Source: Methanothermobacter sp. (lineage in GTDB: Archaea; Methanobacteriota; Methanobacteria; Methanobacteriales; DSM-23052). Taken from it: a stretch of 64,000 bases of DNA. The position numbers and the translations under genes are program-made. This document shows, in pieces, positions 1 through 64,000 of the stretch (the stretch's first letter is position 1; every line of letters begins with the position of its first letter). The notes under the pieces are model-generated. The model was given only the letters and a program-made list of their open reading frames with translations, was not told where the DNA came from and ran no database searches. The stretch is taken from assembly GCA_030055615.1 (NCBI GenBank), contig JASFYN010000003.1:1-64000 (forward strand), read 5' to 3'.

Positions 1-2
1 CA

Positions 3-167
3 CTAATGCTAAAACACCTAAACAAGAAAAAAGAAGCCACACTAATAGAAAAAGCCCTCACAAAAACACTAAAAAAAGGAATAAAAACACCAGACCTCAA
101 AGGAAAACACACAACAACACAAGTAGCAGAAGCAATAAGAAATGAACTATTGAAAATGAATCTTTAA
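3..167 (+). CDS. C-terminal end of an isopropylmalate/homoisocitrate dehydrogenase family protein (partial)
   Basis: The gene enters from the left edge and only its last 54 residues are present, ending at a TAA. The visible tail (AxxIEKALxxTLKKGIKTPDLKG followed by TTTQVAEAI) matches the C-terminus of the LeuB/AksF/isocitrate dehydrogenase family, which oxidatively decarboxylates 2-hydroxy-3-carboxy acids. In methanogens such enzymes act in leucine, isoleucine (citramalate) or coenzyme B (homoaconitate) biosynthesis; the visible part cannot tell which. It faces argB convergently, with about 107 bases between the two stop codons. Confidence 0.75.
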   Translation, partial: LMLKHLNKKKEATLIEKALTKTLKKGIKTPDLKGKHTTTQVAEAIRNELLKMNL

Positions 168-274
168 AAGCCCCCCAAAATAATATCAAGGACTAAAAGT
201 TTTTATATTTTTGTATTAGGGCTAGAATATTGGAATGGAGATTATATACACAATAAATTACCTATTTAGGGGGT

Positions 275-1156
275 TTATTTTGTTATCATGGTCCCTATAC
301 CCTTTTTTGTGAAGATTTCTAATAATAAGGAATGTTCGATTCGTCCATCGATGATATGCGCTGATGAAACACCATCCTTTATTGCCTGGATACATGTGAG
401 AGCTTTAGGGAGCATTCCACCTTTTATGACGCCCTCTTTGATAAGATCGTCCAGTTCACTTATACTAATCTTCTCTATTAAAGTTTCAGGGTTTTTGGGG
501 TCTTCTAAAATTCCTGGGACATCTGTGAGTATTATAAGTTTCTCGGCGCCGATTTCAGCGGCTACTTCACCGGCAACGGTATCAGCATTCAAATTTAAAG
601 TTTCAGCGTTCTTGTCGATTCCAATAGGCGAAATTATAGGTATGTAACCATTACTCGTTAATATCTCCAATATTTCAGGGTTTACAGATTCTATCTCACC
701 GACTAGTCCAAGGTCTATTTCCTGTTCTTCTCCTGTTTCCTCATCCTTGATTATGTGGGGTGCTTTTTTCCTGGCAAGCAAAAGTTGGCTGTCCTTGCCG
801 GATAATCCTATACCCTTACCTCCATGGAAGCATATCTTTGATACTATGCTCGTGTTTATTTTACCGACGAGAACCATTTTAACTATATCCATTGTTTCTT
901 CATCTGTAACTCTTAAACCCTCGATGAATTTAGGCTTTTTACCCATCTTGTTCATAGCACGGGATATCTCAGGTCCTCCGCCATGAACTACAATTGGTTC
1001 CATCCCAACATATTTCAGGAGTACGGTGTCTCTTGCTGTTGAGTCCATGGCCTCTTCTTGTATCATGGCGTGTCCACCATATTTTATGAGGATTTTTTTA
1101 CCATGAAATCTTTTAATGTATGGTAGAGCTTCCACAAGGATCTTTACAGTTTCCAT
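275..1156 (-). CDS. argB: Acetylglutamate kinase
   Basis: Amino acid kinase family protein of 293 aa, the usual length. It phosphorylates N-acetylglutamate in the second step of the acetylated arginine pathway in the cytoplasm. Visible signatures are the N-terminal LIKYGGHAM phosphate-binding strand, the VHGGGPEIS substrate loop near residue 58, the [10 protein letters not shown] segment, and the [10 protein letters not shown] and KGGMLPK motifs of the ATP site. It follows argJ on the same strand with a 15-base gap, so the two are almost certainly co-transcribed. Confidence 0.97.
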
Positions 1157-1171
1157 CCATATCTCGACTCC

Positions 1172-2365
1172 TTATGTTGTATATTCTGCATTTATCTTCA
1201 CATAATCATAGGTTAGGTCGCAACCATAAGCTTTTGCAGTCTCTTTGCCAATGCCCAAGTCTATGACTATCCTTATCTTATCTTCTTTCATGAGATCTCT
1301 TGCAATTTTAAGTTCTCTGCTCTCTTCGGATGCTATGATCTCACCTTCTTTTATAAGGTTAATCTTTCTATTTTCACCCTCCAAGATAATGGACATTTTT
1401 TCTTTTTCTATAACGGCTCCTGAGTATCCTATCGCTGCTATGATCCTCCCCCAGTTCGGATCCGCCCCAAATAGTGCTGTTTTAACGAGCGAAGACCCGG
1501 CAACAGCCCTAGCAACCCTTTTAGCATCCTTTAGAGACTTGGCATTTAAGATTTCCACTTCCATATACTTGGTGGCCCCTTCACCATCCCTTGCTATCAT
1601 CTTTGCAAGTTCCCTGCATGTTAAATTTAAAGCTTCTTGGAAATTATCATCTATTTTTCCTGATTTTCCAGTTGCTACTAATATGACCATATCATTGGTG
1701 CTTTCATCCCCATCGACTATTACCATGTTAAAGGTTTCATCCACCGCTGTTCTGAGAGCCTCTTTTAACTGTAATGGTGATGCCTTCACGTCCGTGGTTA
1801 TAAATGAGAGCATTGTAGCCATGTTAGGGGCTATCATACCAGATCCCTTGGCCACGCCCCCTATCCTAGCCTTGTTACCATCCTCAAGTTCGAATTCAAC
1901 TGCAAACTCCTTTGGGAACGTGTCAGTAGTCATTATCGCCTCTGCGAATCTTCTAGACCCCCTAGGTGAATTTTCAAGGCCTCTTAGAACCTTTTGAGTG
2001 AGTGGTTCTATTATGTTCATGGGCATTTTTCTGCCTATGACACCTGTGGAAGCCACAGCAACCATGTCCTCAGGGATTGAAAGACCCTCTGCTACGATTT
2101 TGACCATTCTATGAGCATCTTCCATGCCTTTCGGGCCTGTAAAGCAATTTGCATTACCACTGTTGGCTATGATGGCTGATAGTTTACCATCTTCTAAGTG
2201 TTTCATGGTTAATTTTATGGGTTCGGCTTTTATCTTATTAGAAGTGAAGACGGCTGCGGCGGTGCTTTTACCAGCATATAATATGCCAAGACCATATTTT
2301 CCCTTCCTGGACCCCCAGGCGAGTATGTTATCTACTGCACATACTCCACCTTCTATCAATTTCAC
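1172..2365 (-). CDS. argJ: Glutamate N-acetyltransferase (ornithine acetyltransferase)
   Basis: ArgJ family protein of 397 aa. It transfers the acetyl group from N-acetylornithine to glutamate, closing the cyclic arginine pathway; some members also use acetyl-CoA. The autoproteolytic site is clear: KGSGMIAPNMATMLSF, where the Thr of ATML becomes the N-terminal nucleophile of the beta chain. Other family marks are IANSGNANCFTG near residue 66 and the GADPNWGRIIAAIGYSG block. It is encoded directly upstream of argB. Sequence alone does not settle whether the enzyme is mono- or bifunctional. Confidence 0.97.
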   Translation of the reverse strand: MKLIEGGVCAVDNILAWGSRKGKYGLGILYAGKSTAAAVFTSNKIKAEPIKLTMKHLEDGKLSAIIANSGNANCFTGPKGMEDAHRMVKIVAEGLSIPEDMVAVASTGVIGRKMPMNIIEPLTQKVLRGLENSPRGSRRFAEAIMTTDTFPKEFAVEFELEDGNKARIGGVAKGSGMIAPNMATMLSFITTDVKASPLQLKEALRTAVDETFNMVIVDGDESTNDMVILVATGKSGKIDDNFQEALNLTCRELAKMIARDGEGATKYMEVEILNAKSLKDAKRVARAVAGSSLVKTALFGADPNWGRIIAAIGYSGAVIEKEKMSIILEGENRKINLIKEGEIIASEESRELKIARDLMKEDKIRIVIDLGIGKETAKAYGCDLTYDYVKINAEYTT

Positions 2366-2405
2366 GAGCGATCCTCCCGCTATTCACGGATGATTAGCCA
2401 CACTC

Positions 2406-2636
2406 TTATGGATTGTATTCGTGAGAACTTGTCATGTTATTTGTAATCGTCTCGTTGACCTGTGGGGCGTATTCGATCGGATTTGGGATCTCTAAGCTTG
2501 TATTCTTATAGGCAGGTTTTTGTGTAATGTTTCCGGGTGATATTGCTAATATTATCCCTAGACAAGAACCGCAACCAAATGCTATCAACGATATTAAAAG
2601 TGCAACCATTATTTTAGCTTCAGTTTCGGGCCTCAT
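2406..2636 (-). CDS. Small single-span membrane protein of unknown function
   Basis: A 76-aa protein with one hydrophobic segment (about residues 9-32, rich in Leu, Ile, Ala and Gly, with two Cys near GCGSCLG), followed by a polar Asn/Thr/Pro-rich tail with several N-x-T/S sequons (NIT, NTS, NET, NMT). This suggests one membrane anchor with an exposed, possibly N-glycosylated tail. A GGGGAG ribosome binding site lies 8 bases before the ATG. It sits 40 bases upstream of argJ on the same strand, but nothing in it suggests a role in arginine synthesis. I do not recognise the family. Confidence 0.6.
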   Translation of the reverse strand: MRPETEAKIMVALLISLIAFGCGSCLGIILAISPGNITQKPAYKNTSLEIPNPIEYAPQVNETITNNMTSSHEYNP

Positions 2637-2715
2637 TGTAAAACTCCCCAGATTATAATTAGAGATAATCCTTTAAATAGTTTAAGATCATATTAGAGGA
2701 TATGGTTGGGATTTC

Positions 2716-3921
2716 CTAAGTAGTGGCCCCATACAATACTGCGAGTATTATTGCAAGTAGTCCTAGTTGCCAGTATCCAAGGTTCCAGCCTAGGAATGTT
2801 GCCATGAAAACGAAGATGAATATTATGATGAGTCTTGCCTTTTTATTGAATAAGTAATCTATGACAGCCCTAGTAAATGGGTTGGGGATGAAATAGCCAT
2901 AGAGTCCATCTGCAACATCGAATATTATGACAGTGGCTGGGTTCCACAATTTTATGTCATCTGCAAGTTGTGCTCTTTCAGCTGCTTCTCTTCTGGTTTT
3001 ACCTATGCCAGCTCTTATCTTTGCACCATTTGCAAGTGCGTGCCATGCAGCATCTATTGTGGCCCTTAGTGCAATGTCTTTGCTTGGTAGGTTGGCGATT
3101 AGATCATCACCACCTTCTTTGTAACCTTCAATTTTCCCTTTACATTCCTTTTCAATGTAATTTTTGATGTCGTTCATTATCTCGACTAGGGCTCCTTTAC
3201 CATGTTCTTCGATAAAACTTGTGGAATTGATAACATCAATGAAAAGGTAATTGTCATGGGGTGATGGTTCACCCTCCTGTGGGGTGAATGGTGTTGGGAA
3301 TATGAGGGCGAATTCGCCGCCAAGTTTTGTGAAGCCCACTCCTGGGATTTCACCAACTTCTTCGTTTAATTTTATGGACCTTTCTATTGCAGCGGCTCCT
3401 GTCATCCCCACAGCAGCCCTGAGGTTAATCTTCTTTGCACTAGCCAATCCTATAAGTTTTATAGCGGCCCTTATAGCATCATTCTTTGAAGGGAGTCTCG
3501 CGATGACTTCTGTGGGACTTTTTTCAATAATCTCTCCCTTTTCTTTTCTTAAAAGTTCTATGAAATCTTTGATTATCCTAGCCTTGTTAAAAACTTCTAT
3601 GTAAAGGTAACGATCACTACCTATTATGATGTTGCTGAAAAGGGCGTACTCGTCTACTTTTTCCAATGGTGGTTTTAATTCGATGAATCTTCTATTAGGG
3701 GGGATGTTCTCAGAACCGACCTCTCTTATAAGATTGTTAAAAATATTCTGGCTGTTTATATCCGCCTTTTTTATTTCTATGAGCATAGTCTTTGTATAAT
3801 TTATCATGTCAACGTATTCCCGTTCCCTGGCATTGTTTGGGGAATACTTGGTGCCTATACCCAAAACCTTCTTTTTTAATAATAAACCTAACAGTACCTG
3901 GAGGATGTACTCTGTCAGCAT
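2716..3921 (-). CDS. Membrane-anchored protein with tandem GGDEF/GTP-cyclohydrolase III-like palm domains
   Basis: A 401-aa protein when started at MLTEYILQ. This start is preferred because GGAGG lies about 9 bases upstream and the ATG follows the previous stop with one base between; an ATG 36 bases further upstream would overlap the NYN gene. Two repeats of a palm-like fold are visible. Repeat one (about 95-200) has LYIEVFN, SPTEVIARLP and LRAAVGMTG and looks degenerate. Repeat two (about 222-335) has LFIDVIN with D229, EGYKEGGDD at 270-273 and KIRAGIGKTRREAAERA, the layout seen in GGDEF cyclases and archaeal GTP cyclohydrolase III. Two hydrophobic segments (363-379, 384-398) end the protein. 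A nucleotide-cyclising or GTP-hydrolysing activity is inference only. Confidence 0.75.
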   Translation of the reverse strand: MLTEYILQVLLGLLLKKKVLGIGTKYSPNNAREREYVDMINYTKTMLIEIKKADINSQNIFNNLIREVGSENIPPNRRFIELKPPLEKVDEYALFSNIIIGSDRYLYIEVFNKARIIKDFIELLRKEKGEIIEKSPTEVIARLPSKNDAIRAAIKLIGLASAKKINLRAAVGMTGAAAIERSIKLNEEVGEIPGVGFTKLGGEFALIFPTPFTPQEGEPSPHDNYLFIDVINSTSFIEEHGKGALVEIMNDIKNYIEKECKGKIEGYKEGGDDLIANLPSKDIALRATIDAAWHALANGAKIRAGIGKTRREAAERAQLADDIKLWNPATVIIFDVADGLYGYFIPNPFTRAVIDYLFNKKARLIIIFIFVFMATFLGWNLGYWQLGLLAIILAVLYGATT

Positions 3922-3922
3922 T

Positions 3923-4948
3923 TTAACTGCTTCCTCCCTTCTCCAAGACCACTTCAAATTCTCCAGGTTTTTCCATTAGCATACTAGGCTTCACAGAAAC
4001 TATAGGGAATCTCCAGGATCCTATGCGAGCAGCTACGGTACTTGCAATGTTCCTCGAATTCTTCTTTACAAAATTATAGTCATGGTCATTGATGATTATG
4101 TTAATATCATAAGGCGCTTCCTCCATAACCTCATCAGAATAGAATATATTAACCTCAAAACGGCCCTTTTTGATGAAAACATCATTTCTAACAGCGACGA
4201 GGGGGGCGTGATCCAATTTTAAACGTTCAAAGACTGTTACCGCGATGTTACCCGCATATTTAACAACTTCCCTGTAATCTTGGGGATTTACAAGTACGAA
4301 TATTATGAAGTCTCCTGTTTTTTCAGCTTCCTCAACGAGTTCCATGAACTTGTCAAAAAGGGGTAATTTCTTGAACATACCTTCAAGTTTTGGTTCAAGA
4401 CCCTCCTCTTCCACTTTTTCTATCCTATCAATGGCTTCTTTCGCAATTGCTATACCACTCAATTTCTTACCCCTTTTAACCTTATAATAGTCGAAGCCCT
4501 TCCTCTCGAATTCTGCTAATATCTCTGCACAGATCTTCTGAAGGATATTTTTAACCCTCTTAGGTTTTGATGGTCGGCCGATAACTATCTTATCCTCTTT
4601 AAAATTGTAAGGTATCCTCCTACTACTTATATCCTGAAACTCATCAGAATATTCTTTGAAGGCATCATTTGATAATATCTTAGCATCTTCCTCCTCTGCT
4701 AATTTCAAGATGAAATGATCCGCATTAGTGCCAGAGGGCACCTGCTTAAACTCGCCCTTTTCAAGATACTTCTTAAATTTTTCTTTATCATCAATTTCAT
4801 GCTTTAATGATGCATCAGCGATTATGACAGGCTCATATCCAAGTTTACGGAGTTCTTCAGCGGCCTTTAATATGTTCTCTAACCTGGGCTTGTCGTCATC
4901 CCCCTTCCTAGAATGAGCTACATTAGATGCATCTATAATAACCCTCAA
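3923..4948 (-). CDS. NYN (Zc3h12a-like) ribonuclease with C-terminal RNA-binding-like region
   Basis: A 341-aa protein. Residues 1-120 form a PIN-like NYN nuclease domain: VIIDASNVAHS carries the first catalytic Asp, VIIADAS the second acidic patch, and NADHFILKLAEEEDAKILSNDAF the NxDxxI and SND motifs of the Zc3h12a RNase group. The remainder (about 130-341) is a basic, mixed alpha/beta region (RPSKPKRVKNI, then repeated NIA-TV segments) that I do not recognise. It lies between a metallophosphoesterase and the palm-domain gene with near-zero spacing. Single-stranded RNA endonuclease activity is expected from the family; the target is unknown. Confidence 0.85.
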   Translation of the reverse strand: MRVIIDASNVAHSRKGDDDKPRLENILKAAEELRKLGYEPVIIADASLKHEIDDKEKFKKYLEKGEFKQVPSGTNADHFILKLAEEEDAKILSNDAFKEYSDEFQDISSRRIPYNFKEDKIVIGRPSKPKRVKNILQKICAEILAEFERKGFDYYKVKRGKKLSGIAIAKEAIDRIEKVEEEGLEPKLEGMFKKLPLFDKFMELVEEAEKTGDFIIFVLVNPQDYREVVKYAGNIAVTVFERLKLDHAPLVAVRNDVFIKKGRFEVNIFYSDEVMEEAPYDINIIINDHDYNFVKKNSRNIASTVAARIGSWRFPIVSVKPSMLMEKPGEFEVVLEKGGSS

Positions 4949-4963
4949 TTGATCACCCTTCCA

Positions 4964-5707
4964 TTATTTAGAACAGAGTTTATATGATCCCATCAAATAG
5001 CTTTTCCTTTGCACTTGGTTTAATCTTATCTCTATTATATCATCCTCGATATAATATGTGTTATATGAATTAATATCTTTACCTCGGAGCTTGAGTGATG
5101 CTACTGTACCAGCTGTTACAAAGAAAATGTCCTCAACTCTCCATACGTGTGGAACATGCTTATGGCCACAGATAACCAAATTGGCCCTACCTTTGACAAT
5201 GGAGCATAAAACATCACCTGCATCGACTAGAACATTCCTTTCACGTCCAGTTTTTGGTACTGGTATGATATGATGATGTAATGCTATCACACTATACAAG
5301 TCGGCCTCAGCGGCTTTTTTAAGCTCTTTTTCCATCCATAATTGCTGAGACCTCCCTACTTTCCCCTCATCCAGGTCTGGTTCGCTACTATCCAATCCTA
5401 TCACTCGTAATTCATCATTAATAGTTAAAGTGCCCCTTTTTTCTTTCAGAACCTCTTCGAATGTCTCATTACCTACATGTCTTGCATCATGGTTACCTGG
5501 GACAACCAGCAGGGGACTTTCTATATTACTAAGATAACTTGCCACTTGCAAAAATTCTAAATAGTAGCCATTATCTGTTAAATCACCTGTAGCAACGACA
5601 ACATCAGGTTCCATGTCATTTATCTGCCTTATAGCCTCTAATAGTATATCCTCTTTAAAGTTTTCCGCGCCTACATGAAGATCTGATATGTGGGCGATGA
5701 GCACCAT
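4964..5707 (-). CDS. Calcineurin-like metallophosphoesterase
   Basis: A 247-aa protein with all five metal-binding motifs in order: HISDLHVG near the N-terminus, VVATGDLTDNG, VPGNHDARH, ALHHHIIP and CGHKHVPH. This is the cytoplasmic Icc/CpdA-like phosphodiesterase type that hydrolyses phosphodiesters with two metal ions. The substrate cannot be read from sequence; cyclic nucleotides and nucleic acids are both known for the fold. It starts right after the nac stop codon and precedes the NYN RNase, which suggests RNA or nucleotide metabolism. Confidence 0.9.
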   Translation of the reverse strand: MVLIAHISDLHVGAENFKEDILLEAIRQINDMEPDVVVATGDLTDNGYYLEFLQVASYLSNIESPLLVVPGNHDARHVGNETFEEVLKEKRGTLTINDELRVIGLDSSEPDLDEGKVGRSQQLWMEKELKKAAEADLYSVIALHHHIIPVPKTGRERNVLVDAGDVLCSIVKGRANLVICGHKHVPHVWRVEDIFFVTAGTVASLKLRGKDINSYNTYYIEDDIIEIRLNQVQRKSYLMGSYKLCSK

Positions 5708-5708
5708 T

Positions 5709-6056
5709 TTAACTTAACCTCAAAATAGCCTCTGCAAGATCCCCATTGGTCTCCTTTAGCGCATCCTCCGCTTCTTTTCTAGTAGCGCCTGTTTGGCTCA
5801 TAACAAGCTCAATATCCTCCTCAGGTATCTCAGGCCCCCTTGTTTTTTCCTTGGCTTTACCAGTTACTTGATAGGTTCTCTGGCCCATGAAATCCATGAT
5901 AGTAACCTTAGGATTCCCTATGATAATATCTTTATCCTTTAACCTTATTATAACTTCTTTAACGCCTTTGAGGTCCTTCATCTCCATTCCCATCTGTTTC
6001 ATTGCTCTTTGCATCTGCTTTAACTGTTTTGGGTTCATTCCCATGCCGGGTATCAT
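5709..6056 (-). CDS. nac: Nascent polypeptide-associated complex protein
   Basis: A 115-aa archaeal NAC, a homodimeric ribosome-bound chaperone at the tunnel exit. The Met/Lys-rich N-terminus (GMNPKQLKQMQRAMKQ) precedes the NAC beta-barrel (about 28-68, VKEVIIRLKDKDIIIGNPKVT) and a C-terminal UBA domain (about 78-115, IELVMSQTGATRKEAEDAL). The ATG overlaps the tgtA stop by four bases, so translation is probably coupled. Confidence 0.95.
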   Translation of the reverse strand: MIPGMGMNPKQLKQMQRAMKQMGMEMKDLKGVKEVIIRLKDKDIIIGNPKVTIMDFMGQRTYQVTGKAKEKTRGPEIPEEDIELVMSQTGATRKEAEDALKETNGDLAEAILRLS

Positions 6057-7999
6057 CTTCCTCCTCTCCTTGTCTTTATAGCCTGGCCATAATCGAAGTC
6101 TAGGATCTCCTCACTACAGAGGAGCGACTTGCCAGTGGCTAGTAATTCATCATCCTCGTTAACTATTAAAACCTCATCATTTGCACGTATATTTTTATCA
6201 CATTCTATAACAAACTTTGCAAATATATTTTTCCCCTCCCTAGCAAAGGGTTCTGATTCTTTATCCACAACAACTCTACACCTAGGATAATCTAGGTTTG
6301 AATGTAGGAGTAACGCACCCCTCCATGATGGGATTATAAAACCATCAGATGTCCTTATACTCGCGATGAGCTCATCGTCCACATAAACATAGCGTATTCT
6401 CCCAGTCTTTTTACTCTTTATTATCTGCAAATCCCCTTTGAAGAGTGCTTCGCCAGCCCCTTCCCCAAACTGATAATCCGCCACGGCAACTAAACGATCC
6501 CTATCAGAAACCCTAACAGGTGGAGGGTCAACCCTAAACTTGAATCCAAGGTTAAATCTTTCATTAATATCTTCACTGACTATTATACTCTCATATTCTT
6601 CCTCAAGTTTTTTTATAATTGAACGGATGGAATTCACTGATTCAACATCTAATATAGATGGAGATTCATTCTGGGAGAAAGGATAGAATTCGTCCAATTC
6701 CAATGGTATTATCCCGAAGGGTATGTCAACTACCATGAACTGCCACTCATCAACCGCAACCGGGACTGGAGAAAAAAACTCTCCAAGATACGCTGGGATA
6801 TGCCTAGAATAAGGTTTACTAGAAATTGATAAAAGCGCCACTCCCCTCTTTTTGGGGAGTCGATTCAACCGCCTATGGTAACGGTAAACCTCAACCCTTC
6901 TAAGAGACTCCGGGCCAGTATAAAAAAAAGCAGACCTCTTAGACACCGGATCATATCTTTCAATTAATTCTTGATAATCAAGCAATTTCCTGTATGCGTC
7001 CAATAATCGTGGGTGGGCTCTGCATCTCTGATCGACAAGCTCCATCAGACTACCCTCACTTATAGCCTGCCTAACCCTTCTAATCTCGGCAAAGCTCACA
7101 TAAAGATTATGGGCTGCTATAAGCTTTCTTCTCTCATTTTCATCCATGTTCCGCAATTCTTGTGGAGTATACTCAACACACACATTACAAGAACATGGCA
7201 TCTCACTAAGATCTTCTAACCTGTATGTTCCAGATGGATCTAGTAGCCTGTCATCATTAGCATATAGGATATAGGCTGCTGAGTCGAATAGGTCGCAGCC
7301 CATAGAAACTGCAAGTGCAAATAGCATAGGATGCCCAGCACCCATAAGATGTCTGGGCCTAGAAGGTGGAAGACATTCTACAGATGCCATCACAACCTCA
7401 ACAAGACTCTTATAATCATAGGATTCAAGTAGGGGTACAACAGCACCAATCGGGTGAACATCAAAATCCATCCTTGAAAGTTCCACTGCACATTTTCTCC
7501 TAAGATCCGTATATGTAGAACCTTGGACAACAGAATTCAACATCATATCCTCTCGAAGGGATAGTGCCTCTCTGGCCCTTTCTAAGGTTACTTTAAGATC
7601 TTCTTTGGCCTTGTTATATGGGGCATATGGGGGTGTTGGAATATCAAGTGATGTTCCAATATCGGCCCCTATTTCTTTTTGGAATTCTATGATTTCTTTG
7701 TTAGTGACGTCAATGTCACCATACTCTGCCAATTGAAAGGAACCAGAATCTGTTACAATAGGACCATCAAATCCTATGAGCTTATGAACACCTTTTTTAA
7801 GGGCTATATCTTTTAGTCTTTCATTTTTGTAGATTATGTAGGCGTTTGTTATCACTATTTCGGCGCCAAAGGATTTAACATCAAACACGATCTTACTGGG
7901 GTGTATTACCGGCATGAGAGCTGGTGTTTTAACCTTATAATCGCCTATAGTGAATATTCCCGTCCTTGCAAGGTTATCCTTAGCTTTTATTTCGAACAA
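6053..7999 (-). CDS. tgtA: Archaeosine tRNA-guanine transglycosylase with PUA domain
   Basis: About 648 aa, full length for archaeal TgtA. It replaces G15 of tRNA with preQ0, the first committed step of archaeosine formation. Visible are the catalytic-domain blocks VTDSGSFQL, DIPTPPYAPY and SVVQGSTYTDLRR, the zinc site CSCNVC followed by a downstream His, and a C-terminal PUA domain (FAREGKNIFAKFV through DELLATGKSLL). Homologues begin near FEIKA. Here a TTG at 7999 lies about 8 bases after a GGGGAG motif and is favoured over a GTG at 8008, which overlaps that motif. The gene overlaps the upstream methyltransferase and the downstream nac. Confidence 0.95.
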   Translation of the reverse strand: MFEIKAKDNLARTGIFTIGDYKVKTPALMPVIHPSKIVFDVKSFGAEIVITNAYIIYKNERLKDIALKKGVHKLIGFDGPIVTDSGSFQLAEYGDIDVTNKEIIEFQKEIGADIGTSLDIPTPPYAPYNKAKEDLKVTLERAREALSLREDMMLNSVVQGSTYTDLRRKCAVELSRMDFDVHPIGAVVPLLESYDYKSLVEVVMASVECLPPSRPRHLMGAGHPMLFALAVSMGCDLFDSAAYILYANDDRLLDPSGTYRLEDLSEMPCSCNVCVEYTPQELRNMDENERRKLIAAHNLYVSFAEIRRVRQAISEGSLMELVDQRCRAHPRLLDAYRKLLDYQELIERYDPVSKRSAFFYTGPESLRRVEVYRYHRRLNRLPKKRGVALLSISSKPYSRHIPAYLGEFFSPVPVAVDEWQFMVVDIPFGIIPLELDEFYPFSQNESPSILDVESVNSIRSIIKKLEEEYESIIVSEDINERFNLGFKFRVDPPPVRVSDRDRLVAVADYQFGEGAGEALFKGDLQIIKSKKTGRIRYVYVDDELIASIRTSDGFIIPSWRGALLLHSNLDYPRCRVVVDKESEPFAREGKNIFAKFVIECDKNIRANDEVLIVNEDDELLATGKSLLCSEEILDFDYGQAIKTRRGGR

Positions 8000-9189
8000 A
8001 ATATACACTCCCCATTATCCACTTTTTCTAGCCTGTTCCTCATTTCAAGTATTCTTTCCCTGGAAGATGAAAGTCTCAAGCTCTTACATCCGCATATACA
8101 TTCTGGGTATTGTGGACAGATAATATAGAGAGCTTCTTTTGAAAAAGTATCAGGTATGCCCATCCTTTTAAGGTTTTTCAGTATCCTCATAGCATGCTTT
8201 TCTGGGAGTTCCCTTCCAAGGTATATAGGTGTTCTATATGATGATGGTAACCTAGTCGCATTTCTAACTAGCATTCTTTCATTTTCCCGCCTTTCTATTA
8301 TCTTTTCACGATTATCTTCCAAGTTAGGGTCCCTGTAGGGTATCCCAACATCGGTTAAGGCTATCATCCTCTCATCATCCCATGAAAGACCCTCCCTCAT
8401 GGGCTTTAAGGATGCTATGGTGCCGCCCCTTTTCCTGCCGAACCTTGGACCTTCACATATATGGAAACCAGCCTCTATCATGGCCGATCTCACAGGGGCA
8501 GCCGAGGTATAAGTTGTGAGGATACCATCATCCTTTATAACCCTTGCAAGTTCCAAAATAAACTCCAAACTGTAAAGTTCCGGACTTCTATATGGGCTAA
8601 ACGCATCCAAGAATATCGCATCATAGTATCCTTGTGGGAGTGAAGGTAGTATTTTTCTCGCATCTTCGCAGAAAACTTTGATGGAGATGTTATCTGGGAT
8701 CTTGGTTGATACCATTTGAAAACGGGCCCATCCATTCCTAATGAGCCATTCCTCATATGCCCTTTTTATGATTTCATGGGATGGTATGGGACTTGGAACA
8801 AGAACACCAGCACCTATAACCTCTGGTGATGCTTCTATCATGTGTATAATGATATTACCGACTTTTATATGGTCTATTAGGGCTGCCGAATTGTATCCAA
8901 GGCCTGAGCATATATCAAGGACCTTGATGTTCCTTTTATCTTCTAGTTGTGATGGTTTGACAAACTTTTCATAGGCTTCGGTTATGGCACCATGGATCGT
9001 GTGCATTGTTTCACTTTCTCCCGAAATCTTCTGAGAAGGGAGAGTATATGAACCATCGTATGTCCTAATTAGATATTTTCTAAGTTTTCTCGAGGCCTCG
9101 TCCCTCACATTTTTTCCAAGACATTCCCTATCTAAATATTCCTTTATTAGTATCATAATTTCTTCATTTATTGTTAGAGGCTTGTACAT
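7987..9189 (-). CDS. MnmC-like SAM-dependent methyltransferase with C-terminal cysteine cluster
   Basis: A 400-aa protein. The central Rossmann domain has motif I VLDICSGLGYNSAA near residue 90, a MIEASPE motif II, and DAIFLDAFSPYRSPELYS, the hallmark of the DUF752/Methyltransf_30 group that includes the MnmC methylating domain. The last 45 residues carry six Cys at about 358, 364, 366, 368, 395 and 398, which could bind zinc or an Fe-S cluster. It overlaps the start of tgtA by 13 to 22 bases, so a tRNA substrate is a reasonable inference. Which nucleotide it modifies is unknown. Confidence 0.8.
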   Translation of the reverse strand: MYKPLTINEEIMILIKEYLDRECLGKNVRDEASRKLRKYLIRTYDGSYTLPSQKISGESETMHTIHGAITEAYEKFVKPSQLEDKRNIKVLDICSGLGYNSAALIDHIKVGNIIIHMIEASPEVIGAGVLVPSPIPSHEIIKRAYEEWLIRNGWARFQMVSTKIPDNISIKVFCEDARKILPSLPQGYYDAIFLDAFSPYRSPELYSLEFILELARVIKDDGILTTYTSAAPVRSAMIEAGFHICEGPRFGRKRGGTIASLKPMREGLSWDDERMIALTDVGIPYRDPNLEDNREKIIERRENERMLVRNATRLPSSYRTPIYLGRELPEKHAMRILKNLKRMGIPDTFSKEALYIICPQYPECICGCKSLRLSSSRERILEMRNRLEKVDNGECIFCSK

Positions 9190-9302
9190 TATTCACACCA
9201 AAAAAACTGAGTTTATGCACTGATTCTAGAAACTGTAAAATTGTATCCAAATCCCCCTTTTTTGTTTCTAAAATAAAGTTTTAGATCTTATTTATCTATC
9301 AT

Positions 9303-9310
9303 TTTAAATA
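9303..9310 (+). promoter_or_regulatory. TATA-like box of the heliorhodopsin gene
   Basis: TTTAAATA sits about 35 bases before the ATG at 9343 in an AT-rich divergent spacer. Archaeal transcription starts about 25 bases after the box centre, giving a leader of about 10 bases with only a short GTGG motif as ribosome site. This is a prediction from spacing. Confidence 0.45.
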
Positions 9311-9342
9311 TTATTAGATATAATATTCTTATTGTGGTTTAA

Positions 9343-10167
9343 ATGGATAATATTGAAAGGCTTAAGGCGATCGAAAAATCTCCTATAACTTTTGATGGGC
9401 TTAGAAGGTTGAACATAGCCGCTGGATCATTACATTTTATCCAAGGAGTCTTAATGGTTGTTTTGGGTTTTCTTTTAACATGGGAACGTGATATATACAC
9501 ATTCTATTTGAAGTTTAAAATAATTTCACTGAATCCACCATCATTTCAAGTTATACCTGAGCCACAAGTCGTATTCACTATAGGTTATCTTGGTGTTATA
9601 TTAGCATCATTCCTCCTTATCTCGGCAGTTGCACATTTCATCATAGGATTCCTTAAAACAAAGGATTATGAAAATTACTTGAAGAAAGGTATGAATCCCT
9701 ATCGTTGGTACGAGTATGCTCTTTCAAGTTCTATCATGATAGTGATACTCGCCACATTTGTTGGAATCTGGGAACTTTGGTCACTTGTAATGATCTTCGT
9801 TTTAAATGCCTCTATGATAATGTTCGGTTATCTAATGGAGAAACTGAATCAATATACCGAAAAGATTGACTGGTCACCATATATATGTGGGTGCATAGCA
9901 GGTTTCACACCATGGATTGTCATAGCAGCTTATTTCATCGCGGCCCTAGGATCAACAGAGACTAATCCACCAGCATTCGTTTACCTTGCACTACTCATAT
10001 ACTTTATAATGTTTAACACATTTTCTGTGAACATGCTGTTACAATACAAGGGCATTGGTAAATGGAAAGATTATTTATACGGGGAAAGGGTTTATATTAT
10101 CCTCAGTCTCACAGCTAAAACAATACTCGCTTGGCTGGTCTTCATCGGAATCTTCGCACCCTTCTAA
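9343..10167 (+). CDS. Heliorhodopsin
   Basis: A 274-aa, seven-helix membrane protein. The family signatures are clear: RRLNIAAGSLHFIQG in helix A, NPYRWYEYALSSS in helix C with the counterion Glu at E124, DWSPYICGCIAGFTPW in helices E-F, and LSLTAKTILAW in helix G with the retinal Schiff-base lysine at K259. Heliorhodopsins bind retinal, face the membrane in the opposite sense to type 1 rhodopsins and are thought to act as light sensors or enzyme regulators rather than pumps. No retinal or carotenoid gene lies in this window. It is a single-gene unit with its own promoter, diverging from the methyltransferase operon. Confidence 0.93.
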   Translation: MDNIERLKAIEKSPITFDGLRRLNIAAGSLHFIQGVLMVVLGFLLTWERDIYTFYLKFKIISLNPPSFQVIPEPQVVFTIGYLGVILASFLLISAVAHFIIGFLKTKDYENYLKKGMNPYRWYEYALSSSIMIVILATFVGIWELWSLVMIFVLNASMIMFGYLMEKLNQYTEKIDWSPYICGCIAGFTPWIVIAAYFIAALGSTETNPPAFVYLALLIYFIMFNTFSVNMLLQYKGIGKWKDYLYGERVYIILSLTAKTILAWLVFIGIFAPF

Positions 10168-10186
10168 ATTTATCAAAAAATTTGAA

Positions 10187-10208
10187 CATGCATGCATTTT
10201 TGCATGGA
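10187..10208 (+). terminator. Hairpin downstream of the heliorhodopsin gene
   Basis: A short inverted repeat, CATGCA and TGCATG around a T-rich loop, lies about 20-40 bases after the stop codon. It could end transcription, but there is no long T-tract after it, so the call is weak. Confidence 0.3.
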
Positions 10209-10397
10209 AAGAATGTAAAGCTGTGCGATCTTTAAAATTCAGCGCAGAATAAAGCACTATAAGATTAAGAGTGACAATACCACCAATCAAAGAAATTTCA
10301 AATTTTGGTCACTCTATTGAATATGTTTTCTTCGAAATATTTAAAATACTATTTCCTATCAAAACTCAGTTTAAATGAAGTTATTGGTGATCGTAAA

Positions 10398-11534
10398 ATG
10401 AATATTTTAATAATACCTCATTCAATATGGACCGGAGTTCCTGGAAGAACCGACTATTTTATAAAACATTTAAAAAAAAGGAATGAAGTTCATATTTTGT
10501 CATGGGACATGCCATATCCTCTTAAGCTTAAAAATATTATTAAAAAAATTAAAAAATCCCGTGAAAGGTTCACAGAGGAAATTGAAAAAAATCTTATCTT
10601 ACATCATGTTTCAAGACCATATATTATCCCTCCATTTAACAAGGGCGCTGTTAATAAACAAATCTCTGAAATTGTGGATGAATATGAAATCGATATAATA
10701 TTTTCAGAAGCTTTTTATTGGGATTTAGTGCCACCATTTGAAAAAATCCCAGTGATTTATGATGTTGTAGACGATCACCTCTCCTTTTTTAAAGATGGCC
10801 CTTTACTGAGGAAGTTTATTGGGAAGTTCAGTAGAGTAGAAAGATCTTTCATAAAACAATTAAATGAAGCTAAAAAGACAGTATTTGTTTCATCTGTTCT
10901 CAATGAAAAATATGGGATACATACTAAAAGTTCTTCTGTAATATCCAATGGGGTTGATCTTCAAAGTTTTAAAAATGACAAGGATAGAAAATATGTTGAT
11001 AAATTTGGCCTATACCAATATGAGCATGTAATTGGGTATGTAGGATACTTTGGTGAATGGTCAAACTTATACTTCACAGCTCTTCATTTGAAAAAGTTCT
11101 TGGATGAATCCAATAGCGTTCTTGTGGTTGCAGGAATTGGTCCTGAAATTAAGAAAGTAAAAAGAAAGATAGATTCTGAAAGGATAATCTTCACGGGGAT
11201 GATACCTCCCAAGGAGATACCATCAATCATGAAAACATTTGACGTGGGACTCTTAACCTTTAAAAAATCTTCATATACAGATTCTGCAAGTCCAATAAAA
11301 TATTTTGAGTATGCTGCTGCGGGTATTAAAGTACTATCCTCTCCTTTGGAAGAAGTGAAAAGGATAAATTTCAATAACACGGTTTTTTGCAATAAGATGG
11401 ATGAACTCCCTTATTCATTGGAAAAGGCCCTATCACTAGATTTTGACAAGAAAAAACTCAAAAGTTCTCTTGAAAATTATGATTGGAAAGTATTGAGCAA
11501 AAACTTGCTGAAGATTTTTAAAGTCTACAAATAA
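10398..11534 (+). CDS. GT4-type glycosyltransferase
   Basis: A 378-aa GT-B fold transferase when started at MNILIIPHS. This ATG has GGTGAT six bases upstream and the start fits the family; an in-frame ATG 93 bases earlier gives an unlikely leader. Visible parts are VIYDVVDDHLSFF at the domain border, ISNGVDLQSF, VIGYVGYFGEW, and the acceptor-side ASPIKYFEYAAAGIKVLSS with the glutamate of the E-x7-E type motif. It probably transfers a sugar from an activated nucleotide donor to a surface glycan at the cytoplasmic membrane face. It is the only rightward gene of the glycan island. Confidence 0.85.
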   Translation: MNILIIPHSIWTGVPGRTDYFIKHLKKRNEVHILSWDMPYPLKLKNIIKKIKKSRERFTEEIEKNLILHHVSRPYIIPPFNKGAVNKQISEIVDEYEIDIIFSEAFYWDLVPPFEKIPVIYDVVDDHLSFFKDGPLLRKFIGKFSRVERSFIKQLNEAKKTVFVSSVLNEKYGIHTKSSSVISNGVDLQSFKNDKDRKYVDKFGLYQYEHVIGYVGYFGEWSNLYFTALHLKKFLDESNSVLVVAGIGPEIKKVKRKIDSERIIFTGMIPPKEIPSIMKTFDVGLLTFKKSSYTDSASPIKYFEYAAAGIKVLSSPLEEVKRINFNNTVFCNKMDELPYSLEKALSLDFDKKKLKSSLENYDWKVLSKNLLKIFKVYK

Positions 11535-11589
11535 AGGACTATTTATAAAAAACTTCTCTTAATTTAGATCTAAATTGTGCAATATAGCT

Positions 11590-12579
11590 TTAGCCTTTAA
11601 AACTATTTCTATAAATTTTTTGAAGTGCATGTTTGAAGGCTTTCTTAAACTTTTTCACTTGTTTTTCCTTCGAAAAAATGCTACTTATGTGTTTTAATTC
11701 TAAAGAAATTTTTTCTTTTTCACGTAAAGGCATATTATAAATTTCACGTATTTTTTTGGCTATTGTTAAAGGTTCATTATCTTCAATTATTAAAAAATCG
11801 AGATTATATTCCCTTAAAATGGTAGATTGGCCTGTATATTCTGTTATAATAGGTATCATACCCACTGACATGGCTTCAAAAACCGAAACTGGACATGGAT
11901 CAAAATCTGCTGGGTGGACATAAATTGAGCATTTACTGAAATATTCTTCAAGGTGCTGTGTGTAACCAATTTTGTGAAGCCATTCATAGTTTTCATTTAT
12001 AACATCTGCACATGACCCAATAAGATAGAGCTGAAAACCTCTATTATCACGATTTAAAATTTTCAAGGCTTCAACCAGATTGTCAAATCTCTTATCCGAA
12101 ACTCTACGGTCGCCTATAAACATTAAATTGCTTGTATCAAGTGGACAGCTTATATTAAAATTTACATTGACGCCAAATGGATTTACTACACTTATATTTT
12201 GAATGTTGAAATACTCCGATGCAAACCTTTTGTTCATTTCAGAAACTGCTATGATGTAATCAACAAATGATAAGAAAAATTTCATCAAAGCTTTTTTAAA
12301 TGGATTAGTCCTTGAAATTAAATAAAAGAATTTATCTGCATTAAGCAGGATTATCTTTGTCCGTGGATTTTTAATTTTTTTAAGTACGGCCAATGGAAGT
12401 CCAGATCCTCCTTCAGAAAGAATCACATCAAACTTCTTGTTATCAAAAATAATTGACTTTAAAAATATCTTAATTATAGATCTACGATCATTCCCATAAT
12501 ATTGCCATTCATTAGTTACGCCACTTGCAAAGGCTCCATGAACCTTGTGAGGTCCTTGATGGATGAAAAGTATCTTCAT
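11590..12579 (-). CDS. GT4-type glycosyltransferase
   Basis: A 329-aa protein started at MKILFIHQGPH, where GGGGGGTGATGAA lies directly upstream; a longer start at 12657 adds 26 unlikely residues. Features are a short N-terminal Rossmann half, VNPFGVNVNF, LMFIGDRRVSDKRFDNLVEAL and CSIYVHPADFDPCPVSVFEAMSVG, the donor-binding motif of GT4 enzymes. Likely part of the surface polysaccharide pathway with the genes to its right. The base composition is more AT-rich than in housekeeping neighbours, as is common for glycan islands. Confidence 0.85.
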   Translation of the reverse strand: MKILFIHQGPHKVHGAFASGVTNEWQYYGNDRRSIIKIFLKSIIFDNKKFDVILSEGGSGLPLAVLKKIKNPRTKIILLNADKFFYLISRTNPFKKALMKFFLSFVDYIIAVSEMNKRFASEYFNIQNISVVNPFGVNVNFNISCPLDTSNLMFIGDRRVSDKRFDNLVEALKILNRDNRGFQLYLIGSCADVINENYEWLHKIGYTQHLEEYFSKCSIYVHPADFDPCPVSVFEAMSVGMIPIITEYTGQSTILREYNLDFLIIEDNEPLTIAKKIREIYNMPLREKEKISLELKHISSIFSKEKQVKKFKKAFKHALQKIYRNSFKG

Positions 12580-12926
12580 TTCATCACCCCCCACTATTAT
12601 ATTGTGAAACAAATTGTTTTCCCCAACCCCGTCTAAAGGAAACCTTAGCTTCACCATTTTGAATGTCTCATTTTTTTATTATAAATTTTCTAATGTTTAA
12701 TACAATATGTGTCTAATTCTATTATTTGGAACCAATTCAACGTGACTGAAGTATTATTAACTTATCTGTAGAACTTCGAAGTTGATTTCATGTATTCCAA
12801 CAAAGCCAAGTGAATTTTGATATTATAATATTGAACACAGACTAAATTGCTCAAAACCCACCCTAAAACCGATAGATCATCCCATTAGTTGCTTCGAAAT
12901 TTTTTTGGTATCTATTAGGAAGAACA

Positions 12927-13874
12927 TTAAAATTCACCTGGAAAAACTGTCATCCCTCTTTTTAATTGGTACCCATCCTTAAATGCTCTTAAAATATATT
13001 TCAAGTTTTTAGGGTTCTTTATAGAAAAATAAGCACCATATTTTAAAAATGTAATAAATGGTCTTAAATATCTTACAAGGATATTTTCACCGTATTTTCT
13101 GTTTAAATAAACTATATTTCTAAGGTAGTAGTATGTTTTCCAATCAAATTTTAATTCTTTAGTTACTCCAATTTTTTTATTTATTATCGCATTTGATACC
13201 ATGTAGATAGGCCCATATTCCAATAATCTTATGGCATATTCTGTGTCATCTGCTATGATAAAAAAATCTTTATCTGGAAATCCTACTTTATCAACGGCCT
13301 TTGTATTGATGAGAGGACCTTCAAAGGATATGGTGGTAATCTTAAAATATTCCATCTTTAAATCATCTTCTGTCACACTATCATATATATAACCTTTTAA
13401 GAAATTTTTAAAATCTAATTTCTTTGTTTCTTGGATAAATGGCAATCCATTATAATATCTTACTGGAACTAAAGCAGATACTTTTTTAATCTTTCCATAC
13501 ATGTGGAGCAATTTTTCTAAAGTATCAGTAAGAGGTTCCACGTCATCGTCCATCAGCCATAACCAATCATAGCCGTCATTGTATGCCCTTTTTACACCCT
13601 CATGGAAACCGCCAGCTCCGCCAGTATTCTTATGCATCCTCACATATACCACTTTTATTGGTTTCCCATCATAAAGATTCTTAATAGTTGAAGTTCCATT
13701 ATTCAAACTCCGAATGTAACCTTTTTCAAATAGTAATTCACTGGTTCCATCAGTTGAGGCATTATCAATGATATAGATAGCATTAAGTGGCCTCGTCTGC
13801 CTCCTTAAAGCTTCTAAACATTCGATTAGTAGTTTTTTGCGGTTGTAGGTCACGACTACTGCAGCTATTCTCAT
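12927..13874 (-). CDS. GT2 glycosyltransferase, galactofuranosyl/rhamnosyltransferase type
   Basis: A 315-aa GT-A fold enzyme. The start IAAVVVTYNRKKLL, IDNASTDGT, and the metal-binding WLWLMDDDVEP with preceding NTGGAGGFHEG are typical of the GlfT/WbbL branch of GT2. It overlaps the UDP-galactopyranose mutase gene by four bases (ATGA), so it probably uses UDP-galactofuranose made by that enzyme. Acceptor and linkage cannot be read. Confidence 0.85.
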   Translation of the reverse strand: MRIAAVVVTYNRKKLLIECLEALRRQTRPLNAIYIIDNASTDGTSELLFEKGYIRSLNNGTSTIKNLYDGKPIKVVYVRMHKNTGGAGGFHEGVKRAYNDGYDWLWLMDDDVEPLTDTLEKLLHMYGKIKKVSALVPVRYYNGLPFIQETKKLDFKNFLKGYIYDSVTEDDLKMEYFKITTISFEGPLINTKAVDKVGFPDKDFFIIADDTEYAIRLLEYGPIYMVSNAIINKKIGVTKELKFDWKTYYYLRNIVYLNRKYGENILVRYLRPFITFLKYGAYFSIKNPKNLKYILRAFKDGYQLKRGMTVFPGEF

Positions 13875-15013
13875 TTTATCTCTTTTTTGAATGTTGTGAG
13901 GGCCTTTTTCACGATCTCATCCATGTTATAATAGCGGTATTCTGCAAGTCTTCCGAGGAGTATAAGGTTTCCGTAACTTTCTGCGAGTTTTTTATACTTT
14001 TTATAGGTTTTCTGGTTTTCTAATGTGGGGATGGGATAGCAAGGTTCGTTTTTTCCTTCTATATGCTCTTCGGGGTATTCTTTGAGTATGATCGTCTTTT
14101 TGGTGCTAGTTGGGTGTATATGTTTGAATTCTGTTATTCTCGTGAAGTCATAATCATTTGGATAGTTTACTGTCGCCACTTTTTGGTACCATTCTTGGTT
14201 CAGTACCTCAAATTCGAAGTTTAGTGAACGGTATGGTAATCTACCATAACGGTAATTGAATAGTTCGTCGATTTTGCCAGTGAATATCAATTTACCCTTA
14301 TATTCTCTGTCCATAAAAAGTATCCTGTCATTTTTTATTTTTAGTATCTCATGGTGGCCTGTGTTTAGCATTATTTTTATGTTTTCGTGGTCTAGGATAT
14401 TTTGTATCATCTTGGTGTATCCTTCCTTGGGCACGGCCTGGTAACGATCTTGGAAGTATCTATCGTCCTTGGAAAGTAATATGGGCACGCGTCCTGTAAC
14501 ATTTTCATCTATTTCCTCTGGCTTTAATCCCCATTGCTTTTTTGTATAATTAAGAAATACTTTCTCGTAAATGTAATCGGCTAGGAATTTTAAGTCTTGG
14601 TCATCCTCTTCTAAAAGTTTGAGTATTGGTATGCGTTCTCCGTAGTCGTATTTTTGTAGTAGTTTTTTTTCAAGAGGCTTGGCAAGGGCCTCTGGTAGTA
14701 ATTTGTGGAGTGTGTTAAGGTTGAACGGTAATGGTACAAATTTTCCATCAATAAACCCTAGAACATAGTGTTGGTATTTTTTCCATTTGGTAAACTGTGA
14801 AAGATACTTGAAAACATCATGATAATTTGTGTGGAAAATGTGTGGACCATATTTATGGACAATTATACCTGTATTGTCTATTTCATCATAACAGTTGCCT
14901 CCGATATGGTTTCGGCGTTCAACAACTAGTACCTTTTCATCTAGGATGTTGGCTATTCTTTCTGCTATTACAGCGCCCGCGAGGCCGGCGCCCACGATAA
15001 TATAATTGAACAC
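13871..15013 (-). CDS. glf: UDP-galactopyranose mutase
   Basis: A 380-aa flavoprotein that interconverts UDP-galactopyranose and UDP-galactofuranose. The FAD-binding GAGLAGAVIAER opens the protein. GGNCYDE, KYGPHIFHT, the active-site loop (YTKKQWGLKPEEID), Arg in GRVPIL and the C-terminal FAD motif LLGRLAEYRYYNMD are all present. Its length is normal. It lies between the flippase and the GT2 gene on the same strand, making galactofuranose in the surface glycan a sound inference. Confidence 0.96.
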   Translation of the reverse strand: MFNYIIVGAGLAGAVIAERIANILDEKVLVVERRNHIGGNCYDEIDNTGIIVHKYGPHIFHTNYHDVFKYLSQFTKWKKYQHYVLGFIDGKFVPLPFNLNTLHKLLPEALAKPLEKKLLQKYDYGERIPILKLLEEDDQDLKFLADYIYEKVFLNYTKKQWGLKPEEIDENVTGRVPILLSKDDRYFQDRYQAVPKEGYTKMIQNILDHENIKIMLNTGHHEILKIKNDRILFMDREYKGKLIFTGKIDELFNYRYGRLPYRSLNFEFEVLNQEWYQKVATVNYPNDYDFTRITEFKHIHPTSTKKTIILKEYPEEHIEGKNEPCYPIPTLENQKTYKKYKKLAESYGNLILLGRLAEYRYYNMDEIVKKALTTFKKEIK

Positions 15014-15021
15014 GTTCTCAC

Positions 15022-16290
15022 CTAAATTATTTTGAGTTTTTTGAGCGCATTATACATCAGTATACATACTATGAATTCTGTTATGACAACTGCTATGGCA
15101 GCTCCTGTTGCAGATAATATCAGCGTTAAAATGATGAGCGTTATAAGGTGTATTATACCAGCTGTTATAAGTATCCTCGTGAACTTTTCCTTGTAACCAA
15201 AGGATACGAGACCTTGGATACCAAGGACGTTACTTATCCCCACGAGAAAAATTATAAATACTAATATTTGAAGAAGGGGTATGCTTTTTTGATAGGAGGA
15301 TCCTGCAAGTATCCTTACTATGAATGGCGAGGCAAACACCAATACAAGATAAAAAATGAAGGTTAATGCACTTATTAGGATGAGTATCTTCTTCAACTCT
15401 GTCTTTGCACGTTCACGATCCTCCTTCTGCATCCTAGAAAAATAAGGGTATAGTGCTTGGCCAATGGGAGATATAAGACCCTGCAGGGCCCTTGTTATGT
15501 CCTCTGCCACTGCATAATATCCAAGTGTTGCATTATCAACAAGTAAACCAAGTATGAAACGGTTTGATGTTGTATAAAGGCTTATAGCTAACGTAGATAT
15601 GAAGAGGTGCCAGCCTTCAACAAGCCGCCCTCTCACATCTTCCATGGTGGGTAACAAAAACTTCACCTTAAACTCTTTCATTACTATATGTTGACTATAA
15701 ACTCCCACAATTATAAAACCTACAGAATTTATAAAGGGCACGAGGAGATAATCCCCAGGGCCTCTTACAGTAATGAATATAAGTGCAGTGTAAATAATCG
15801 AACCTAGAATCCGCAAGATACTAATGTATCTCATCTTTTCAATGCCTTGAAAAAACCAAACCGGAAAAAGGAGATTACCTATGACTAAGCCAAAAGTGAA
15901 AATGTATAGCAGATAATCACCACGAAACCTCTCAAAAAAAGATATGACAACCAGCATCACAAGGAAAGATAAGAACATCAATATTGTTTTTGCAACCATC
16001 ACCGAACTATAAATACGTGAAATACGCCCCCTATCGTCACGGTTTATCGATATTTCCCTCGTAGCTGACAAATTAAAACCATAATCGGTCAAAATTTGAA
16101 AATAGCCAATGAAAGCAAGTGCAAATGCAACACGTCCAAAATTGGCCGGGCCCAAAACCCTTGTAAGATATGGGAAAGTTACAAGCGGAAGCAAATATTG
16201 CACCAATTGTATACTAGTAAGCGATAAAATATTATCAAATAGGCGCCGATATTCCTCGGTTGAAAGGATCAATTTCAATTTTGAGATCAT
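15022..16290 (-). CDS. Polysaccharide flippase (MOP superfamily, Wzx-like)
   Basis: A 422-aa protein with about 12 to 14 hydrophobic helices. The opening SIQLVQYLLPLVTFPYLTRVLGPANFGRVAFA and LTDYGFNLSATREIS are characteristic of RfbX/Wzx O-unit flippases. It would move a lipid-linked oligosaccharide across the membrane. It is the first gene of the leftward flippase-glf-GT2 group and is paralogous to the flippase at 41313-42557, with which it shares the same N-terminal block. Confidence 0.92.
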   Translation of the reverse strand: MISKLKLILSTEEYRRLFDNILSLTSIQLVQYLLPLVTFPYLTRVLGPANFGRVAFALAFIGYFQILTDYGFNLSATREISINRDDRGRISRIYSSVMVAKTILMFLSFLVMLVVISFFERFRGDYLLYIFTFGLVIGNLLFPVWFFQGIEKMRYISILRILGSIIYTALIFITVRGPGDYLLVPFINSVGFIIVGVYSQHIVMKEFKVKFLLPTMEDVRGRLVEGWHLFISTLAISLYTTSNRFILGLLVDNATLGYYAVAEDITRALQGLISPIGQALYPYFSRMQKEDRERAKTELKKILILISALTFIFYLVLVFASPFIVRILAGSSYQKSIPLLQILVFIIFLVGISNVLGIQGLVSFGYKEKFTRILITAGIIHLITLIILTLILSATGAAIAVVITEFIVCILMYNALKKLKII

Positions 16291-17182
16291 GAAATAAACC
16301 TCATAGGTTTATTGGATTGGTTTCACATTTATTAAATGCTCTATCTAATATTTTTCTAAATTTGGACCTTTTATCTTCATAAACTTACGAATGGGAATGA
16401 AGTTATATTAGTGCCGTGTCCATAAAAAATTTTAAGTGTAGTGGAAAATTACATTAGTAGATTGAAGTTCAAGTTTAGGGTGGAATGTTGGATCTTAGTA
16501 GAATTTTTTTATAATATGACCCGCATCCTTTCTGTGGTAGATGAGCCAAAGCCGTAAATGCAGATTTTTATATTATGCCAAAACTAAAAAGAGATCAAAT
16601 TTTTTGCTAAAAGGATTTATATGTCTCCCAAGAGATTATAGTGTTTATTTGCGTGAAGGCACTTATCTGATACCTGTTTTGGATGGGATGCTACGCTTGT
16701 TAAAATCAAGTGCAAAAATAATGAACATATCTGCAGTCCTCTTCTATATTACTTAAAGTAAAAAATGAAGTGAAAGGAAAGTGTTGATTTAAAAGTGCGA
16801 TTCTTTCGTGACCGTGAGTAAAATGGAGAAGAACCCCCCTTAAGAGAATTTCCACCAATGTTTTGTTATTTATCCATCGGTAAAACTTCACGAAAAAAGG
16901 CTTTACTTTCAGAGAATGAAAGATCAAAATCATGTCTCCCAGAAAATATTCACCATAAGAAATTATGAAATCTTCTATAAAGGCGCTGATTTTGTGATTG
17001 ATGCTTTTAAGGAGTAAAGAAAATTTTACAAGCGCTGAATTGTCTATAATGGGCTTATCTTGGCTGGATGTGACAAAAAAGGCTAACGCTAGCATCCAAA
17101 AATTTAAAGATTGGTTCTTCAGAGAATTAATATAGATTAGAGCCTAAACTTATGATGTGAATCATCTTCGCAATTTGGGAGA
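16291..17182 (-). other. About 890 bases without a recognisable gene
   Basis: Both strands carry only short frames broken by stops. The longest, a 129-aa minus-strand frame at 16706-17095, has no ribosome site and no family resemblance. A partly open plus-strand frame runs through about 16840-17020. The sequence may be the decayed remains of a coding region beside the glycan island; I cannot name it. Confidence 0.5.
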
Positions 17183-17992
17183 TCAAGTCAAGCTTCTCCC
17201 ACTTTTCTTAATAACATTTTCTATCTTGTATTCTATGTTCTCTTCTTCGAGCTTTCTTGCTATGCTTTTACTCATCCTACCAACAGCTAATACTAGGACG
17301 TTGAGGCCTCTTTTTGCCGCGGCTAAGGTTGCCTCTGGTGTTGCGAATTCAAAATCGACTTTCAAATTTAATTTGTTGGCCACAGCCCTTGCCACTGTCC
17401 CCATTATACCAACCTTGTCATGACCTTGAGCGTATATTTCTTTTATTTTTTTGAGGTTTGTGGCTCTGGATCCTCCTTCGTTTATCCTTGGGAGTACTAT
17501 TATGGTTACTTTACCCTTTTTGAGGTTTATCAGTCCGCTAAGTTCTGTGAGAGCCACGTCTTCACCCTTCTTGGCGTCGTGTAGGACTTTTCCGTGGGCT
17601 TGGCCGTCTGTTCTCTTTTTTGCGTATAATATTCCGTCTTCCATGAAGAGTTCGACTTCTTCGCCCTTTTTGAGGTTTTCTTTTGCTATGGCTGGCCATG
17701 TTGACTTGTAAGTGCTCATTGTTTCTAACACGCTATCGGCATACTTTCTTAGTGTTATGGCTTCTCTTTTTAGTTTTTCTATTCCCCTTTTTGTTAGTTT
17801 GTAGTGTGATCTTCCGTCTCCTGCTTGTATGTACCCTTGGTCTGTTAGTGTTTTTATGTTTTCTGAGACGGCCTGTACTGTTATGCCTAGTTTTTCTGCG
17901 ATGTCTCTTTGTCTTATGTGTGGTTGGTTTTCCGCTATCTCGGCGAGTATTTGGAATTTTGTCAGTTCTCCTTTCTTTTTGAATTCTTTCAT
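17183..17992 (-). CDS. Winged-helix transcriptional regulator with C-terminal ligand-like domain
   Basis: A 269-aa protein from the ATG at 17992 (GGGTGA five bases upstream; a GTG nine bases earlier is the alternative). Residues about 10-75 form a MarR/ArsR-like winged helix ([30 protein letters not shown]). The middle is beta-rich ([17 protein letters not shown]), and the C-terminal third ([29 protein letters not shown]) looks like a small Rossmann-type ligand domain. It resembles conserved archaeal HTH regulators of unknown target. It is the last gene of the purC-to-HTH run and is translationally coupled to the RecJ-like gene. Confidence 0.75.
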
Positions 17993-17997
17993 TGTGT

Positions 17998-19383
17998 TCA
18001 CCCTATTTTGCCTTCGAGTGAATTGTCCAATAATTCCAAGAATTTTTCCTCAGTTCCGGGTGGTATGTAGGCTCCGCATGCCATTGCATGTCCTCCTCCG
18101 CTGCCGCCGACTTTCTCTGCTATTTTCCTTATTATGGATCCGAAGTGTATACCATCTAATGCAAGGAGCCTCGAACAGCGTAAAGAAACCTTTGTGCCAT
18201 GTTCTCTGATTCCTAGGCCTATTATGGGTTTTCTCCAGTCACCGTAGCCTATTATCATCCCTGCTATGGTGCCTATCACATTATCCTTTATTTCTGTAGT
18301 CTTGAAATATTGTAGGTTCTTTTTTTGTTTTAGGAGGTCTTCTGTTTCTATTAGTTCCACTTTTTCTGCTAGGTATCTTCTATGGGCTCTTGAAACACTT
18401 TCCAATTCATCTAGGGCCGATCCTCTTTCTCCTTTTAGTATTCTAAGGGCTAGTTCGATGTCGTTGTTCCGGCTGCAAGCGTTTATGGCCGTTGAAAATT
18501 CTGCCAAGTCCCGCAGTGGAGTGTATTTCTCCTCACCTGTAAGGTCGTAAGCTTCTGCAGATACTAGTTGGGGAATGTATTTCACGTACCTTGGGGGTAC
18601 CTCCCTTGAGAGCATTTTAACAAGTTCCGAGAAAAGCTTGCTTTTTTCTTCCATGGTTAAATCGCATAAGCAACGGTATCTTTCCCCTTCCTTGTATGGT
18701 ATCCCAAGCTTTTTCAATAACAATATAGATTCTGTCCTGTTATTAGTAATTGGGAGGTTAACATCACTGAAGTATGAAAGGGCCACAAATATGGGCTTTG
18801 TTTGCCTTCCATAGATTGATAGATCTTCTATGACATCTATTTGCCCCAGCCTTCTGCTGTCTTTTAGTATTTGATTGTTTAAGCCTGTTAGTTTGCCTGT
18901 TAACGAATTTTGCAAGTCTCCTACAGCTGATAATACGCCCATCCAGCTAGTCTCATATTGGTTGAATTTTTTTGAGAGGAGGTATGCCATTCCACCTCCT
19001 GATATTTGGGTTGAACCATCTATCCCATGCTTTATGGGGTTCAGTTCTAGCAGTTCTCCTTTCGGGTTCTTTCTTGGGAGTGGTGGATGGTGATCCAAGA
19101 TTATGATCTTTGAATTGGATGTGGTGATCTCTTCTATGCGTTGGCCTGATCCCATGTCAGTGAAGATGGTAAGTTCATTTTCTATTTTGATGTCCTCGAC
19201 TTGGTTTAAGTTTATGAAGTCGATTTCATGTTCTTTTCCTAGTCTTTCAAGGAGTATTGAAATAATAGCTCCGGCTGTTATACCATCACAGTCACGGTGG
19301 CTGTAAACTTTAATATCCTCTGAAGATTCTATGATATCCTTAGCTTTCAAAAAGCCTTTATCTAATCCTGGGGGTGTTTTCAT
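17998..19383 (-). CDS. DHH/DHHA1 family single-strand nuclease (archaeal RecJ-like)
   Basis: A 461-aa protein. The DHH domain shows [14 protein letters not shown] (motif I), IFTDMGSG (motif II), [10 protein letters not shown] (motif III, DHH) and [10 protein letters not shown] (motif IV). The C-terminal DHHA1 domain ends in [17 protein letters not shown]. Archaeal RecJ-like proteins are manganese-dependent single-strand exonucleases, some associated with the GINS replication complex. It sits between srp19 and the HTH gene with gaps of only a few bases. Confidence 0.88.
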
Positions 19384-19384
19384 A

Positions 19385-19669
19385 TTATGCTCCCTTCTTT
19401 CGAGAAGCTTTTATCATTTTACTTATCTTGAGGAGTAATTCTCTCTTCTTTAGGTTGTTATGTTCTATTATGACCCTTCCACTGCGCTCCCACCATGATG
19501 GCGGATATGCTTTGTCTGCTTCTACCTTTGCCTTGAATTTTAACCTTTCAGCTGCTTTTCTGATCTCATTTAAGGTTGGAGATTCTACTGCATGCTTTCT
19601 TGGGATTTTCCTCCCTTCTTTTTTTGTTTTTTTAGAGTCGAGGTAGGCGGGCCATATGATTGTTTGCAT
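19385..19669 (-). CDS. srp19: Signal recognition particle 19 kDa subunit
   Basis: A 94-aa basic protein matching archaeal SRP19 in length and pattern: [20 protein letters not shown] at the start, [10 protein letters not shown], and [15 protein letters not shown] toward the end. It binds the tips of 7S RNA helices 6 and 8 and promotes SRP54 assembly for co-translational targeting. The 7S RNA gene is not in this window. Confidence 0.95.
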
Positions 19670-19675
19670 CTGTTA

Positions 19676-20449
19676 TCAGTCCCCTGAAAGTTCTTGGAAC
19701 AGTCTCGTGAGCATGTCTTTTATCGTGTAATTTTCGGGGGTTATCGCGGTTATACCATATTCTTTGAGTTTTTTGGCGGTTATGGGGCCAATAGCGGCCA
19801 CTATTATTCCACTATTGGATAATTTTTCTATTATATCCTCTTTTTTGTCTTTAGCCGCTTTTATGAGGTTTTCCACGGTTAATGGACTTGTGAATGTTAT
19901 GGCATCTATCTCCTCTTTTAATATTTTTTCTATGAGTTTTTGGATTCTGTCGCCTTTGGGTCTTGTGGATTTGTATGCTTCTGCTATATAAACATTGGCA
20001 CCCATTTTTTGGAGGCTTTCTGGTAATATGTTTCTGGCTGCGAGCGTCCTTGGTATTGCAACATTCTTGTTTCGCATATCATAAACTGATAATGCTTCGA
20101 CTAACCCCTCTGCGGTGTAATCTGATGGGATTACATCTGCCTCTAATCTTAGTTCTTTGAGTGCCTCACGGGTTTTGGGGCCTATAACTGCGATTTTCGA
20201 ACCTGGTTTTAGTTCTATTTTCTTGCAGTGTTTTTTTAGGGATTTTATGGCTGCTGGTGATGTGAAGATTATCCAATCGAACTCTTTGAGGTTTTCGCAT
20301 AATCTTATTAGGGTTTTTGTTTTGGGGGTTTGGATTTGGAGTGTTGGTGCGACGAATGGTGTGCCACCCGCTTCTTTTATTAGTTTTATGGCTTCTTCGC
20401 ATCTTTCCTCTGGTCTTGTTATGGCTATTACTTTGCCCTTCAAGTCCAT
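19676..20449 (-). CDS. hemD: Uroporphyrinogen-III synthase
   Basis: A 257-aa two-domain protein that closes hydroxymethylbilane to uroporphyrinogen III, the precursor of factor F430, cobamides and siroheme in methanogens. Family marks are IAITRPEERCEEAI, DWIIFTSPAAIKSL, AVIGPKTREAL, IPSDYTAEGL and DAITFTSPLTVENL. The enzyme diverges strongly between species, so the context matters: it overlaps cobA by one base (TAATG) and follows it directly. Confidence 0.92.
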   Translation of the reverse strand: MDLKGKVIAITRPEERCEEAIKLIKEAGGTPFVAPTLQIQTPKTKTLIRLCENLKEFDWIIFTSPAAIKSLKKHCKKIELKPGSKIAVIGPKTREALKELRLEADVIPSDYTAEGLVEALSVYDMRNKNVAIPRTLAARNILPESLQKMGANVYIAEAYKSTRPKGDRIQKLIEKILKEEIDAITFTSPLTVENLIKAAKDKKEDIIEKLSNSGIIVAAIGPITAKKLKEYGITAITPENYTIKDMLTRLFQELSGD

Positions 20450-21165
20450 TATGGGTCCTCTTTTATTATTTTCTTGTATAGGTTTACTATGTGTCCTATG
20501 ATGATTATTGCAGGTGGTTTTATATTCTTTGTGTGTATGTCTTCTAGTGTTGCGAATGTTATTTTTTCTTTTTCTGTTGTGCCATTTTCTATTGCGCAGA
20601 CTGGTGTGTCAGCTGGACGATATCTCATGATCTCTTTTGTGTTCTTTTCGAGGTTGCCCACACCCATTAATATGATAATGGTGTCTGCTTTGTAATCCCA
20701 ATGTACCTGTTTTTTTTCCTTTGTAGGGTCTTCATGGCCTGTTACGACAGTGAATGAAGTTGCAAGGCCTCTGTGGGTTATGGGCAAGCCGGCTGCCGTG
20801 GGCACTCCTATGGCGGAGGCTATACCTGGTATTGTCTTTGTTTTTATTCCATGGGATTTTAGTGCTAGGAGTTCTTCACCTCCGCGGCCGAATACGAATG
20901 GGTCGCCCCCCTTTAATCTGACCACTATATTGTTTTTTTTAGCTTCTTCGACTATTATCCTGTTTATCTCTTCTTGTGTCTTGGAGTGTTTGCCGGGTTT
21001 TTTACCGACGTATATGAGTTTAGCATCCTCTGGGGCATATTCTAGGATTTTATTGTTGATTAGACGATCATATATTATGACATTAGCCTTTTTTATGATT
21101 TTTAGCGCTTTTAGTGTGATGAGTTCTGGGTCTCCTGGTCCCGCGCCGATAAGATATACTACCAT
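20449..21165 (-). CDS. cobA: Uroporphyrinogen-III C-methyltransferase
   Basis: A 238-aa SUMT that uses SAM to methylate uroporphyrinogen III at C2 and C7, giving precorrin-2. Clear motifs are [56 protein letters not shown] and LMGVGNL. It forms a unit with hemD and stands four bases after purQ. It feeds the tetrapyrrole pathway whose early step, HemB, is encoded at 47649-48620. Confidence 0.95.
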
Positions 21166-21168
21166 ACT

Positions 21169-21828
21169 TTACACCTTAATGTATTCTATTATACCCTTGA
21201 AAAATTTTATACCATCCGCGGATCCTAAAATGGCCTCTGAAGCCCTTTCTGGGTGGGGCATTACTGCACATACGAGCCCTGACTCGTCACAGACTCCTGT
21301 TATACCCTCCAATGACCCGTTGGGATTTTCTGAATAAAATTGTAAAACTACCTGATCATTATCCCAAAGCTCCTCTAGGTTCTCAGTGTAGTATCTTCCT
21401 TCTGCATGGGCGATTGGCATCCTAATAATCTCATCCTTCCTATAAAGTGAAGTGAATGGTGTTCTGGTAGTTTTAACTTTTAGTTTTGTCCATTTGCAAT
21501 TGAATTTTGGGTATTCATTAACTGTGAAAACCCCGGGTACTAGGCCGACTTCCGCAAGTATCTGAGCTCCATTACATATTCCCAGTACTGGTTTTTCTTC
21601 TTCTACAAGCTCTTTTACACCATCCATAACTGGTGTTATGGCTGCTATCGCCCCTGCCCTGAGATAATCCCCATATGAGAACCCCCCAGGTATTATAACC
21701 GCGTCTAAATGTCCTAAGTCTTCTTGATCCCACCATATGTATTCTGGTTTGGCCCCCACCAATTTTAGGACGTGGTAGACGTCTCTGTCACAATTTGATC
21801 CTGGGAATCTTATAATTCCAATCCTCAT
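21169..21828 (-). CDS. purQ: Phosphoribosylformylglycinamidine synthase, glutaminase subunit
   Basis: A 219-aa class I glutamine amidotransferase. The nucleophile Cys is in [13 protein letters not shown], and the catalytic His and Glu are in VMPHPERA near the C-terminus. It supplies ammonia to PurL for FGAM formation and works with PurS, which is encoded two bases upstream. The catalytic PurL is not in this window. Confidence 0.97.
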
Positions 21829-21830
21829 AT

Positions 21831-22082
21831 TTAATCCTCAGGTTTTATATTAATTTGATAGTCGTGTATTACCGGATTGCAGAGGAGGCGCTGGCACATG
21901 TCCTCAACTTCTTCTTTAACCTTCCTCTCGTCATCTTCTTCCATCGTAAAAGTTATAATATCCATTGTATTGGTATTTTCAACCTCGTATCCTAGCAGTG
22001 CCAAGGCTCTTTGTATTGTGGCTGCTTCAGGGTTTAGCATGCCCCTTTTTAATTTTATCCTAACTTCAACATTGAATTTCAT
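21831..22082 (-). CDS. purS: Phosphoribosylformylglycinamidine synthase, PurS subunit
   Basis: An 83-aa protein that bridges PurQ and PurL in the archaeal and Gram-positive type FGAM synthase. The pattern [23 protein letters not shown] is typical. It overlaps the purC stop codon by four bases and is followed by purQ. Confidence 0.95.
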
Positions 22083-22825
22083 AATAGATCATCCTTTAGT
22101 TTCCATCTTTTTTTATCCTCCTCATCCAGGATTAGTGAGGCAACTTTCCTATAAGCTTCTATTATGTTGCCTTCACCTCTCCTAAAAAGGTCCTTGTCTA
22201 GAGTTTTTCTGGTTTTGATGTCCCATAATCGGCAAGTGTCTGGGCTTATCTCATCACCCACTAGTAATCTACCATTGTATCGTCCAAATTCTAATTTAAA
22301 ATCTGGTAGTAGTAGGCCTTTATCCTTTAGGAACCCTTTTAAGGTGCTGTTAACCTTTAATGTTATATTCCTTATTTTGTCTAGTTCTTCCATGGTTGTG
22401 ATGCCAAGGGCCGTGGCTATGTCATCATTGAGCATAGGATCCCCATATTCATCACTTTTGTAGTCTATTTGTATTATGGGCTCCTTGAATTCTTGTCCCT
22501 CCTTAAACGGGTACCTTCTTGTGAGACTTCCTGTTGCTATGTTCCTCGCTATAACTTCTATGGGTATCATCTCAAGTTTCCTAGCAAGGATGTATCCTGG
22601 TTTTACCAATCTTATATAATGTGTTCCTATATTAGCGGCTTCAAGAACCTCAAAGAACTTGGCAGATATTATAGAGTTGTAGTATCCTTTCATAGGGATC
22701 TTGTCACGTTTTTCACCATCACCTGCGGTTATATCATCCCGGAACCTGATCATGATCTCATCTGGATGCTCTGTATCATATATGTCCTTCGCCTTGCCAG
22801 TGTAGAGTAATTTTCCAACTTTCAT
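22079..22825 (-). CDS. purC: Phosphoribosylaminoimidazole-succinocarboxamide synthase
   Basis: A 248-aa SAICAR synthetase for purine synthesis. It shows the opening [44 protein letters not shown] and [12 protein letters not shown] blocks. I place the start at ATG 22825: a TATA box at 22853-22860 predicts transcription from about 22830, downstream of an alternative GTG at 22834. The mRNA would be nearly leaderless. First gene of the purC-purS-purQ-cobA-hemD-srp19-RecJ-HTH run. Confidence 0.96.
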
Positions 22826-22852
22826 GGTTATCACATCTTCCTAGGGGAGAAC

Positions 22853-22860
22853 TTATATAA
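22853..22860 (-). promoter_or_regulatory. TATA box of the purC operon
   Basis: A palindromic TTATATAA lies with its centre about 31 bases before the preferred purC ATG, at the right distance for archaeal TBP/TFB initiation just ahead of that codon. It is in the divergent spacer shared with glmS. Confidence 0.6.
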
Positions 22861-22975
22861 GTGTTGGGACCATTATTTTGATATATTATCGACAAAGTTT
22901 AAGTATACATCTGTTCATGATTATACACTATAATCCCAGAGTATAAAGATCATGAAGCTTCTCCAGGTGAAAATA

Positions 22976-24799
22976 ATGTGTGGTATAGCTGCTTGCATGC
23001 TAAAAAATGGTAAAGCCGCCCCAATATTACTAGGATGTGTTAAAAGGTTGGAATATAGGGGTTATGATTCCGTTGGTATCGCAACACTCAATTCAAGCAT
23101 AATAGTCGAAAAAGACGAGGGTAAAATAAAAGATTTTGAAAAATCTCTAGATCTTTCTAAATTAGCAGGTAGGATAGGCATTGGCCACGTTCGCTGGGCA
23201 ACACACGGCCCTCCAACAAAGGAAAATGCACATCCACACCTAGATTGCGAAGGAAAGATAGCAGTAGTCCACAATGGGATAATTGCAAATTATGAGGAAC
23301 TAAAAGATGAACTTAAAAGTGAGGGGCACAAGTTCGCATCAGAGACAGATACTGAAGTCATAGCACACTTAATAGAAAAATATAAAAATAATGGACACAA
23401 CCTCGAAGAGGCTGTTAAAAGAGCTCTTAAACGTTTAAAGGGCTCTTATGCGATAGCTGTGATTTCATCAGACGAACCTGATAAGATTATAGGCGCCAGG
23501 AAGGAAAATCCATTAATAGTGGCGAAGGGTAATTCAGGATATTTTCTGGCCTCAGACACCCCAGCCATATTAGAACATGCAAGAAATGTCATATTCTTAG
23601 AGGATAATGAAATGGTCATAATAGATGATACAGGACACCAAATAAAAGACTTAGAAGGTAAAATTAAAAAGAAAGAGTTCGAATACATTGAATGGACCCC
23701 CGAAATGGCTGAAAAAGGCGGCTACGAGCACTACATGTTAAAGGAAATATACGAGCAACCACAAGTTCTAAGAGACACTCTCAGGGAATTCAAAACAGTC
23801 CAAAAAGTTGTGGATGAAATAGGGGAAATAAAAAGGATATGCTTCGTGGCATGTGGAACCTCATACCATGCAGCCCTCGTCGGCAAATACCTTTTTGAAA
23901 GCATCCTCCACATACCGACAGATGCCATAATAGCAAGCGAATTCCAATACACTGCCAACACGCTCGACGAGGAAACCCTTGCAATATTCATAACACAATC
24001 AGGTGAAACCGCAGACACACTCAACGCATTAAAAGCCGCTAACAAAAAGTCAAAAACATTAGCAATAGTAAATGTCCTCGGGAGCACAGCCACAAGGGAA
24101 GCAGACCACGTAATATACACTCGAGCGGGTCCGGAGATGGCTGTCGCGGCAACAAAAACCTATATATGCCAATTAGCTTGCATATACATGTTAGCAGCCA
24201 TCATAGGCCAGAAACCCGAGCTCATAGAAGACTTGAAAAAACTCCCCAAAGAAATAGAGAAAATACTAGGAAAAGAGGAGTTCATAAAAGAGATCGCAGA
24301 AACCTACAAAGACAAGCCTGATTTCCTGTTCATTGGACGCGGATTCTCATATCCAACAGCACTTGAAGGAGCCCTAAAACTCAAAGAAATAACATATATT
24401 CACGCTGAAGGTTACGCTTCCGGAGAACTAAAACACGGCCCCATAGCATTAATAGAAGAAGGGGTGCCAGTAGTGGCCATAGCACCCCCACCACTCCCAT
24501 TAAAAACAAAGAAAATAGAAGATAAGGATGAATTCCACAATTCACATAGTTTAACCTTAAGCAATGTTGAAGAGGTTAAATCAAGGGGTGCGGAAGTCAT
24601 AGGTCTTGGAGCAGAAGATGATGAAGAATTTAAAAAGAATACAAGTGTCTACATATCATTTAATCCAAATATAAGAGAAGAAATATCACCAATCCTCTAT
24701 ATCATACCATTACAGCTCTTAGCCTATCATATCAGTGTAATGAAAGGCGAAGACCCTGATCACCCAAGAAACCTTGCAAAGTGCGTAACAGTAGACTAA
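22976..24799 (+). CDS. glmS: Glutamine-fructose-6-phosphate aminotransferase (isomerizing)
   Basis: A 607-aa enzyme making glucosamine-6-phosphate, the entry to amino sugars of pseudomurein and glycans. The start must be at MCGIAAC because Cys2 is the N-terminal glutaminase nucleophile; AGGTGA lies seven bases upstream. The GATase II domain (1-230; [24 protein letters not shown]) is followed by two SIS domains with [23 protein letters not shown] and [21 protein letters not shown], and the C-terminal [12 protein letters not shown]. One insertion (about 525-545, charged) lies in the second SIS domain. Confidence 0.97.
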
Positions 24800-24837
24800 A
24801 AATTTCAGAGAGTCCACTGAAAAAACTTTAGGGTTAA

Positions 24838-24880
24838 CCAAGCTCCTTGGAGGAAGGCGACCCCCCCAGCGAGGTCTTTT
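24838..24880 (+). other. GC-rich double hairpin 3' of glmS
   Basis: Two small stems stand next to each other in an otherwise AT-rich spacer: CCAAG-CTC-CTTGG, then GACC...GGTC followed by TTTT. A run of seven C separates the arms of the second. The element may be part of the glmS 3' end or a weak terminator. No C/D box motifs are present. Confidence 0.35.
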
Positions 24881-24940
24881 CATTCCATAAAACTAAATAA
24901 GTTAATATTGGGGGGATCCAAAAAAACCAACCACCTTCAT

Positions 24941-24968
24941 GTGTGTGGGTCTTCCACACACAATTTTT
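24941..24968 (+). terminator. Hairpin plus T-tract between glmS and the ACT gene
   Basis: GTGTGTGG, loop GTCTT, then CCACACAC form a perfect eight-base-pair stem followed by AATTTTT on the plus strand. Because the stem is symmetric it could serve both convergent genes. The T-tract favours termination of glmS. Confidence 0.6.
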
Positions 24969-24996
24969 AATGGTTTCTTTGAAATCCTTCCTAGAC

Positions 24997-25428
24997 TCAG
25001 AGTTCGTAAACTTCTTCAGGTGTTAATATTGTCGCCCCACCATCTTGCAATGCTTTTATTGTCCTGTCTATGTCGTCAGCTTTTAAAAATAGTATAGCTT
25101 TGTCTTCTTTTTCATGTACAAAAGCGTATATGTATTCTAGGTTTATCTGAGAATCTTTAAGTATTTTTAAGATGGATGCAAGGCCTCCTGGTCTGTCTTC
25201 TAATTCTACTGCTATTACTTCATTCGTTTTAACTGCGAAATCGTTTTTTTCAAGAATCTTCTTCGCTTTCTCCGGTTCCGGGACTATGAGCCTCAGTATA
25301 CCGAATTCTGAAGTATCCGCTAAGTATAATGCTCTAATGTTTATATCCGCATCCTTTAATGTGTTGAGGGCTTTCCAAAGTCTTCCTTTCTTGTTTTCTA
25401 GGAATATTGAGATTTGTTTGACCTTCAT
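24997..25428 (-). CDS. Tandem ACT-domain protein
   Basis: A 143-aa protein made of two ACT domains: residues 1-70 ([26 protein letters not shown]) and 71-143 ([27 protein letters not shown]). ACT pairs bind amino acids and regulate enzymes. It lies ten bases after the PaaK-type ligase; this ACT/PaaK pairing is common in archaea that ferment or make aryl amino acids, so it may sense an aromatic amino acid. Confidence 0.88.
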
Positions 25429-25438
25429 ATTATGAACC

Positions 25439-26734
25439 TCAAAATTTTCTTTTATCTATAACTCTAACCGCCTTTCCTTCACTCCTTGGCAAGGTTTTGG
25501 GTTCTACAAGGGTTACTTTAACCCTTAATCCTATCTCATCCCTTATATATTCTTCAATTTTCTTTTGTAGCTTCATCATTTCCCCTATATCATCTGAGAA
25601 AACCTCTGGTGAAGTTTCAACTTTAACTTCCATTTCATCCATAAGATGTGGCCGGGTTACGATTATCTGGTAATGAGGTTGGAGTCCGTCAATTTTAAGC
25701 AAAGCCTTTTCTATCTGTGAAGGGAATACTGAAACACCTCTTACCTTTAGCATGTCATCGGCACGCCCTGTTATCCTTGAAATCCTTGCTAAGGTTCTCC
25801 CACAACCGCATTCAGTATAGTTTATTGAAGTGATGTCCTTTGTGCGGAATCTGATAATTGGCATCCCAACTCTCGTAAGGGTCGTTATGACGAGTTCACC
25901 CCGTTTTCCAGGTGGTAATGGTTCTCCTTTACTATTTATAATTTCAGGAAAAAAATGATCTTCGAAAATGTGTAAACCGTTCTTTTCTGAGCATTCCATA
26001 GCGACTCCTGGGCCGATGATTTCTGTGAGCCCATAAATATTGAAAGCGGGTGCATTGAAACGTTTTTCAAGTTCTCTTCGCATCTCTTCGGTCCACATTT
26101 CGGCTCCGAATCCTATAGCTTTTAGTTGGAATTCCCGTGGATTGTAGCCTTCTTCTTCCGCAACCTCTGAAAGGTATAACCCATAAGATGGTGTGAATAT
26201 TATGACTGTTGTCCCAAAGTCCTTCATTATCTCGATTTGTCTTCTTGTCTGGCCAGTTGAAATGGGGATTACTGTTGCACCTATTTTCTGCGCTCCATAG
26301 TGTACTCCGAATCCTCCTGTGAATAGACCGTAACCGTGCGTATTTTGTATGATATCATCTTCTGTAACCCCCATCATTGTAAGGCCCCTCGCCATCACTT
26401 CACTCCATATTTTTATGTCCTCTTTTGTGTAACCTGAAACCACGGGTTTTCCTGTGGTCCCTGAGGATGTGTGCACTTCTATTATCTCCCTTTTGGGGGT
26501 TGCGAACATCCCAAAAGGATAAGCTTTCCTGAGATCATCTTTTGTCGTATAGGGTAATTTTTTTATATCATCAAGAGTTTCAATATCCTCAGGGTAAATA
26601 TTATTCTCATCGAATTTCTTCTGGTAGTATGGTACCTTCTCATATACCCTCTTTAGGGTATCCTGCAATCTTTTAAGTTGTAATTCCTCTAGATCATCCC
26701 TTGTAATGCATTCCATTTCTTCATCCCAGATCAT
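25439..26734 (-). CDS. Phenylacetate-CoA ligase family protein (PaaK type)
   Basis: A 431-aa ANL-superfamily adenylate-forming enzyme. The P-loop is [16 protein letters not shown]; other motifs are [18 protein letters not shown] and [18 protein letters not shown], with the C-terminal [11 protein letters not shown]. It activates an aryl acid to its CoA thioester. In methanogens the likely use is assimilation of phenylacetate or indoleacetate into aromatic amino acids together with indolepyruvate oxidoreductase; this is inference. The start may be the first ATG or an ATG 18 bases in. Confidence 0.9.
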
Positions 26735-26847
26735 CTAAACCAGCCCTCTTTTTTTAACTAAAAAAATATTGAAAGTTTTTTGATAAAAAAATAGTTTTTG
26801 CCTAGGGTAGGATTATTCGCGAAAAAAATAAGAAAAAAAGGAGAATT

Positions 26848-27453
26848 TTAGAGTGATTCTATCCTATTGTTTACTTCATCCCAGTTTATGATGTTCCAGA
26901 ATGCTTCAACATAGTCTGGGCGCAAGTTCTTATAATCAAGGTAGTAGGCGTGTTCCCACACATCTAAAACAAGGAGAACCTTACATTGTGGTATTAGGTT
27001 AACATTGTGCTTCTCAACTTGGACTATGAGTAGACGATCCGTGAGTGGACAATATGTTAGCATGGCCCACCCAGAACCCTCAGTGCTTAGAGCAGTCTGT
27101 GAAAATTCCTCCTTGAACCTTTCGAATGTTCCGAAGTCATTTTCTATATGATCTTTGATTTTGCCGTGGGGTTCTCCCCCGTTCTCGTCTGCAGGGCCCA
27201 TGTTCTCCCAGAAGAACCTGTGTAATAAGAAGCCTCCAACATGGAATGATAATTCCTTTGCAATGGCTTTATAGTCTATGCTTGCATTTGATTCGCGGGC
27301 TTCATCCAATTTTTTAATTAGGTTGTTGGCACCGTCCACATAGGCTTGATGGTGCTTCTGGTGGTGTATTCGCAGTTGTTCCTCTGAAATATAGGGTTCA
27401 AGTTCATCATACCCATAGGGCAATTCTGGTAATTCATAAAATTTCTTTTCCAT
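26848..27453 (-). CDS. sod: Superoxide dismutase (Fe/Mn family)
   Basis: A 201-aa enzyme. Metal ligands are the His in [20 protein letters not shown], the His in [16 protein letters not shown], and Asp and His in [22 protein letters not shown] and GSGWAMLTY are also typical. It detoxifies superoxide in the cytoplasm. It is the promoter-distal end of a tight leftward set with peroxiredoxin, ferritin, F420H2 oxidase and rubredoxins. Metal preference is likely iron in an anaerobe but is not decided here. Confidence 0.97.
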
Positions 27454-27467
27454 GATATCATCCTATT

Positions 27468-28115
27468 TTATAATTTTTTGTAGCAGAGCCACCAGTCAAA
27501 GCAGTTTTCTTTGCCTTTTCTCTTCTTGGCGGTTTCAATGTCTGTTGGTGGCGGTATAATAACCCCCTCGCCAATTATCTCATTTTCAGGCCAATTGGCT
27601 GGCAGTGCAACGCCCTCTTCGTCGATTGTCTTGAAACCTTTTATCATACGGAGTATTTCATCCATGTTACGTCCAAGCTCCTGTGGATAATAGAGTATGG
27701 CTCTTATTATACTCTGTGGGTCTATGATGAAAACTGCCCTTACTGTGTTGGTTGGTCTTGCAGGGTGTATTAACCCGAGTGTATCAGCTACTTTCCCTGT
27801 GTCTGCAATTATGGGAAATTCTATTTCTACTTCCATGTTCTCTTTTATCCATTCGGTCCATTTTAGGTGTGAGAATACTTGGTCTACGCTTAATCCTATT
27901 AGTTCACAGTTTAGTTCCTTGAATTGGGGGTATCTTTTTTGGAATGCTATGAATTCTGTTGTGCAGACTGGTGTGAAATCTGCTGGGTGGCTGAATAGTA
28001 TGAACCATTTTCCCTTGTATTCTGTTGGGAGTTTCATCATCCCATGTGTTGTCTGGACTTCCATTTCTGGGAACTTGTCCCCTATAAGGGGCATTCCCTC
28101 CTTTTTATCTTCCAT
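27468..28115 (-). CDS. Peroxiredoxin (Prx6-like)
   Basis: A 215-aa thiol peroxidase. The peroxidatic Cys is in [12 protein letters not shown] with the Thr and Arg partners of the active site ([11 protein letters not shown]). The long C-terminal arm with a [11 protein letters not shown] tail carries two further Cys, as in archaeal Prx6-type decamers. A GGAGGG ribosome site precedes the ATG. It lies 14 bases upstream of sod. Confidence 0.95.
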
Positions 28116-28120
28116 TATTT

Positions 28121-28639
28121 TTATCCCTCCTTTTCATCTGTTGGTGGGTTGAATACTCTCCCAGCGAGCTCGTTATCTACCATTAGGATGCCCGCCGGTG
28201 ATTCAGATGCAAGTTTAACCTTCCTGAGGAGTTCCTTTGCTGACTCCTCCTCTTCAACCTGTTCCGCCACGAACCATTGGAGGAAATTATAAGTGGCATG
28301 ATCCTTCTCCTCCAGGGCCAAATCCACAAGATCATTTATTAGACCTGTGACTTTCCTTTCATGCTCTAGTACATGTTTACTAACATCTAATGGGGATTCC
28401 CACTCTTCGGGTGGTTTTTCGATCGTTTCAAGGGTTACTCGCCCATCTCTTTGGACTATGTAATCGAAGAATTTCATGGCATGGGTTAGTTCCTCTTGTG
28501 CCTGGACTCGCATCCAATTAGCAAATCCTGGCAGGTCAGAGGCCTCATAATATGCGGCCATTGAAAGATACAAATAGGCTGAATATAATTCCGCATTCAA
28601 TTGTTGGTTCAAGGCTTCTTCCATCCTTTTACTTAACAT
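28121..28639 (-). CDS. Ferritin
   Basis: A 172-aa four-helix-bundle ferritin that oxidises and stores iron. Ferroxidase ligands are visible in [34 protein letters not shown] and the later [19 protein letters not shown] stands a good distance before the ATG. It is five bases upstream of the peroxiredoxin and limits Fenton chemistry in this oxygen-defence set. Confidence 0.95.
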
Positions 28640-28646
28640 TTTTTCA

Positions 28647-29807
28647 TCATCTCCTCAATTTTTTCTTTAATCTCATTGCAAGTTTGTCTAACCTTTCAAA
28701 ATCTTCTTTGCGAGGTTTGCCCTTTATGAGCACGGGCTCTAAAAATTCGACATTTATGGTCTCAAGTAGTTTTTTGGTTTCTTTTTCGATGAGGGTGCCC
28801 CAACCATATGATCCTATTAATGCAATGTATTTTATTGGTGGTTTGAGCATGTTAACAAGGTATAGTGTGGAGGCTACACGTGGATGCGGCCTAGTTAATA
28901 CTGTGGGGGATGCTATGATCATGGCCATTGAATCGACGAGTTCCATTAAGAGCTCCCCCGTATTAGTATTTGCAAGGTTTAATACTCTGGTTTCAACATT
29001 CAAGTCCATGAGTGTTCTTGTGATGTGTTTGACCATGAGTTCCGTGCTTCCATGCATTGAAATATAGGCTATGACCACCTTTTTTGATCTCTGTGATAAC
29101 CATTTTTCATAAAGGCCTAGTATGATTTCTGGTTTTTTTATGAGGGGGCCGTGTGATGGTGCTATCATTTTTATTTCAAGGTTTTTGAGCTTTTCGAGGT
29201 TTCCTTGTACCATTTGGGAAAATGGCATCATTATATGGGCATAGTATCTTTTGGCCTCCTCGTGGATGTCCTCTAACTTCGATATTGTCTTAGTTGTTGC
29301 AAAGTGTGATGCAAAAAAGTCGCAAGAAAATAGTATAGCTTCTGGTAGGAGATATGTTACCATGGTGTCTGGCCAGTGAACCCAGGGGGTTACTATGAAA
29401 TTTAGTTGGTGGTGGCCGGCCGATAATATTTGTCCATCTTCTATACTCTGGATTTTATCAGCTGGGATTCCTAATAGATTTTCTAGGAGTTCTTTGCATG
29501 CTCTTGTCCCTAGGATCTTAGCATTGGGATATTCCCTTAGCAGGGTGGGTATTGCACCCGAGTGATCTTGTTCTGCATGTTGTGATATTATATAATCTAT
29601 TTGAACATTTAAGGATTCAAGATCCTCTAATAGTTCCCCCGCCATTGAGGGTTCTGTGGAATCTATTAGGATGTTCTTCTCGTCTTTTATCAAAAAAGAA
29701 TTGTATGTTGTACCCTTTGGAGTTTCTAATATGCTGTCGAAGGTTCTTCTATCCCAGTCGAAGTTTTGGAGAGCGTAAACGTCCTCTGCTATTTTTTTAA
29801 TTACCAT
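28647..29807 (-). CDS. fprA: F420H2 oxidase (flavodiiron protein)
   Basis: A 386-aa protein from the ATG at 29807, one base after the rubredoxin stop; an earlier in-frame start would overlap that gene. The diiron site is in [13 protein letters not shown] (HxExDHxG) with the later [11 protein letters not shown] and APSHGPL. The C-terminal flavodoxin domain begins [15 protein letters not shown]. Methanogen FprA reduces oxygen to water with reduced F420. The two adjacent rubredoxin genes would be natural electron partners if F420 is not the only donor. Confidence 0.93.
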
Positions 29808-29808
29808 T

Positions 29809-29970
29809 CTAATCAATCTTCTTGAATTGGTCCTTTCCCACTCCACAGATGGGACAAGTCCAATCATCTGGCAAGTCCTCGAAGGGTGTTCCAGGTTTTA
29901 TACCATGGTTTGGGTCACCCTCCTCTGGATCATAAATATATCCGCACATCTGGCACTGGTATTTATCCAT
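29809..29970 (-). CDS. Rubredoxin
   Basis: A 53-aa protein with both CxxC pairs, [14 protein letters not shown] and [14 protein letters not shown], which hold one iron. The start at MDKYQC is preferred because it gives the standard length and has GGGGGT five bases upstream; an ATG 21 bases earlier is possible. Small electron carrier in the cytoplasm, upstream of fprA. Confidence 0.95.
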
Positions 29971-29996
29971 TTTAACCCCCAACCCATACACCCCCT

Positions 29997-30170
29997 TTAA
30001 TCTAATGGTTTAAACATCCTCTTAGGAGCCCCACAGGAAGGGCACCTCCACAAGTCGGGTAGATCTTCAAAAGGCGTTCCTGGGGGCGTGTCCCTACGCG
30101 GTTCGCCCTTCTCTGGGTCATAGATGTATCCACAAACCTTGCACTTATACTTCTTCAAAGATGACACCAT
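29997..30170 (-). CDS. Rubredoxin (second copy)
   Basis: A 57-aa rubredoxin with [14 protein letters not shown] and [13 protein letters not shown]. It is similar to but distinct from the neighbouring copy: its linker has an Arg-rich PRRDTPPG turn. There is no clear ribosome site before the ATG at 30170; a TTTAAATA motif about 28 bases upstream suggests a short-leader or leaderless mRNA starting the whole fprA-ferritin-peroxiredoxin-sod unit. A longer reading frame upstream is not credible. Confidence 0.93.
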
Positions 30171-31352
30171 ACAAAATTTTAAACACTCAATAGTATTTAA
30201 AATTATCGAACAAATTATAATACATCTTGTATGCCACCATAGGCGTCGTACAAAAATATAAGCCATCTATTGCTAATATAAAATCCACTGCTTGTTTAAA
30301 TGCGTGTTCTGGAATTTTATAGGTGCATGTTAAACTATTGCTGGCATGCCCCTTCCAACTAGTCATATTTGAAAGCTCATATTTAATAACTTGATCCTAT
30401 CATCCATTATATTTTAGCAGTTAGATGTGGGATAAAAAGGAGCATTCTCCCCCCTATAATGGCCCATATTAGAGTGAATATCAACCATAATTTATTGAGA
30501 TCCTCTCTATGTCATGGATAACATATTCTCTGGCTAATTGTCTGTTCAACATCCTTTCCTCATCCTTGGGACTTTTTTGTAAAATTAACCCTCCATTATG
30601 TAATATCATTTCTTCAGAGATTTGTTTTCTCTTCTTATAGCTTTGATGATGGCCTCATGGGTCCGAAACTCTGGAGGGCACATCTCGCCTATACTATTCT
30701 ATCAGGAAAGTTAGGGTCTCTGATGATGCTTCCCCATACTCGTTTTCGCATATAATAATTTCACTCGCTCTTCCTACTTAGATAAAAAAAAGTATGGAAA
30801 AGCCGCAATGAATGTTAAAATATCCAAATCTTCCATGATATTCTAAACTTTAAAGTTTATAATTTTGGTAGACCGGCATAGCATCGTAATAACATTTACA
30901 TATAAAACATAAAGTTGGGGGGTGTCTGGTGACAAATTTGGGACGCTCGTTGTTAATCGTCTATACAGCCATGTTTGACTCTGAAGATTATTTTATTGGC
31001 CATATCAACATTCTATTTCGTGAGCAAACCAATGTAGCAAAAGGATTCCCATAAGCCTTCCAGCACCCCACTTATATATTCTTCAGTTCATATATGGGCA
31101 TTGATATCTCAAAATTTTTAACTGAAATTTGTACTCTGATTTTCAAATAATAGCTTGAAAACTTTTATAATGGAATCTGCCCCCAATATCCGTTGAGATT
31201 CCAATCAGAGATACTCCCCCCAAAGGAATCCGCCACAACCGCAAATAGAAATATTAGTCATTTTGCCTTCACTATATTGTGACTATCCATATTAGACAAT
31301 ATTCTGCATCACTAATGTTCTTTTTAACGAAAAGCACGATATTGCCAGTATT
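30171..31352 (-). other. About 1.2 kb without an intact gene
   Basis: No frame longer than about 60 codons with a credible start is present. On the minus strand between about 30500 and 30830 the frame shows coding-like stretches broken by stops, for example VGRASEIIICENEYGEAS and SEEMILHNGGLILQKSPK, which suggests a decayed gene. The part from 30880 to 31350 shows nothing I can name. The right end holds the promoter of the second rubredoxin. Confidence 0.5.
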
Positions 31353-31841
31353 TTAGATGTTGAACTTTTGGGGATTTTTATTTACTAATTCGTCTCGTTG
31401 CCTTTCATAATCCTTAGCCTCGTACATGAACTTATTCGCAAGTTCTAGACTGTCATTGGCCGATTCTATCTCATCTATTCTGAGGAGTTGTATTGCATTT
31501 TTAAGTTCTGAGGTGGCGTTCAATTTTGCATCTATTTCCGCTAATACAAGTTTCAAATATTCTACGAATACCTCATCCCCTGCCTCTTCTGCATATGCCA
31601 TGGCCTCGGATGTTAAAAGTCGGGCCGCATTATATTCAGATGATGCTGATTCACATTTTTCAAGAGCACTCTCCAGCCTATGACTGTTCACATCCTCTGC
31701 AGCCCCATTGTAATATTCATCACCCTTTTTAAGGTGTTGGTTGATATCCCCTGATAACCTGTTTATTTCATTTATATTAGAAATGCACCCACTGCAAGAA
31801 ACGATTATAATTATAATGACTAATACAAGTCTTCTTTTCAT
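31353..31841 (-). CDS. Putative lipoprotein, helical
   Basis: A 162-aa protein starting at MKRRLVLVI with GGAG upstream. The basic n-region, hydrophobic run of Ile and Val, and lipobox-like VSCSGC (Cys about residue 20) point to an exported lipid-anchored protein. The mature part is helical and acidic with Ser/Ala/Glu-rich heptads (GDEYYNGAAEDVNSHRLESAL), reminiscent of methanogen surface helical-bundle proteins. Function unknown. It lies downstream of the superoxide reductase with about 120 bases between them, and may be co-transcribed. Confidence 0.65.
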   Translation of the reverse strand: MKRRLVLVIIIIIVSCSGCISNINEINRLSGDINQHLKKGDEYYNGAAEDVNSHRLESALEKCESASSEYNAARLLTSEAMAYAEEAGDEVFVEYLKLVLAEIDAKLNATSELKNAIQLLRIDEIESANDSLELANKFMYEAKDYERQRDELVNKNPQKFNI

Positions 31842-31962
31842 GTTTCTTACTCCTTCGGGGAGAGAACACACCATGTATGTGGTGTCTCCCAGAATTCCCT
31901 GGAGAGACCCCCCAACATTAACATGCTTTAATCTGTAGACCATAGGGGGCTCGACGCTCTTT

Positions 31963-32340
31963 TTAATCATGCCATAGTCCATGTATGTTACAATATGATC
32001 TTACCATGATTTTCTTGGTTGGTTTTTCTCTGAATGTTGCCTCTGGCTTGTCACCTGCTTTGAGGGTTTTCCTTAACACTTTATCATCTATTATGAGTTC
32101 TATCCATTGGATGTGGTGGCCTTCCTCCATTGGATGTGCTGTTTCACCAACTTTCACTTTTAGGCCTTCTTCTGTCTCCTCTACTATGGGGATGTGTTTC
32201 TCCGGGCCTACGTCTGTGTGCCTTGCTAAGAGTAGCTCCATTGGCTGGTCGCAGCATACTAAGCGCCCTTCACCGGGGTTGAGAATTTCGACTATGTTAC
32301 CACATATGTTGCATCTGAATATTTGGTTTATACTCGTCAA
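31963..32340 (-). CDS. dfx: Desulfoferrodoxin (superoxide reductase, class I)
   Basis: A 125-aa protein that reduces superoxide to peroxide. The N-terminal desulforedoxin iron site has FRCNICG and LVCCDQPMELL (four Cys). The catalytic iron site ligands are His in KHIPIVE, HPMEEGHHIQWIEL and the Cys/His pair in SYCNIHGLW. Both centres are present, so it is a two-iron enzyme. Rubredoxin or rubrerythrin next to it could donate electrons. Confidence 0.95.
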   Translation of the reverse strand: MTSINQIFRCNICGNIVEILNPGEGRLVCCDQPMELLLARHTDVGPEKHIPIVEETEEGLKVKVGETAHPMEEGHHIQWIELIIDDKVLRKTLKAGDKPEATFREKPTKKIMVRSYCNIHGLWHD

Positions 32341-32351
32341 TTTTCCCCTCC

Positions 32352-32924
32352 TTAATATTTTTCACATTTTACTTGGAAGTATCTGCTCGGATGGTCGCAT
32401 GATGGACATTTTTCAGGCGGCTTTTTGCCTTTATGTGTGTAACCGCATTTTCTACAAGTCCATATGACTTCTTCATCTTTCTGGTAAACCCTATTGGACT
32501 CTACAAGTTCTAGGAGCTTTTTGTACCTTTCTTCGTGGTGTTTTTCAGCGACTGCTATGGCTCTTAGGCGTTTAGCTATATCATGGTACCCTTCTTCTTC
32601 CGCGATATCTGCAAATTCAGGGTACATTTCACTATACTCATAATTTTCCCCTTTTATAGCCGCTTTAAGATTCTCAGCAGTGTCTGATAATGTGAGTGGG
32701 GCTTCTGCCTCCACCGTTATAGGATCATCGGCTCCTTTTAGTTCTTGTATCATCCGGAATAACCATTTTGCATGTTCTCTTTCATTATCCGCTGTTAAAT
32801 TAAATATCTCAGAAATTTGTTCAAATCCTTCCTTTTTAGCTATTTTAGCATAGAATGTGTATCTATTCCTTGCTTGGCTTTCACCAATAAAAGCCTTAAT
32901 TAAATTCTTAAGGGTTTTGCTCAT
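32352..32924 (-). CDS. rbr: Rubrerythrin
   Basis: A 190-aa protein from MSKTLKN with a strong GGAGGTGA site. The diiron four-helix domain carries [30 protein letters not shown] and the AEEEGYHDI and EKHHEERY ligand helices. The C-terminal rubredoxin domain has [20 protein letters not shown]. It acts as an NADH- or rubredoxin-linked peroxidase in anaerobes. Only 11 bases separate it from dfx. Confidence 0.96.
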
Positions 32925-32929
32925 GCTTT

Positions 32930-34777
32930 TCACCTCCTCTTTTTAATGGTTTTGGAATTTAATATTGGAATTACAACGCTGAGAACCATCAGAGCAGCCC
33001 CCAAGGGTGGGTTTATTTGCTTGTATAGTATTCCTGTGGCGAGGGGTATAGCTACTATGTTGTAGATTGCAGCCCATGCAAGGTTTTCCTTTATCTTATT
33101 ATGAGCTGCTATAGCAATTTCTAATATACTTGGAATATCCAATGGGGTCCCCCATGGGATTATGATATCAGCGCCTTCGATGTCCAATTTATGACCTGTT
33201 CCTATGGTTATCCCAAGATCTGCTTGCTTTAGGGCTGGTATGTCATCTGGTTGGCTTATCATCCCAACCCTCAGCCCATCTTCTTGCATTTTCTTGATTT
33301 TTTTGGCCTTTTCTTCTTTTGTGAGTTCTGCGTGGTATTCATCTAATCCTAGTTCCATGGCGATGGGTTCGGCGACTTTCTTATGGTCTCCTGTTAACAT
33401 TATACATTTTATTCCCTTGTCTTTGAGGGTCTTTATTGTCTTTTTCGCCCCTTTTTTTATTTTGTCTGAGAGTCCGATGCACCCTTTAAGTTCATCGTTG
33501 ATGATTATAAATGCGAGTGTTTTTCCTTGATCTATCATTTCTAGGATTTTTGGGTTTTCTATTTGGAATCCTAGATCTTTAATGTGTTTGTAACTTGTGA
33601 TTTGGATCTTCGTATCTCCTACGTATCCTTTGATTCCTTTTCCTGGGATTGTTTTAGATTTTTTCACTGGTATGGGCTCCTTGGCTACTTCTCTTATACC
33701 CTTTGCTATGGGGTGTTGGCTTTTGGATTCTATGGCAGCGGCATAGTTGATTATGTCACCTTCATCTATTTCATCATCTAAGGATATGATATCTGTTACT
33801 TTGAATTGGCCCGTTGTGAGGGTTCCTGTCTTGTTGAATACCATGGTGTCTAGTTGGCGTGCGGTTTCATATGATTTTTTGTTTTTTATGATTATACCAT
33901 TCTTTGCAGATATTATCGTGGCTGCTAAAATTGCAGTGGGTGCTGCTAATCTGATGGCATGTGGTGATGCTGCTAAAAGTACTGTTATCGCATGTTCTAG
34001 TGCTGGTGTCATGCTTTCCCAGTAGAAGAATGTGAGTATTGCTAATGCGATCACTATTATTATGAGGGTGGATGCAATTTTGTCTGCTGATTCTTGTATT
34101 GTGGTTTTATCTTTTCTTCTTAAAAATTCTATTATTTGGGGGATGAATGATCCTTTGCTGGTTGCTATTGCTTCTATTAGGATAGGTTTTTTGATGTTTA
34201 TTGCTGCTGCTGTCACTGTTTCTCCTGGAGTCTTCTCTATATTGTTTTTAATGATTGGGTGTATCACGGTTGAACCTTTTATTATTATACCATCTGTTGG
34301 TATCACTTCCCCGTTTTTTACTAGTATGAGGTTTCCCGGCCTTATATTATCTGTGGGGGCGTTCTTGACCTTTCCGTTCTCTATAATATGTACATTCTCC
34401 GGTATGCTGCGCATAGGCTCTTCTAATGGTTCCTTAATTTTTTCTGTTAATTTTTTTCCGAGCCAACGCCCAAATAATATTATCATGATGATTATTGCCA
34501 ATTCTATGGGGATAATCCCTGCTGAAGGTGTTGATATGACGTAGAGGTAGGCCGTCGTAATTGCGATAATCGCTAAAATCGTGGATCCTAGTTTTTTCTC
34601 TTTCAATTCTCTAAAAGCGTCTCTAAAGAATGGATAGCCTCCATAGAAAAAAATCATAGAGGATAGTAATATTGTGCCCCAGTATCCTAGGCTGGATCCT
34701 ACTATGGCGATTATGGCTATTGTTAGCAGGGTGCAGATTATGAGCCTTTTTTTGAAAGTTTCCATGGGGGATAGCAC
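32930..34777 (-). CDS. P1B-type (CopB-like) P-type ATPase homologue with lost catalytic motifs
   Basis: A 615-aa protein with six to eight hydrophobic helices and the full P-type domain order, closest in pattern to CopB-type heavy-metal pumps. Every chemistry-defining motif is changed. DKTGT reads [10 protein letters not shown], with Asn315 in place of the phosphorylated Asp. The metal CPH/CPC motif reads [10 protein letters not shown] at 271. TGES reads PGET at 184. The hinge GDGxNDxP reads [11 protein letters not shown] near 507. ATP-binding marks ([20 protein letters not shown]) remain. The frame is intact, so it looks selected rather than decayed. It lies between rubrerythrin and a DUF255 gene. 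ATG 34765 is an alternative start. Confidence 0.85.
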
Positions 34778-34787
34778 CCCGATCCCA

Positions 34788-36830
34788 TTATTTGGTTAGG
34801 ATATCTATTATAGCTTCTGGGTCTTTTATGGGTGGATGGCAGGTTTTATCCTTGCATAAGTAATAGGTGCACTCATTGAGTAGTTTCTTATTTCTTAATG
34901 TTTCCGGTGCGAATGACCAGTCACTGTCTTCCAGTTTAAGAGTCACTGTAAAGTATGGTATAAATGTACTTTTTAGTTTATGGGGTATGCATGATCTTGT
35001 CCGAGCTGCTATAACTAAACTACTGCCACCTGTTTGGTGCCAGTGAGCCCCCACCAAAAGTAAGGTATAAGCTAGAGGTATTCGTTTAATCTTGGCTACG
35101 AATGACTTTATGATGTGTTCTGCAATTTTGATCATAGCTTCATCTTCTAGTATGCTACCCATTCTTAACAAGTTTAGTGCATGAACAGAATTACCTGATG
35201 GTGTTGCACTATCAGAACCCTCTTTTTTCCTTATTAAAAGACTATCAGAATAATCAGCCGTGAAAAAGAATCCCCCATTCTCATCATCTCTGAAATGTTC
35301 GTTTAATTCCTCTGATAATCCTAGGGCGAGTTTTATGTATTTTTCATTGAAGGTTGCGTCATATAATTCTAGTATCCCCCAGATGAAGAAAGCGTAATCA
35401 TCAAGATTGCCCCAAATTGCACTTTCACCATCCCTGTAACGATGCATCAACCTCCCATTCTTATAAAGTTTGTCCATGATAAATTCCAGCGCATCCTCGG
35501 CTACATTCAAATACCTCTTGTCTCCCAGTACCTTATAGCCCCTTGCAAAGGCTGCTATCATAAGCCCATTCCAGTCTGTAAGTATCTTATCATCCTTATT
35601 GGGTGGTGTCCTCCTCGACCTATAATTGAAGAGTTTTCTTCTACCATCCTCCACTTCCTCTAGGAATTCAGTGGGGTCTATTCCTTTCTCTTCTGCGAAT
35701 TTTTCTGGCATGGTCTTCATATAAAGGACGTTTTTGCCTGAGGGTTTTCCGGTCTCATCTAGTAGGTTGCCCTCTTCTTTGACATTGAAGAATTCACAGA
35801 GCAAATCAGAATCTAAAATTTCTCTTAATTCTTTCATTGTCCAGAGATAAAACTTGCCTTCTTCTCCTTCACTTTCCGCATCCTCTGCCGAATAGAACCC
35901 ACCCTTGGGGGATCTCATCTCCCTTATAACGTATTCAAATATTTCTTTTACTGTTTTCTTGTAGAGTTCCTTTCCCAATACTTGATAGGCTTCAAGGTAT
36001 GCTATGGCCATTAAAGCTTGGTCATAAAGCATTTTCTCGAAATGGGGTATCCTCCATGTAGGGTCAACAGTGTAACGATGAAAACCATACCCTACATGGT
36101 CGTAGATACCCCCAAAGCGCATTTTATCAAGGGTTAATTCAACCATACCCAAGGCTTTTTTATCTTTTAGAAGACCATACCTTAACAAGAAGTAAAGATG
36201 ATTTGGTAGTGGGAATTTCTGTGAAGACCCGAACCCCCCATTTTCATGGTCAAAGGCCTTCTTCAATTCCTCGAATCCTGCATCTATTATCTTCTCCTGG
36301 ATTTCATGTGGTTTTGTGGGTGCGTTCATCCTCTTGATGGCCATAGTGATCTCGGTGGCTGCATTATCTATGTCTTCTGGCTTTTTTTCCCAAAGTTCCC
36401 CAGTTTTTAATATGATCTCTTTTAATCCGGCCACGCCATGGCTTGTCTCCTTTGGGAAGTATGTGCCTGCGAAGAACGGTCTACCATCAGGTGTTAGGAA
36501 TATAGTGAGTGGCCAGCCCCCTGTACCTGTGAGGAGTTGGCAAGCGTTCATATAAATATTGTCAATGTCTGGTCTTTCCTCTCTGTCAACTTTAACTGGT
36601 ATGAATGTTTCATTTATGAGTTTAGCGATTACCGGGTCATTAAATGATTCTCTGGCCATCACATGGCACCAGTGACATGTGGAATAGCCTATTGACAAGA
36701 ATATGGGCTTGTTATACTTTTTTGCTGTCTTAAATGCTTCTTCACCCCATGGAAGCCAATCTACGAGGTCATGGGCATGCTGTAAAAGATATGGACTCTT
36801 CTCTTTTATAAGGGCGTTTTCATGTTCCAT
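34788..36830 (-). CDS. DUF255 thioredoxin-like/six-hairpin glycosidase-fold protein (YyaL type)
   Basis: A 680-aa protein. The N-terminal thioredoxin-like domain (about 1-165) has the redox-type motif [15 protein letters not shown] and [16 protein letters not shown]. The remainder is an alpha/alpha toroid resembling N-acylglucosamine 2-epimerase folds ([49 protein letters not shown]). The family is widespread and its biochemical role is not settled. It is the first gene of the leftward unit with the altered P-type ATPase, rubrerythrin and superoxide reductase, so a redox role is plausible. Confidence 0.9.
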
Positions 36831-36963
36831 CCAAAATTCTCCTAGTAAATTATTCGGTACAATATTTATAAATCCTCTGATAAAATACTTCCCAAAAAAG
36901 GGAAAACTTCAACATCCTCACGGAATAATTTTCCAAATTCAAATGTAGATGGGTGACCCCTAG

Positions 36964-37887
36964 ATGAGCCTAATAATAACTTATACTAGTAGCAAGGGTT
37001 GCGTAATAATAGGTGACAAGAGAAAAATAGCCTACCTTGGGAGCCCCCAGAAGAGAAAAGAACTCGAAAAAGAATTATACGATGGTAATATCAAAACCGA
37101 GGAAGAATTGAGGGCCAAGGCCGAGGAACTTGGTATAAGATTAAATATAAGAGATGATGCAAGGAAGGTTCGAAGCATCGGAGACGTTGTAGTGGGCGAA
37201 GTAAGTCTTAAAACGCCCTTCGAGGCTAAAAGGAGGAGAATATATGCCACTACAGGAGCCTATCAGATCATAGAACTTATAGGATCCAATATAACTAAAT
37301 TTGAAAAGGGTGAAAGCTCCATTGTAATATTTGGGAATACGATAACCAAAAAACTTGCCAGTAGACTATTAAAGAAACATTGGAAGAAAAAAACAAGCCT
37401 AAAAGAAGTTTCAAAACTCCTAGCGAAAATACTAGAAGAAGTCGCTGCCAGAACACCAACTATAAGCCCAGAATATGACATGTACATAAAAACTCCAAGA
37501 CTAGATAAAAGGAAAGCCCATAGACTACTCAGAGAAACCATTCTAAGGGATGTGAAAACACTTCAAAAATGGAGGGCCAAACTACAAAAAGAATTACTAA
37601 AAAAGAGCGAACAGATAAAAATGGCATCAAAGATAATAACAGAAGGAGAAATTGGAAGGGTCATAAACGTAGACAATGATAAAATCGAAGTAAAATTAGC
37701 CCCTAATGTACAAGCCTTCAACATAAAATGGAAAAAGGTTGCAAAACCCGGAGAAAACGTCCTAATGCTAAAAGAAAAACCGGGAGAAGTCAAAGTGGGC
37801 GATCTTGTCATTATTGAAAATGAAAACCTACAAATAAAAGACAAAAAAATCCCACTACAATGCAATGTTATACTTTGCAAAATATGA
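36964..37887 (+). CDS. DUF2121 protein, candidate connectase (proteasome-fold protein ligase)
   Basis: A 307-aa protein. After removal of Met the N-terminus is Ser1, and GDKRK places Asp at mature position 17, as in Ntn hydrolases of the proteasome beta type. The ELEKELYDGNIKTEEELRAKAEELG helix, DVVVGEV and RRRIYATTGAYQ are typical of the methanogen DUF2121 family, which includes the connectases described as sequence-specific protein ligases. A C-terminal beta-rich module (about 220-307) looks OB-like. GGGTGA lies five bases before the ATG. Ser rather than Thr as nucleophile, and ligase activity itself, remain to be shown. Confidence 0.75.
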   Translation: MSLIITYTSSKGCVIIGDKRKIAYLGSPQKRKELEKELYDGNIKTEEELRAKAEELGIRLNIRDDARKVRSIGDVVVGEVSLKTPFEAKRRRIYATTGAYQIIELIGSNITKFEKGESSIVIFGNTITKKLASRLLKKHWKKKTSLKEVSKLLAKILEEVAARTPTISPEYDMYIKTPRLDKRKAHRLLRETILRDVKTLQKWRAKLQKELLKKSEQIKMASKIITEGEIGRVINVDNDKIEVKLAPNVQAFNIKWKKVAKPGENVLMLKEKPGEVKVGDLVIIENENLQIKDKKIPLQCNVILCKI

Positions 37888-37903
37888 AGGGGTGTGATCA
37901 ATC

Positions 37904-38723
37904 ATGAAACTAACATTCCTAGGAAGTGGGGGTGGACGATTTCGCCACCATCACACAAAAAAGGATGACCGGCGGTTTAAGGATAGACAACCTAGAAGGT
38001 AAAAACATCCACATAGACCCCGGACCAGGAGCATTGATAAGATCATACCAATTCGGCCTAAACCCCCGCAGACTAGACGCCATACTAGTATCACATTCAC
38101 ACACTGACCATTACACAGACGCCGAAGTCCTCATCGAAGCTATGACAAGGGGGATGACCAGGAACAAAGGGACGGTAATAGGGAGTCTCAGCGTCATAAA
38201 AGGTTACAAAGACTGGGGTCCTTGCATATCCAAGTATCATCTAAGCAAAACAGAAAACATAATACTAGAAGAGGGTGAGACAACAAAACTAGACAATATA
38301 AAAATCACAGCCACAAAAACAATACATGGAGACCCTACATGTATAGGTTTCAAGTTCCAAACTCCTAAGATAACAATATCCTATACATCAGATACAGCCT
38401 ATTTCAATGAACTCGGCTCATATCATCATGGTGCTGATGTTTTAATAGCGAGTGTTATAAGACCAGATAATGAACATATAAGGGGGCATATGTGCTCAGA
38501 TGATTTCAAAATCCTCATAGAAGAGGTGAAACCCAAACTTGCAATAATGACCCACCTTGGCATGAAGATGATATTCAATGACCCAGATGGCGAAGCCCTC
38601 AGAGTACAAGAAGAGACAGATACAAGGGTTATAGCTGCAAGAGACGGGATGTGCATAGACTTGGAACATTTAACAGACCATCAATTAACCTTAGACGATT
38701 ATGGTTACGATGGGCCTCGGTAG
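37904..38723 (+). CDS. Metallo-beta-lactamase fold hydrolase, 5' frameshift
   Basis: A cytoplasmic hydrolase of about 273 aa. The true start is ATG 37904 ([13 protein letters not shown]) after GGGGTG, but that frame and the downstream frame ([15 protein letters not shown] onward) differ by one base at the TTT of 37940-37942; removing one T joins them into the expected N-terminus. Zinc motifs are [12 protein letters not shown], the later TKTIHGD and SYTSDTAYF, and MTHLGMKM. The stop codon TAG lies inside the following tRNA gene. The frameshift may be real, recoded, or an assembly error. Confidence 0.8.
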
Positions 38724-38787
38724 CTTAGTCTGGTAGAGCGCGGGACTCGTAATCCCGTGGTCGCGGGTTCAATTCCCGCCCGGGGCT
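38714..38787 (+). tRNA. tRNA-Thr (anticodon CGT)
   Basis: A 74-base cloverleaf without intron. The acceptor GCCTCGG pairs with CCGGGGC (one T-G pair). The D-arm is GCT/AGC, the anticodon stem CGGGA/TCCCG with loop CTCGTAA giving CGT, and the T-arm is GCGGG-TTCAATT-CCCGC. The discriminator is T and CCA is not encoded. The first ten bases overlap the end of the upstream hydrolase gene. A T-run follows at about 38810. Confidence 0.95.
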
Positions 38788-38799
38788 TAAAACAGTTAA

Positions 38800-39620
38800 A
38801 ATTTTAAATACTTTTTTTCGAATTTGTCAGTTATAGTCTTCCGATCATTAAATTCAACAAAACTCCTGCCATTCATCCCCTCGGCATGAAGGTCGCCAAT
38901 TGCAAGTTTATTAGCTGCCTTGAGCACATCCTCTGGTTTTTCTATGTAATGTATTCAATTGCCCTTCGCTAAATTCCCATTCATTATATGGAATCGTGTG
39001 GCTATAACAAGCTGGCCCGGTATTCATAGATTATGATATCTTGCATTATTTTTTTTCCGCGGCTGGTAGTATACAGATGTCTGTCATTGCCAAAAGCATT
39101 GGTTTCATAGGGTTGACTCCACCCCAAATATAGGCGGCTTTCACCCACTATTATGGTTCTTTCTGGTCATTTCAAAAAGCTAATTCTTCCAAACCTGAAA
39201 TAAATGACCCATGAGCAGTAATAATATTTCATTATTTATCCCATGCCTTCTTCTTATCTTATACCCGTTGAGGTTGGGGTTAAACTTCTCAAGGTTATAC
39301 TGGTTTCTATGACGATTTCGCGCCCCATTTATATCAGTGATACTAGGGTAAAAGAATGCTAAAATTTGATGTTAAATACATTGAAAGGTCCTTGATAATA
39401 ATAATTTTTATACCATCAATATCCACTATAATATTCTCCAGGGCTTTAAAACTTCTCTTTGGGCCCATCGGTTGTATAAAACAGTCACATCATGCCTATT
39501 GCAACCTGTGGAAGTGCAAGTTCATATACGAAAATCTGTGAGGGGCCTCCATCCTCTATGAAGCTTAAAGTATGGAGAGACATGAAGTAGGAGTATCACC
39601 TACCTATCACTTCATACTGA
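38800..39620 (-). pseudogene. Decayed GT4 glycosyltransferase
   Basis: Translating the minus strand in shifting frames recovers the parts of one GT4 enzyme in order. The N-terminal part has IEDGGPSQIFVYELA, then a TVLYTTDGPKEK-like segment and VDIDGIKII (about 39600-39370). The middle has NLEKFNPNLNGYKIR and a MGHLF strand (about 39320-39190). The C-terminal part has AMTDICILPAAEKKIMQDI and YIEKPEDVLKAANKLA ending in TDKFEKKYLKF (about 39110-38800). Several frameshifts, stops and an internal loss make it non-functional. It probably belonged to the glycan or teichoic-like cluster to its right. Confidence 0.8.
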
Positions 39621-39674
39621 AGGTTAAAGGTAAATAGTAGCATTATTTAGATTGTAGCTTAAAATGAATAATGG

Positions 39675-40367
39675 GTGGTTTCTATTAAAGTTGTCATCCT
39701 AGCCGCGGGTGTGGGCAGTAGACTAGGACATGGTTTACCCAAGGCACTTGTAAAGTTATGTGATGAGAAGACAATACTCGACCATCAACTAGAAAACCTT
39801 AAGAGTGCAGGGCTGGAAAATATAAGGATCGTGATAGGATACAAGGGTGATCTGATAAAAGAAAGACACCCAGACCTTGAATATGTTATAAATAGACGAT
39901 ACTATGCTACTAACACCTCAAAGAGTCTTCTAATTGGGATAAAGGATTTGGACGGGGATGTTATATGGTTAAATGGTGATGTGGTTTTCGATCCAAAAAT
40001 ACTTCAACTTATCATGGAAAAGAGAAGAGAAAACCTCATCTGTGTAAATAGCAAGAAAGTAGGCGACGAAGAAGTTAAATACAACATTACAAGTGATGGT
40101 TACATTAAAAAACTCTCAAAGTCCATCCCAGATGGTCTAGGTGAAGCAGTTGGCATAAACTATGTTAAAAAGGAGACACTACCAATCCTGAGGGAATCAC
40201 TCATGGAATGTCAAGACCAAGACTATTTCGAGAAAGCCATAGAGAAATCAATAGAAAAAGGTGAAAAGTTTAAGGCCCTTAACATCAAGGATAATTTCTG
40301 TATAGAAGTTGATTTCCCAGAGGATCTGGAAAAGGCTAGAAAATATTGCAAGGAGAATTTAGGATGA
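39675..40367 (+). CDS. Sugar/polyol-phosphate nucleotidyltransferase (LicC-like NTP transferase)
   Basis: A 230-aa Rossmann-like nucleotidyltransferase. The NTP site is VVILAAGVGSRLGHGLPKAL, followed by GYKGDLI, NTSKSLLIGI, DVIWLNGDVVFDP and the metal-site EVDFPEDLEKAR. This is the LicC/phosphocholine cytidylyltransferase-like branch, which forms CDP- or UDP-activated products. Because the next genes encode a glycerol-3-phosphate dehydrogenase and a TagF-like enzyme, CDP-glycerol formation is a reasonable inference. The start is uncertain: GTG 39675 lacks a ribosome site, whereas a GGTGG motif would fit an ATT at 39684 opening the usual KVVILAAG. Confidence 0.82.
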   Translation: MVSIKVVILAAGVGSRLGHGLPKALVKLCDEKTILDHQLENLKSAGLENIRIVIGYKGDLIKERHPDLEYVINRRYYATNTSKSLLIGIKDLDGDVIWLNGDVVFDPKILQLIMEKRRENLICVNSKKVGDEEVKYNITSDGYIKKLSKSIPDGLGEAVGINYVKKETLPILRESLMECQDQDYFEKAIEKSIEKGEKFKALNIKDNFCIEVDFPEDLEKARKYCKENLG

Positions 40368-41326
40368 AAGTCTCGATAATAGGTGCTGGGAGTTTCGGAA
40401 CAGCAATAGCCCAAATATTAGCAAAGAATATCGATAATGTTTATCTTCTCGCAAGAGATGAAAAAGTAATTGAATCTATAAACAGACAACATGAGAACAG
40501 CCGGTATCATCCTGGGATAAAATTAGATGAGAAGATCAAAGCAGCCAACATCAAATCCTCCCATATAATAGATTCAGATTATATTTTCCTGGCCGTCCCA
40601 TCTGGGAGTCTCAGGAGTATCATAAGATCCCTTGATAGTCGCCTTGAAGATAAAAAGATCATATCATGTATAAAAGGTATTGAATATCCTTCACTCAAAA
40701 CTATGACAACAGTCATCCAAGAAGAGACAGACTCCAAGACAGTATTTTGCATTTCCGGTCCAAATTTTGCAGATGAACTTATAAGGGGCGTTACTTCAGG
40801 TGTTACAATAGGAGCCCCAAAAGAATACCAGACTGATATAGCCAGTCTCCTTGAATCCCAGAATATAATACTTGATTATTCAGAGAATATTAAAGGAGTT
40901 GAATTCTGCGGTATACTTAAGAATGTTTACGCAGTAGCCATGGGAATACTAGACGGACAAATAACCGGTGAAAACCATAAATACACACTATTAACATTAT
41001 GCTTCAGAGAGATGGTAAAGATATTAGATGAAATGGGATATAGGGAATTATTTGATAAATTTTGCGGATTCGGGGACTTCATTTTGACCGCGCTAACTGA
41101 TAAGAGCCGTAATAGGACATTAGGTTTAATGCTTGGCAAGAAAATGCAACTCAGCAAAAAATCCACCATCACAGTAGAAAGCTTGCGCTCCATAAAAGCC
41201 ATAAAAGCACTGACAAGTAAAATGAACTTACCCGTATTAGAACTTGTCTATGAAACCCTCAAGGATCCTAAAAATGTCAACCTCCATATAGAACATTTCC
41301 AGGGAACCTTACATGAAACTGCTTAA
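40364..41326 (+). CDS. gpsA: NAD(P)-dependent glycerol-3-phosphate dehydrogenase (GpsA type)
   Basis: A 320-aa enzyme reducing dihydroxyacetone phosphate to sn-glycerol-3-phosphate. The start ATG 40364 overlaps the preceding stop (ATGA) and follows GGAGAATTT. Marks are VSIIGAGSFGTAIAQILA, FLAVPSGSLRSII, CIKGIEY, SGPNFADELIRG, the catalytic Lys in GILKNVYAVAMG, and GFGDFILT. Archaeal membrane lipids use sn-glycerol-1-phosphate, so this bacterial-type stereoisomer needs another use; the adjacent TagF-like gene suggests it goes into a glycerophosphate polymer. Confidence 0.92.
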   Translation: MKVSIIGAGSFGTAIAQILAKNIDNVYLLARDEKVIESINRQHENSRYHPGIKLDEKIKAANIKSSHIIDSDYIFLAVPSGSLRSIIRSLDSRLEDKKIISCIKGIEYPSLKTMTTVIQEETDSKTVFCISGPNFADELIRGVTSGVTIGAPKEYQTDIASLLESQNIILDYSENIKGVEFCGILKNVYAVAMGILDGQITGENHKYTLLTLCFREMVKILDEMGYRELFDKFCGFGDFILTALTDKSRNRTLGLMLGKKMQLSKKSTITVESLRSIKAIKALTSKMNLPVLELVYETLKDPKNVNLHIEHFQGTLHETA

Positions 41327-42557
41327 ACTACTAAAATCTGAAGAATACAAGATTATAGCCGAGAACTTCTTCTCACTGTCTTTACTTCAAATATTAGTGT
41401 ATGTGATGCCACTTATAACATTACCATACCTTACAAGGACACTTGGAGTTGCCAAATATGGTCTTGTAAACTTTGCCATAGCATTTAACACCTACTTCCA
41501 AATTTTAACAGATTATGGTTTCGCACTTTCAGCTGTTAGGGAAATATCAATAAACCGTGAAGATAAAAAGAAAGTCACAAACATATTCAGTTCAGTGATG
41601 ATAATAAAAGGAGCGCTTACCATTATAAGCTTTCTGATACTTGTATTGATTGTCTTCTCGTTCCCGAAATTTGCCCAAAATTGGCTTTTATATATTTTCG
41701 CCTTTGGCCTTGTAATAGGCAATACCCTTTCACCAACCTGGTTCTATCAAGGCATGGAGCGCATGAAATACATAACAATCTTAAATGTCTTGACGAACCT
41801 CATATTCCTTGTGACAATTTTCATATTCATAAAAAGACCATCAGATTACATCTATGTGCCACTTCTACAATCTCTTGGCCTTATAACAGCAGGGATAATA
41901 TCACTTTATATAATAAGGACAAAATTTGATGTGAGATTCCACATCCCCCCATTCAAGGATATTAAAGAAACATTCAAGGACAGCACCCAATTTTTCTTAT
42001 CAAGAGCTTCTGTATCCATATATACAAGCAGTAATTCTTTCTTTTTAGGATTATTCGCTGGTAACACTGCAGTAGGCTATTATTCAGCTGCGGAAAAATT
42101 ATACATAGCAGCACAAGGCCTTTACAGTCCACTAGTCCAGGTCACATACCCTTACATGGCGAAAACAAAAAACAAGAAATTCCACAAGAAAATTTTAAAA
42201 TATACCATCATATTAAACACAATACTCTGTACAATGATTATTATCTTAGCTCCCGTCATAGTAAAGATAATATTCGGGGCTGCATACATGCCAAGCGCGT
42301 GTGTGCTCCGCATATTAGCCATAGCACTCATAATCGTAATACCCTCTATACTAATAGGCTATCCCTACCTTGCAGTGCTTGGCCAGCAAAAATATGCTAA
42401 CGGAAGCGTCATACTCGGCTCCCTAGTACACCTTGCAATGCTAATCATGGTTTCACCGTTCATAAACATATACATAGTAGCAACCCTTGTTGCCATAACT
42501 GAAAGCATAGTATTAGCATTAAGAGTTTATGGAATAAAAAAACACAAACTCTGGTAA
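41313..42557 (+). CDS. Polysaccharide flippase (MOP superfamily, Wzx-like)
   Basis: A 414-aa protein with about 12 to 14 membrane helices. It shares with the 15022-16290 flippase the LYVMPLITLPYLTRTLGVAKYGLVNFA-type opening (LTDYGFALSAVREIS) and NTLSPTWFYQGMERMKYI. It overlaps gpsA by 14 bases, so it is translated from the same message. It would export the lipid-linked product of this cluster. It converges with the TagF-like gene, leaving only two bases between the stop codons. Confidence 0.9.
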   Translation: MKLLKLLKSEEYKIIAENFFSLSLLQILVYVMPLITLPYLTRTLGVAKYGLVNFAIAFNTYFQILTDYGFALSAVREISINREDKKKVTNIFSSVMIIKGALTIISFLILVLIVFSFPKFAQNWLLYIFAFGLVIGNTLSPTWFYQGMERMKYITILNVLTNLIFLVTIFIFIKRPSDYIYVPLLQSLGLITAGIISLYIIRTKFDVRFHIPPFKDIKETFKDSTQFFLSRASVSIYTSSNSFFLGLFAGNTAVGYYSAAEKLYIAAQGLYSPLVQVTYPYMAKTKNKKFHKKILKYTIILNTILCTMIIILAPVIVKIIFGAAYMPSACVLRILAIALIIVIPSILIGYPYLAVLGQQKYANGSVILGSLVHLAMLIMVSPFINIYIVATLVAITESIVLALRVYGIKKHKLW

Positions 42558-42559
42558 AA

Positions 42560-43732
42560 TCACCTCTGGAATATGAGTTTGTATAATCTTTCAGATGATT
42601 TATCATCCTTGTAGTAATTTACGAGATCGTTTATGGTTTTTCTTTCTTTTCTGTAATAGTTTGGGTTTTCTATGCATTTTTTTAATTCTTCAAGGAATTC
42701 TTTGAAGTTTTGAACCTTGGGTCCTGGTGTCCAGAATTCGAAAGGTTCGAGAACGAACCCCCTTCGCCTTTTGTATTCTTCAACATCTGAAACTATGAAT
42801 ATTATAGGCCTGTCAAGTAAAAGGAAATCAAAATATACCGAGGAATAATCCGTTACAAGGATGTCAACACATGGCAATACATCATACAGGTCTATAAGGT
42901 TTTCTTGTAATGTTTCTGTTTTTATGAGTTTAACATTTTCCATACCTCTGAAATATTTTATGGCCACCTTTTCCTCCAATGGATGGAACTTCACAAGGAA
43001 TAAAATCTTATGTTCTTTGAGGAAATTTCTGAATTTAATCTTGTTAAAGTCTGGAAGATTGAATTTATATGATATGATCTTGCCATCATCAATAGCACCA
43101 ACTTTCCGGAATGTGGGTGCAAATAAAACGATTTTTTCATAGACACTGGGGTCAATGCCTAGTATTTTAAAAATTTTTTTATCACAACCTTTGAAAAGTT
43201 TATCGTTTCGTGGCTGGCCAGTGATATATATTCTCCTAGGATCTTGGTTGAAACAAGCAGATAGAGCATTCCTCATAATCGTAGAAGTTGCTATAAGAAA
43301 ATAATTCTCATCATCAAAACTGAATGGGGGGGTATCCTTATTTCCAGTATGGCCAATGGCTTTAAGTGGCATTCCATGCCATAAGTTGACAAAAACTTGA
43401 GAGGGGACACGTACACGTCTCAGGTTACCATGGGTTGATACGATACACCCTGCCCTTAAAATCTTTAAAATGCCTTTAATATCGTAACGCGTATACTGTT
43501 TAACTTTAGTATTATCCTGTGGTTCGTTAACGATCCATGAGAGTTCCAAGTTTTCATCTATTGAGTTCATAAATTTGAACAAGGCTAAACTATTATCTGA
43601 GAAATCGGGGATACTAGTGAAGATTATAAGATCATCTCTTTTGGGTATTATCCTACTTATCATGCGCAGTATACCCCTAAGACCCAAATTAAGTTTCATG
43701 ATAATATCGTTGATAATGGTAGACTGTTTCAA
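42560..43732 (-). CDS. CDP-glycerol glycerophosphotransferase (TagB/TagF family)
   Basis: A 390-aa GT-B fold membrane-associated transferase of the wall teichoic acid family. The diagnostic motifs are present: VFVNLWHGMPLKAIG with the catalytic His, YITGQPRNDKLF, VLFAPTFRKVG, FLVKFHPLEE and DILVTDYSSVYFDFLLLDRPIIF. Such enzymes add glycerol-3-phosphate units from CDP-glycerol to a lipid-linked glycan. The start is a TTG with AAGGGGGT seven bases upstream. In a Methanobacteriales cell this implies a teichoic-acid-like polymer or a phosphoglycerol decoration, working with gpsA, the nucleotidyltransferase and the flippase. Confidence 0.9.
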   Translation of the reverse strand: MKQSTIINDIIMKLNLGLRGILRMISRIIPKRDDLIIFTSIPDFSDNSLALFKFMNSIDENLELSWIVNEPQDNTKVKQYTRYDIKGILKILRAGCIVSTHGNLRRVRVPSQVFVNLWHGMPLKAIGHTGNKDTPPFSFDDENYFLIATSTIMRNALSACFNQDPRRIYITGQPRNDKLFKGCDKKIFKILGIDPSVYEKIVLFAPTFRKVGAIDDGKIISYKFNLPDFNKIKFRNFLKEHKILFLVKFHPLEEKVAIKYFRGMENVKLIKTETLQENLIDLYDVLPCVDILVTDYSSVYFDFLLLDRPIIFIVSDVEEYKRRRGFVLEPFEFWTPGPKVQNFKEFLEELKKCIENPNYYRKERKTINDLVNYYKDDKSSERLYKLIFQR

Positions 43733-44315
43733 TATTAATACCCCCTTAGGATAGATAAGATTAAAGCTAATAAAAGTATAAAGTTTTTAAAACATTTTTC
43801 AGTTTAAGCGTTTCTCATTATCCTATTTTTGGGGGGAGGTTCAACAATTATGAACTATTTTTTTTGGATTTAATAGGGGGCATTCATGGTGAATAAATCG
43901 TGATTGGATAATTTTCAAACCCCTCGGTAAGTTTGCAAGCATTTTGGATGTTCTAACTACCACCTTTTCAGAAAATTGGTCATATTAGGATTTTGGGATT
44001 TGATAAACTTCAACCACATCTTCTGGATCCTATCCCTATTAATAGTCGTTAATTCTTTCCCGCGACTTTCTGGAATAATATTATAATTCATATGGAACTT
44101 TTCCATCAGTTTAAACCATTTTTATTCCACGATTGTCAATTCACTGCTTTTCCCACATTTTCATCGAAAATTGATAATATGATCCCGTATTCTGCGAATT
44201 CCATCTCTTTGGTCTCATAATTGAAATGGCCACATGCCAATCCATGAATTCAAAAGAAAATAAACGTGTTTCTCTCCAAACCCAGTATTTTGAATAGGAT
44301 TTCTTGGGGGTGTGA
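43733..44315 (-). other. About 580 bases without an intact gene
   Basis: The left edge carries the AAGGGGGT ribosome site and AT-rich promoter region of the TagF-like gene. Between about 44270 and 43900 the minus strand shows short coding-like pieces, for example YETKEMEFAEYGIILSIFDE and then ITTINRDRIQ-like segments, separated by stops and shifts. This may be the remains of a small gene; the family is not identifiable by eye. Confidence 0.45.
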
Positions 44316-45413
44316 TTAACTGTCTATTTTACATGGGTGTATGAAACCTGCCCTTATCATATGGTCTGCTATTATTATCGCGACACTTGCCTCGGCCACT
44401 GGCACTATCCTCGGGCATATACAAGGATCGTGTCGTCCTTTTATTCTTATGGTGGTTTCTCTCATGGATTTGAGGTCTACTGTCCTTTGTGGCAAAGAAA
44501 TTGATGGTGTTGGTTTGACAGCTATCCTGGTGACTATTGGCATCCCATTAGATATCCCACCTATTATGCCACCTGAATTGTTGGTTAATGTTTGTATTCC
44601 ACCCTCTTTAATGTAATATTCATCGTTTATTTCGCTTGCTTTATGCTTAGCGACTTCAAAACCTAGACCTATCTCAACACCCTTCACGGCACCTATGCCC
44701 ATCAGTGCATGGGCGATATCGGCGTCTAATTTCGAAAAAACTGGTTCTCCAAGGCCTGCTGGTACCCCTAATGCTATGACCTCGACTATGCCACCAATAG
44801 AATCTCCTCTCTTTTTAGTGTCTAATATGAGCTTCTCCATTTCTTCTGCAGCATTTTCATCAGCACACCTTACAAGATTCTCTAAATTATACTCTTCTAT
44901 TTTGTTGGGATCTATCCTCTTTGCCTTGATATGGCCTATCTGTGTCACATGGCCTATTATCCTAATATTGAAGTTTTCTAGGAGTTTTTTTGCTATGGCC
45001 CCTCCTATGACGTGGCCTATTGTTACTCTTCCACTGCCTCGCCCGCCTCCACGATAATCATAATGTCCGTAACGGCTTATCCACCCGTAGTCTCCGTGTC
45101 CGGGTCTTGGCTTATATTTAATGGCTTCGTAGGCTGATGAATCCACGTCCTTGTTATATACTATGGCTGCTATAGGAGTGCCATCAGTTTTGCCCTGGAA
45201 TATCCCTGATAATATTTCTACCTTGTCCTCTTCCCTTCGGGGAGTTGTTATTTCACTTGTACCTGGACGGCGCTTGTTAAGTTCTATTTGTATATCTTGG
45301 GCATTTAATGGCAAGCCTGCGGGGCATCCGTCGACTACTGCCCCAATGGCCTGGCCATGGCTGGAACCGAATGTTGTAACTTGGAAGATTTTACCTAACC
45401 TGTTACCTCCCAT
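44316..45413 (-). CDS. aroC: Chorismate synthase
   Basis: A 365-aa FMN-dependent lyase that converts EPSP to chorismate for aromatic amino acids. Family signatures: [42 protein letters not shown] in part, [27 protein letters not shown]. The length is standard. It is 12 bases downstream of the AIM24-like gene on the same strand. Confidence 0.97.
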
Positions 45414-45425
45414 AATATATCACTT

Positions 45426-46091
45426 TTAATCGTTTCCTTTTGGAAGATAAGGCCTTAGCCAATTAATAAAACTGTCAACACTCCGTGTCTGTATATAAAC
45501 GGTCCCATTACCTTCAAATTCGGCTACTAGTCCTTCACCACCAAATATGGTGCTTTTGAGTCCGCCTATTTTCCTAACATTGAAGTCCAGGCCCTCTGTG
45601 AATGCTACAATATGTCCAGTGTCTATGATGAATTTCCCGTTTTCCACTTTCCTTTTATATATACCACCAAAACTTGAAAGGAAAAGGGGACCGTAACCCG
45701 TTAATTTTAAAAGGAATAACCCTTCCCTTGCAAAGAAGGTTTTAAAGCCTCCGAATTTTGTTTCAATTTCAATATCGGCTGTTGATGCGAGGAACGCCCC
45801 ACTCTGGGCATATATTGTACCCTCTAGTTCAAAGGCTTCAATGTCACCAGTATAGGGTGGTGCGAGTTCAATGGTCCCTGGACCACCATCAGCATAAAAC
45901 GTATTCATGAACAAGCTTTCACCACCCACAACTCTACTAAGAGCCTTGAAAACACCCCCAGTCTCTGTCTCCACTCGAATATTATCACTCATAGAAACCA
46001 TAGCCCCGGGCTCTGCTTTTATACGTTCACCAGCATCCAATCCAACCTCAACTAAACTAAAACTTGGCCTATGAATTATATTATATTCCAT
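45426..46091 (-). CDS. AIM24/DUF124 (TIGR00266) family protein
   Basis: A 221-aa beta-rich protein from MEYNIIHRPSF; GTGAT precedes this ATG, while an upstream in-frame start would lie inside the divergent glycosylase gene. The family pattern is AGERIKAEPGAMVSMSDNI, GGESLFMNTFYAD, LFLLKLTGYGPLFLSSFG and GHIVAFTEGLDFNVRKIGG. Members form trimeric barrels; their cellular role is not well defined. It is adjacent to aroC but probably unrelated in function. Confidence 0.85.
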   Translation of the reverse strand: MEYNIIHRPSFSLVEVGLDAGERIKAEPGAMVSMSDNIRVETETGGVFKALSRVVGGESLFMNTFYADGGPGTIELAPPYTGDIEAFELEGTIYAQSGAFLASTADIEIETKFGGFKTFFAREGLFLLKLTGYGPLFLSSFGGIYKRKVENGKFIIDTGHIVAFTEGLDFNVRKIGGLKSTIFGGEGLVAEFEGNGTVYIQTRSVDSFINWLRPYLPKGND

Positions 46092-46146
46092 AATATCACA
46101 AAAGAAACTATGTGCACCCACACATATATTAATATGGTAAAAGAAC

Positions 46147-46803
46147 ATGAAAAAAATCAGAACCATATATGAAAAACTATTTTCGGCCTATGGAGAACAA
46201 GGATGGTGGCCATTACTCGATGAAAATGCTAGATTATCATATCATCCTGGAGATTATTCACCACCCCACAGCGAAGCAGAAGTATTCCAAATTTGGGTGG
46301 GTTCTATACTATCACAGAACACCAGATGGAAGCTGGCATCAAGAGCCCTTATAAAACTTGCTAAAATAGGATCACTCAACCCATATCATATAATTGAAAT
46401 GAACCCCAGGCAACTTGTTGAAGTGATAAAATGTGCAGGTTTCCCAAACCAGAAAGCATACTATTTAAAAGAAATCTCAAAATTTTTCACAAAACTTGAA
46501 GATATTCCTGGAAGAGATGAGCTGCTTTCAATCAAAGGAGTAGGTGATGAAACAGCAGATAAAATACTACTATATGCATATAAAATACCAGAGTTTATCG
46601 TTGATACCTATACTCGCAGGATACTCAAAAAGCTTAACCTAATAAAAGGTGACGAGGACTATATAGAAATCAAGAAATTATTCGAGGACAACCTAGCATC
46701 AGATTATCGAGTATTCCAAGAATATCATGCCCTATTAGTGAAACATGGTAAAAAATATTATACAATAAGCAAATCTACAGATCCCTTGTTATCAGAACTT
46801 TAG
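46147..46803 (+). CDS. HhH-GPD DNA glycosylase, endonuclease III-like
   Basis: A 218-aa base-excision repair enzyme. The helix-hairpin-helix is LLSIKGVGDETADKILLYA and the catalytic Asp is in PEFIVDTYTRRIL. The N-terminal FQIWVGSILSQNTRW is typical of the group. The C-terminus (KHGKKYYTISKSTDPLL) lacks the four cysteines that bind the 4Fe-4S cluster in endonuclease III and MutY, placing it near archaeal alkylpurine or mismatch-type variants. The damaged base it removes is not predictable here. Confidence 0.85.
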   Translation: MKKIRTIYEKLFSAYGEQGWWPLLDENARLSYHPGDYSPPHSEAEVFQIWVGSILSQNTRWKLASRALIKLAKIGSLNPYHIIEMNPRQLVEVIKCAGFPNQKAYYLKEISKFFTKLEDIPGRDELLSIKGVGDETADKILLYAYKIPEFIVDTYTRRILKKLNLIKGDEDYIEIKKLFEDNLASDYRVFQEYHALLVKHGKKYYTISKSTDPLLSEL

Positions 46804-46815
46804 GGTGGACTCTTC

Positions 46816-47040
46816 ATGTTCACTGATATAAGTATCCGGGTTATCAAATTAACATTCAAGAGAAGATTTAAACTAGCTAGGTTAGCTAAAAGATCGAAAA
46901 TTTTTAGGAAGATTGTTCACAAGTTATTCTTCGAAGGAGATGACATTCAAGTACTTCCAAGGAATGAAACCATAACATTAAATGCTAAAATTGACCCGCC
47001 AAACACTTCTGTTTTACCCAGCCAAGTCCTTAGGAGATGA
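46816..47040 (+). CDS. N-terminal part of a split 4Fe-4S protein
   Basis: A 74-aa frame with a basic amphipathic start ([19 protein letters not shown]) and [20 protein letters not shown] ending VLPSQVL. In related archaeal ferredoxin-domain proteins, as I recall them, this segment runs straight into the next frame ([11 protein letters not shown]-type continuation). One base appears to be missing near 47032-47036. Either the gene is frameshifted here or the organism makes two coupled polypeptides. Confidence 0.6.
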
Positions 47041-47636
47041 TATCCAAATCAAGGTACATATTCAAAATGGATTTCTGTATATGCAGGGTTTCATCCAATT
47101 GCAAAGACTACCCCCACGAACTAGGATGCTTATTCCTTGGAAAAGGCGCTAAAAGGATATCAAAGAAGGTTGGAAAACTAATATCAAAAGAAGAAGCTAT
47201 AAAACACCTAAAAAAGTGTGAAGAGGCTGGTCTAATTCATATAATTGGCAGGAACAAAATAGACACAGTATGGTTGAATACTGGCCCAAAGGAAGAGCTT
47301 CTGTCAATATGTAATTGTTGTCCATGCTGCTGCCTTTGGAAGATGATACCAGAACTCCCAGAAGAACTCGCCAATAGTATAACCCCAATGAGTGGTGTTA
47401 AACTTGAATTCATCAAAGAAAATTGCACTGGTTGTGGAGAATGTCTCAAAAAATGTTTTATTAAAGCGATCAAGATTAAAAATGGGAAAGCACAAATAGA
47501 TAATAAACTTTGTAGATGTTGTGGCAGATGTGCCATGGAATGTGAAAATAATGCAATAAGGATCCTAGCAGATCCTGATGCTATTGAACAAGCCCTAGGA
47601 CGTGTAGAGCCCCTAGTGGATGTTAAAGCAAAATAA
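47037..47636 (+). CDS. 4Fe-4S ferredoxin-domain protein (main part)
   Basis: A 199-aa frame whose ATG overlaps the upstream TGA. The N-terminal half has [23 protein letters not shown] and [17 protein letters not shown], a cysteine-dense module. The C-terminal half is a two-cluster ferredoxin: [18 protein letters not shown] and [21 protein letters not shown]. The AGGAG motif abuts the ATG with no spacer, so independent initiation here is unlikely, supporting a frameshift with the 46816-47040 frame. An electron-transfer role is inferred. Confidence 0.8.
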
Positions 47637-47648
47637 AATGTGATTAAC

Positions 47649-48620
47649 ATGAAATTCCCCACAAAAAGGATGAGAAGGCTCAGAAAAACGGATAAGATGA
47701 GGGAAATCGTCAAAGAGACCAGAATATCCCCTAGCAGCCTAATATACCCAGTATTTGTAAAAGAAGATCTTAAAAGAGGATCCAAGGAGCCTATAGAGAC
47801 CATGCCTGGACAATACAGGTACTCTCCAGAAGCCGCTGCTGAAGAGCTTAAAAAACTCGAAAAAAAAGGATTAAACACTATCATACTCTTTGGAATACCG
47901 TCAAAAAAAGACAACATAGGATCATCTGCGTTCGATGACAAAGGAATAGTCCAAGAGACAATAAGACTGCTCAAAGATGAAACAGAACTTATTATCATAA
48001 CAGATGTGTGCCTTTGCCAATACACAAGCCATGGACACTGTGGAATAACCAAAGGACAACAAATACTCAATGATGAAACACTAGAATACCTTGGGAAGAT
48101 CGCAGTATCACATGCAAGAGCAGGAGCCGATATAGTAGCACCATCCGATATGATGGATGGAAGAGTCGCCGCCATAAGAAAAAGCCTAGATGAAAATGGC
48201 TTCCAGGACATTCCCATAATGTCATATGCAGTTAAATACGCCTCATCATTTTACGCACCATTCAGAGAGGCAGTATCATCAAAACCCTCATTCGGTGATA
48301 GAAAAACCTACCAGATGGACCCCGCTAATGCAAGAGAGGCCATAATCGAGGCAGAACTTGATATAGAAGAAGGTGCCGATATCTTAATGGTGAAACCAGC
48401 CTTACCATACCTTGACATTATAAAATCCCTCAGGGAAGAGTTTAAAACACCCCTCGCTGCATACAATGTGAGCGGAGAATATTCAATGCTAACCGCAGCC
48501 ATCCAAAAAGGTTACTTAACAGAAGAAGCCATATACGAATCTATATTATCTATTAAAAGGGCGGGAGCCGACCTTATAATATCCCACTTCACGCCAAAAT
48601 TATTAGATGGAGGCTTGTGA
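47649..48620 (+). CDS. hemB: Porphobilinogen synthase (delta-aminolevulinate dehydratase)
   Basis: A 323-aa enzyme condensing two 5-aminolevulinates. The zinc site is [14 protein letters not shown] with three Cys. The Schiff-base lysines are in [17 protein letters not shown] and [24 protein letters not shown] is also conserved. ATG 47649 follows a GTGATT motif; GTG 47640 is the alternative. It feeds tetrapyrroles for F430 and cobamides, with hemD and cobA at 19.7-21.2 kb. Confidence 0.97.
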
Positions 48621-49540
48621 TGAAGCCATCATTAGTCGCGAAAATAGCTCAAATGGCAGCTGCCCTGGAAGTTAGCGGCTACCCAAAACCTGGGAATGTC
48701 CACAGAACCCAAAACTTCCATGATATGAGTTTCGAGGACTTTATAATAAGTGCTATTGTCATAGGTGACACTATGCACGAAGCAGCTGAAAGAGGCGCTA
48801 GATTGAAAGATGAATTGGACTTTTCCCCAATAAAAATCGGAAATCTCATATTAAACGCGATAAAAGAAACACGAAAATGGGTTTCTACAAATACCAACTT
48901 GGGCATTGTAATGTTACTAACACCGTTAGCCTCTGCCGCGGGTATGATAACAGGAAAAGATTTGCAAGGCCTCAGAGAAGCAGTTAACAGGATAATGTTA
49001 CAGACAACACCCCAAGATGCCGTGGACCTCTATGAAGCCATTTCGATAGCCCAACCAGGAGGGATGGGAAAACAGGCTCAATTCGACGTTAATGATGAAA
49101 AATCCAAGGATAGAATCCTAGAAGAGAAGGTTACATTATTTGATGTTCTCAAACTTTCATCCTCATGGGATCTCATAGCAAGAGAACTTACAAGTTCCAT
49201 GCCAATAACATTCAACATAGGATTCCCAACATTCAAAGAAACCCGCAAAACAGCTGATATGAATGCAGCCATCGTTCAGACATTTCTAACAATCCTATCA
49301 AATTTCCCAGACACACTCATACAAAGGCAACACGGCAAAGAAACAGCCGAGAAAGTGACGAAGGAAGCTAGGGAAATACTTGACAAGGGAGGAATATTAA
49401 CAGAGCAAGGACTAAAGGCCCTTAAAAGCCTTGATAGGAAACTGCAGAAACGGGATATAAATCCTGGCACAACCGCAGATTTAACAGCTTCCTCTATAAT
49501 GGTAGGGCTCATAGACTACTATTGGGATAAAATAGAATAA
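48620..49540 (+). CDS. CitG/MdcB-like triphosphoribosyl-dephospho-CoA synthase family protein
   Basis: A 306-aa helical protein. The CitG family signature is SGYPKPGNVHRTQNFHDMSFEDFIISA near the start, with NLGIVMLLTPLA and NPGTTADLTASSIMVGLID at the end. Bacterial members make the prosthetic group of citrate or malonate lyase from dephospho-CoA and ATP; methanogens lack these lyases, so the archaeal substrate is different or unknown. GGAGG lies six bases before ATG 48620, which overlaps the hemB stop. Confidence 0.85.
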   Translation: MKPSLVAKIAQMAAALEVSGYPKPGNVHRTQNFHDMSFEDFIISAIVIGDTMHEAAERGARLKDELDFSPIKIGNLILNAIKETRKWVSTNTNLGIVMLLTPLASAAGMITGKDLQGLREAVNRIMLQTTPQDAVDLYEAISIAQPGGMGKQAQFDVNDEKSKDRILEEKVTLFDVLKLSSSWDLIARELTSSMPITFNIGFPTFKETRKTADMNAAIVQTFLTILSNFPDTLIQRQHGKETAEKVTKEAREILDKGGILTEQGLKALKSLDRKLQKRDINPGTTADLTASSIMVGLIDYYWDKIE

Positions 49541-49552
49541 AAGGTGCTCAAA

Positions 49553-51106
49553 ATGGATATTGAACGCATAATCGACGAACTCCACTTATACGAAAAGAAA
49601 GTTCTGAAGGCCCTAGAAAAGCTTGAACCACCAATAAATCCCAAGGATATCGTGGAATCCCAGAAAATGGATATAAAAGCTGTTATGAGCGCTCTGGGAT
49701 CACTAGAGTCTAAAGGACTTGTAAGCATCCATAAGAGCGTGGACAAAATACTCAAACCCACCCAGGCTAGTAAAAAATATGCAATAAAAGGTCTGCCAGA
49801 AAGACAAATACTCCAGCTACTATCAAAAGAAGGCCCATTAAAAATATCTGAGATCATGAAAAAAAGCAACCTAGACAAGACAGAGAACAAAGTCGCCATA
49901 GGCTGGCTAATGAGGAAAAAATGGGCCAAGATCGAAGATAACGTCCTCAGAATAACATCAGAAGGTGAAAAATCACTAGAAAGACTAGGATCGGATGAAA
50001 TACTATTACAGAAACTCGCAGAAAAAGGCCAGATAAGACTATCATCCCTATCAGATAAGCTCAAAAAAGCATTTAAATTACTCAGCCAGAGAAAAGGCCT
50101 TTTAGAGGTAAAAAAGGTTAAAGAACATGAGATACACTTAACAGATAAAGGGAAGACAATCCTAGAAAGAGGATTAGAGATACGGGAAGAAGCCACACAA
50201 CTAACCCATGAAGATCTCAAAACAGGAAGATGGAAAAAATTATACTACAGAGGATATGATGTCCACGCAGAATATCCAATAATATTCCCGGGTAAGATGC
50301 ACCCACTCAAGCGTATAATAGAAGAGATCAGGGACATATTCCTTAAAATGGGTTTCACAGAAGCAAGGGGCCCCATAATAGAATCCGCATTCTGGAACTT
50401 TGATTGTCTCTTCCAGCCACAGGATCATGCTGCCAGGGAAATGCAGGACACATTCTATGTTAAAAATCCTTCTGAGACTAAATTGCCAAGTAAAAGTTTG
50501 GTCGAGAAGGTTAGGATGGTACATGAGGACGGTGGATCAACTGGCTCAGAGGGCTGGCAATACAGATGGGATGTTGAAATTGCGAAAAAAAGCGTGCTTA
50601 GAACCCATACAACATGTGTATCTGCACGTTTCCTCCTTGAGAACAAACCACCCCTTAAAATGTTCTCTATTGGAAGAGTTTTCAGAAGGGAGACCATAAC
50701 ATATAAGCATCTTCCAGAATTTCACCAGGTTGAGGGTATAGTTGCAGCTGAGGATGTTACATTCAAGAACCTGCTTGGGATCCTTAAGGAATTCTATACA
50801 AGGCTAGGATTCAAGGTCAGATTCAGACCAGCATACTTCCCTTACACTTACCTTTCAACTGAGTGTGAAATTTATCTACCTGAAAAGGAAACATGGATAG
50901 AACTTGGGGGAGCTGGGATGTTCAGGCCAGAAGTCTTGGAACCTTTACAAGTTGAAACTCCGGTAGCAGCCTTTGGCCTTGGCATAGAAAGGTTGGCGAT
51001 GATAAGGTTAGGTATAGAAGACATAAGGATGTTGTATCAGAGCAATCTTGGATGGCTTAGAAGTTTACCAGTATGCTCTCCCCATTATGAGGATAGAAGC
51101 TTGTAG
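49553..51106 (+). CDS. pheS: Phenylalanyl-tRNA synthetase alpha subunit
   Basis: A 517-aa subunit of the archaeal size. Several N-terminal winged-helix modules (1-200, for example [23 protein letters not shown]) precede the class II core: [75 protein letters not shown] (motif 2) and [14 protein letters not shown] (motif 3). AGGTG lies six bases before ATG 49553. The 3' end overlaps the convergent HTH gene by 22 bases. The beta subunit is not in this window. Confidence 0.97.
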
Positions 51107-51552
51107 TATTCGCCGTCCTCTTTCTGGACTTTTTTTAAGATTTTTTTATTTTCTAATGATAATAGTATCCTGTACATTTGGAGGTTGTCTAGTTTCAACT
51201 TGCCATAGAGTAGGTTCCCCTCGAGGGTGTACCTTGGGACCGGACCATTTTCTGTCAAACTTTTGATGATTTTAATGGTTTCCTTTTCTAGTTGGTTTAA
51301 TTCCTCGACCTTAACTTCCTTTTTGTTTTCGACTACTTTGATTTTGTCCTTGACATCCTGGGGTTTTATCTTACCATTTTCGCGTATTATAAGATTTTTT
51401 GATTGTAGATTGTTGAGTATCTCATGGTAATCGTGCTCTGATATATCCATTCTCACTTTTATTATACTCTCAGGTATCCCATCTGTGAATTCTGGTTTAA
51501 GATCCATTATCTCCTCATATATGATATTTTCCTTTCTCGTTATTATTATCAT
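51085..51552 (-). CDS. Predicted winged-helix protein of unknown function
   Basis: A 155-aa protein from ATG 51552, which follows a GGTGG motif; a longer frame would run into the CBS gene. The N-terminal half has [13 protein letters not shown] and [25 protein letters not shown]. The C-terminal half has [40 protein letters not shown] in two pieces, resembling two winged helices joined by a charged Lys/Glu linker. Probably a DNA- or RNA-binding regulator. It follows the CBS protein by 17 bases, so the two may form a sensor-effector pair. Confidence 0.6.
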
Positions 51553-51569
51553 AATGTTCCACCATGATC

Positions 51570-51959
51570 CTATATGGGGACTAGGATACCGGCGGCTACT
51601 AATCTGCAAATATCTGTCTTTGTTATAACACCAACAGCCTTCTCATCTTCCACTACGAGCAAACCCGAAACATCGGCCCTTAGCATGAGATTCGCCGCGT
51701 CTTCAATGTCGTCCTTGGCAGATATTGTGATAACGTCCTTGACCATGATATCCTCTACTTTTAATTTCTTTTTGAGCTTTTTGGATCCTAGTACTCCAAC
51801 AAGATCTGTGTATGATACCACACCTATCGGTTTTCCCTCATCATCTAATACGAAAAGTCTCCTGATACCATGCTTATACATTTTCTCAAAGGCTTTAATT
51901 GGTTCCGTATCAGGACTTATTGTAATAACTTCTGGGTTCATGGCCTCTTTAACTTTCAT
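51570..51959 (-). CDS. CBS-domain pair protein
   Basis: A 129-aa stand-alone Bateman module: CBS1 residues 1-60 (MNPEVITISPDTEPIKAFEKMYKHGIRRLFV in two pieces) and CBS2 residues 66-129 (VEDIMVKDVITISAKDDIEDAANLMLRADVSGLLV in two pieces). Such modules bind adenosine nucleotides or SAM and report energy or methyl status. First gene of a leftward pair with the winged-helix protein. Confidence 0.9.
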   Translation of the reverse strand: MKVKEAMNPEVITISPDTEPIKAFEKMYKHGIRRLFVLDDEGKPIGVVSYTDLVGVLGSKKLKKKLKVEDIMVKDVITISAKDDIEDAANLMLRADVSGLLVVEDEKAVGVITKTDICRLVAAGILVPI

Positions 51960-52169
51960 TTTAACCTACCTACTAATGGACAAAACCCTAATGGTGGTGG
52001 GGTCTCCCGGGATCCCCATACCATGGGATGATCGTGGGGGGATTTTACCTAGATCTACTAGCTTGTTATCCCCTCCTAATGTGAGAACCCCATAATCTGA
52101 TCCTAAATATTAGCCAGTAGTTAATCAATTATTTTATGGGATTGATAAATTTTGTGTGTCAATCAAAGC

Positions 52170-52197
52170 TTTAAATATTATGTTAGATTATTAATAT
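52170..52197 (+). promoter_or_regulatory. nikR promoter with possible operator palindrome
   Basis: A TTTAAATA TATA-like box at 52170-52177 overlaps the left arm of ATATTA-N11-TAATAT. Transcription would start near 52200 and give a leader with GGAGG before nikR ATG 52235. The palindrome could be an autoregulatory site, but it is AT-rich and short enough to be chance. Confidence 0.4.
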
Positions 52198-52234
52198 AAT
52201 ATCTTAATATGAATTGGAGGAGGGGGTAATAGCT

Positions 52235-52657
52235 ATGATGCGTATAAGCATGTCATTGCCCAAAGATTTGCTTAATGAGTTTGATGAGGTATTACGTGAT
52301 AGGGGCTACCAATCAAGGTCTAAAGGTATAAGGGATGCTATAAAAGATTATATAGTCCGTTATCAGTGGATGAAAGAGATGGAAGGAGAGAGGGTGGGTG
52401 TAATCGCGGTAATTTATGACCACCACTATACTGGTGTCATGGAGGATCTTGCAGACATACAACATGCTTACCGTGAATATATAAGTGCTGTTATGCATGT
52501 GCACATGACAGAAAGACACTGCCTTGAAGTTATAGTAGTCAAGGGAGATGTTGAAAAAATCCGTGAACTCACAGAGAAGATGATGAGGCTTAAGGGCGTT
52601 GAACATGTGAGACTCATAAGCACATCCACTGGCAAGGATATAGAACACGAAAAATGA
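52235..52657 (+). CDS. nikR: NikR-type nickel-responsive regulator
   Basis: A 140-aa ribbon-helix-helix repressor. The DNA-binding part is MRISMSLPKDLLNEFDEVL with SRSKGIRDAIKDYI. The C-terminal ACT-like domain holds the nickel site: VIYDHHYTG and HVHMTERHCLEVIVVKG, i.e. the His-x-His and Cys ligands of NikR. GGAGGAGGGGG lies before ATG 52235. It opens a long operon that also contains the hydrogenase maturation peptidase, so it probably tunes nickel uptake or [NiFe] enzyme maturation. Confidence 0.93.
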   Translation: MMRISMSLPKDLLNEFDEVLRDRGYQSRSKGIRDAIKDYIVRYQWMKEMEGERVGVIAVIYDHHYTGVMEDLADIQHAYREYISAVMHVHMTERHCLEVIVVKGDVEKIRELTEKMMRLKGVEHVRLISTSTGKDIEHEK

Positions 52658-53427
52658 GATTCTTTGTAACAGCGTACCACCACAATCTCCTAAAAGATTA
52701 TGAAAGACTTTCAATTTTTTATGAGGCTATAAGAGAACATGCTTGTGGTATAGTCTATGATATAGGTGCCGGGAGCGGGATCTTATCCTACTTCGCGGCA
52801 CCATATTCTAAAACTGTTTTTGCAATAGAAAAAGATGAAAAAATAGCATCATATGCCTCTAGGAACCTTAAGGGCATCCCTAACGTGAAAGTAGTTAATG
52901 AGGATGCCTTCTCATACGATTTCCCCCACCAAGCCGATACAATAATCTGCGAAATGCTAGACACAGCCCTCATAGACGAAGAACAAGTACCCATAGTAAA
53001 CAAGTGCCTGAAACACTTGAAAAAAGATGGGCGAATAATACCCTACGGCGTCATCAACGGGGCCGAAGCGATAGAAATGGACTCAGAGATTATCAGATAC
53101 GACGAAAACTACAAATACAAGACCAAGGGGGGGCTAACAATCTATGATATCATAAAATTCAACAAAAGAATAAACGAAAAATTTAAAAAAACATTCAAAA
53201 TCCCAGCAAATGGCAGAACCAACGGATTAAAAATAACCACATTCACACTATTGGCAGAAAACATCATCGCAGGCCCAACCCAGATGATGAACCCACCACT
53301 ACTTATACCCATAGAAGAAATCAAAGAAGAAAATTACATGATAAAAGTCACCTTATCCTATAAAATGGGAGGAGGACTCAACACAATAAAAGCCAAAATC
53401 AAAGACATAGAGGACAGGAAAACATGA
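52654..53427 (+). CDS. PRMT-like class I SAM methyltransferase
   Basis: A 257-aa protein overlapping nikR by four bases (ATGA). Motif I is VYDIGAGSGILSYFAA, the post-I acidic residue is in VFAIEKDEK, and TIICEMLDTALIDEEQ resembles the double-E loop of protein arginine methyltransferases. It lacks the long beta-barrel with the THW motif of eukaryotic PRMTs but keeps a beta-rich C-terminal part. Substrate unknown. Confidence 0.85.
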   Translation: MRFFVTAYHHNLLKDYERLSIFYEAIREHACGIVYDIGAGSGILSYFAAPYSKTVFAIEKDEKIASYASRNLKGIPNVKVVNEDAFSYDFPHQADTIICEMLDTALIDEEQVPIVNKCLKHLKKDGRIIPYGVINGAEAIEMDSEIIRYDENYKYKTKGGLTIYDIIKFNKRINEKFKKTFKIPANGRTNGLKITTFTLLAENIIAGPTQMMNPPLLIPIEEIKEENYMIKVTLSYKMGGGLNTIKAKIKDIEDRKT

Positions 53428-53894
53428 CACTAAAAAAAGAACTTGAAAAATTCCTCAAAGACCATGAGAAAATCCTCATCCTCACCGTTGGAAACGAACT
53501 AAGGGGAGATGATGGACTAGGACCCGCCATCGCAAAAAAACTTTCAAAAAATAAAAATCTTATAATCATAGATGGTGGCACAGTACCCGAAAACTTCACA
53601 GGGAAAATCAAAAAAGAAGATCCAAGCCATATCATAATCATAGATGCGGTAGAAATGGGAGCCCAACCAGGCACTATAAAAATTATAGAAAAGGATAAAA
53701 TAGCCAATTACAATATATCAACCCATACCATGCCATTATCATTCCTCATAGAATACCTCCAAACCCATAAGGATTACAAGATCACCCTAATCGGGATACA
53801 ACCCAAAAAATTAGACTTCTCCACCAAAATATCAGAGCCCGTAAAAGAATCCATGGAAAAACTCATCTCAATCCTCGAAGAAACAATCCAGTGA
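53424..53894 (+). CDS. hycI: [NiFe] hydrogenase maturation peptidase, HycI family
   Basis: A 156-aa endopeptidase that removes the C-terminal extension of a hydrogenase large subunit after nickel insertion. The nickel-binding ligands are in TVGNELRGDDGLGPAIA (Glu then Asp), IIIDAVEMGAQPGTI (Asp) and NISTHTMPLSFLI (His). It overlaps the methyltransferase by four bases. Which methanogen hydrogenase it serves (Eha, Ehb, Mvh or Frh) is not visible. Confidence 0.92.
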   Translation: MTLKKELEKFLKDHEKILILTVGNELRGDDGLGPAIAKKLSKNKNLIIIDGGTVPENFTGKIKKEDPSHIIIIDAVEMGAQPGTIKIIEKDKIANYNISTHTMPLSFLIEYLQTHKDYKITLIGIQPKKLDFSTKISEPVKESMEKLISILEETIQ

Positions 53895-53899
53895 TAATA

Positions 53900-54994
53900 A
53901 TGAAAATACTCTTTATTGGCGCGCGCCTATTCAATGACGTGGCAGATTATGCAAAAAAGATGGGAATAACTACAATACTCACAGAATCCAACCCAAAAGC
54001 CCCAAACTTGAACCTAGCAGACAAATTCTACATAGTACCCAGGGGCATGGAAACACCCACAAAAATAGCCATACAAGAAGACGTAGACGCGATAGTACCC
54101 CTCATAGGTGTGGATCCACCACTAATCGAAGTCGCGAAAATGAAAGAAAAACTAGAAAAAGAATATAACATACCAGTAATAGCATCAAACACAAAAACCA
54201 CCATAATATCCACCAATAAGATCAAAACAAAAGAATTCTTCAAAAAAAACAATATAAAAACCCCAAAATATCACATAATAAAGGATAAAATCCCAGAAAC
54301 AAGCTACCCCACAGTCCTCAAACAAGAAAAAGGACAAGGCGGCCAAAATCTGCTAATAGCAAAGGATAAAGAAAGTGTAAAATCTTACCTCAAAATCTAT
54401 AAAAAAGCCATAATGGAAGAATATATCAACGGCCATGAAATCTCAGTAGAAGTCCTAAGATGGGATGACAAATCATTCCCCATTGTAGTAGTGGACAAAG
54501 GCAAAACCACAACAAAAGGAATACACCCACTCCAAAAAGTGAAAAAAGCCCCAGCAAAAATCCCAGGATTAGACAATAAAAAAGTGCTAAGATTAGCCCA
54601 GAAGATAACAGAGAAACTCCAAGCAGAAGGGAACACAGACATCGACATGATATTCCAACCAGAAACCCAAGAAATATATACGATCGAAGTTAACACAAGG
54701 CCAAGCGGTACAAGATATTTATCAGCCGCCTCAACAGGAATCCACCCCCTAGAACAGCTTGTTAACATGGCAATGGGCGAATGGAAACCAAAAAAGCTCA
54801 CCCGCAAAAAATTTCACGCACTAGAAATACCAGTAGGAAAACTTGAATATGATAACCCCCCAAAAGCCTTCAAAGGTGAAAATTCATGGATAATTCACGG
54901 CCCAAAAGGTCATAAGAGGATAACCATAAGATCCACCAATGAAAAGAAAACCAGAGAAATCCTCAAAAAATTAAATATAAGGTTGATAAAATGA
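53900..54994 (+). CDS. ATP-grasp ligase (CarB-like) of the pseudomurein cluster
   Basis: A 364-aa ATP-grasp enzyme resembling a half of carbamoyl-phosphate synthase large subunit: KILFIGARLFNDVADYAKK, VPLIGVDPPLIEV, TNKIKTKEFFKKNNIKTPK, VLKQEKGQGGQNLL, MEEYINGHEISVEV and the metal site IYTIEVNTRPSGTRYL. A CarB-like gene beside MraY-like and Mur-ligase-like genes is a conserved feature of pseudomurein-forming Methanobacteriales. It may form an amide or peptide bond in the wall precursor; this is inference. Confidence 0.85.
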   Translation: MKILFIGARLFNDVADYAKKMGITTILTESNPKAPNLNLADKFYIVPRGMETPTKIAIQEDVDAIVPLIGVDPPLIEVAKMKEKLEKEYNIPVIASNTKTTIISTNKIKTKEFFKKNNIKTPKYHIIKDKIPETSYPTVLKQEKGQGGQNLLIAKDKESVKSYLKIYKKAIMEEYINGHEISVEVLRWDDKSFPIVVVDKGKTTTKGIHPLQKVKKAPAKIPGLDNKKVLRLAQKITEKLQAEGNTDIDMIFQPETQEIYTIEVNTRPSGTRYLSAASTGIHPLEQLVNMAMGEWKPKKLTRKKFHALEIPVGKLEYDNPPKAFKGENSWIIHGPKGHKRITIRSTNEKKTREILKKLNIRLIK

Positions 54995-56064
54995 GCCCAA
55001 AACTCATGGAAACCTTCATCAGCACAATAATACTTTCGATAATATTCACATTTTTTGTGAAGAAAACATTAAAGGAAGCCCAGATCACCGACAAGCCAAT
55101 TGTCACAGAACATAAACATAAAACAGGAACGCCCACCATGGGCGGATTAGGGATACTACTAGCCATAATATCCATAACAATCCCATTAAAAAATAACCTA
55201 AACCTCATCATAACAACCCTCATAATAATGGTATCAGCCATCATAGGCTTACTTGATGACTTACTCGGCCTAAGAACCAAAGAAGTCCAAAAGATCATAA
55301 AGAACATTTCTAATAGGCCAGTAGAGATAGGTCGACTCATACTAAAACCTGGTGAAGAAGCTAGAGTCGCAACACCAAAAGCAAAAGCCGACTTTAAAAG
55401 ACTCCAAGGGAAGAACCTTATATCAGTGGTAGGGGAAGCTCCCATCAAATATGAGATCAGAGAAAGAGATAAAATAATCGTACAATCTCTACCAGGGATT
55501 TTGCTTGTGCTTTCAGGTGCTGTAACCAGCCTTGGAGGATTCCACCTTGGAATATTCTTGATACCCATCGTAGTCTTTGGTATGATAGGGGCTATAAATG
55601 CTGTTAATCTTATAGATGGGATGGATGGTATGGCAGCCGGTATAATGGCCATAGCATCCACTTCTTGTGCAATATTCCTATATTTAGATTCAAGGCCCAT
55701 GGAAGCGATGCCATTTATTGTACTTGCAGGTTCAAGTTTGGGCTTTTTAGTATTCAACAGGTACCCTGCATCCATATTTATGGGTGATACAGGATCATTC
55801 GCCCTTGGAGGAGGATATGCGGCTGCCGTAATCTTAACAGACATAGTATACTTTGGTGTTTTGGCTTTAACGGTTCCTATTGTATCTGTTATAATAAGTT
55901 TGCTTCATAGGGCCCATATAATAAGGCTACCAGTGGAACCATTACATCACACACTCCATTATAAAGGCTTATCCGAGAAAAATATAGTACTATTATATTG
56001 GCTTGTAACATTGATCATATGTGCCATTGGCTTATATTTCAGGGGGATGTTCCCAACAGGTTAA
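54991..56064 (+). CDS. MraY-like lipid-linked amino sugar-1-phosphate transferase with inserted beta domain
   Basis: A 357-aa membrane enzyme with about ten helices. It moves a UDP-amino-sugar (peptide) phosphate to undecaprenyl- or dolichyl-type phosphate. MraY-family motifs are KHKTGTPTMGGLG, LLDDLLGLR (Asp 89-90), NAVNLIDGMDGMAAG (206-215), FMGDTGSFALGG and the HH of LHHTLHYKG. Residues about 100-165, in the cytoplasmic loop after the DD motif, carry an unusually long beta-rich insert (LILKPGEEARV, KRLQGKNLISVVGEAPI, RERDKIIVQ). Overlaps the ATP-grasp gene by four bases. Confidence 0.9.
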   Translation: MSPKLMETFISTIILSIIFTFFVKKTLKEAQITDKPIVTEHKHKTGTPTMGGLGILLAIISITIPLKNNLNLIITTLIIMVSAIIGLLDDLLGLRTKEVQKIIKNISNRPVEIGRLILKPGEEARVATPKAKADFKRLQGKNLISVVGEAPIKYEIRERDKIIVQSLPGILLVLSGAVTSLGGFHLGIFLIPIVVFGMIGAINAVNLIDGMDGMAAGIMAIASTSCAIFLYLDSRPMEAMPFIVLAGSSLGFLVFNRYPASIFMGDTGSFALGGGYAAAVILTDIVYFGVLALTVPIVSVIISLLHRAHIIRLPVEPLHHTLHYKGLSEKNIVLLYWLVTLIICAIGLYFRGMFPTG

Positions 56065-56075
56065 GAGCGGATAAT

Positions 56076-57515
56076 ATGGTGCTCTCCCTTAAGCTGATAG
56101 CAGATAAAATCCAAGGAGAACTTAAAGGCCCCAATAGGAGATTTGATGGTATCTTCACCACATTAGGCAATGCCAGTGAAGGCGACATTGTCATAAGACA
56201 TTGGATCGATGATAACGGTGTAAGAATAGGCTTAGAAAAGGATGTTTGTGCTATCATAACAACAGATCCTCGTAGAGGGGCTCTTAAATATGCCAAGGAT
56301 TCTGGGATTCCCATAATTTTAGTTAATAGGATAGAATTGGCCAATGCATTCGCTCTCAGTTGGACTATTAAAAAGTTCGCCCCAGATACGAGAAGGATTG
56401 TAGTCACGGGAACTAATGGTAAATCTACAACTACACATATGATATACCACATACTAAAAAGTTCAGGGAGGGAAGCTTATACTAATACTGATTCAAAATC
56501 GGAATTTAACACTCTCATAGACCCTGTTGTCCCAGCCCAGATAGCCAAAGAAGCCAAGAAGAGAGAACTCGAATATTTAGTAATAGAAGTTTCAGAGGTT
56601 CAAGGATGGCTTGATAGGGTAATGAAGGATCATGCATATCTTATGACACGTGCAATAGACCCTGAGGTTGTTGTGATCACGAATGTGGCCCTCGATCATA
56701 TAGGATTGGTGAATTCTATAGAAGAAGCCTATTGGGAGGTTTCAGGGGCTGTGAGGGCTATGAATAAGGGTATAGCAGTTCTAAATTATGAGGATGAACG
56801 TGTGAGGTTAATGGCCGATTTGAATAAAAAAGTTGAAAGTTTTTTTTATGGTACCGGGTCATCATTGTCCTATAGAGAAGATGGTATTTATATTGATGAT
56901 AGACTATTACTTTTAAAAGATCATATGCCCTTCAGGAGCAGCCATTTTATACAGAACACCCTCGCAGCTATAGCGGCGTGTATTTCACTTAAATTACCAA
57001 TAGAGGATATAAAAGCTGGAGTATCATCATACAAGCCCTTAGATAGGAGGTTTTCGATTATACATGAGGATCCTCTTATCATTGATGATTTCGCCCATAA
57101 CCCTGATGGGATAAAAGCAACAATAGAAAGTGCAGCTGCTATTGATGGGAGATTATGGATAGTATGCGCCATAAGAGGCTCCCGTGGAAAAGAGATTAAC
57201 ATTGCAAATGCAAGGGCCCTTGCAAAAACAATAAAAAATATAGACTATAAGCTCATAGTTACTGATAGTTGTGACGTGGTAGACGATCTCAACATAGTAA
57301 AAGATCATGAAAGACAAGCCTTCCTTAGAGTCCTCAAGGAACACGGGATAAAATACACACATCAAAAAAAACTTGAAGATGCACTTAAGGAAGTGTTAAA
57401 TAAAGCTTCGAAGGATGATATAATATTACTGATAGGCGCCCAGGGCATGGACCCAGCATCAACATTACTTAAAAGAATCTTGAAAAAAAGGGTGGGAGTG
57501 ACAAATCAATGCTAA
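56076..57515 (+). CDS. Mur ligase family protein (pseudomurein peptide ligase)
   Basis: A 479-aa ATP-dependent amide ligase. The start is placed at MVLSLKL after the MraY-like stop. The P-loop is VVTGTNGKSTTTHM (112-118), with NTDSKSEFNTLIDP, VVITNVALDHIGLVNS and the C-terminal DDFAHNPDGIKATI and LLIGAQGM. It likely adds amino acids to the UDP-amino sugar peptide of pseudomurein. Archaeal Mur ligases are paralogous to MurC-F; which residue is added cannot be read from the sequence. Confidence 0.9.
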   Translation: MVLSLKLIADKIQGELKGPNRRFDGIFTTLGNASEGDIVIRHWIDDNGVRIGLEKDVCAIITTDPRRGALKYAKDSGIPIILVNRIELANAFALSWTIKKFAPDTRRIVVTGTNGKSTTTHMIYHILKSSGREAYTNTDSKSEFNTLIDPVVPAQIAKEAKKRELEYLVIEVSEVQGWLDRVMKDHAYLMTRAIDPEVVVITNVALDHIGLVNSIEEAYWEVSGAVRAMNKGIAVLNYEDERVRLMADLNKKVESFFYGTGSSLSYREDGIYIDDRLLLLKDHMPFRSSHFIQNTLAAIAACISLKLPIEDIKAGVSSYKPLDRRFSIIHEDPLIIDDFAHNPDGIKATIESAAAIDGRLWIVCAIRGSRGKEINIANARALAKTIKNIDYKLIVTDSCDVVDDLNIVKDHERQAFLRVLKEHGIKYTHQKKLEDALKEVLNKASKDDIILLIGAQGMDPASTLLKRILKKRVGVTNQC

Positions 57516-57931
57516 TACAGGTCAGAAGGGATACTCTGCTCATATTACTAGTAGCATATATCCTTATCGTTTCAGGCAGATTAATGACATACATTTCATA
57601 TGCATCATCAACAGCCGAACCAGAAGGCGTGCCTATTTCAGGAATCATAGTCAAAGGAAATGACATAGTACCCATAGAATCCATAAGGACGAATGTTGCA
57701 GCTGCTGGTTTCAGACAAGGAAGTTATATTAAAGGTGATATTCTAGTAACATCCAAAAGGAGCATACCATTAAACGAGGCCATATCAAATGCAGAGGAAT
57801 TCGCTAAATTATCAACAATTCCAGGGACTAGCCTCACCCCTATTGTAGCCGCGGATGTTAAAGTAGATAAAAAGACGGGTATAGTAACCGTGAATGTTAT
57901 CGAAGACTTTTCAGTGGTGAAAGTAAGATGA
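57509..57931 (+). CDS. Membrane-anchored protein with POTRA-like domain, unknown function
   Basis: A 140-aa protein overlapping the Mur ligase stop by seven bases. One N-terminal membrane helix (LLILLVAYILIVSGRLMTYI, residues 10-30) leads to an external domain with ISGIIVKGNDIVPIESIRTNV, whose pattern resembles the POTRA repeat of FtsQ/DivIB, then IVAADVKVDKKTGIVTVNVIED. Position behind the wall-precursor enzymes suggests a role in wall assembly or division. This is my reading of the pattern, not a confirmed family assignment. Confidence 0.6.
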   Translation: MLIQVRRDTLLILLVAYILIVSGRLMTYISYASSTAEPEGVPISGIIVKGNDIVPIESIRTNVAAAGFRQGSYIKGDILVTSKRSIPLNEAISNAEEFAKLSTIPGTSLTPIVAADVKVDKKTGIVTVNVIEDFSVVKVR

Positions 57932-59184
57932 AGGGAAGAATTCTCAAATTCCTTGGGATATTCCTAATCTTTAATATCCTAATGGGGAGTTCAGCCGCAA
58001 CACTAAATGTTATAGTAGTCACAGACCCCATTGGAAAGGATCCTAACGGATTTGCAGGGGGTAGTATGTCCTTTGCACAGAACATGTTCCAATCAACCTT
58101 CATATTATCCAAGGAAAATCATTTCACAGTCCTTTCCGGTGGTGAAGGCGAGGCCATTCCCCGTCTCATGGCAATCGTAGACGCTATAAATATCCTTAAG
58201 AATGGTGGAACCGCTGAAGAGGCCGCTTCGGCCGCGAGCAATTACCCTGGTATAAGGATAATGTGTGGAGGTCCTGGTAGAGGGGCGGCTGTTGGAGGAT
58301 CCTTCGACGCTTATGTTGTCGTTGTAGAAGATGATGGTACCGTCACAGTAACCCCACATTCTGGTGGGTTAGCTGTCCTGCCACCAGGAAAAAAGGGTGC
58401 TATAATCCACCTTAGGAACACCCATGGTAATCCAAAGTATGGTACGGCCGCGGCTGTCAGGAAAGATGTGGCGATAAAAATTGGTAAGATGATACGTGAC
58501 GGGTATCCTGCTACAGTGATAGTCTCTGAAGTTTTTAAGGATGTTGCAATTAATGCTGGTGAAAAGTATGGTGGTGGTGCTGTTAATGTGGCATCTGGAG
58601 TGTCTACAGGTGATATGTTCACACCAGCTAATTTGAATGAAACAGGTTATCCAATGGATCAACCCTATGCAAAGGTTTGTCCGCATTGTGGTTGGAGCGC
58701 AGGTTATCCTACTGCAGAGAATTATCAGATTTGTCCATTGGATGGAACACCCCTTAAAACAATATATGCCTATGATGCCCTACGGGATGCTATAACGGTC
58801 ACCGAGAGTACCGTTTCTGTTTCGGTATATGGTAGTGATGAAGCTGGGGTTATACAGACGACCCAGGAGATAGTTAAGGCTACAGTTAAAGAGAAAGGTT
58901 ATAGTGAAGAGGCCATAGCTAAGGCCATAAATGATGCTATAAATAGTGGTCTTATCATAGGCGTTAATTATGTGGAACCAAAGGATATAAATGTGAAGCC
59001 TGGTTCAAAGGCCGTGGGAGTCTATTACACTCCCCTACCAGATCAGAGGACATCACCGCCAATGGATCTCCCACTAAGTTCTGGCTTCTTTGAAATATTG
59101 GGGGATATACAAACGGCACTTGGATGCGTTCTTTTAATCCTCTTATTATTCAGGAGCACCCTCATAAGCTCATTTAGAAGATAG
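57928..59184 (+). CDS. Exported membrane-anchored protein with internal zinc-ribbon-like motif, unknown function
   Basis: A 418-aa protein. A signal peptide (residues 1-24, FLGIFLIFNILMGSSAA) precedes an external Gly-rich alpha/beta region (SGGEGEAIPRLMAIVDA, CGGPGRGAAVGGSFDAYVVV). About residues 251-272 hold CPHCGWSAGYP and ICPLDG, a CxxC-x16-C arrangement. A C-terminal helix (LGDIQTALGCVLLILLLF) anchors it, followed by Arg-Arg. I do not recognise the family. It is translationally coupled (ATGA) to the POTRA-like gene and to the pseudomurein genes. Confidence 0.65.
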   Translation: MKGRILKFLGIFLIFNILMGSSAATLNVIVVTDPIGKDPNGFAGGSMSFAQNMFQSTFILSKENHFTVLSGGEGEAIPRLMAIVDAINILKNGGTAEEAASAASNYPGIRIMCGGPGRGAAVGGSFDAYVVVVEDDGTVTVTPHSGGLAVLPPGKKGAIIHLRNTHGNPKYGTAAAVRKDVAIKIGKMIRDGYPATVIVSEVFKDVAINAGEKYGGGAVNVASGVSTGDMFTPANLNETGYPMDQPYAKVCPHCGWSAGYPTAENYQICPLDGTPLKTIYAYDALRDAITVTESTVSVSVYGSDEAGVIQTTQEIVKATVKEKGYSEEAIAKAINDAINSGLIIGVNYVEPKDINVKPGSKAVGVYYTPLPDQRTSPPMDLPLSSGFFEILGDIQTALGCVLLILLLFRSTLISSFRR

Positions 59185-59198
59185 GGAAAGTTGATGAG

Positions 59199-59555
59199 AT
59201 GGCTTTAATACTCTTAAGGGCTGATAGTAGAAAAAAGTTGCTTAATGCATTAGCAGATCTTGAAAGGCACGCCAATTTGAAAATAAAAGGTAACCCACGC
59301 CTAGTAGATAATAAAATGGCGGATGAGATAGTATCATCAATCCTTGGGGGGAAAGTGAGAAGGAAGTCTTCTGTTGCTGTGGCAGTTAATGTTGAGGAGG
59401 ATGACACAACCTCCATACTGAGGACAAAGGAGATACACCCACCAGCCCATGTGATAATTGTAAGCAAGGAATACCCTGAGAATAGACTTTTAAGGGAGCT
59501 TATAAGAGAAGCCCCCATATTTAAGGGATACTATTCCCACAAAAGAAAAGTTTAA
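59199..59555 (+). CDS. DUF356-like archaeal protein
   Basis: A 118-aa soluble protein, LILLRADSRKKLLNALADLERHANLKI at the start and IHPPAHVIIVSKEYPENRLLREL at the end, matching my memory of the small methanogen family DUF356. No catalytic motif is obvious. It is the last gene of the nikR-to-pseudomurein operon and converges with the aMBF1 gene with a four-base overlap. Confidence 0.65.
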   Translation: MALILLRADSRKKLLNALADLERHANLKIKGNPRLVDNKMADEIVSSILGGKVRRKSSVAVAVNVEEDDTTSILRTKEIHPPAHVIIVSKEYPENRLLRELIREAPIFKGYYSHKRKV

Positions 59556-60007
59556 CGTTTCTTTATCCTAGCTATATCACCGATGGTAGCCCCCCTGAAT
59601 GATCCTCTCCTAGCTTCTGGAATCTCTTCCTCCTCGAATTTTTCTAATATCCGAATATTAAGGGTTTTCTCAAACTTTTTCGCAAGTTTTATATCTGGTT
59701 CCATCCTACCAGCTTCTATCCGATGAATCACAGACACTTTCTCATTCATCTTCTTGGCAAGATCCTCCCTTGACCAGCCTCTCCTCTCCCTTGCATCCCT
59801 TATAATCTTATTATAATCCTCAAGAACCTCATATACCGGTTCCATGGGCCTGGTGATCTTCTTTCTAAGAATCCTCTTGGGCTTTTTTGGTTGTCTTTGC
59901 ACCTTGCCAAACTTTGAACAATCAATGCACACATCCATTACCGAACCTTCAATTTTCACCCTAATGGGCCTGCCTGGAATCTTCCTACCGCAAATCTCAC
60001 ATCTCAT
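59552..60007 (-). CDS. Archaeal multiprotein bridging factor 1-like regulator
   Basis: A 151-aa protein from MRCEICG with GAGGAG seven bases upstream. A zinc ribbon (CEICGRKIPGRP and VCIDCSKFG) is followed by a basic linker (QRQPKKPKRILRKKI) and a helix-turn-helix of the MBF1/Cro type (IRDARERRGWSREDLAKKM and VSVIHRIEAGRMEPD). aMBF1 binds ribosomes and affects translation or stress responses in archaea. Divergent from pan. Confidence 0.92.
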   Translation of the reverse strand: MRCEICGRKIPGRPIRVKIEGSVMDVCIDCSKFGKVQRQPKKPKRILRKKITRPMEPVYEVLEDYNKIIRDARERRGWSREDLAKKMNEKVSVIHRIEAGRMEPDIKLAKKFEKTLNIRILEKFEEEEIPEARRGSFRGATIGDIARIKKR

Positions 60008-60090
60008 AGAAGATCTCCTCAATTATAATATTAGATCAGAATATTTAATTATTTTATATTGGATCTCTCTTTTTTTATATAGGAAAAAAG

Positions 60091-60098
60091 TTTATATA
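60091..60098 (+). promoter_or_regulatory. TATA box of the pan leader RNA
   Basis: TTTATATA within AAAAAAGTTTATATACTTTT is the strongest TATA-like box in the window. It predicts transcription from about 60120, more than 220 bases before the pan start codon. Confidence 0.65.
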
Positions 60099-60121
60099 CT
60101 TTTTATAAAAATAATTATAAT

Positions 60122-60344
60122 CAGATAAAAAGGAAAATTGTGGAAGGAGGCTGTAATAACTGCTTGCAGGATAATTTTCCATCAAAGATAGAAGTGTGAG
60201 ATTTGCGAGGGTCCTAAAGGCCCTATGGAAAGATAAACCCACACGGGTGAGAATACTATAATTCTCAACTAGGAAATCCCCCACACAATATGGGGGAAAT
60301 CTAATTGATGTTAAAAAAAATTTGGATAGGAGTGTTCTAGAATC
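60122..60344 (+). ncRNA. Candidate structured leader RNA upstream of pan
   Basis: About 220 bases without a frame but full of stems. GGAAAATT at 60132-60139 pairs with AATTTTCC at 60173-60180. GGTCC pairs with GGCCC across TAAA near 60210-60222 with a G-T pair. ACCC pairs with GGGT near 60238-60248. GAGAAT pairs with ATTCTC near 60250-60267. TCCCCCA pairs with TGGGGGA at 60278-60298. GC-rich arms stand out against the AT-rich background. It may be a cis-regulatory leader of pan or a separate RNA; there is no T-tract before the gene. The family is not recognised. Confidence 0.5.
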
Positions 60345-61577
60345 ATGGAAAATAATCCACTCTACCTTTTTAAAAAAATTGAAGAATTAAAAAAGGAGAT
60401 AAGAACCCTTAAAGAGGAAAATGCCAAGATAAAGAGAAAGTTAACATGGAAGATTAAAAAACTCGAAAAGGATAAACTCCTAATCGAAAATGAAAAACTA
60501 AGATTAGACAGGGAGGTTAAATCTCTCAGAGGAGAGATAGAAAGGTTCAGAACACCACCACTAGTTATAGCCACGGTCACCGAGGTTCTAGACGATCACA
60601 GAGTGGCCGTGAAGAGTAGTACTGGCCCCCATTTCGTTATAACCTACTCAAAGTTCATAGACAAAAAATTATTAGAACCAGGGGCAAGAGTAGCCCTAAA
60701 CCAGCAAACATTCAGCATAGTTGATGTGTTACCATCCGAGAAAGACCCAATAGTCACAGGCATGGAAGTTGAAGAAAGACCAGACGTAACATACGAACAG
60801 ATAGGAGGCCTAGCAGAACAAATAAGAGAAGTCAGAGAAACAGTAGAATTACCATTGAGCAAACCAGAACTCTTCGAAAAGATAGGTATTGAACCACCAA
60901 AGGGTGTTCTACTCTACGGTCCCCCAGGAACTGGTAAAACCCTACTTGCAAAGGCTGTTGCCCATGAAACACATGCAACATTCATAAAGATAGTTGCATC
61001 AGAATTCGTCCGAAAATACATCGGCGAAGGTGCAAGGATAGTCAGGGGAGTATTCGAATTAGCCAAGGAGAAATCCCCAAGTATAATATTCATCGACGAA
61101 ATCGATGCTGTCGCAGCGAAAAGACTTAAAAGTTCAACAAGTGGGGACAGGGAAGTTCAAAGAACCTTAATGCAACTATTAGCAGAACTCGATGGTTTCG
61201 AATCAAGAGGTGATGTGGGTATAGTCGCTGCAACAAACAGGCCAGACATCCTAGACCCCGCCTTGCTAAGGCCTGGAAGATTCGACAGGTTCATAGAGGT
61301 GCCATTACCAAACGAGGAAGGACGCAAGGAAATCCTCAAGATTCATACTGCTAACATGTCATTAGCAGATGATGTTGACATAAACCTCATCGCAAGGATG
61401 ACAGATGGAGCTTCAGGCGCCGATTTAAAGGCAATATGCACAGAAGCTGGTATGTTCGCAATCAGGGAAGAAAGAGAAGAAGTTACAATGAACGACTTCT
61501 TAAATGCCGTGGATAAGATAACTGGAATCGAAAAAGAGGAAGACTTCAGAAGAGAAGCCGGGGTAATGTTCGGCTAA
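60345..61577 (+). CDS. pan: Proteasome-activating nucleotidase
   Basis: A 410-aa hexameric AAA+ unfoldase that feeds the 20S proteasome. A coiled coil (about 8-68) and an OB domain (72-130) precede the ATPase: Walker A GPPGTGKT at 192-199, Walker [10 protein letters not shown] at 247-255, the pore-loop region [12 protein letters not shown], and the arginine-finger segment [10 protein letters not shown]. The protein ends in MFG; the usual gate-opening C-terminus is HbYX, so Phe stands at the Tyr position. AGGAG lies about 12 bases before the ATG. Confidence 0.96.
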
Positions 61578-61583
61578 AAGCAG

Positions 61584-61654
61584 ATGTTTAGCCTATGATG
61601 AACCCTATGAGCTCTGAAGAGATGATGAATGATGGGCGATCTGAGGCTAAACAT
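61584..61654 (+). ncRNA. C/D box sRNA (guide for 2'-O-methylation)
   Basis: All four boxes are in order: C ATGATGA at 61595-61601, a 12-base guide, D' CTGA at 61614-61617, a four-base spacer, C' ATGATGA at 61622-61628, a second 12-base guide and D CTGA at 61641-61644. An 11-base perfect inverted repeat, ATGTTTAGCCT and AGGCTAAACAT, closes it. Both guide lengths are typical for archaeal sRNAs that direct fibrillarin to rRNA or tRNA. It begins seven bases after the pan stop and its last eight bases overlap the end of the convergent UPF0280 gene. Targets are not determined. Confidence 0.92.
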
Positions 61655-62369
61655 CCCATAACTCTCCTATTGTCACTTTCTTATCCGTTTTCACCAACTT
61701 TGGTATTCTCCCTATCATACCAGCATTTTCCCCGACAACCACTAGAACCCCCTGGAAATAATCCCTGAAATCTTCAGCTTTCTCCAAAGCATTTTCCACA
61801 GCCTCATAGTCCTTATTGCCATTAGCTGCGTTGGCGATTGACGTTGCAAGCGCATCAGCTACACTAGCCTTAGGAGCGAATACCGTCACTGCATCAGCCC
61901 GGCCAAAACTTATAGAATGTCCGATGGTACCTGAGGATGTGCAAACGCCCCTGGGTTTTCGATTAGCCCTCAACTGAAATCCTATTTCCCCAGAAAGGGG
62001 CGAATCACCAGCATATAATCCAATGTTAACCTTCCTATCATTTATAATGGCTATATCCCCGCCATTATCGATTATACTATACCTCGAACCTTTATCCATA
62101 AGATAGTAAAGTGATAATTCAGAGATGGTCCCTGCAACCGCAGCCATAGGACCCACACCCCCAATTAGGCCTGCTTTCAACATCATCTTAACTATAAGGG
62201 GTCCTTCATCAATAGATAATGGTTCAAGGGATGTGAGAAAATAAGGTCTACGCCTTATATAATCTTCAAGGAGAAACCTCTCCTTTAATATGAAACCCGG
62301 GAGGCCATGATCCTCTATGTCAGTGATTAATTTTATCCTTGTCTCCTTAATCCTTATATTCTCCTTCAT
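61647..62369 (-). CDS. UPF0280 family protein (ApbE-like fold)
   Basis: A 240-aa protein conserved in methanogens. Characteristic stretches are GLIGGVGPMAAVAGTISEL, SIIDNGGDIAII, GVCTSSGTIGHSISFG and ASVADALATSIANAA, related to the ApbE flavin-transferase fold. Function is not established. No ribosome site precedes the ATG; a TTATAAAT-like box about 30 bases upstream suggests a leaderless mRNA. The stop codon lies within the stem of the convergent C/D sRNA. Confidence 0.85.
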   Translation of the reverse strand: MKENIRIKETRIKLITDIEDHGLPGFILKERFLLEDYIRRRPYFLTSLEPLSIDEGPLIVKMMLKAGLIGGVGPMAAVAGTISELSLYYLMDKGSRYSIIDNGGDIAIINDRKVNIGLYAGDSPLSGEIGFQLRANRKPRGVCTSSGTIGHSISFGRADAVTVFAPKASVADALATSIANAANGNKDYEAVENALEKAEDFRDYFQGVLVVVGENAGMIGRIPKLVKTDKKVTIGELWDV

Positions 62370-62416
62370 CGAAAATACTATAATAGTTTCTAATTATTTA
62401 TAATTTGGTGATTATT

Positions 62417-63010
62417 ATGAAACCTGGTGAAAAGATAATTTATAGTACTCACCCTCGCCTATTCCTTTATTCAAGTTCCATAATCTTAAACCTTATAGTA
62501 GTTGTGATATTATTCTATATTCTGCCATTTGCCATGGAGGCCACTGCAAGACTTGAATATTCTATAGCATCTGCTGTTAGGTTGCCACTTGTCCAAATAG
62601 TAACATGGATATTCCTAATCATTATATTAGCACTGATCATAAAGTCGATAATAGATCTCATATCCTGGAGGTTTACAAAGTACATTTTAACTGACCAGCG
62701 AGTAATCATAGAAAAGGGCCTAATACACAAGGAAATGTCCTACATATACTATGATAAGATAGTGGATGTAGTATTCTCCCAGAGTCTATTAGAACGTTTA
62801 GTATCCGCTGGGGATATTCAAATATTCGGAGGCCATGAACACACTCCTATAATTTTGAAAAATGTTCCTAACCCAGGGAGGATAGATAAGTTAATAAACC
62901 AGTTAATTTCAGGAGATTATGAAATATCCAAGGTTGCGAGAGATGATAAGCCTCCAGGTGAGGGGTCAGTGATCAAAAGGCATTCAAATAAATTCAAAAG
63001 ATTAAGATAA
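62417..63010 (+). CDS. PH-domain (bPH2/YdbS-like) membrane protein
   Basis: A 197-aa protein from ATG 62417 after GGTGATTATT. Two membrane helices (about 18-42 and 60-85) precede a bacterial PH-type domain: YILTDQRVIIEKGLIHKEMSYIYYDKIVDV and SAGDIQIFGGHEHTPIIL in pieces. Such proteins are of unknown role, often linked to envelope stress. It is 31 bases upstream of the flavoprotein gene. Confidence 0.82.
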   Translation: MKPGEKIIYSTHPRLFLYSSSIILNLIVVVILFYILPFAMEATARLEYSIASAVRLPLVQIVTWIFLIIILALIIKSIIDLISWRFTKYILTDQRVIIEKGLIHKEMSYIYYDKIVDVVFSQSLLERLVSAGDIQIFGGHEHTPIILKNVPNPGRIDKLINQLISGDYEISKVARDDKPPGEGSVIKRHSNKFKRLR

Positions 63011-63041
63011 TTTTTTTCTATTGAGCCAGTGGAGGATATAA

Positions 63042-64000
63042 ATGTGGGATTATGATGTCCTCGTGCTAGGAGCCGGTCCAATCGGATCCACCCTCGCAAG
63101 ACTTTTAGCAGAAAAGGACCTTAAAGTCGGATTGGTTGATAAGAAGAAGATAATAGGCTTACCACTTCAATGTGCAGGTTTAGTGTCTTGGAAGATAAAA
63201 AAAGTTAACATACTACCAGATGAGTTTATAATAAACAAGATAAAAGGCGCCATTATACATTCACCATCAAATCATATTCTGAAAATCTCCAAGGATGATG
63301 TGGAAGCATATGTAATTGACAGAATATCCTATGACCAGTACCTAGCAGAAGAAGCTGTCTCCAGTGGGGTTGAACTTTTAACAAACAGTAAAGTGACAGA
63401 AGTCGACTATAATCAAGGCAAAGTAACAATAAACGGGCGTGATATCCTTTCGGCTCCCATAATCGCCGATGCAATGGGATTCAAACCCGGCCAGAAAGGA
63501 TTCCGTGCAAAACAATACCTCATAGAATTCCAAGATACTATAATGGATCCAGAATTCCTCGATTTGAAGATTGACGCAGATATTAGTCCAGGTTTCCTCT
63601 GGAGGATACCCCTATCAGAGACAAGGGCGAGAATAGGCTTCTTTTCAGAATCTGGAAAACCTTGGGATTTCCTAGTTAAGTTCATAAAAAGTTTTTCACA
63701 CCACTTCAATATACTTGAAAGATACTCTGGTAACATACCAGCACCAGACCCCAATAAAAGATTATACAAGGGTAGATGCATCCTTATAGGGGATTCAGCA
63801 GCCCAAGTAAAACCAACCACTGGTGGGGGCTTACTATTAGGCTTCAAAGCGGCTGAAATAGCAGCTGAGACCATAGAAGAGGCCATAAACCATGAAGATC
63901 ATAATATACTCAGAAAATACCATGAGAGATACCATAAAATTTATGACAAAGAAATCAGAAATCAGCTCAGAATACAGAAAACCTTCAAACTCTTAGAAAA
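63042..64000 (+). CDS. Geranylgeranyl reductase family flavoprotein (partial at right edge)
   Basis: The first 319 residues are visible; the gene runs out of the window. GGAGG lies eight bases before ATG 63042. The FAD-binding start is DVLVLGAGPIGSTLARLLAEK, followed by LPLQCAGLVSW and, near residue 245, CILIGDSAAQVKPTTGGGLLLGFKAA, as in the geranylgeranyl reductases that saturate archaeal isoprenoid chains. Reduction of lipid or quinone-like isoprenoids is likely; the precise substrate is open. Confidence 0.85.
   Translation, partial: MWDYDVLVLGAGPIGSTLARLLAEKDLKVGLVDKKKIIGLPLQCAGLVSWKIKKVNILPDEFIINKIKGAIIHSPSNHILKISKDDVEAYVIDRISYDQYLAEEAVSSGVELLTNSKVTEVDYNQGKVTINGRDILSAPIIADAMGFKPGQKGFRAKQYLIEFQDTIMDPEFLDLKIDADISPGFLWRIPLSETRARIGFFSESGKPWDFLVKFIKSFSHHFNILERYSGNIPAPDPNKRLYKGRCILIGDSAAQVKPTTGGGLLLGFKAAEIAAETIEEAINHEDHNILRKYHERYHKIYDKEIRNQLRIQKTFKLLE

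Follow-up and report, generated by a model that had tools for sequence, protein, structure and literature searches.

The phosphorylated aspartate is the defining feature of P-type ATPases, and in the P1B pumps a Glu, a His and two Gly residues of the N domain contact ATP. In a human copper ATPase, the substitution D1027N abolishes the aspartyl-phosphoenzyme (PMC4179477). For the gene treated here, the nearest described analogue that was found lies in Plasmodium guanylyl cyclase beta, namely its degenerate P4-ATPase domain (PMC6592433). A conserved, stand-alone prokaryotic P-type ATPase devoid of the phosphorylated Asp was not found in the open-access literature, outside of which most subscription journals lie. 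The present analysis concerns such a gene, located in a window of 64,000 nucleotides (the whole stretch of DNA that was analysed) of a Methanothermobacter sp. contig. Altogether, the evidence makes it very probable that its product is a pseudo-pump, conserved in its family and dead for transport.

The pseudo-pump gene and its surroundings

The frame (Table 1) is open over 615 codons when counted from a GTG. Translation would probably start at the ATG at 34765 (METFKK), which occurs in the family members as well and follows a G-rich ribosome site resembling GGGGTG, yielding a protein of 611 amino acids. Immediately 5′ of this ATG, the sequence GGGGTGCTATCCCCC (34766-34780, minus strand) could fold into a short hairpin over the ribosome site, and similar runs of G followed by runs of C also stand 5′ of the start in other members of the family. 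The product is scored at 414.6 bits by TIGR01525 (heavy-metal P-type ATPase; cut-off 346.25), it is matched by both PF00122 and PF00702, and a P1B-type profile match spans its whole length, which places it by descent among the P1B ATPases. Curated models label the pseudo-pump as a heavy-metal pump, so that metal-resistance predictions drawn from such genomes would be wrong.

Table 1. Coordinates of the features of the pseudo-pump locus, given as positions in the window
Feature	Position	Strand	Remarks
Pseudo P1B-type ATPase	32930..34777	-	Open frame; TIGR01525, PF00122 and PF00702; purifying selection; start conserved in relatives
Asn315 (AAC) replacing the phosphorylated Asp, FNKTGT	33833..33835	-	Asn in all four family species and in MAG 41_258
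S271-P272-H273 in M4, replacing the CPH metal motif	33959..33967	-	SPQ in G002
Deletion site of the TGES dephosphorylation loop, A domain	34246..34255	-	Between residues 176 and 177; alignment
PGET	34217..34228	-	Aligned with the later KGDxV/PGDxV segment of active pumps
S508-Q509-P510-D511-D512 replacing GDGxND	33242..33256	-	Gln instead of the Mg-binding Asp in all four species; shorter by one residue
SQHP, N-domain ATP site, kept	33710..33721	-	E350 and H355 invariant
G379-K380-G381, N-domain ATP-site glycines, kept	33635..33643	-	Sequence comparison
T462-G463-D464, P-domain motif (TGDH), kept	33386..33394	-	Sequence comparison
Thioredox_DsbH (DUF255) gene	34788..36830	-	Co-oriented with the pseudo-pump and 10 bases upstream of its frame; also adjacent in the active orthologues
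TATA-like sequence 5′ of the first gene	36860..36871	-	Putative operon promoter, read from sequence
Rubrerythrin	32352..32933	-	Ribosome site AGGAGGTG overlies the end of the pseudo-pump frame
Superoxide reductase (desulfoferrodoxin family)	31963..32340	-	Downstream of rubrerythrin

The first-pass annotation had described an intact frame of this length carrying FNKTGT (codon AAC), SPH, SQPDD, SQHP and TGDH, all of which were confirmed in place. It had also read PGET as a variant of TGES, a reading that had to be abandoned: in the alignment, PGET falls in the KGDxV segment, and the TGES loop has been removed by a deletion. Compared with functional P-type ATPases, DKTGT has become NKTGT, the TGE loop is missing and GDGxND is replaced by [SG]Q[PSA]DD. 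The CPH of M4, which characterizes the CopB-like pumps, reads SPH, or SPQ in one of the species. With the phosphorylated Asp, the TGE loop, GDGxND and the CPx Cys all lost, the expectation of the same annotation that a normal E1-E2 cycle does not operate is supported.

As a measure of retention, we took the residues that do not vary among 24 active pumps. Of these, the N domain retains 9 of 10, including E350, H355, G379 and G381, and the same fraction is kept in the first P-domain segment, that of DKTGT, whose sole loss is Asp315; K490 is kept as well. The second P-domain segment, which contains GDGxND, retains 12/26, the A domain 7/15 and M3-M4 5/9 of their invariant residues. Furthermore, according to the alignment, the pseudo-pump lacks the N-terminal, His-rich tail that the active orthologues carry.

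As regards the genomic context, the ribosome site of rubrerythrin overlaps the end of the pseudo-pump gene in two genomes of the family (G000 and G003). Since the DUF255, pseudo-pump and rubrerythrin genes follow one another almost without gaps, with this overlapping ribosome site, their arrangement suggests that the three are likely co-expressed. Rubrerythrin and superoxide reductase form part of an oxidative-stress cluster (27468-32933, minus strand) that also comprises rubredoxin and ODP-family flavoprotein-like, ferritin-like and peroxiredoxin-like genes. A connectase-like gene of the MJ0548 family (36964-37887, plus strand) lies divergently beside the DUF255 gene, an adjacency kept in families f1 and f3 and in genome G141. 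In the same set, a frame situated downstream of superoxide reductase is also kept (31353-31982, minus strand in the window); its product combines a hydrophobic stretch with an end resembling a lipobox (SCSGC), and has no Pfam match.

Origin and distribution among relatives

In three genomes of a neighbouring family (f3, whose gene content would point to Methanothermobacter), as well as in G141, which belongs to family f2, positional orthologues of the pseudo-pump keep DKTGT, CPH, GES and GDGVND. There, the gene order is connectase-like, DUF255, ATPase and rubrerythrin, as at the pseudo-pump locus. In the tree, the pseudo-pump joins the CPH group with full support, as opposed to the CopA and Zn types. 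Its stem is long (0.80 changes per column), and for this reason it may lie inside the CPH group or beside it; a clade with the f3 orthologues has a p-AU of 0.104. Judged from gene order and phylogeny, the pseudo-pump corresponds by position to an ordinary metal pump of the CPH type (CopB-like, P1B), of which it is the orthologue. The active motifs in the f3 orthologues point to the disarming of an ancestral CPH (CopB-like) pump, which probably took place a single time, before the split of the four species. As the neighbourhood of rubrerythrin and superoxide reductase predates the loss of the motifs, it constitutes weak evidence for a new role related to oxygen.

The family comprises only four species in our genome set, each of which carries the gene; the other three copies are 88, 77 and 65% identical to that of the window. 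NKTGT, the Ser in place of the CPx Cys, the deletion of TGES and [SG]Q[PSA]DD are present in all four, in separate assemblies, and the frame has neither stop nor frameshift in any of them (4/4). Moreover, a separately fetched genome, MAG 41_258, which looks like the species of G001, carries the pseudo-pump with the same losses. A sequencing error at codon 315 is thus rejected, and the conservation that the first-pass annotation had proposed to check was found for Asn315 and, with the variants already given, for SPH and SQPDD. Orthologues with restored motifs, which it had named as a possible refutation, were not found within the family; those with intact motifs in f3 and G141 are read as the ancestral state.

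When a degenerate NKTGTLT pattern was searched in 152 genomes of the phylum, the only P-type ATPase matched was the pseudo-pump. Six further matches, in five other genomes, were discarded: two are long repeat-rich proteins, three are short proteins unlike pumps and one is a chance frame of 14 codons. Besides the pseudo-pump, the genome encodes three P1B ATPases whose motifs are intact. A second CPH pump, this one intact, exists in G000 (L002, G000:C2:255181-257097) and in G002 (L017), and was not found in G001 and G003; it groups with pumps of family f2 and may have been acquired by gene transfer.

Selection and shift of constraint

Codon evolution was analysed with a GY94 model implemented in a custom script, the domain limits being drawn by us from the alignment. 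Over the four species, the dN/dS of the pseudo-pump is 0.157 (0.142-0.173), and fixing omega at 1 costs 450 in 2dlnL. Neutrality, and with it the idea of a pseudogene, is rejected. The frame has remained open over a tree that totals about 1.3 synonymous substitutions per codon. The pairwise counts agree (0.17 to 0.35). For comparison, dN/dS is 0.127 (0.104-0.155) among the active orthologues of f3. Three neighbour genes, analysed over the four pseudo-pump species, range from 0.087 to 0.135, slightly below the pseudo-pump.

The distribution of this constraint along the protein differs from that of active pumps. With shared branch lengths, the head (N+P) has a dN/dS of 0.106 vs. 0.122 in f3, and the membrane part 0.198 vs. 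0.092. The interaction between head and membrane reaches a 2dlnL of 25.9 against f3 and 27.5 against f2-type pumps, and 0.7 in a control opposing active pumps to active pumps. When branch lengths, kappa and codon frequencies are separate for each region, the values are 0.114 (0.083-0.155) vs. 0.126 (0.098-0.163) for the head and 0.173 (0.134-0.225) vs. 0.086 (0.068-0.110) for the membrane part; the interaction then has a z near 2.9, by our own estimate from the region-specific intervals, and the effect is weaker than with shared parameters. What can safely be said is that relaxation, by about twofold, affects the membrane path and not the head.

A dN/dS estimate had been among the checks proposed for this gene, and its outcome is purifying selection with a relaxed membrane part. 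That the gene is retained under such selection, with a shifted pattern of constraint, speaks for a new role in which the ATP-binding head is central. The suggestion of a new role by the first-pass annotation stands in so far as it concerns retention, now with a shift of constraint, but its argument from the rubrerythrin and superoxide reductase neighbourhood does not, this context having been inherited from the active pump.

Possible functions and likenesses to known systems

The AlphaFold prediction, made with ten sequences, yields a complete P1B ATPase fold with a mean pLDDT of 82.2, whose conformational state should not be over-read. In the predicted model, and by its fold match to solved P1B ATPases, the membrane, A, P and N domains are arranged as in P1B pumps. 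The best TM-score among the matches listed is 0.78, with HMA4 in the E1 state, and ATP7B C983S/C985S/D1027A (PDB 7xuk, 7xun), a dead pump obtained by design, comes first by E-value. The protein thus presents the traits of a pseudoenzyme: its catalytic residues are lost, and purifying selection maintains its predicted fold.

In the common ancestor of the family, the phosphorylated Asp would have been replaced by Asn and the Mg-holding Asp of GDGxND by Gln, the TGE dephosphorylation loop would have been deleted and the Cys of CPH changed to Ser, the membrane anchor and the ATP-binding head being retained after this disarming. In other pumps, laboratory Asp-to-Asn mutants retain ATP binding, which is sometimes tighter, and in a human copper ATPase the substitution abolishes the phosphoenzyme, so that a membrane-anchored, non-phosphorylatable, nucleotide-binding head appears as the most likely state of the protein. 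Asn315 would help ATP to bind, as is known for such mutants, since it places no charge opposite the gamma-phosphate, and the head might bind ATP or another nucleotide without any transfer of phosphate. The pseudo-pump could then act as a nucleotide-responsive membrane scaffold or regulator with an output to a partner. Taken as a whole, from conservation and loss of transport to this role, we consider the proposal evenly balanced between right and wrong. The partner would most plausibly come from the redox gene cluster (the DUF255 thioredoxin-like protein, rubrerythrin or superoxide reductase), which is a guess. A more specific version, in which an Asn-tuned head that cannot be phosphorylated serves as a membrane-anchored ATP sensor and reports the energy state of the cell to co-expressed oxygen-defence enzymes, is conceivable from the sequence, and we hold it as doubtful. 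The conserved residues of the N domain could reflect folding rather than nucleotide binding, and such binding, if any, would be unusual since the Mg-binding Asp is gone.

Among the other explanations, the pseudo-pump might serve another membrane protein as a regulatory or structural partner, e.g., as a subunit of a heteromer with an active P1B pump, nucleotide binding being incidental. The retention of the full predicted pump fold and the three intact P1B ATPases of the genome are in line with it; nevertheless, the patchy occurrence of the closest active CPH paralogue (in G000 and G002 and not in G001 and G003) means that this pump is no obligatory partner, and the membrane segments, which would be the natural interface, are precisely the relaxed part. 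We regard it as unlikely. Less probable still, and improbable in our opinion, is a channel or sensor for metals that works independently of ATP and retains part of the membrane metal site. P272, Y572, N573, M597 and S600 are indeed kept in all four species, but C271 is Ser in all of them, H273 is Gln in G002, the His-rich tail has disappeared and the dN/dS of the membrane part has roughly doubled. Of the two possibilities once offered for this protein, ATP sensing or scaffolding would fit the sequence data best, while metal binding is weakened by the loss of the CPH Cys, of the His-rich tail and of the tight constraint on the membrane part.

A decaying gene, or a frame kept open merely by the coupling of the rubrerythrin start to its end, is favoured by the overlying ribosome site in G000 and G003, by the relaxed membrane part and by a dN/dS slightly above that of the neighbours. 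We judge it highly improbable, given that the constraint acts at the amino-acid level with neutrality rejected, that the head is under as much constraint as its counterpart in active pumps and that no stop or frameshift occurs in four species. Finally, although active-site Asn-to-Asp conversion is reported for mutants of some hydrolases, a pump kept working by post-translational deamidation of Asn315, which would restore phosphorylation, is scarcely credible when the protein has also lost the Mg-binding Asp, the TGE loop and the Cys of CPH, and when Asn is kept in all species though Asp lies one base away.

The conserved pseudo-pump with a possible role as nucleotide-responsive scaffold provides a natural test of the pump fold without pumping, for which the active positional orthologues can serve as controls. 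The CopB-like, CPH-type P1B ATPases (the positional orthologues in f3 and the head of a copper-exporting ATPase B, PDB 3skx/3sky) resemble it in fold, length, sequence (about 40% identity) and gene neighbourhood, but they keep DKTGT, CPH, the GES loop and GDGxND, the four of which it lacks. ATP7B C983S/C985S/D1027A shares with it the same classes of change, i.e., the CPx Cys turned into Ser and the phosphorylated Asp lost. However, that protein was made in the laboratory, whereas the pseudo-pump is natural, lacks TGE and GDGxND in addition, and is shared by several species in conserved form. In turn, the domain of Plasmodium guanylyl cyclase beta is lipid-flippase-like, fused to a cyclase and eukaryotic, whereas the pseudo-pump is a stand-alone prokaryotic protein with a metal-pump fold.
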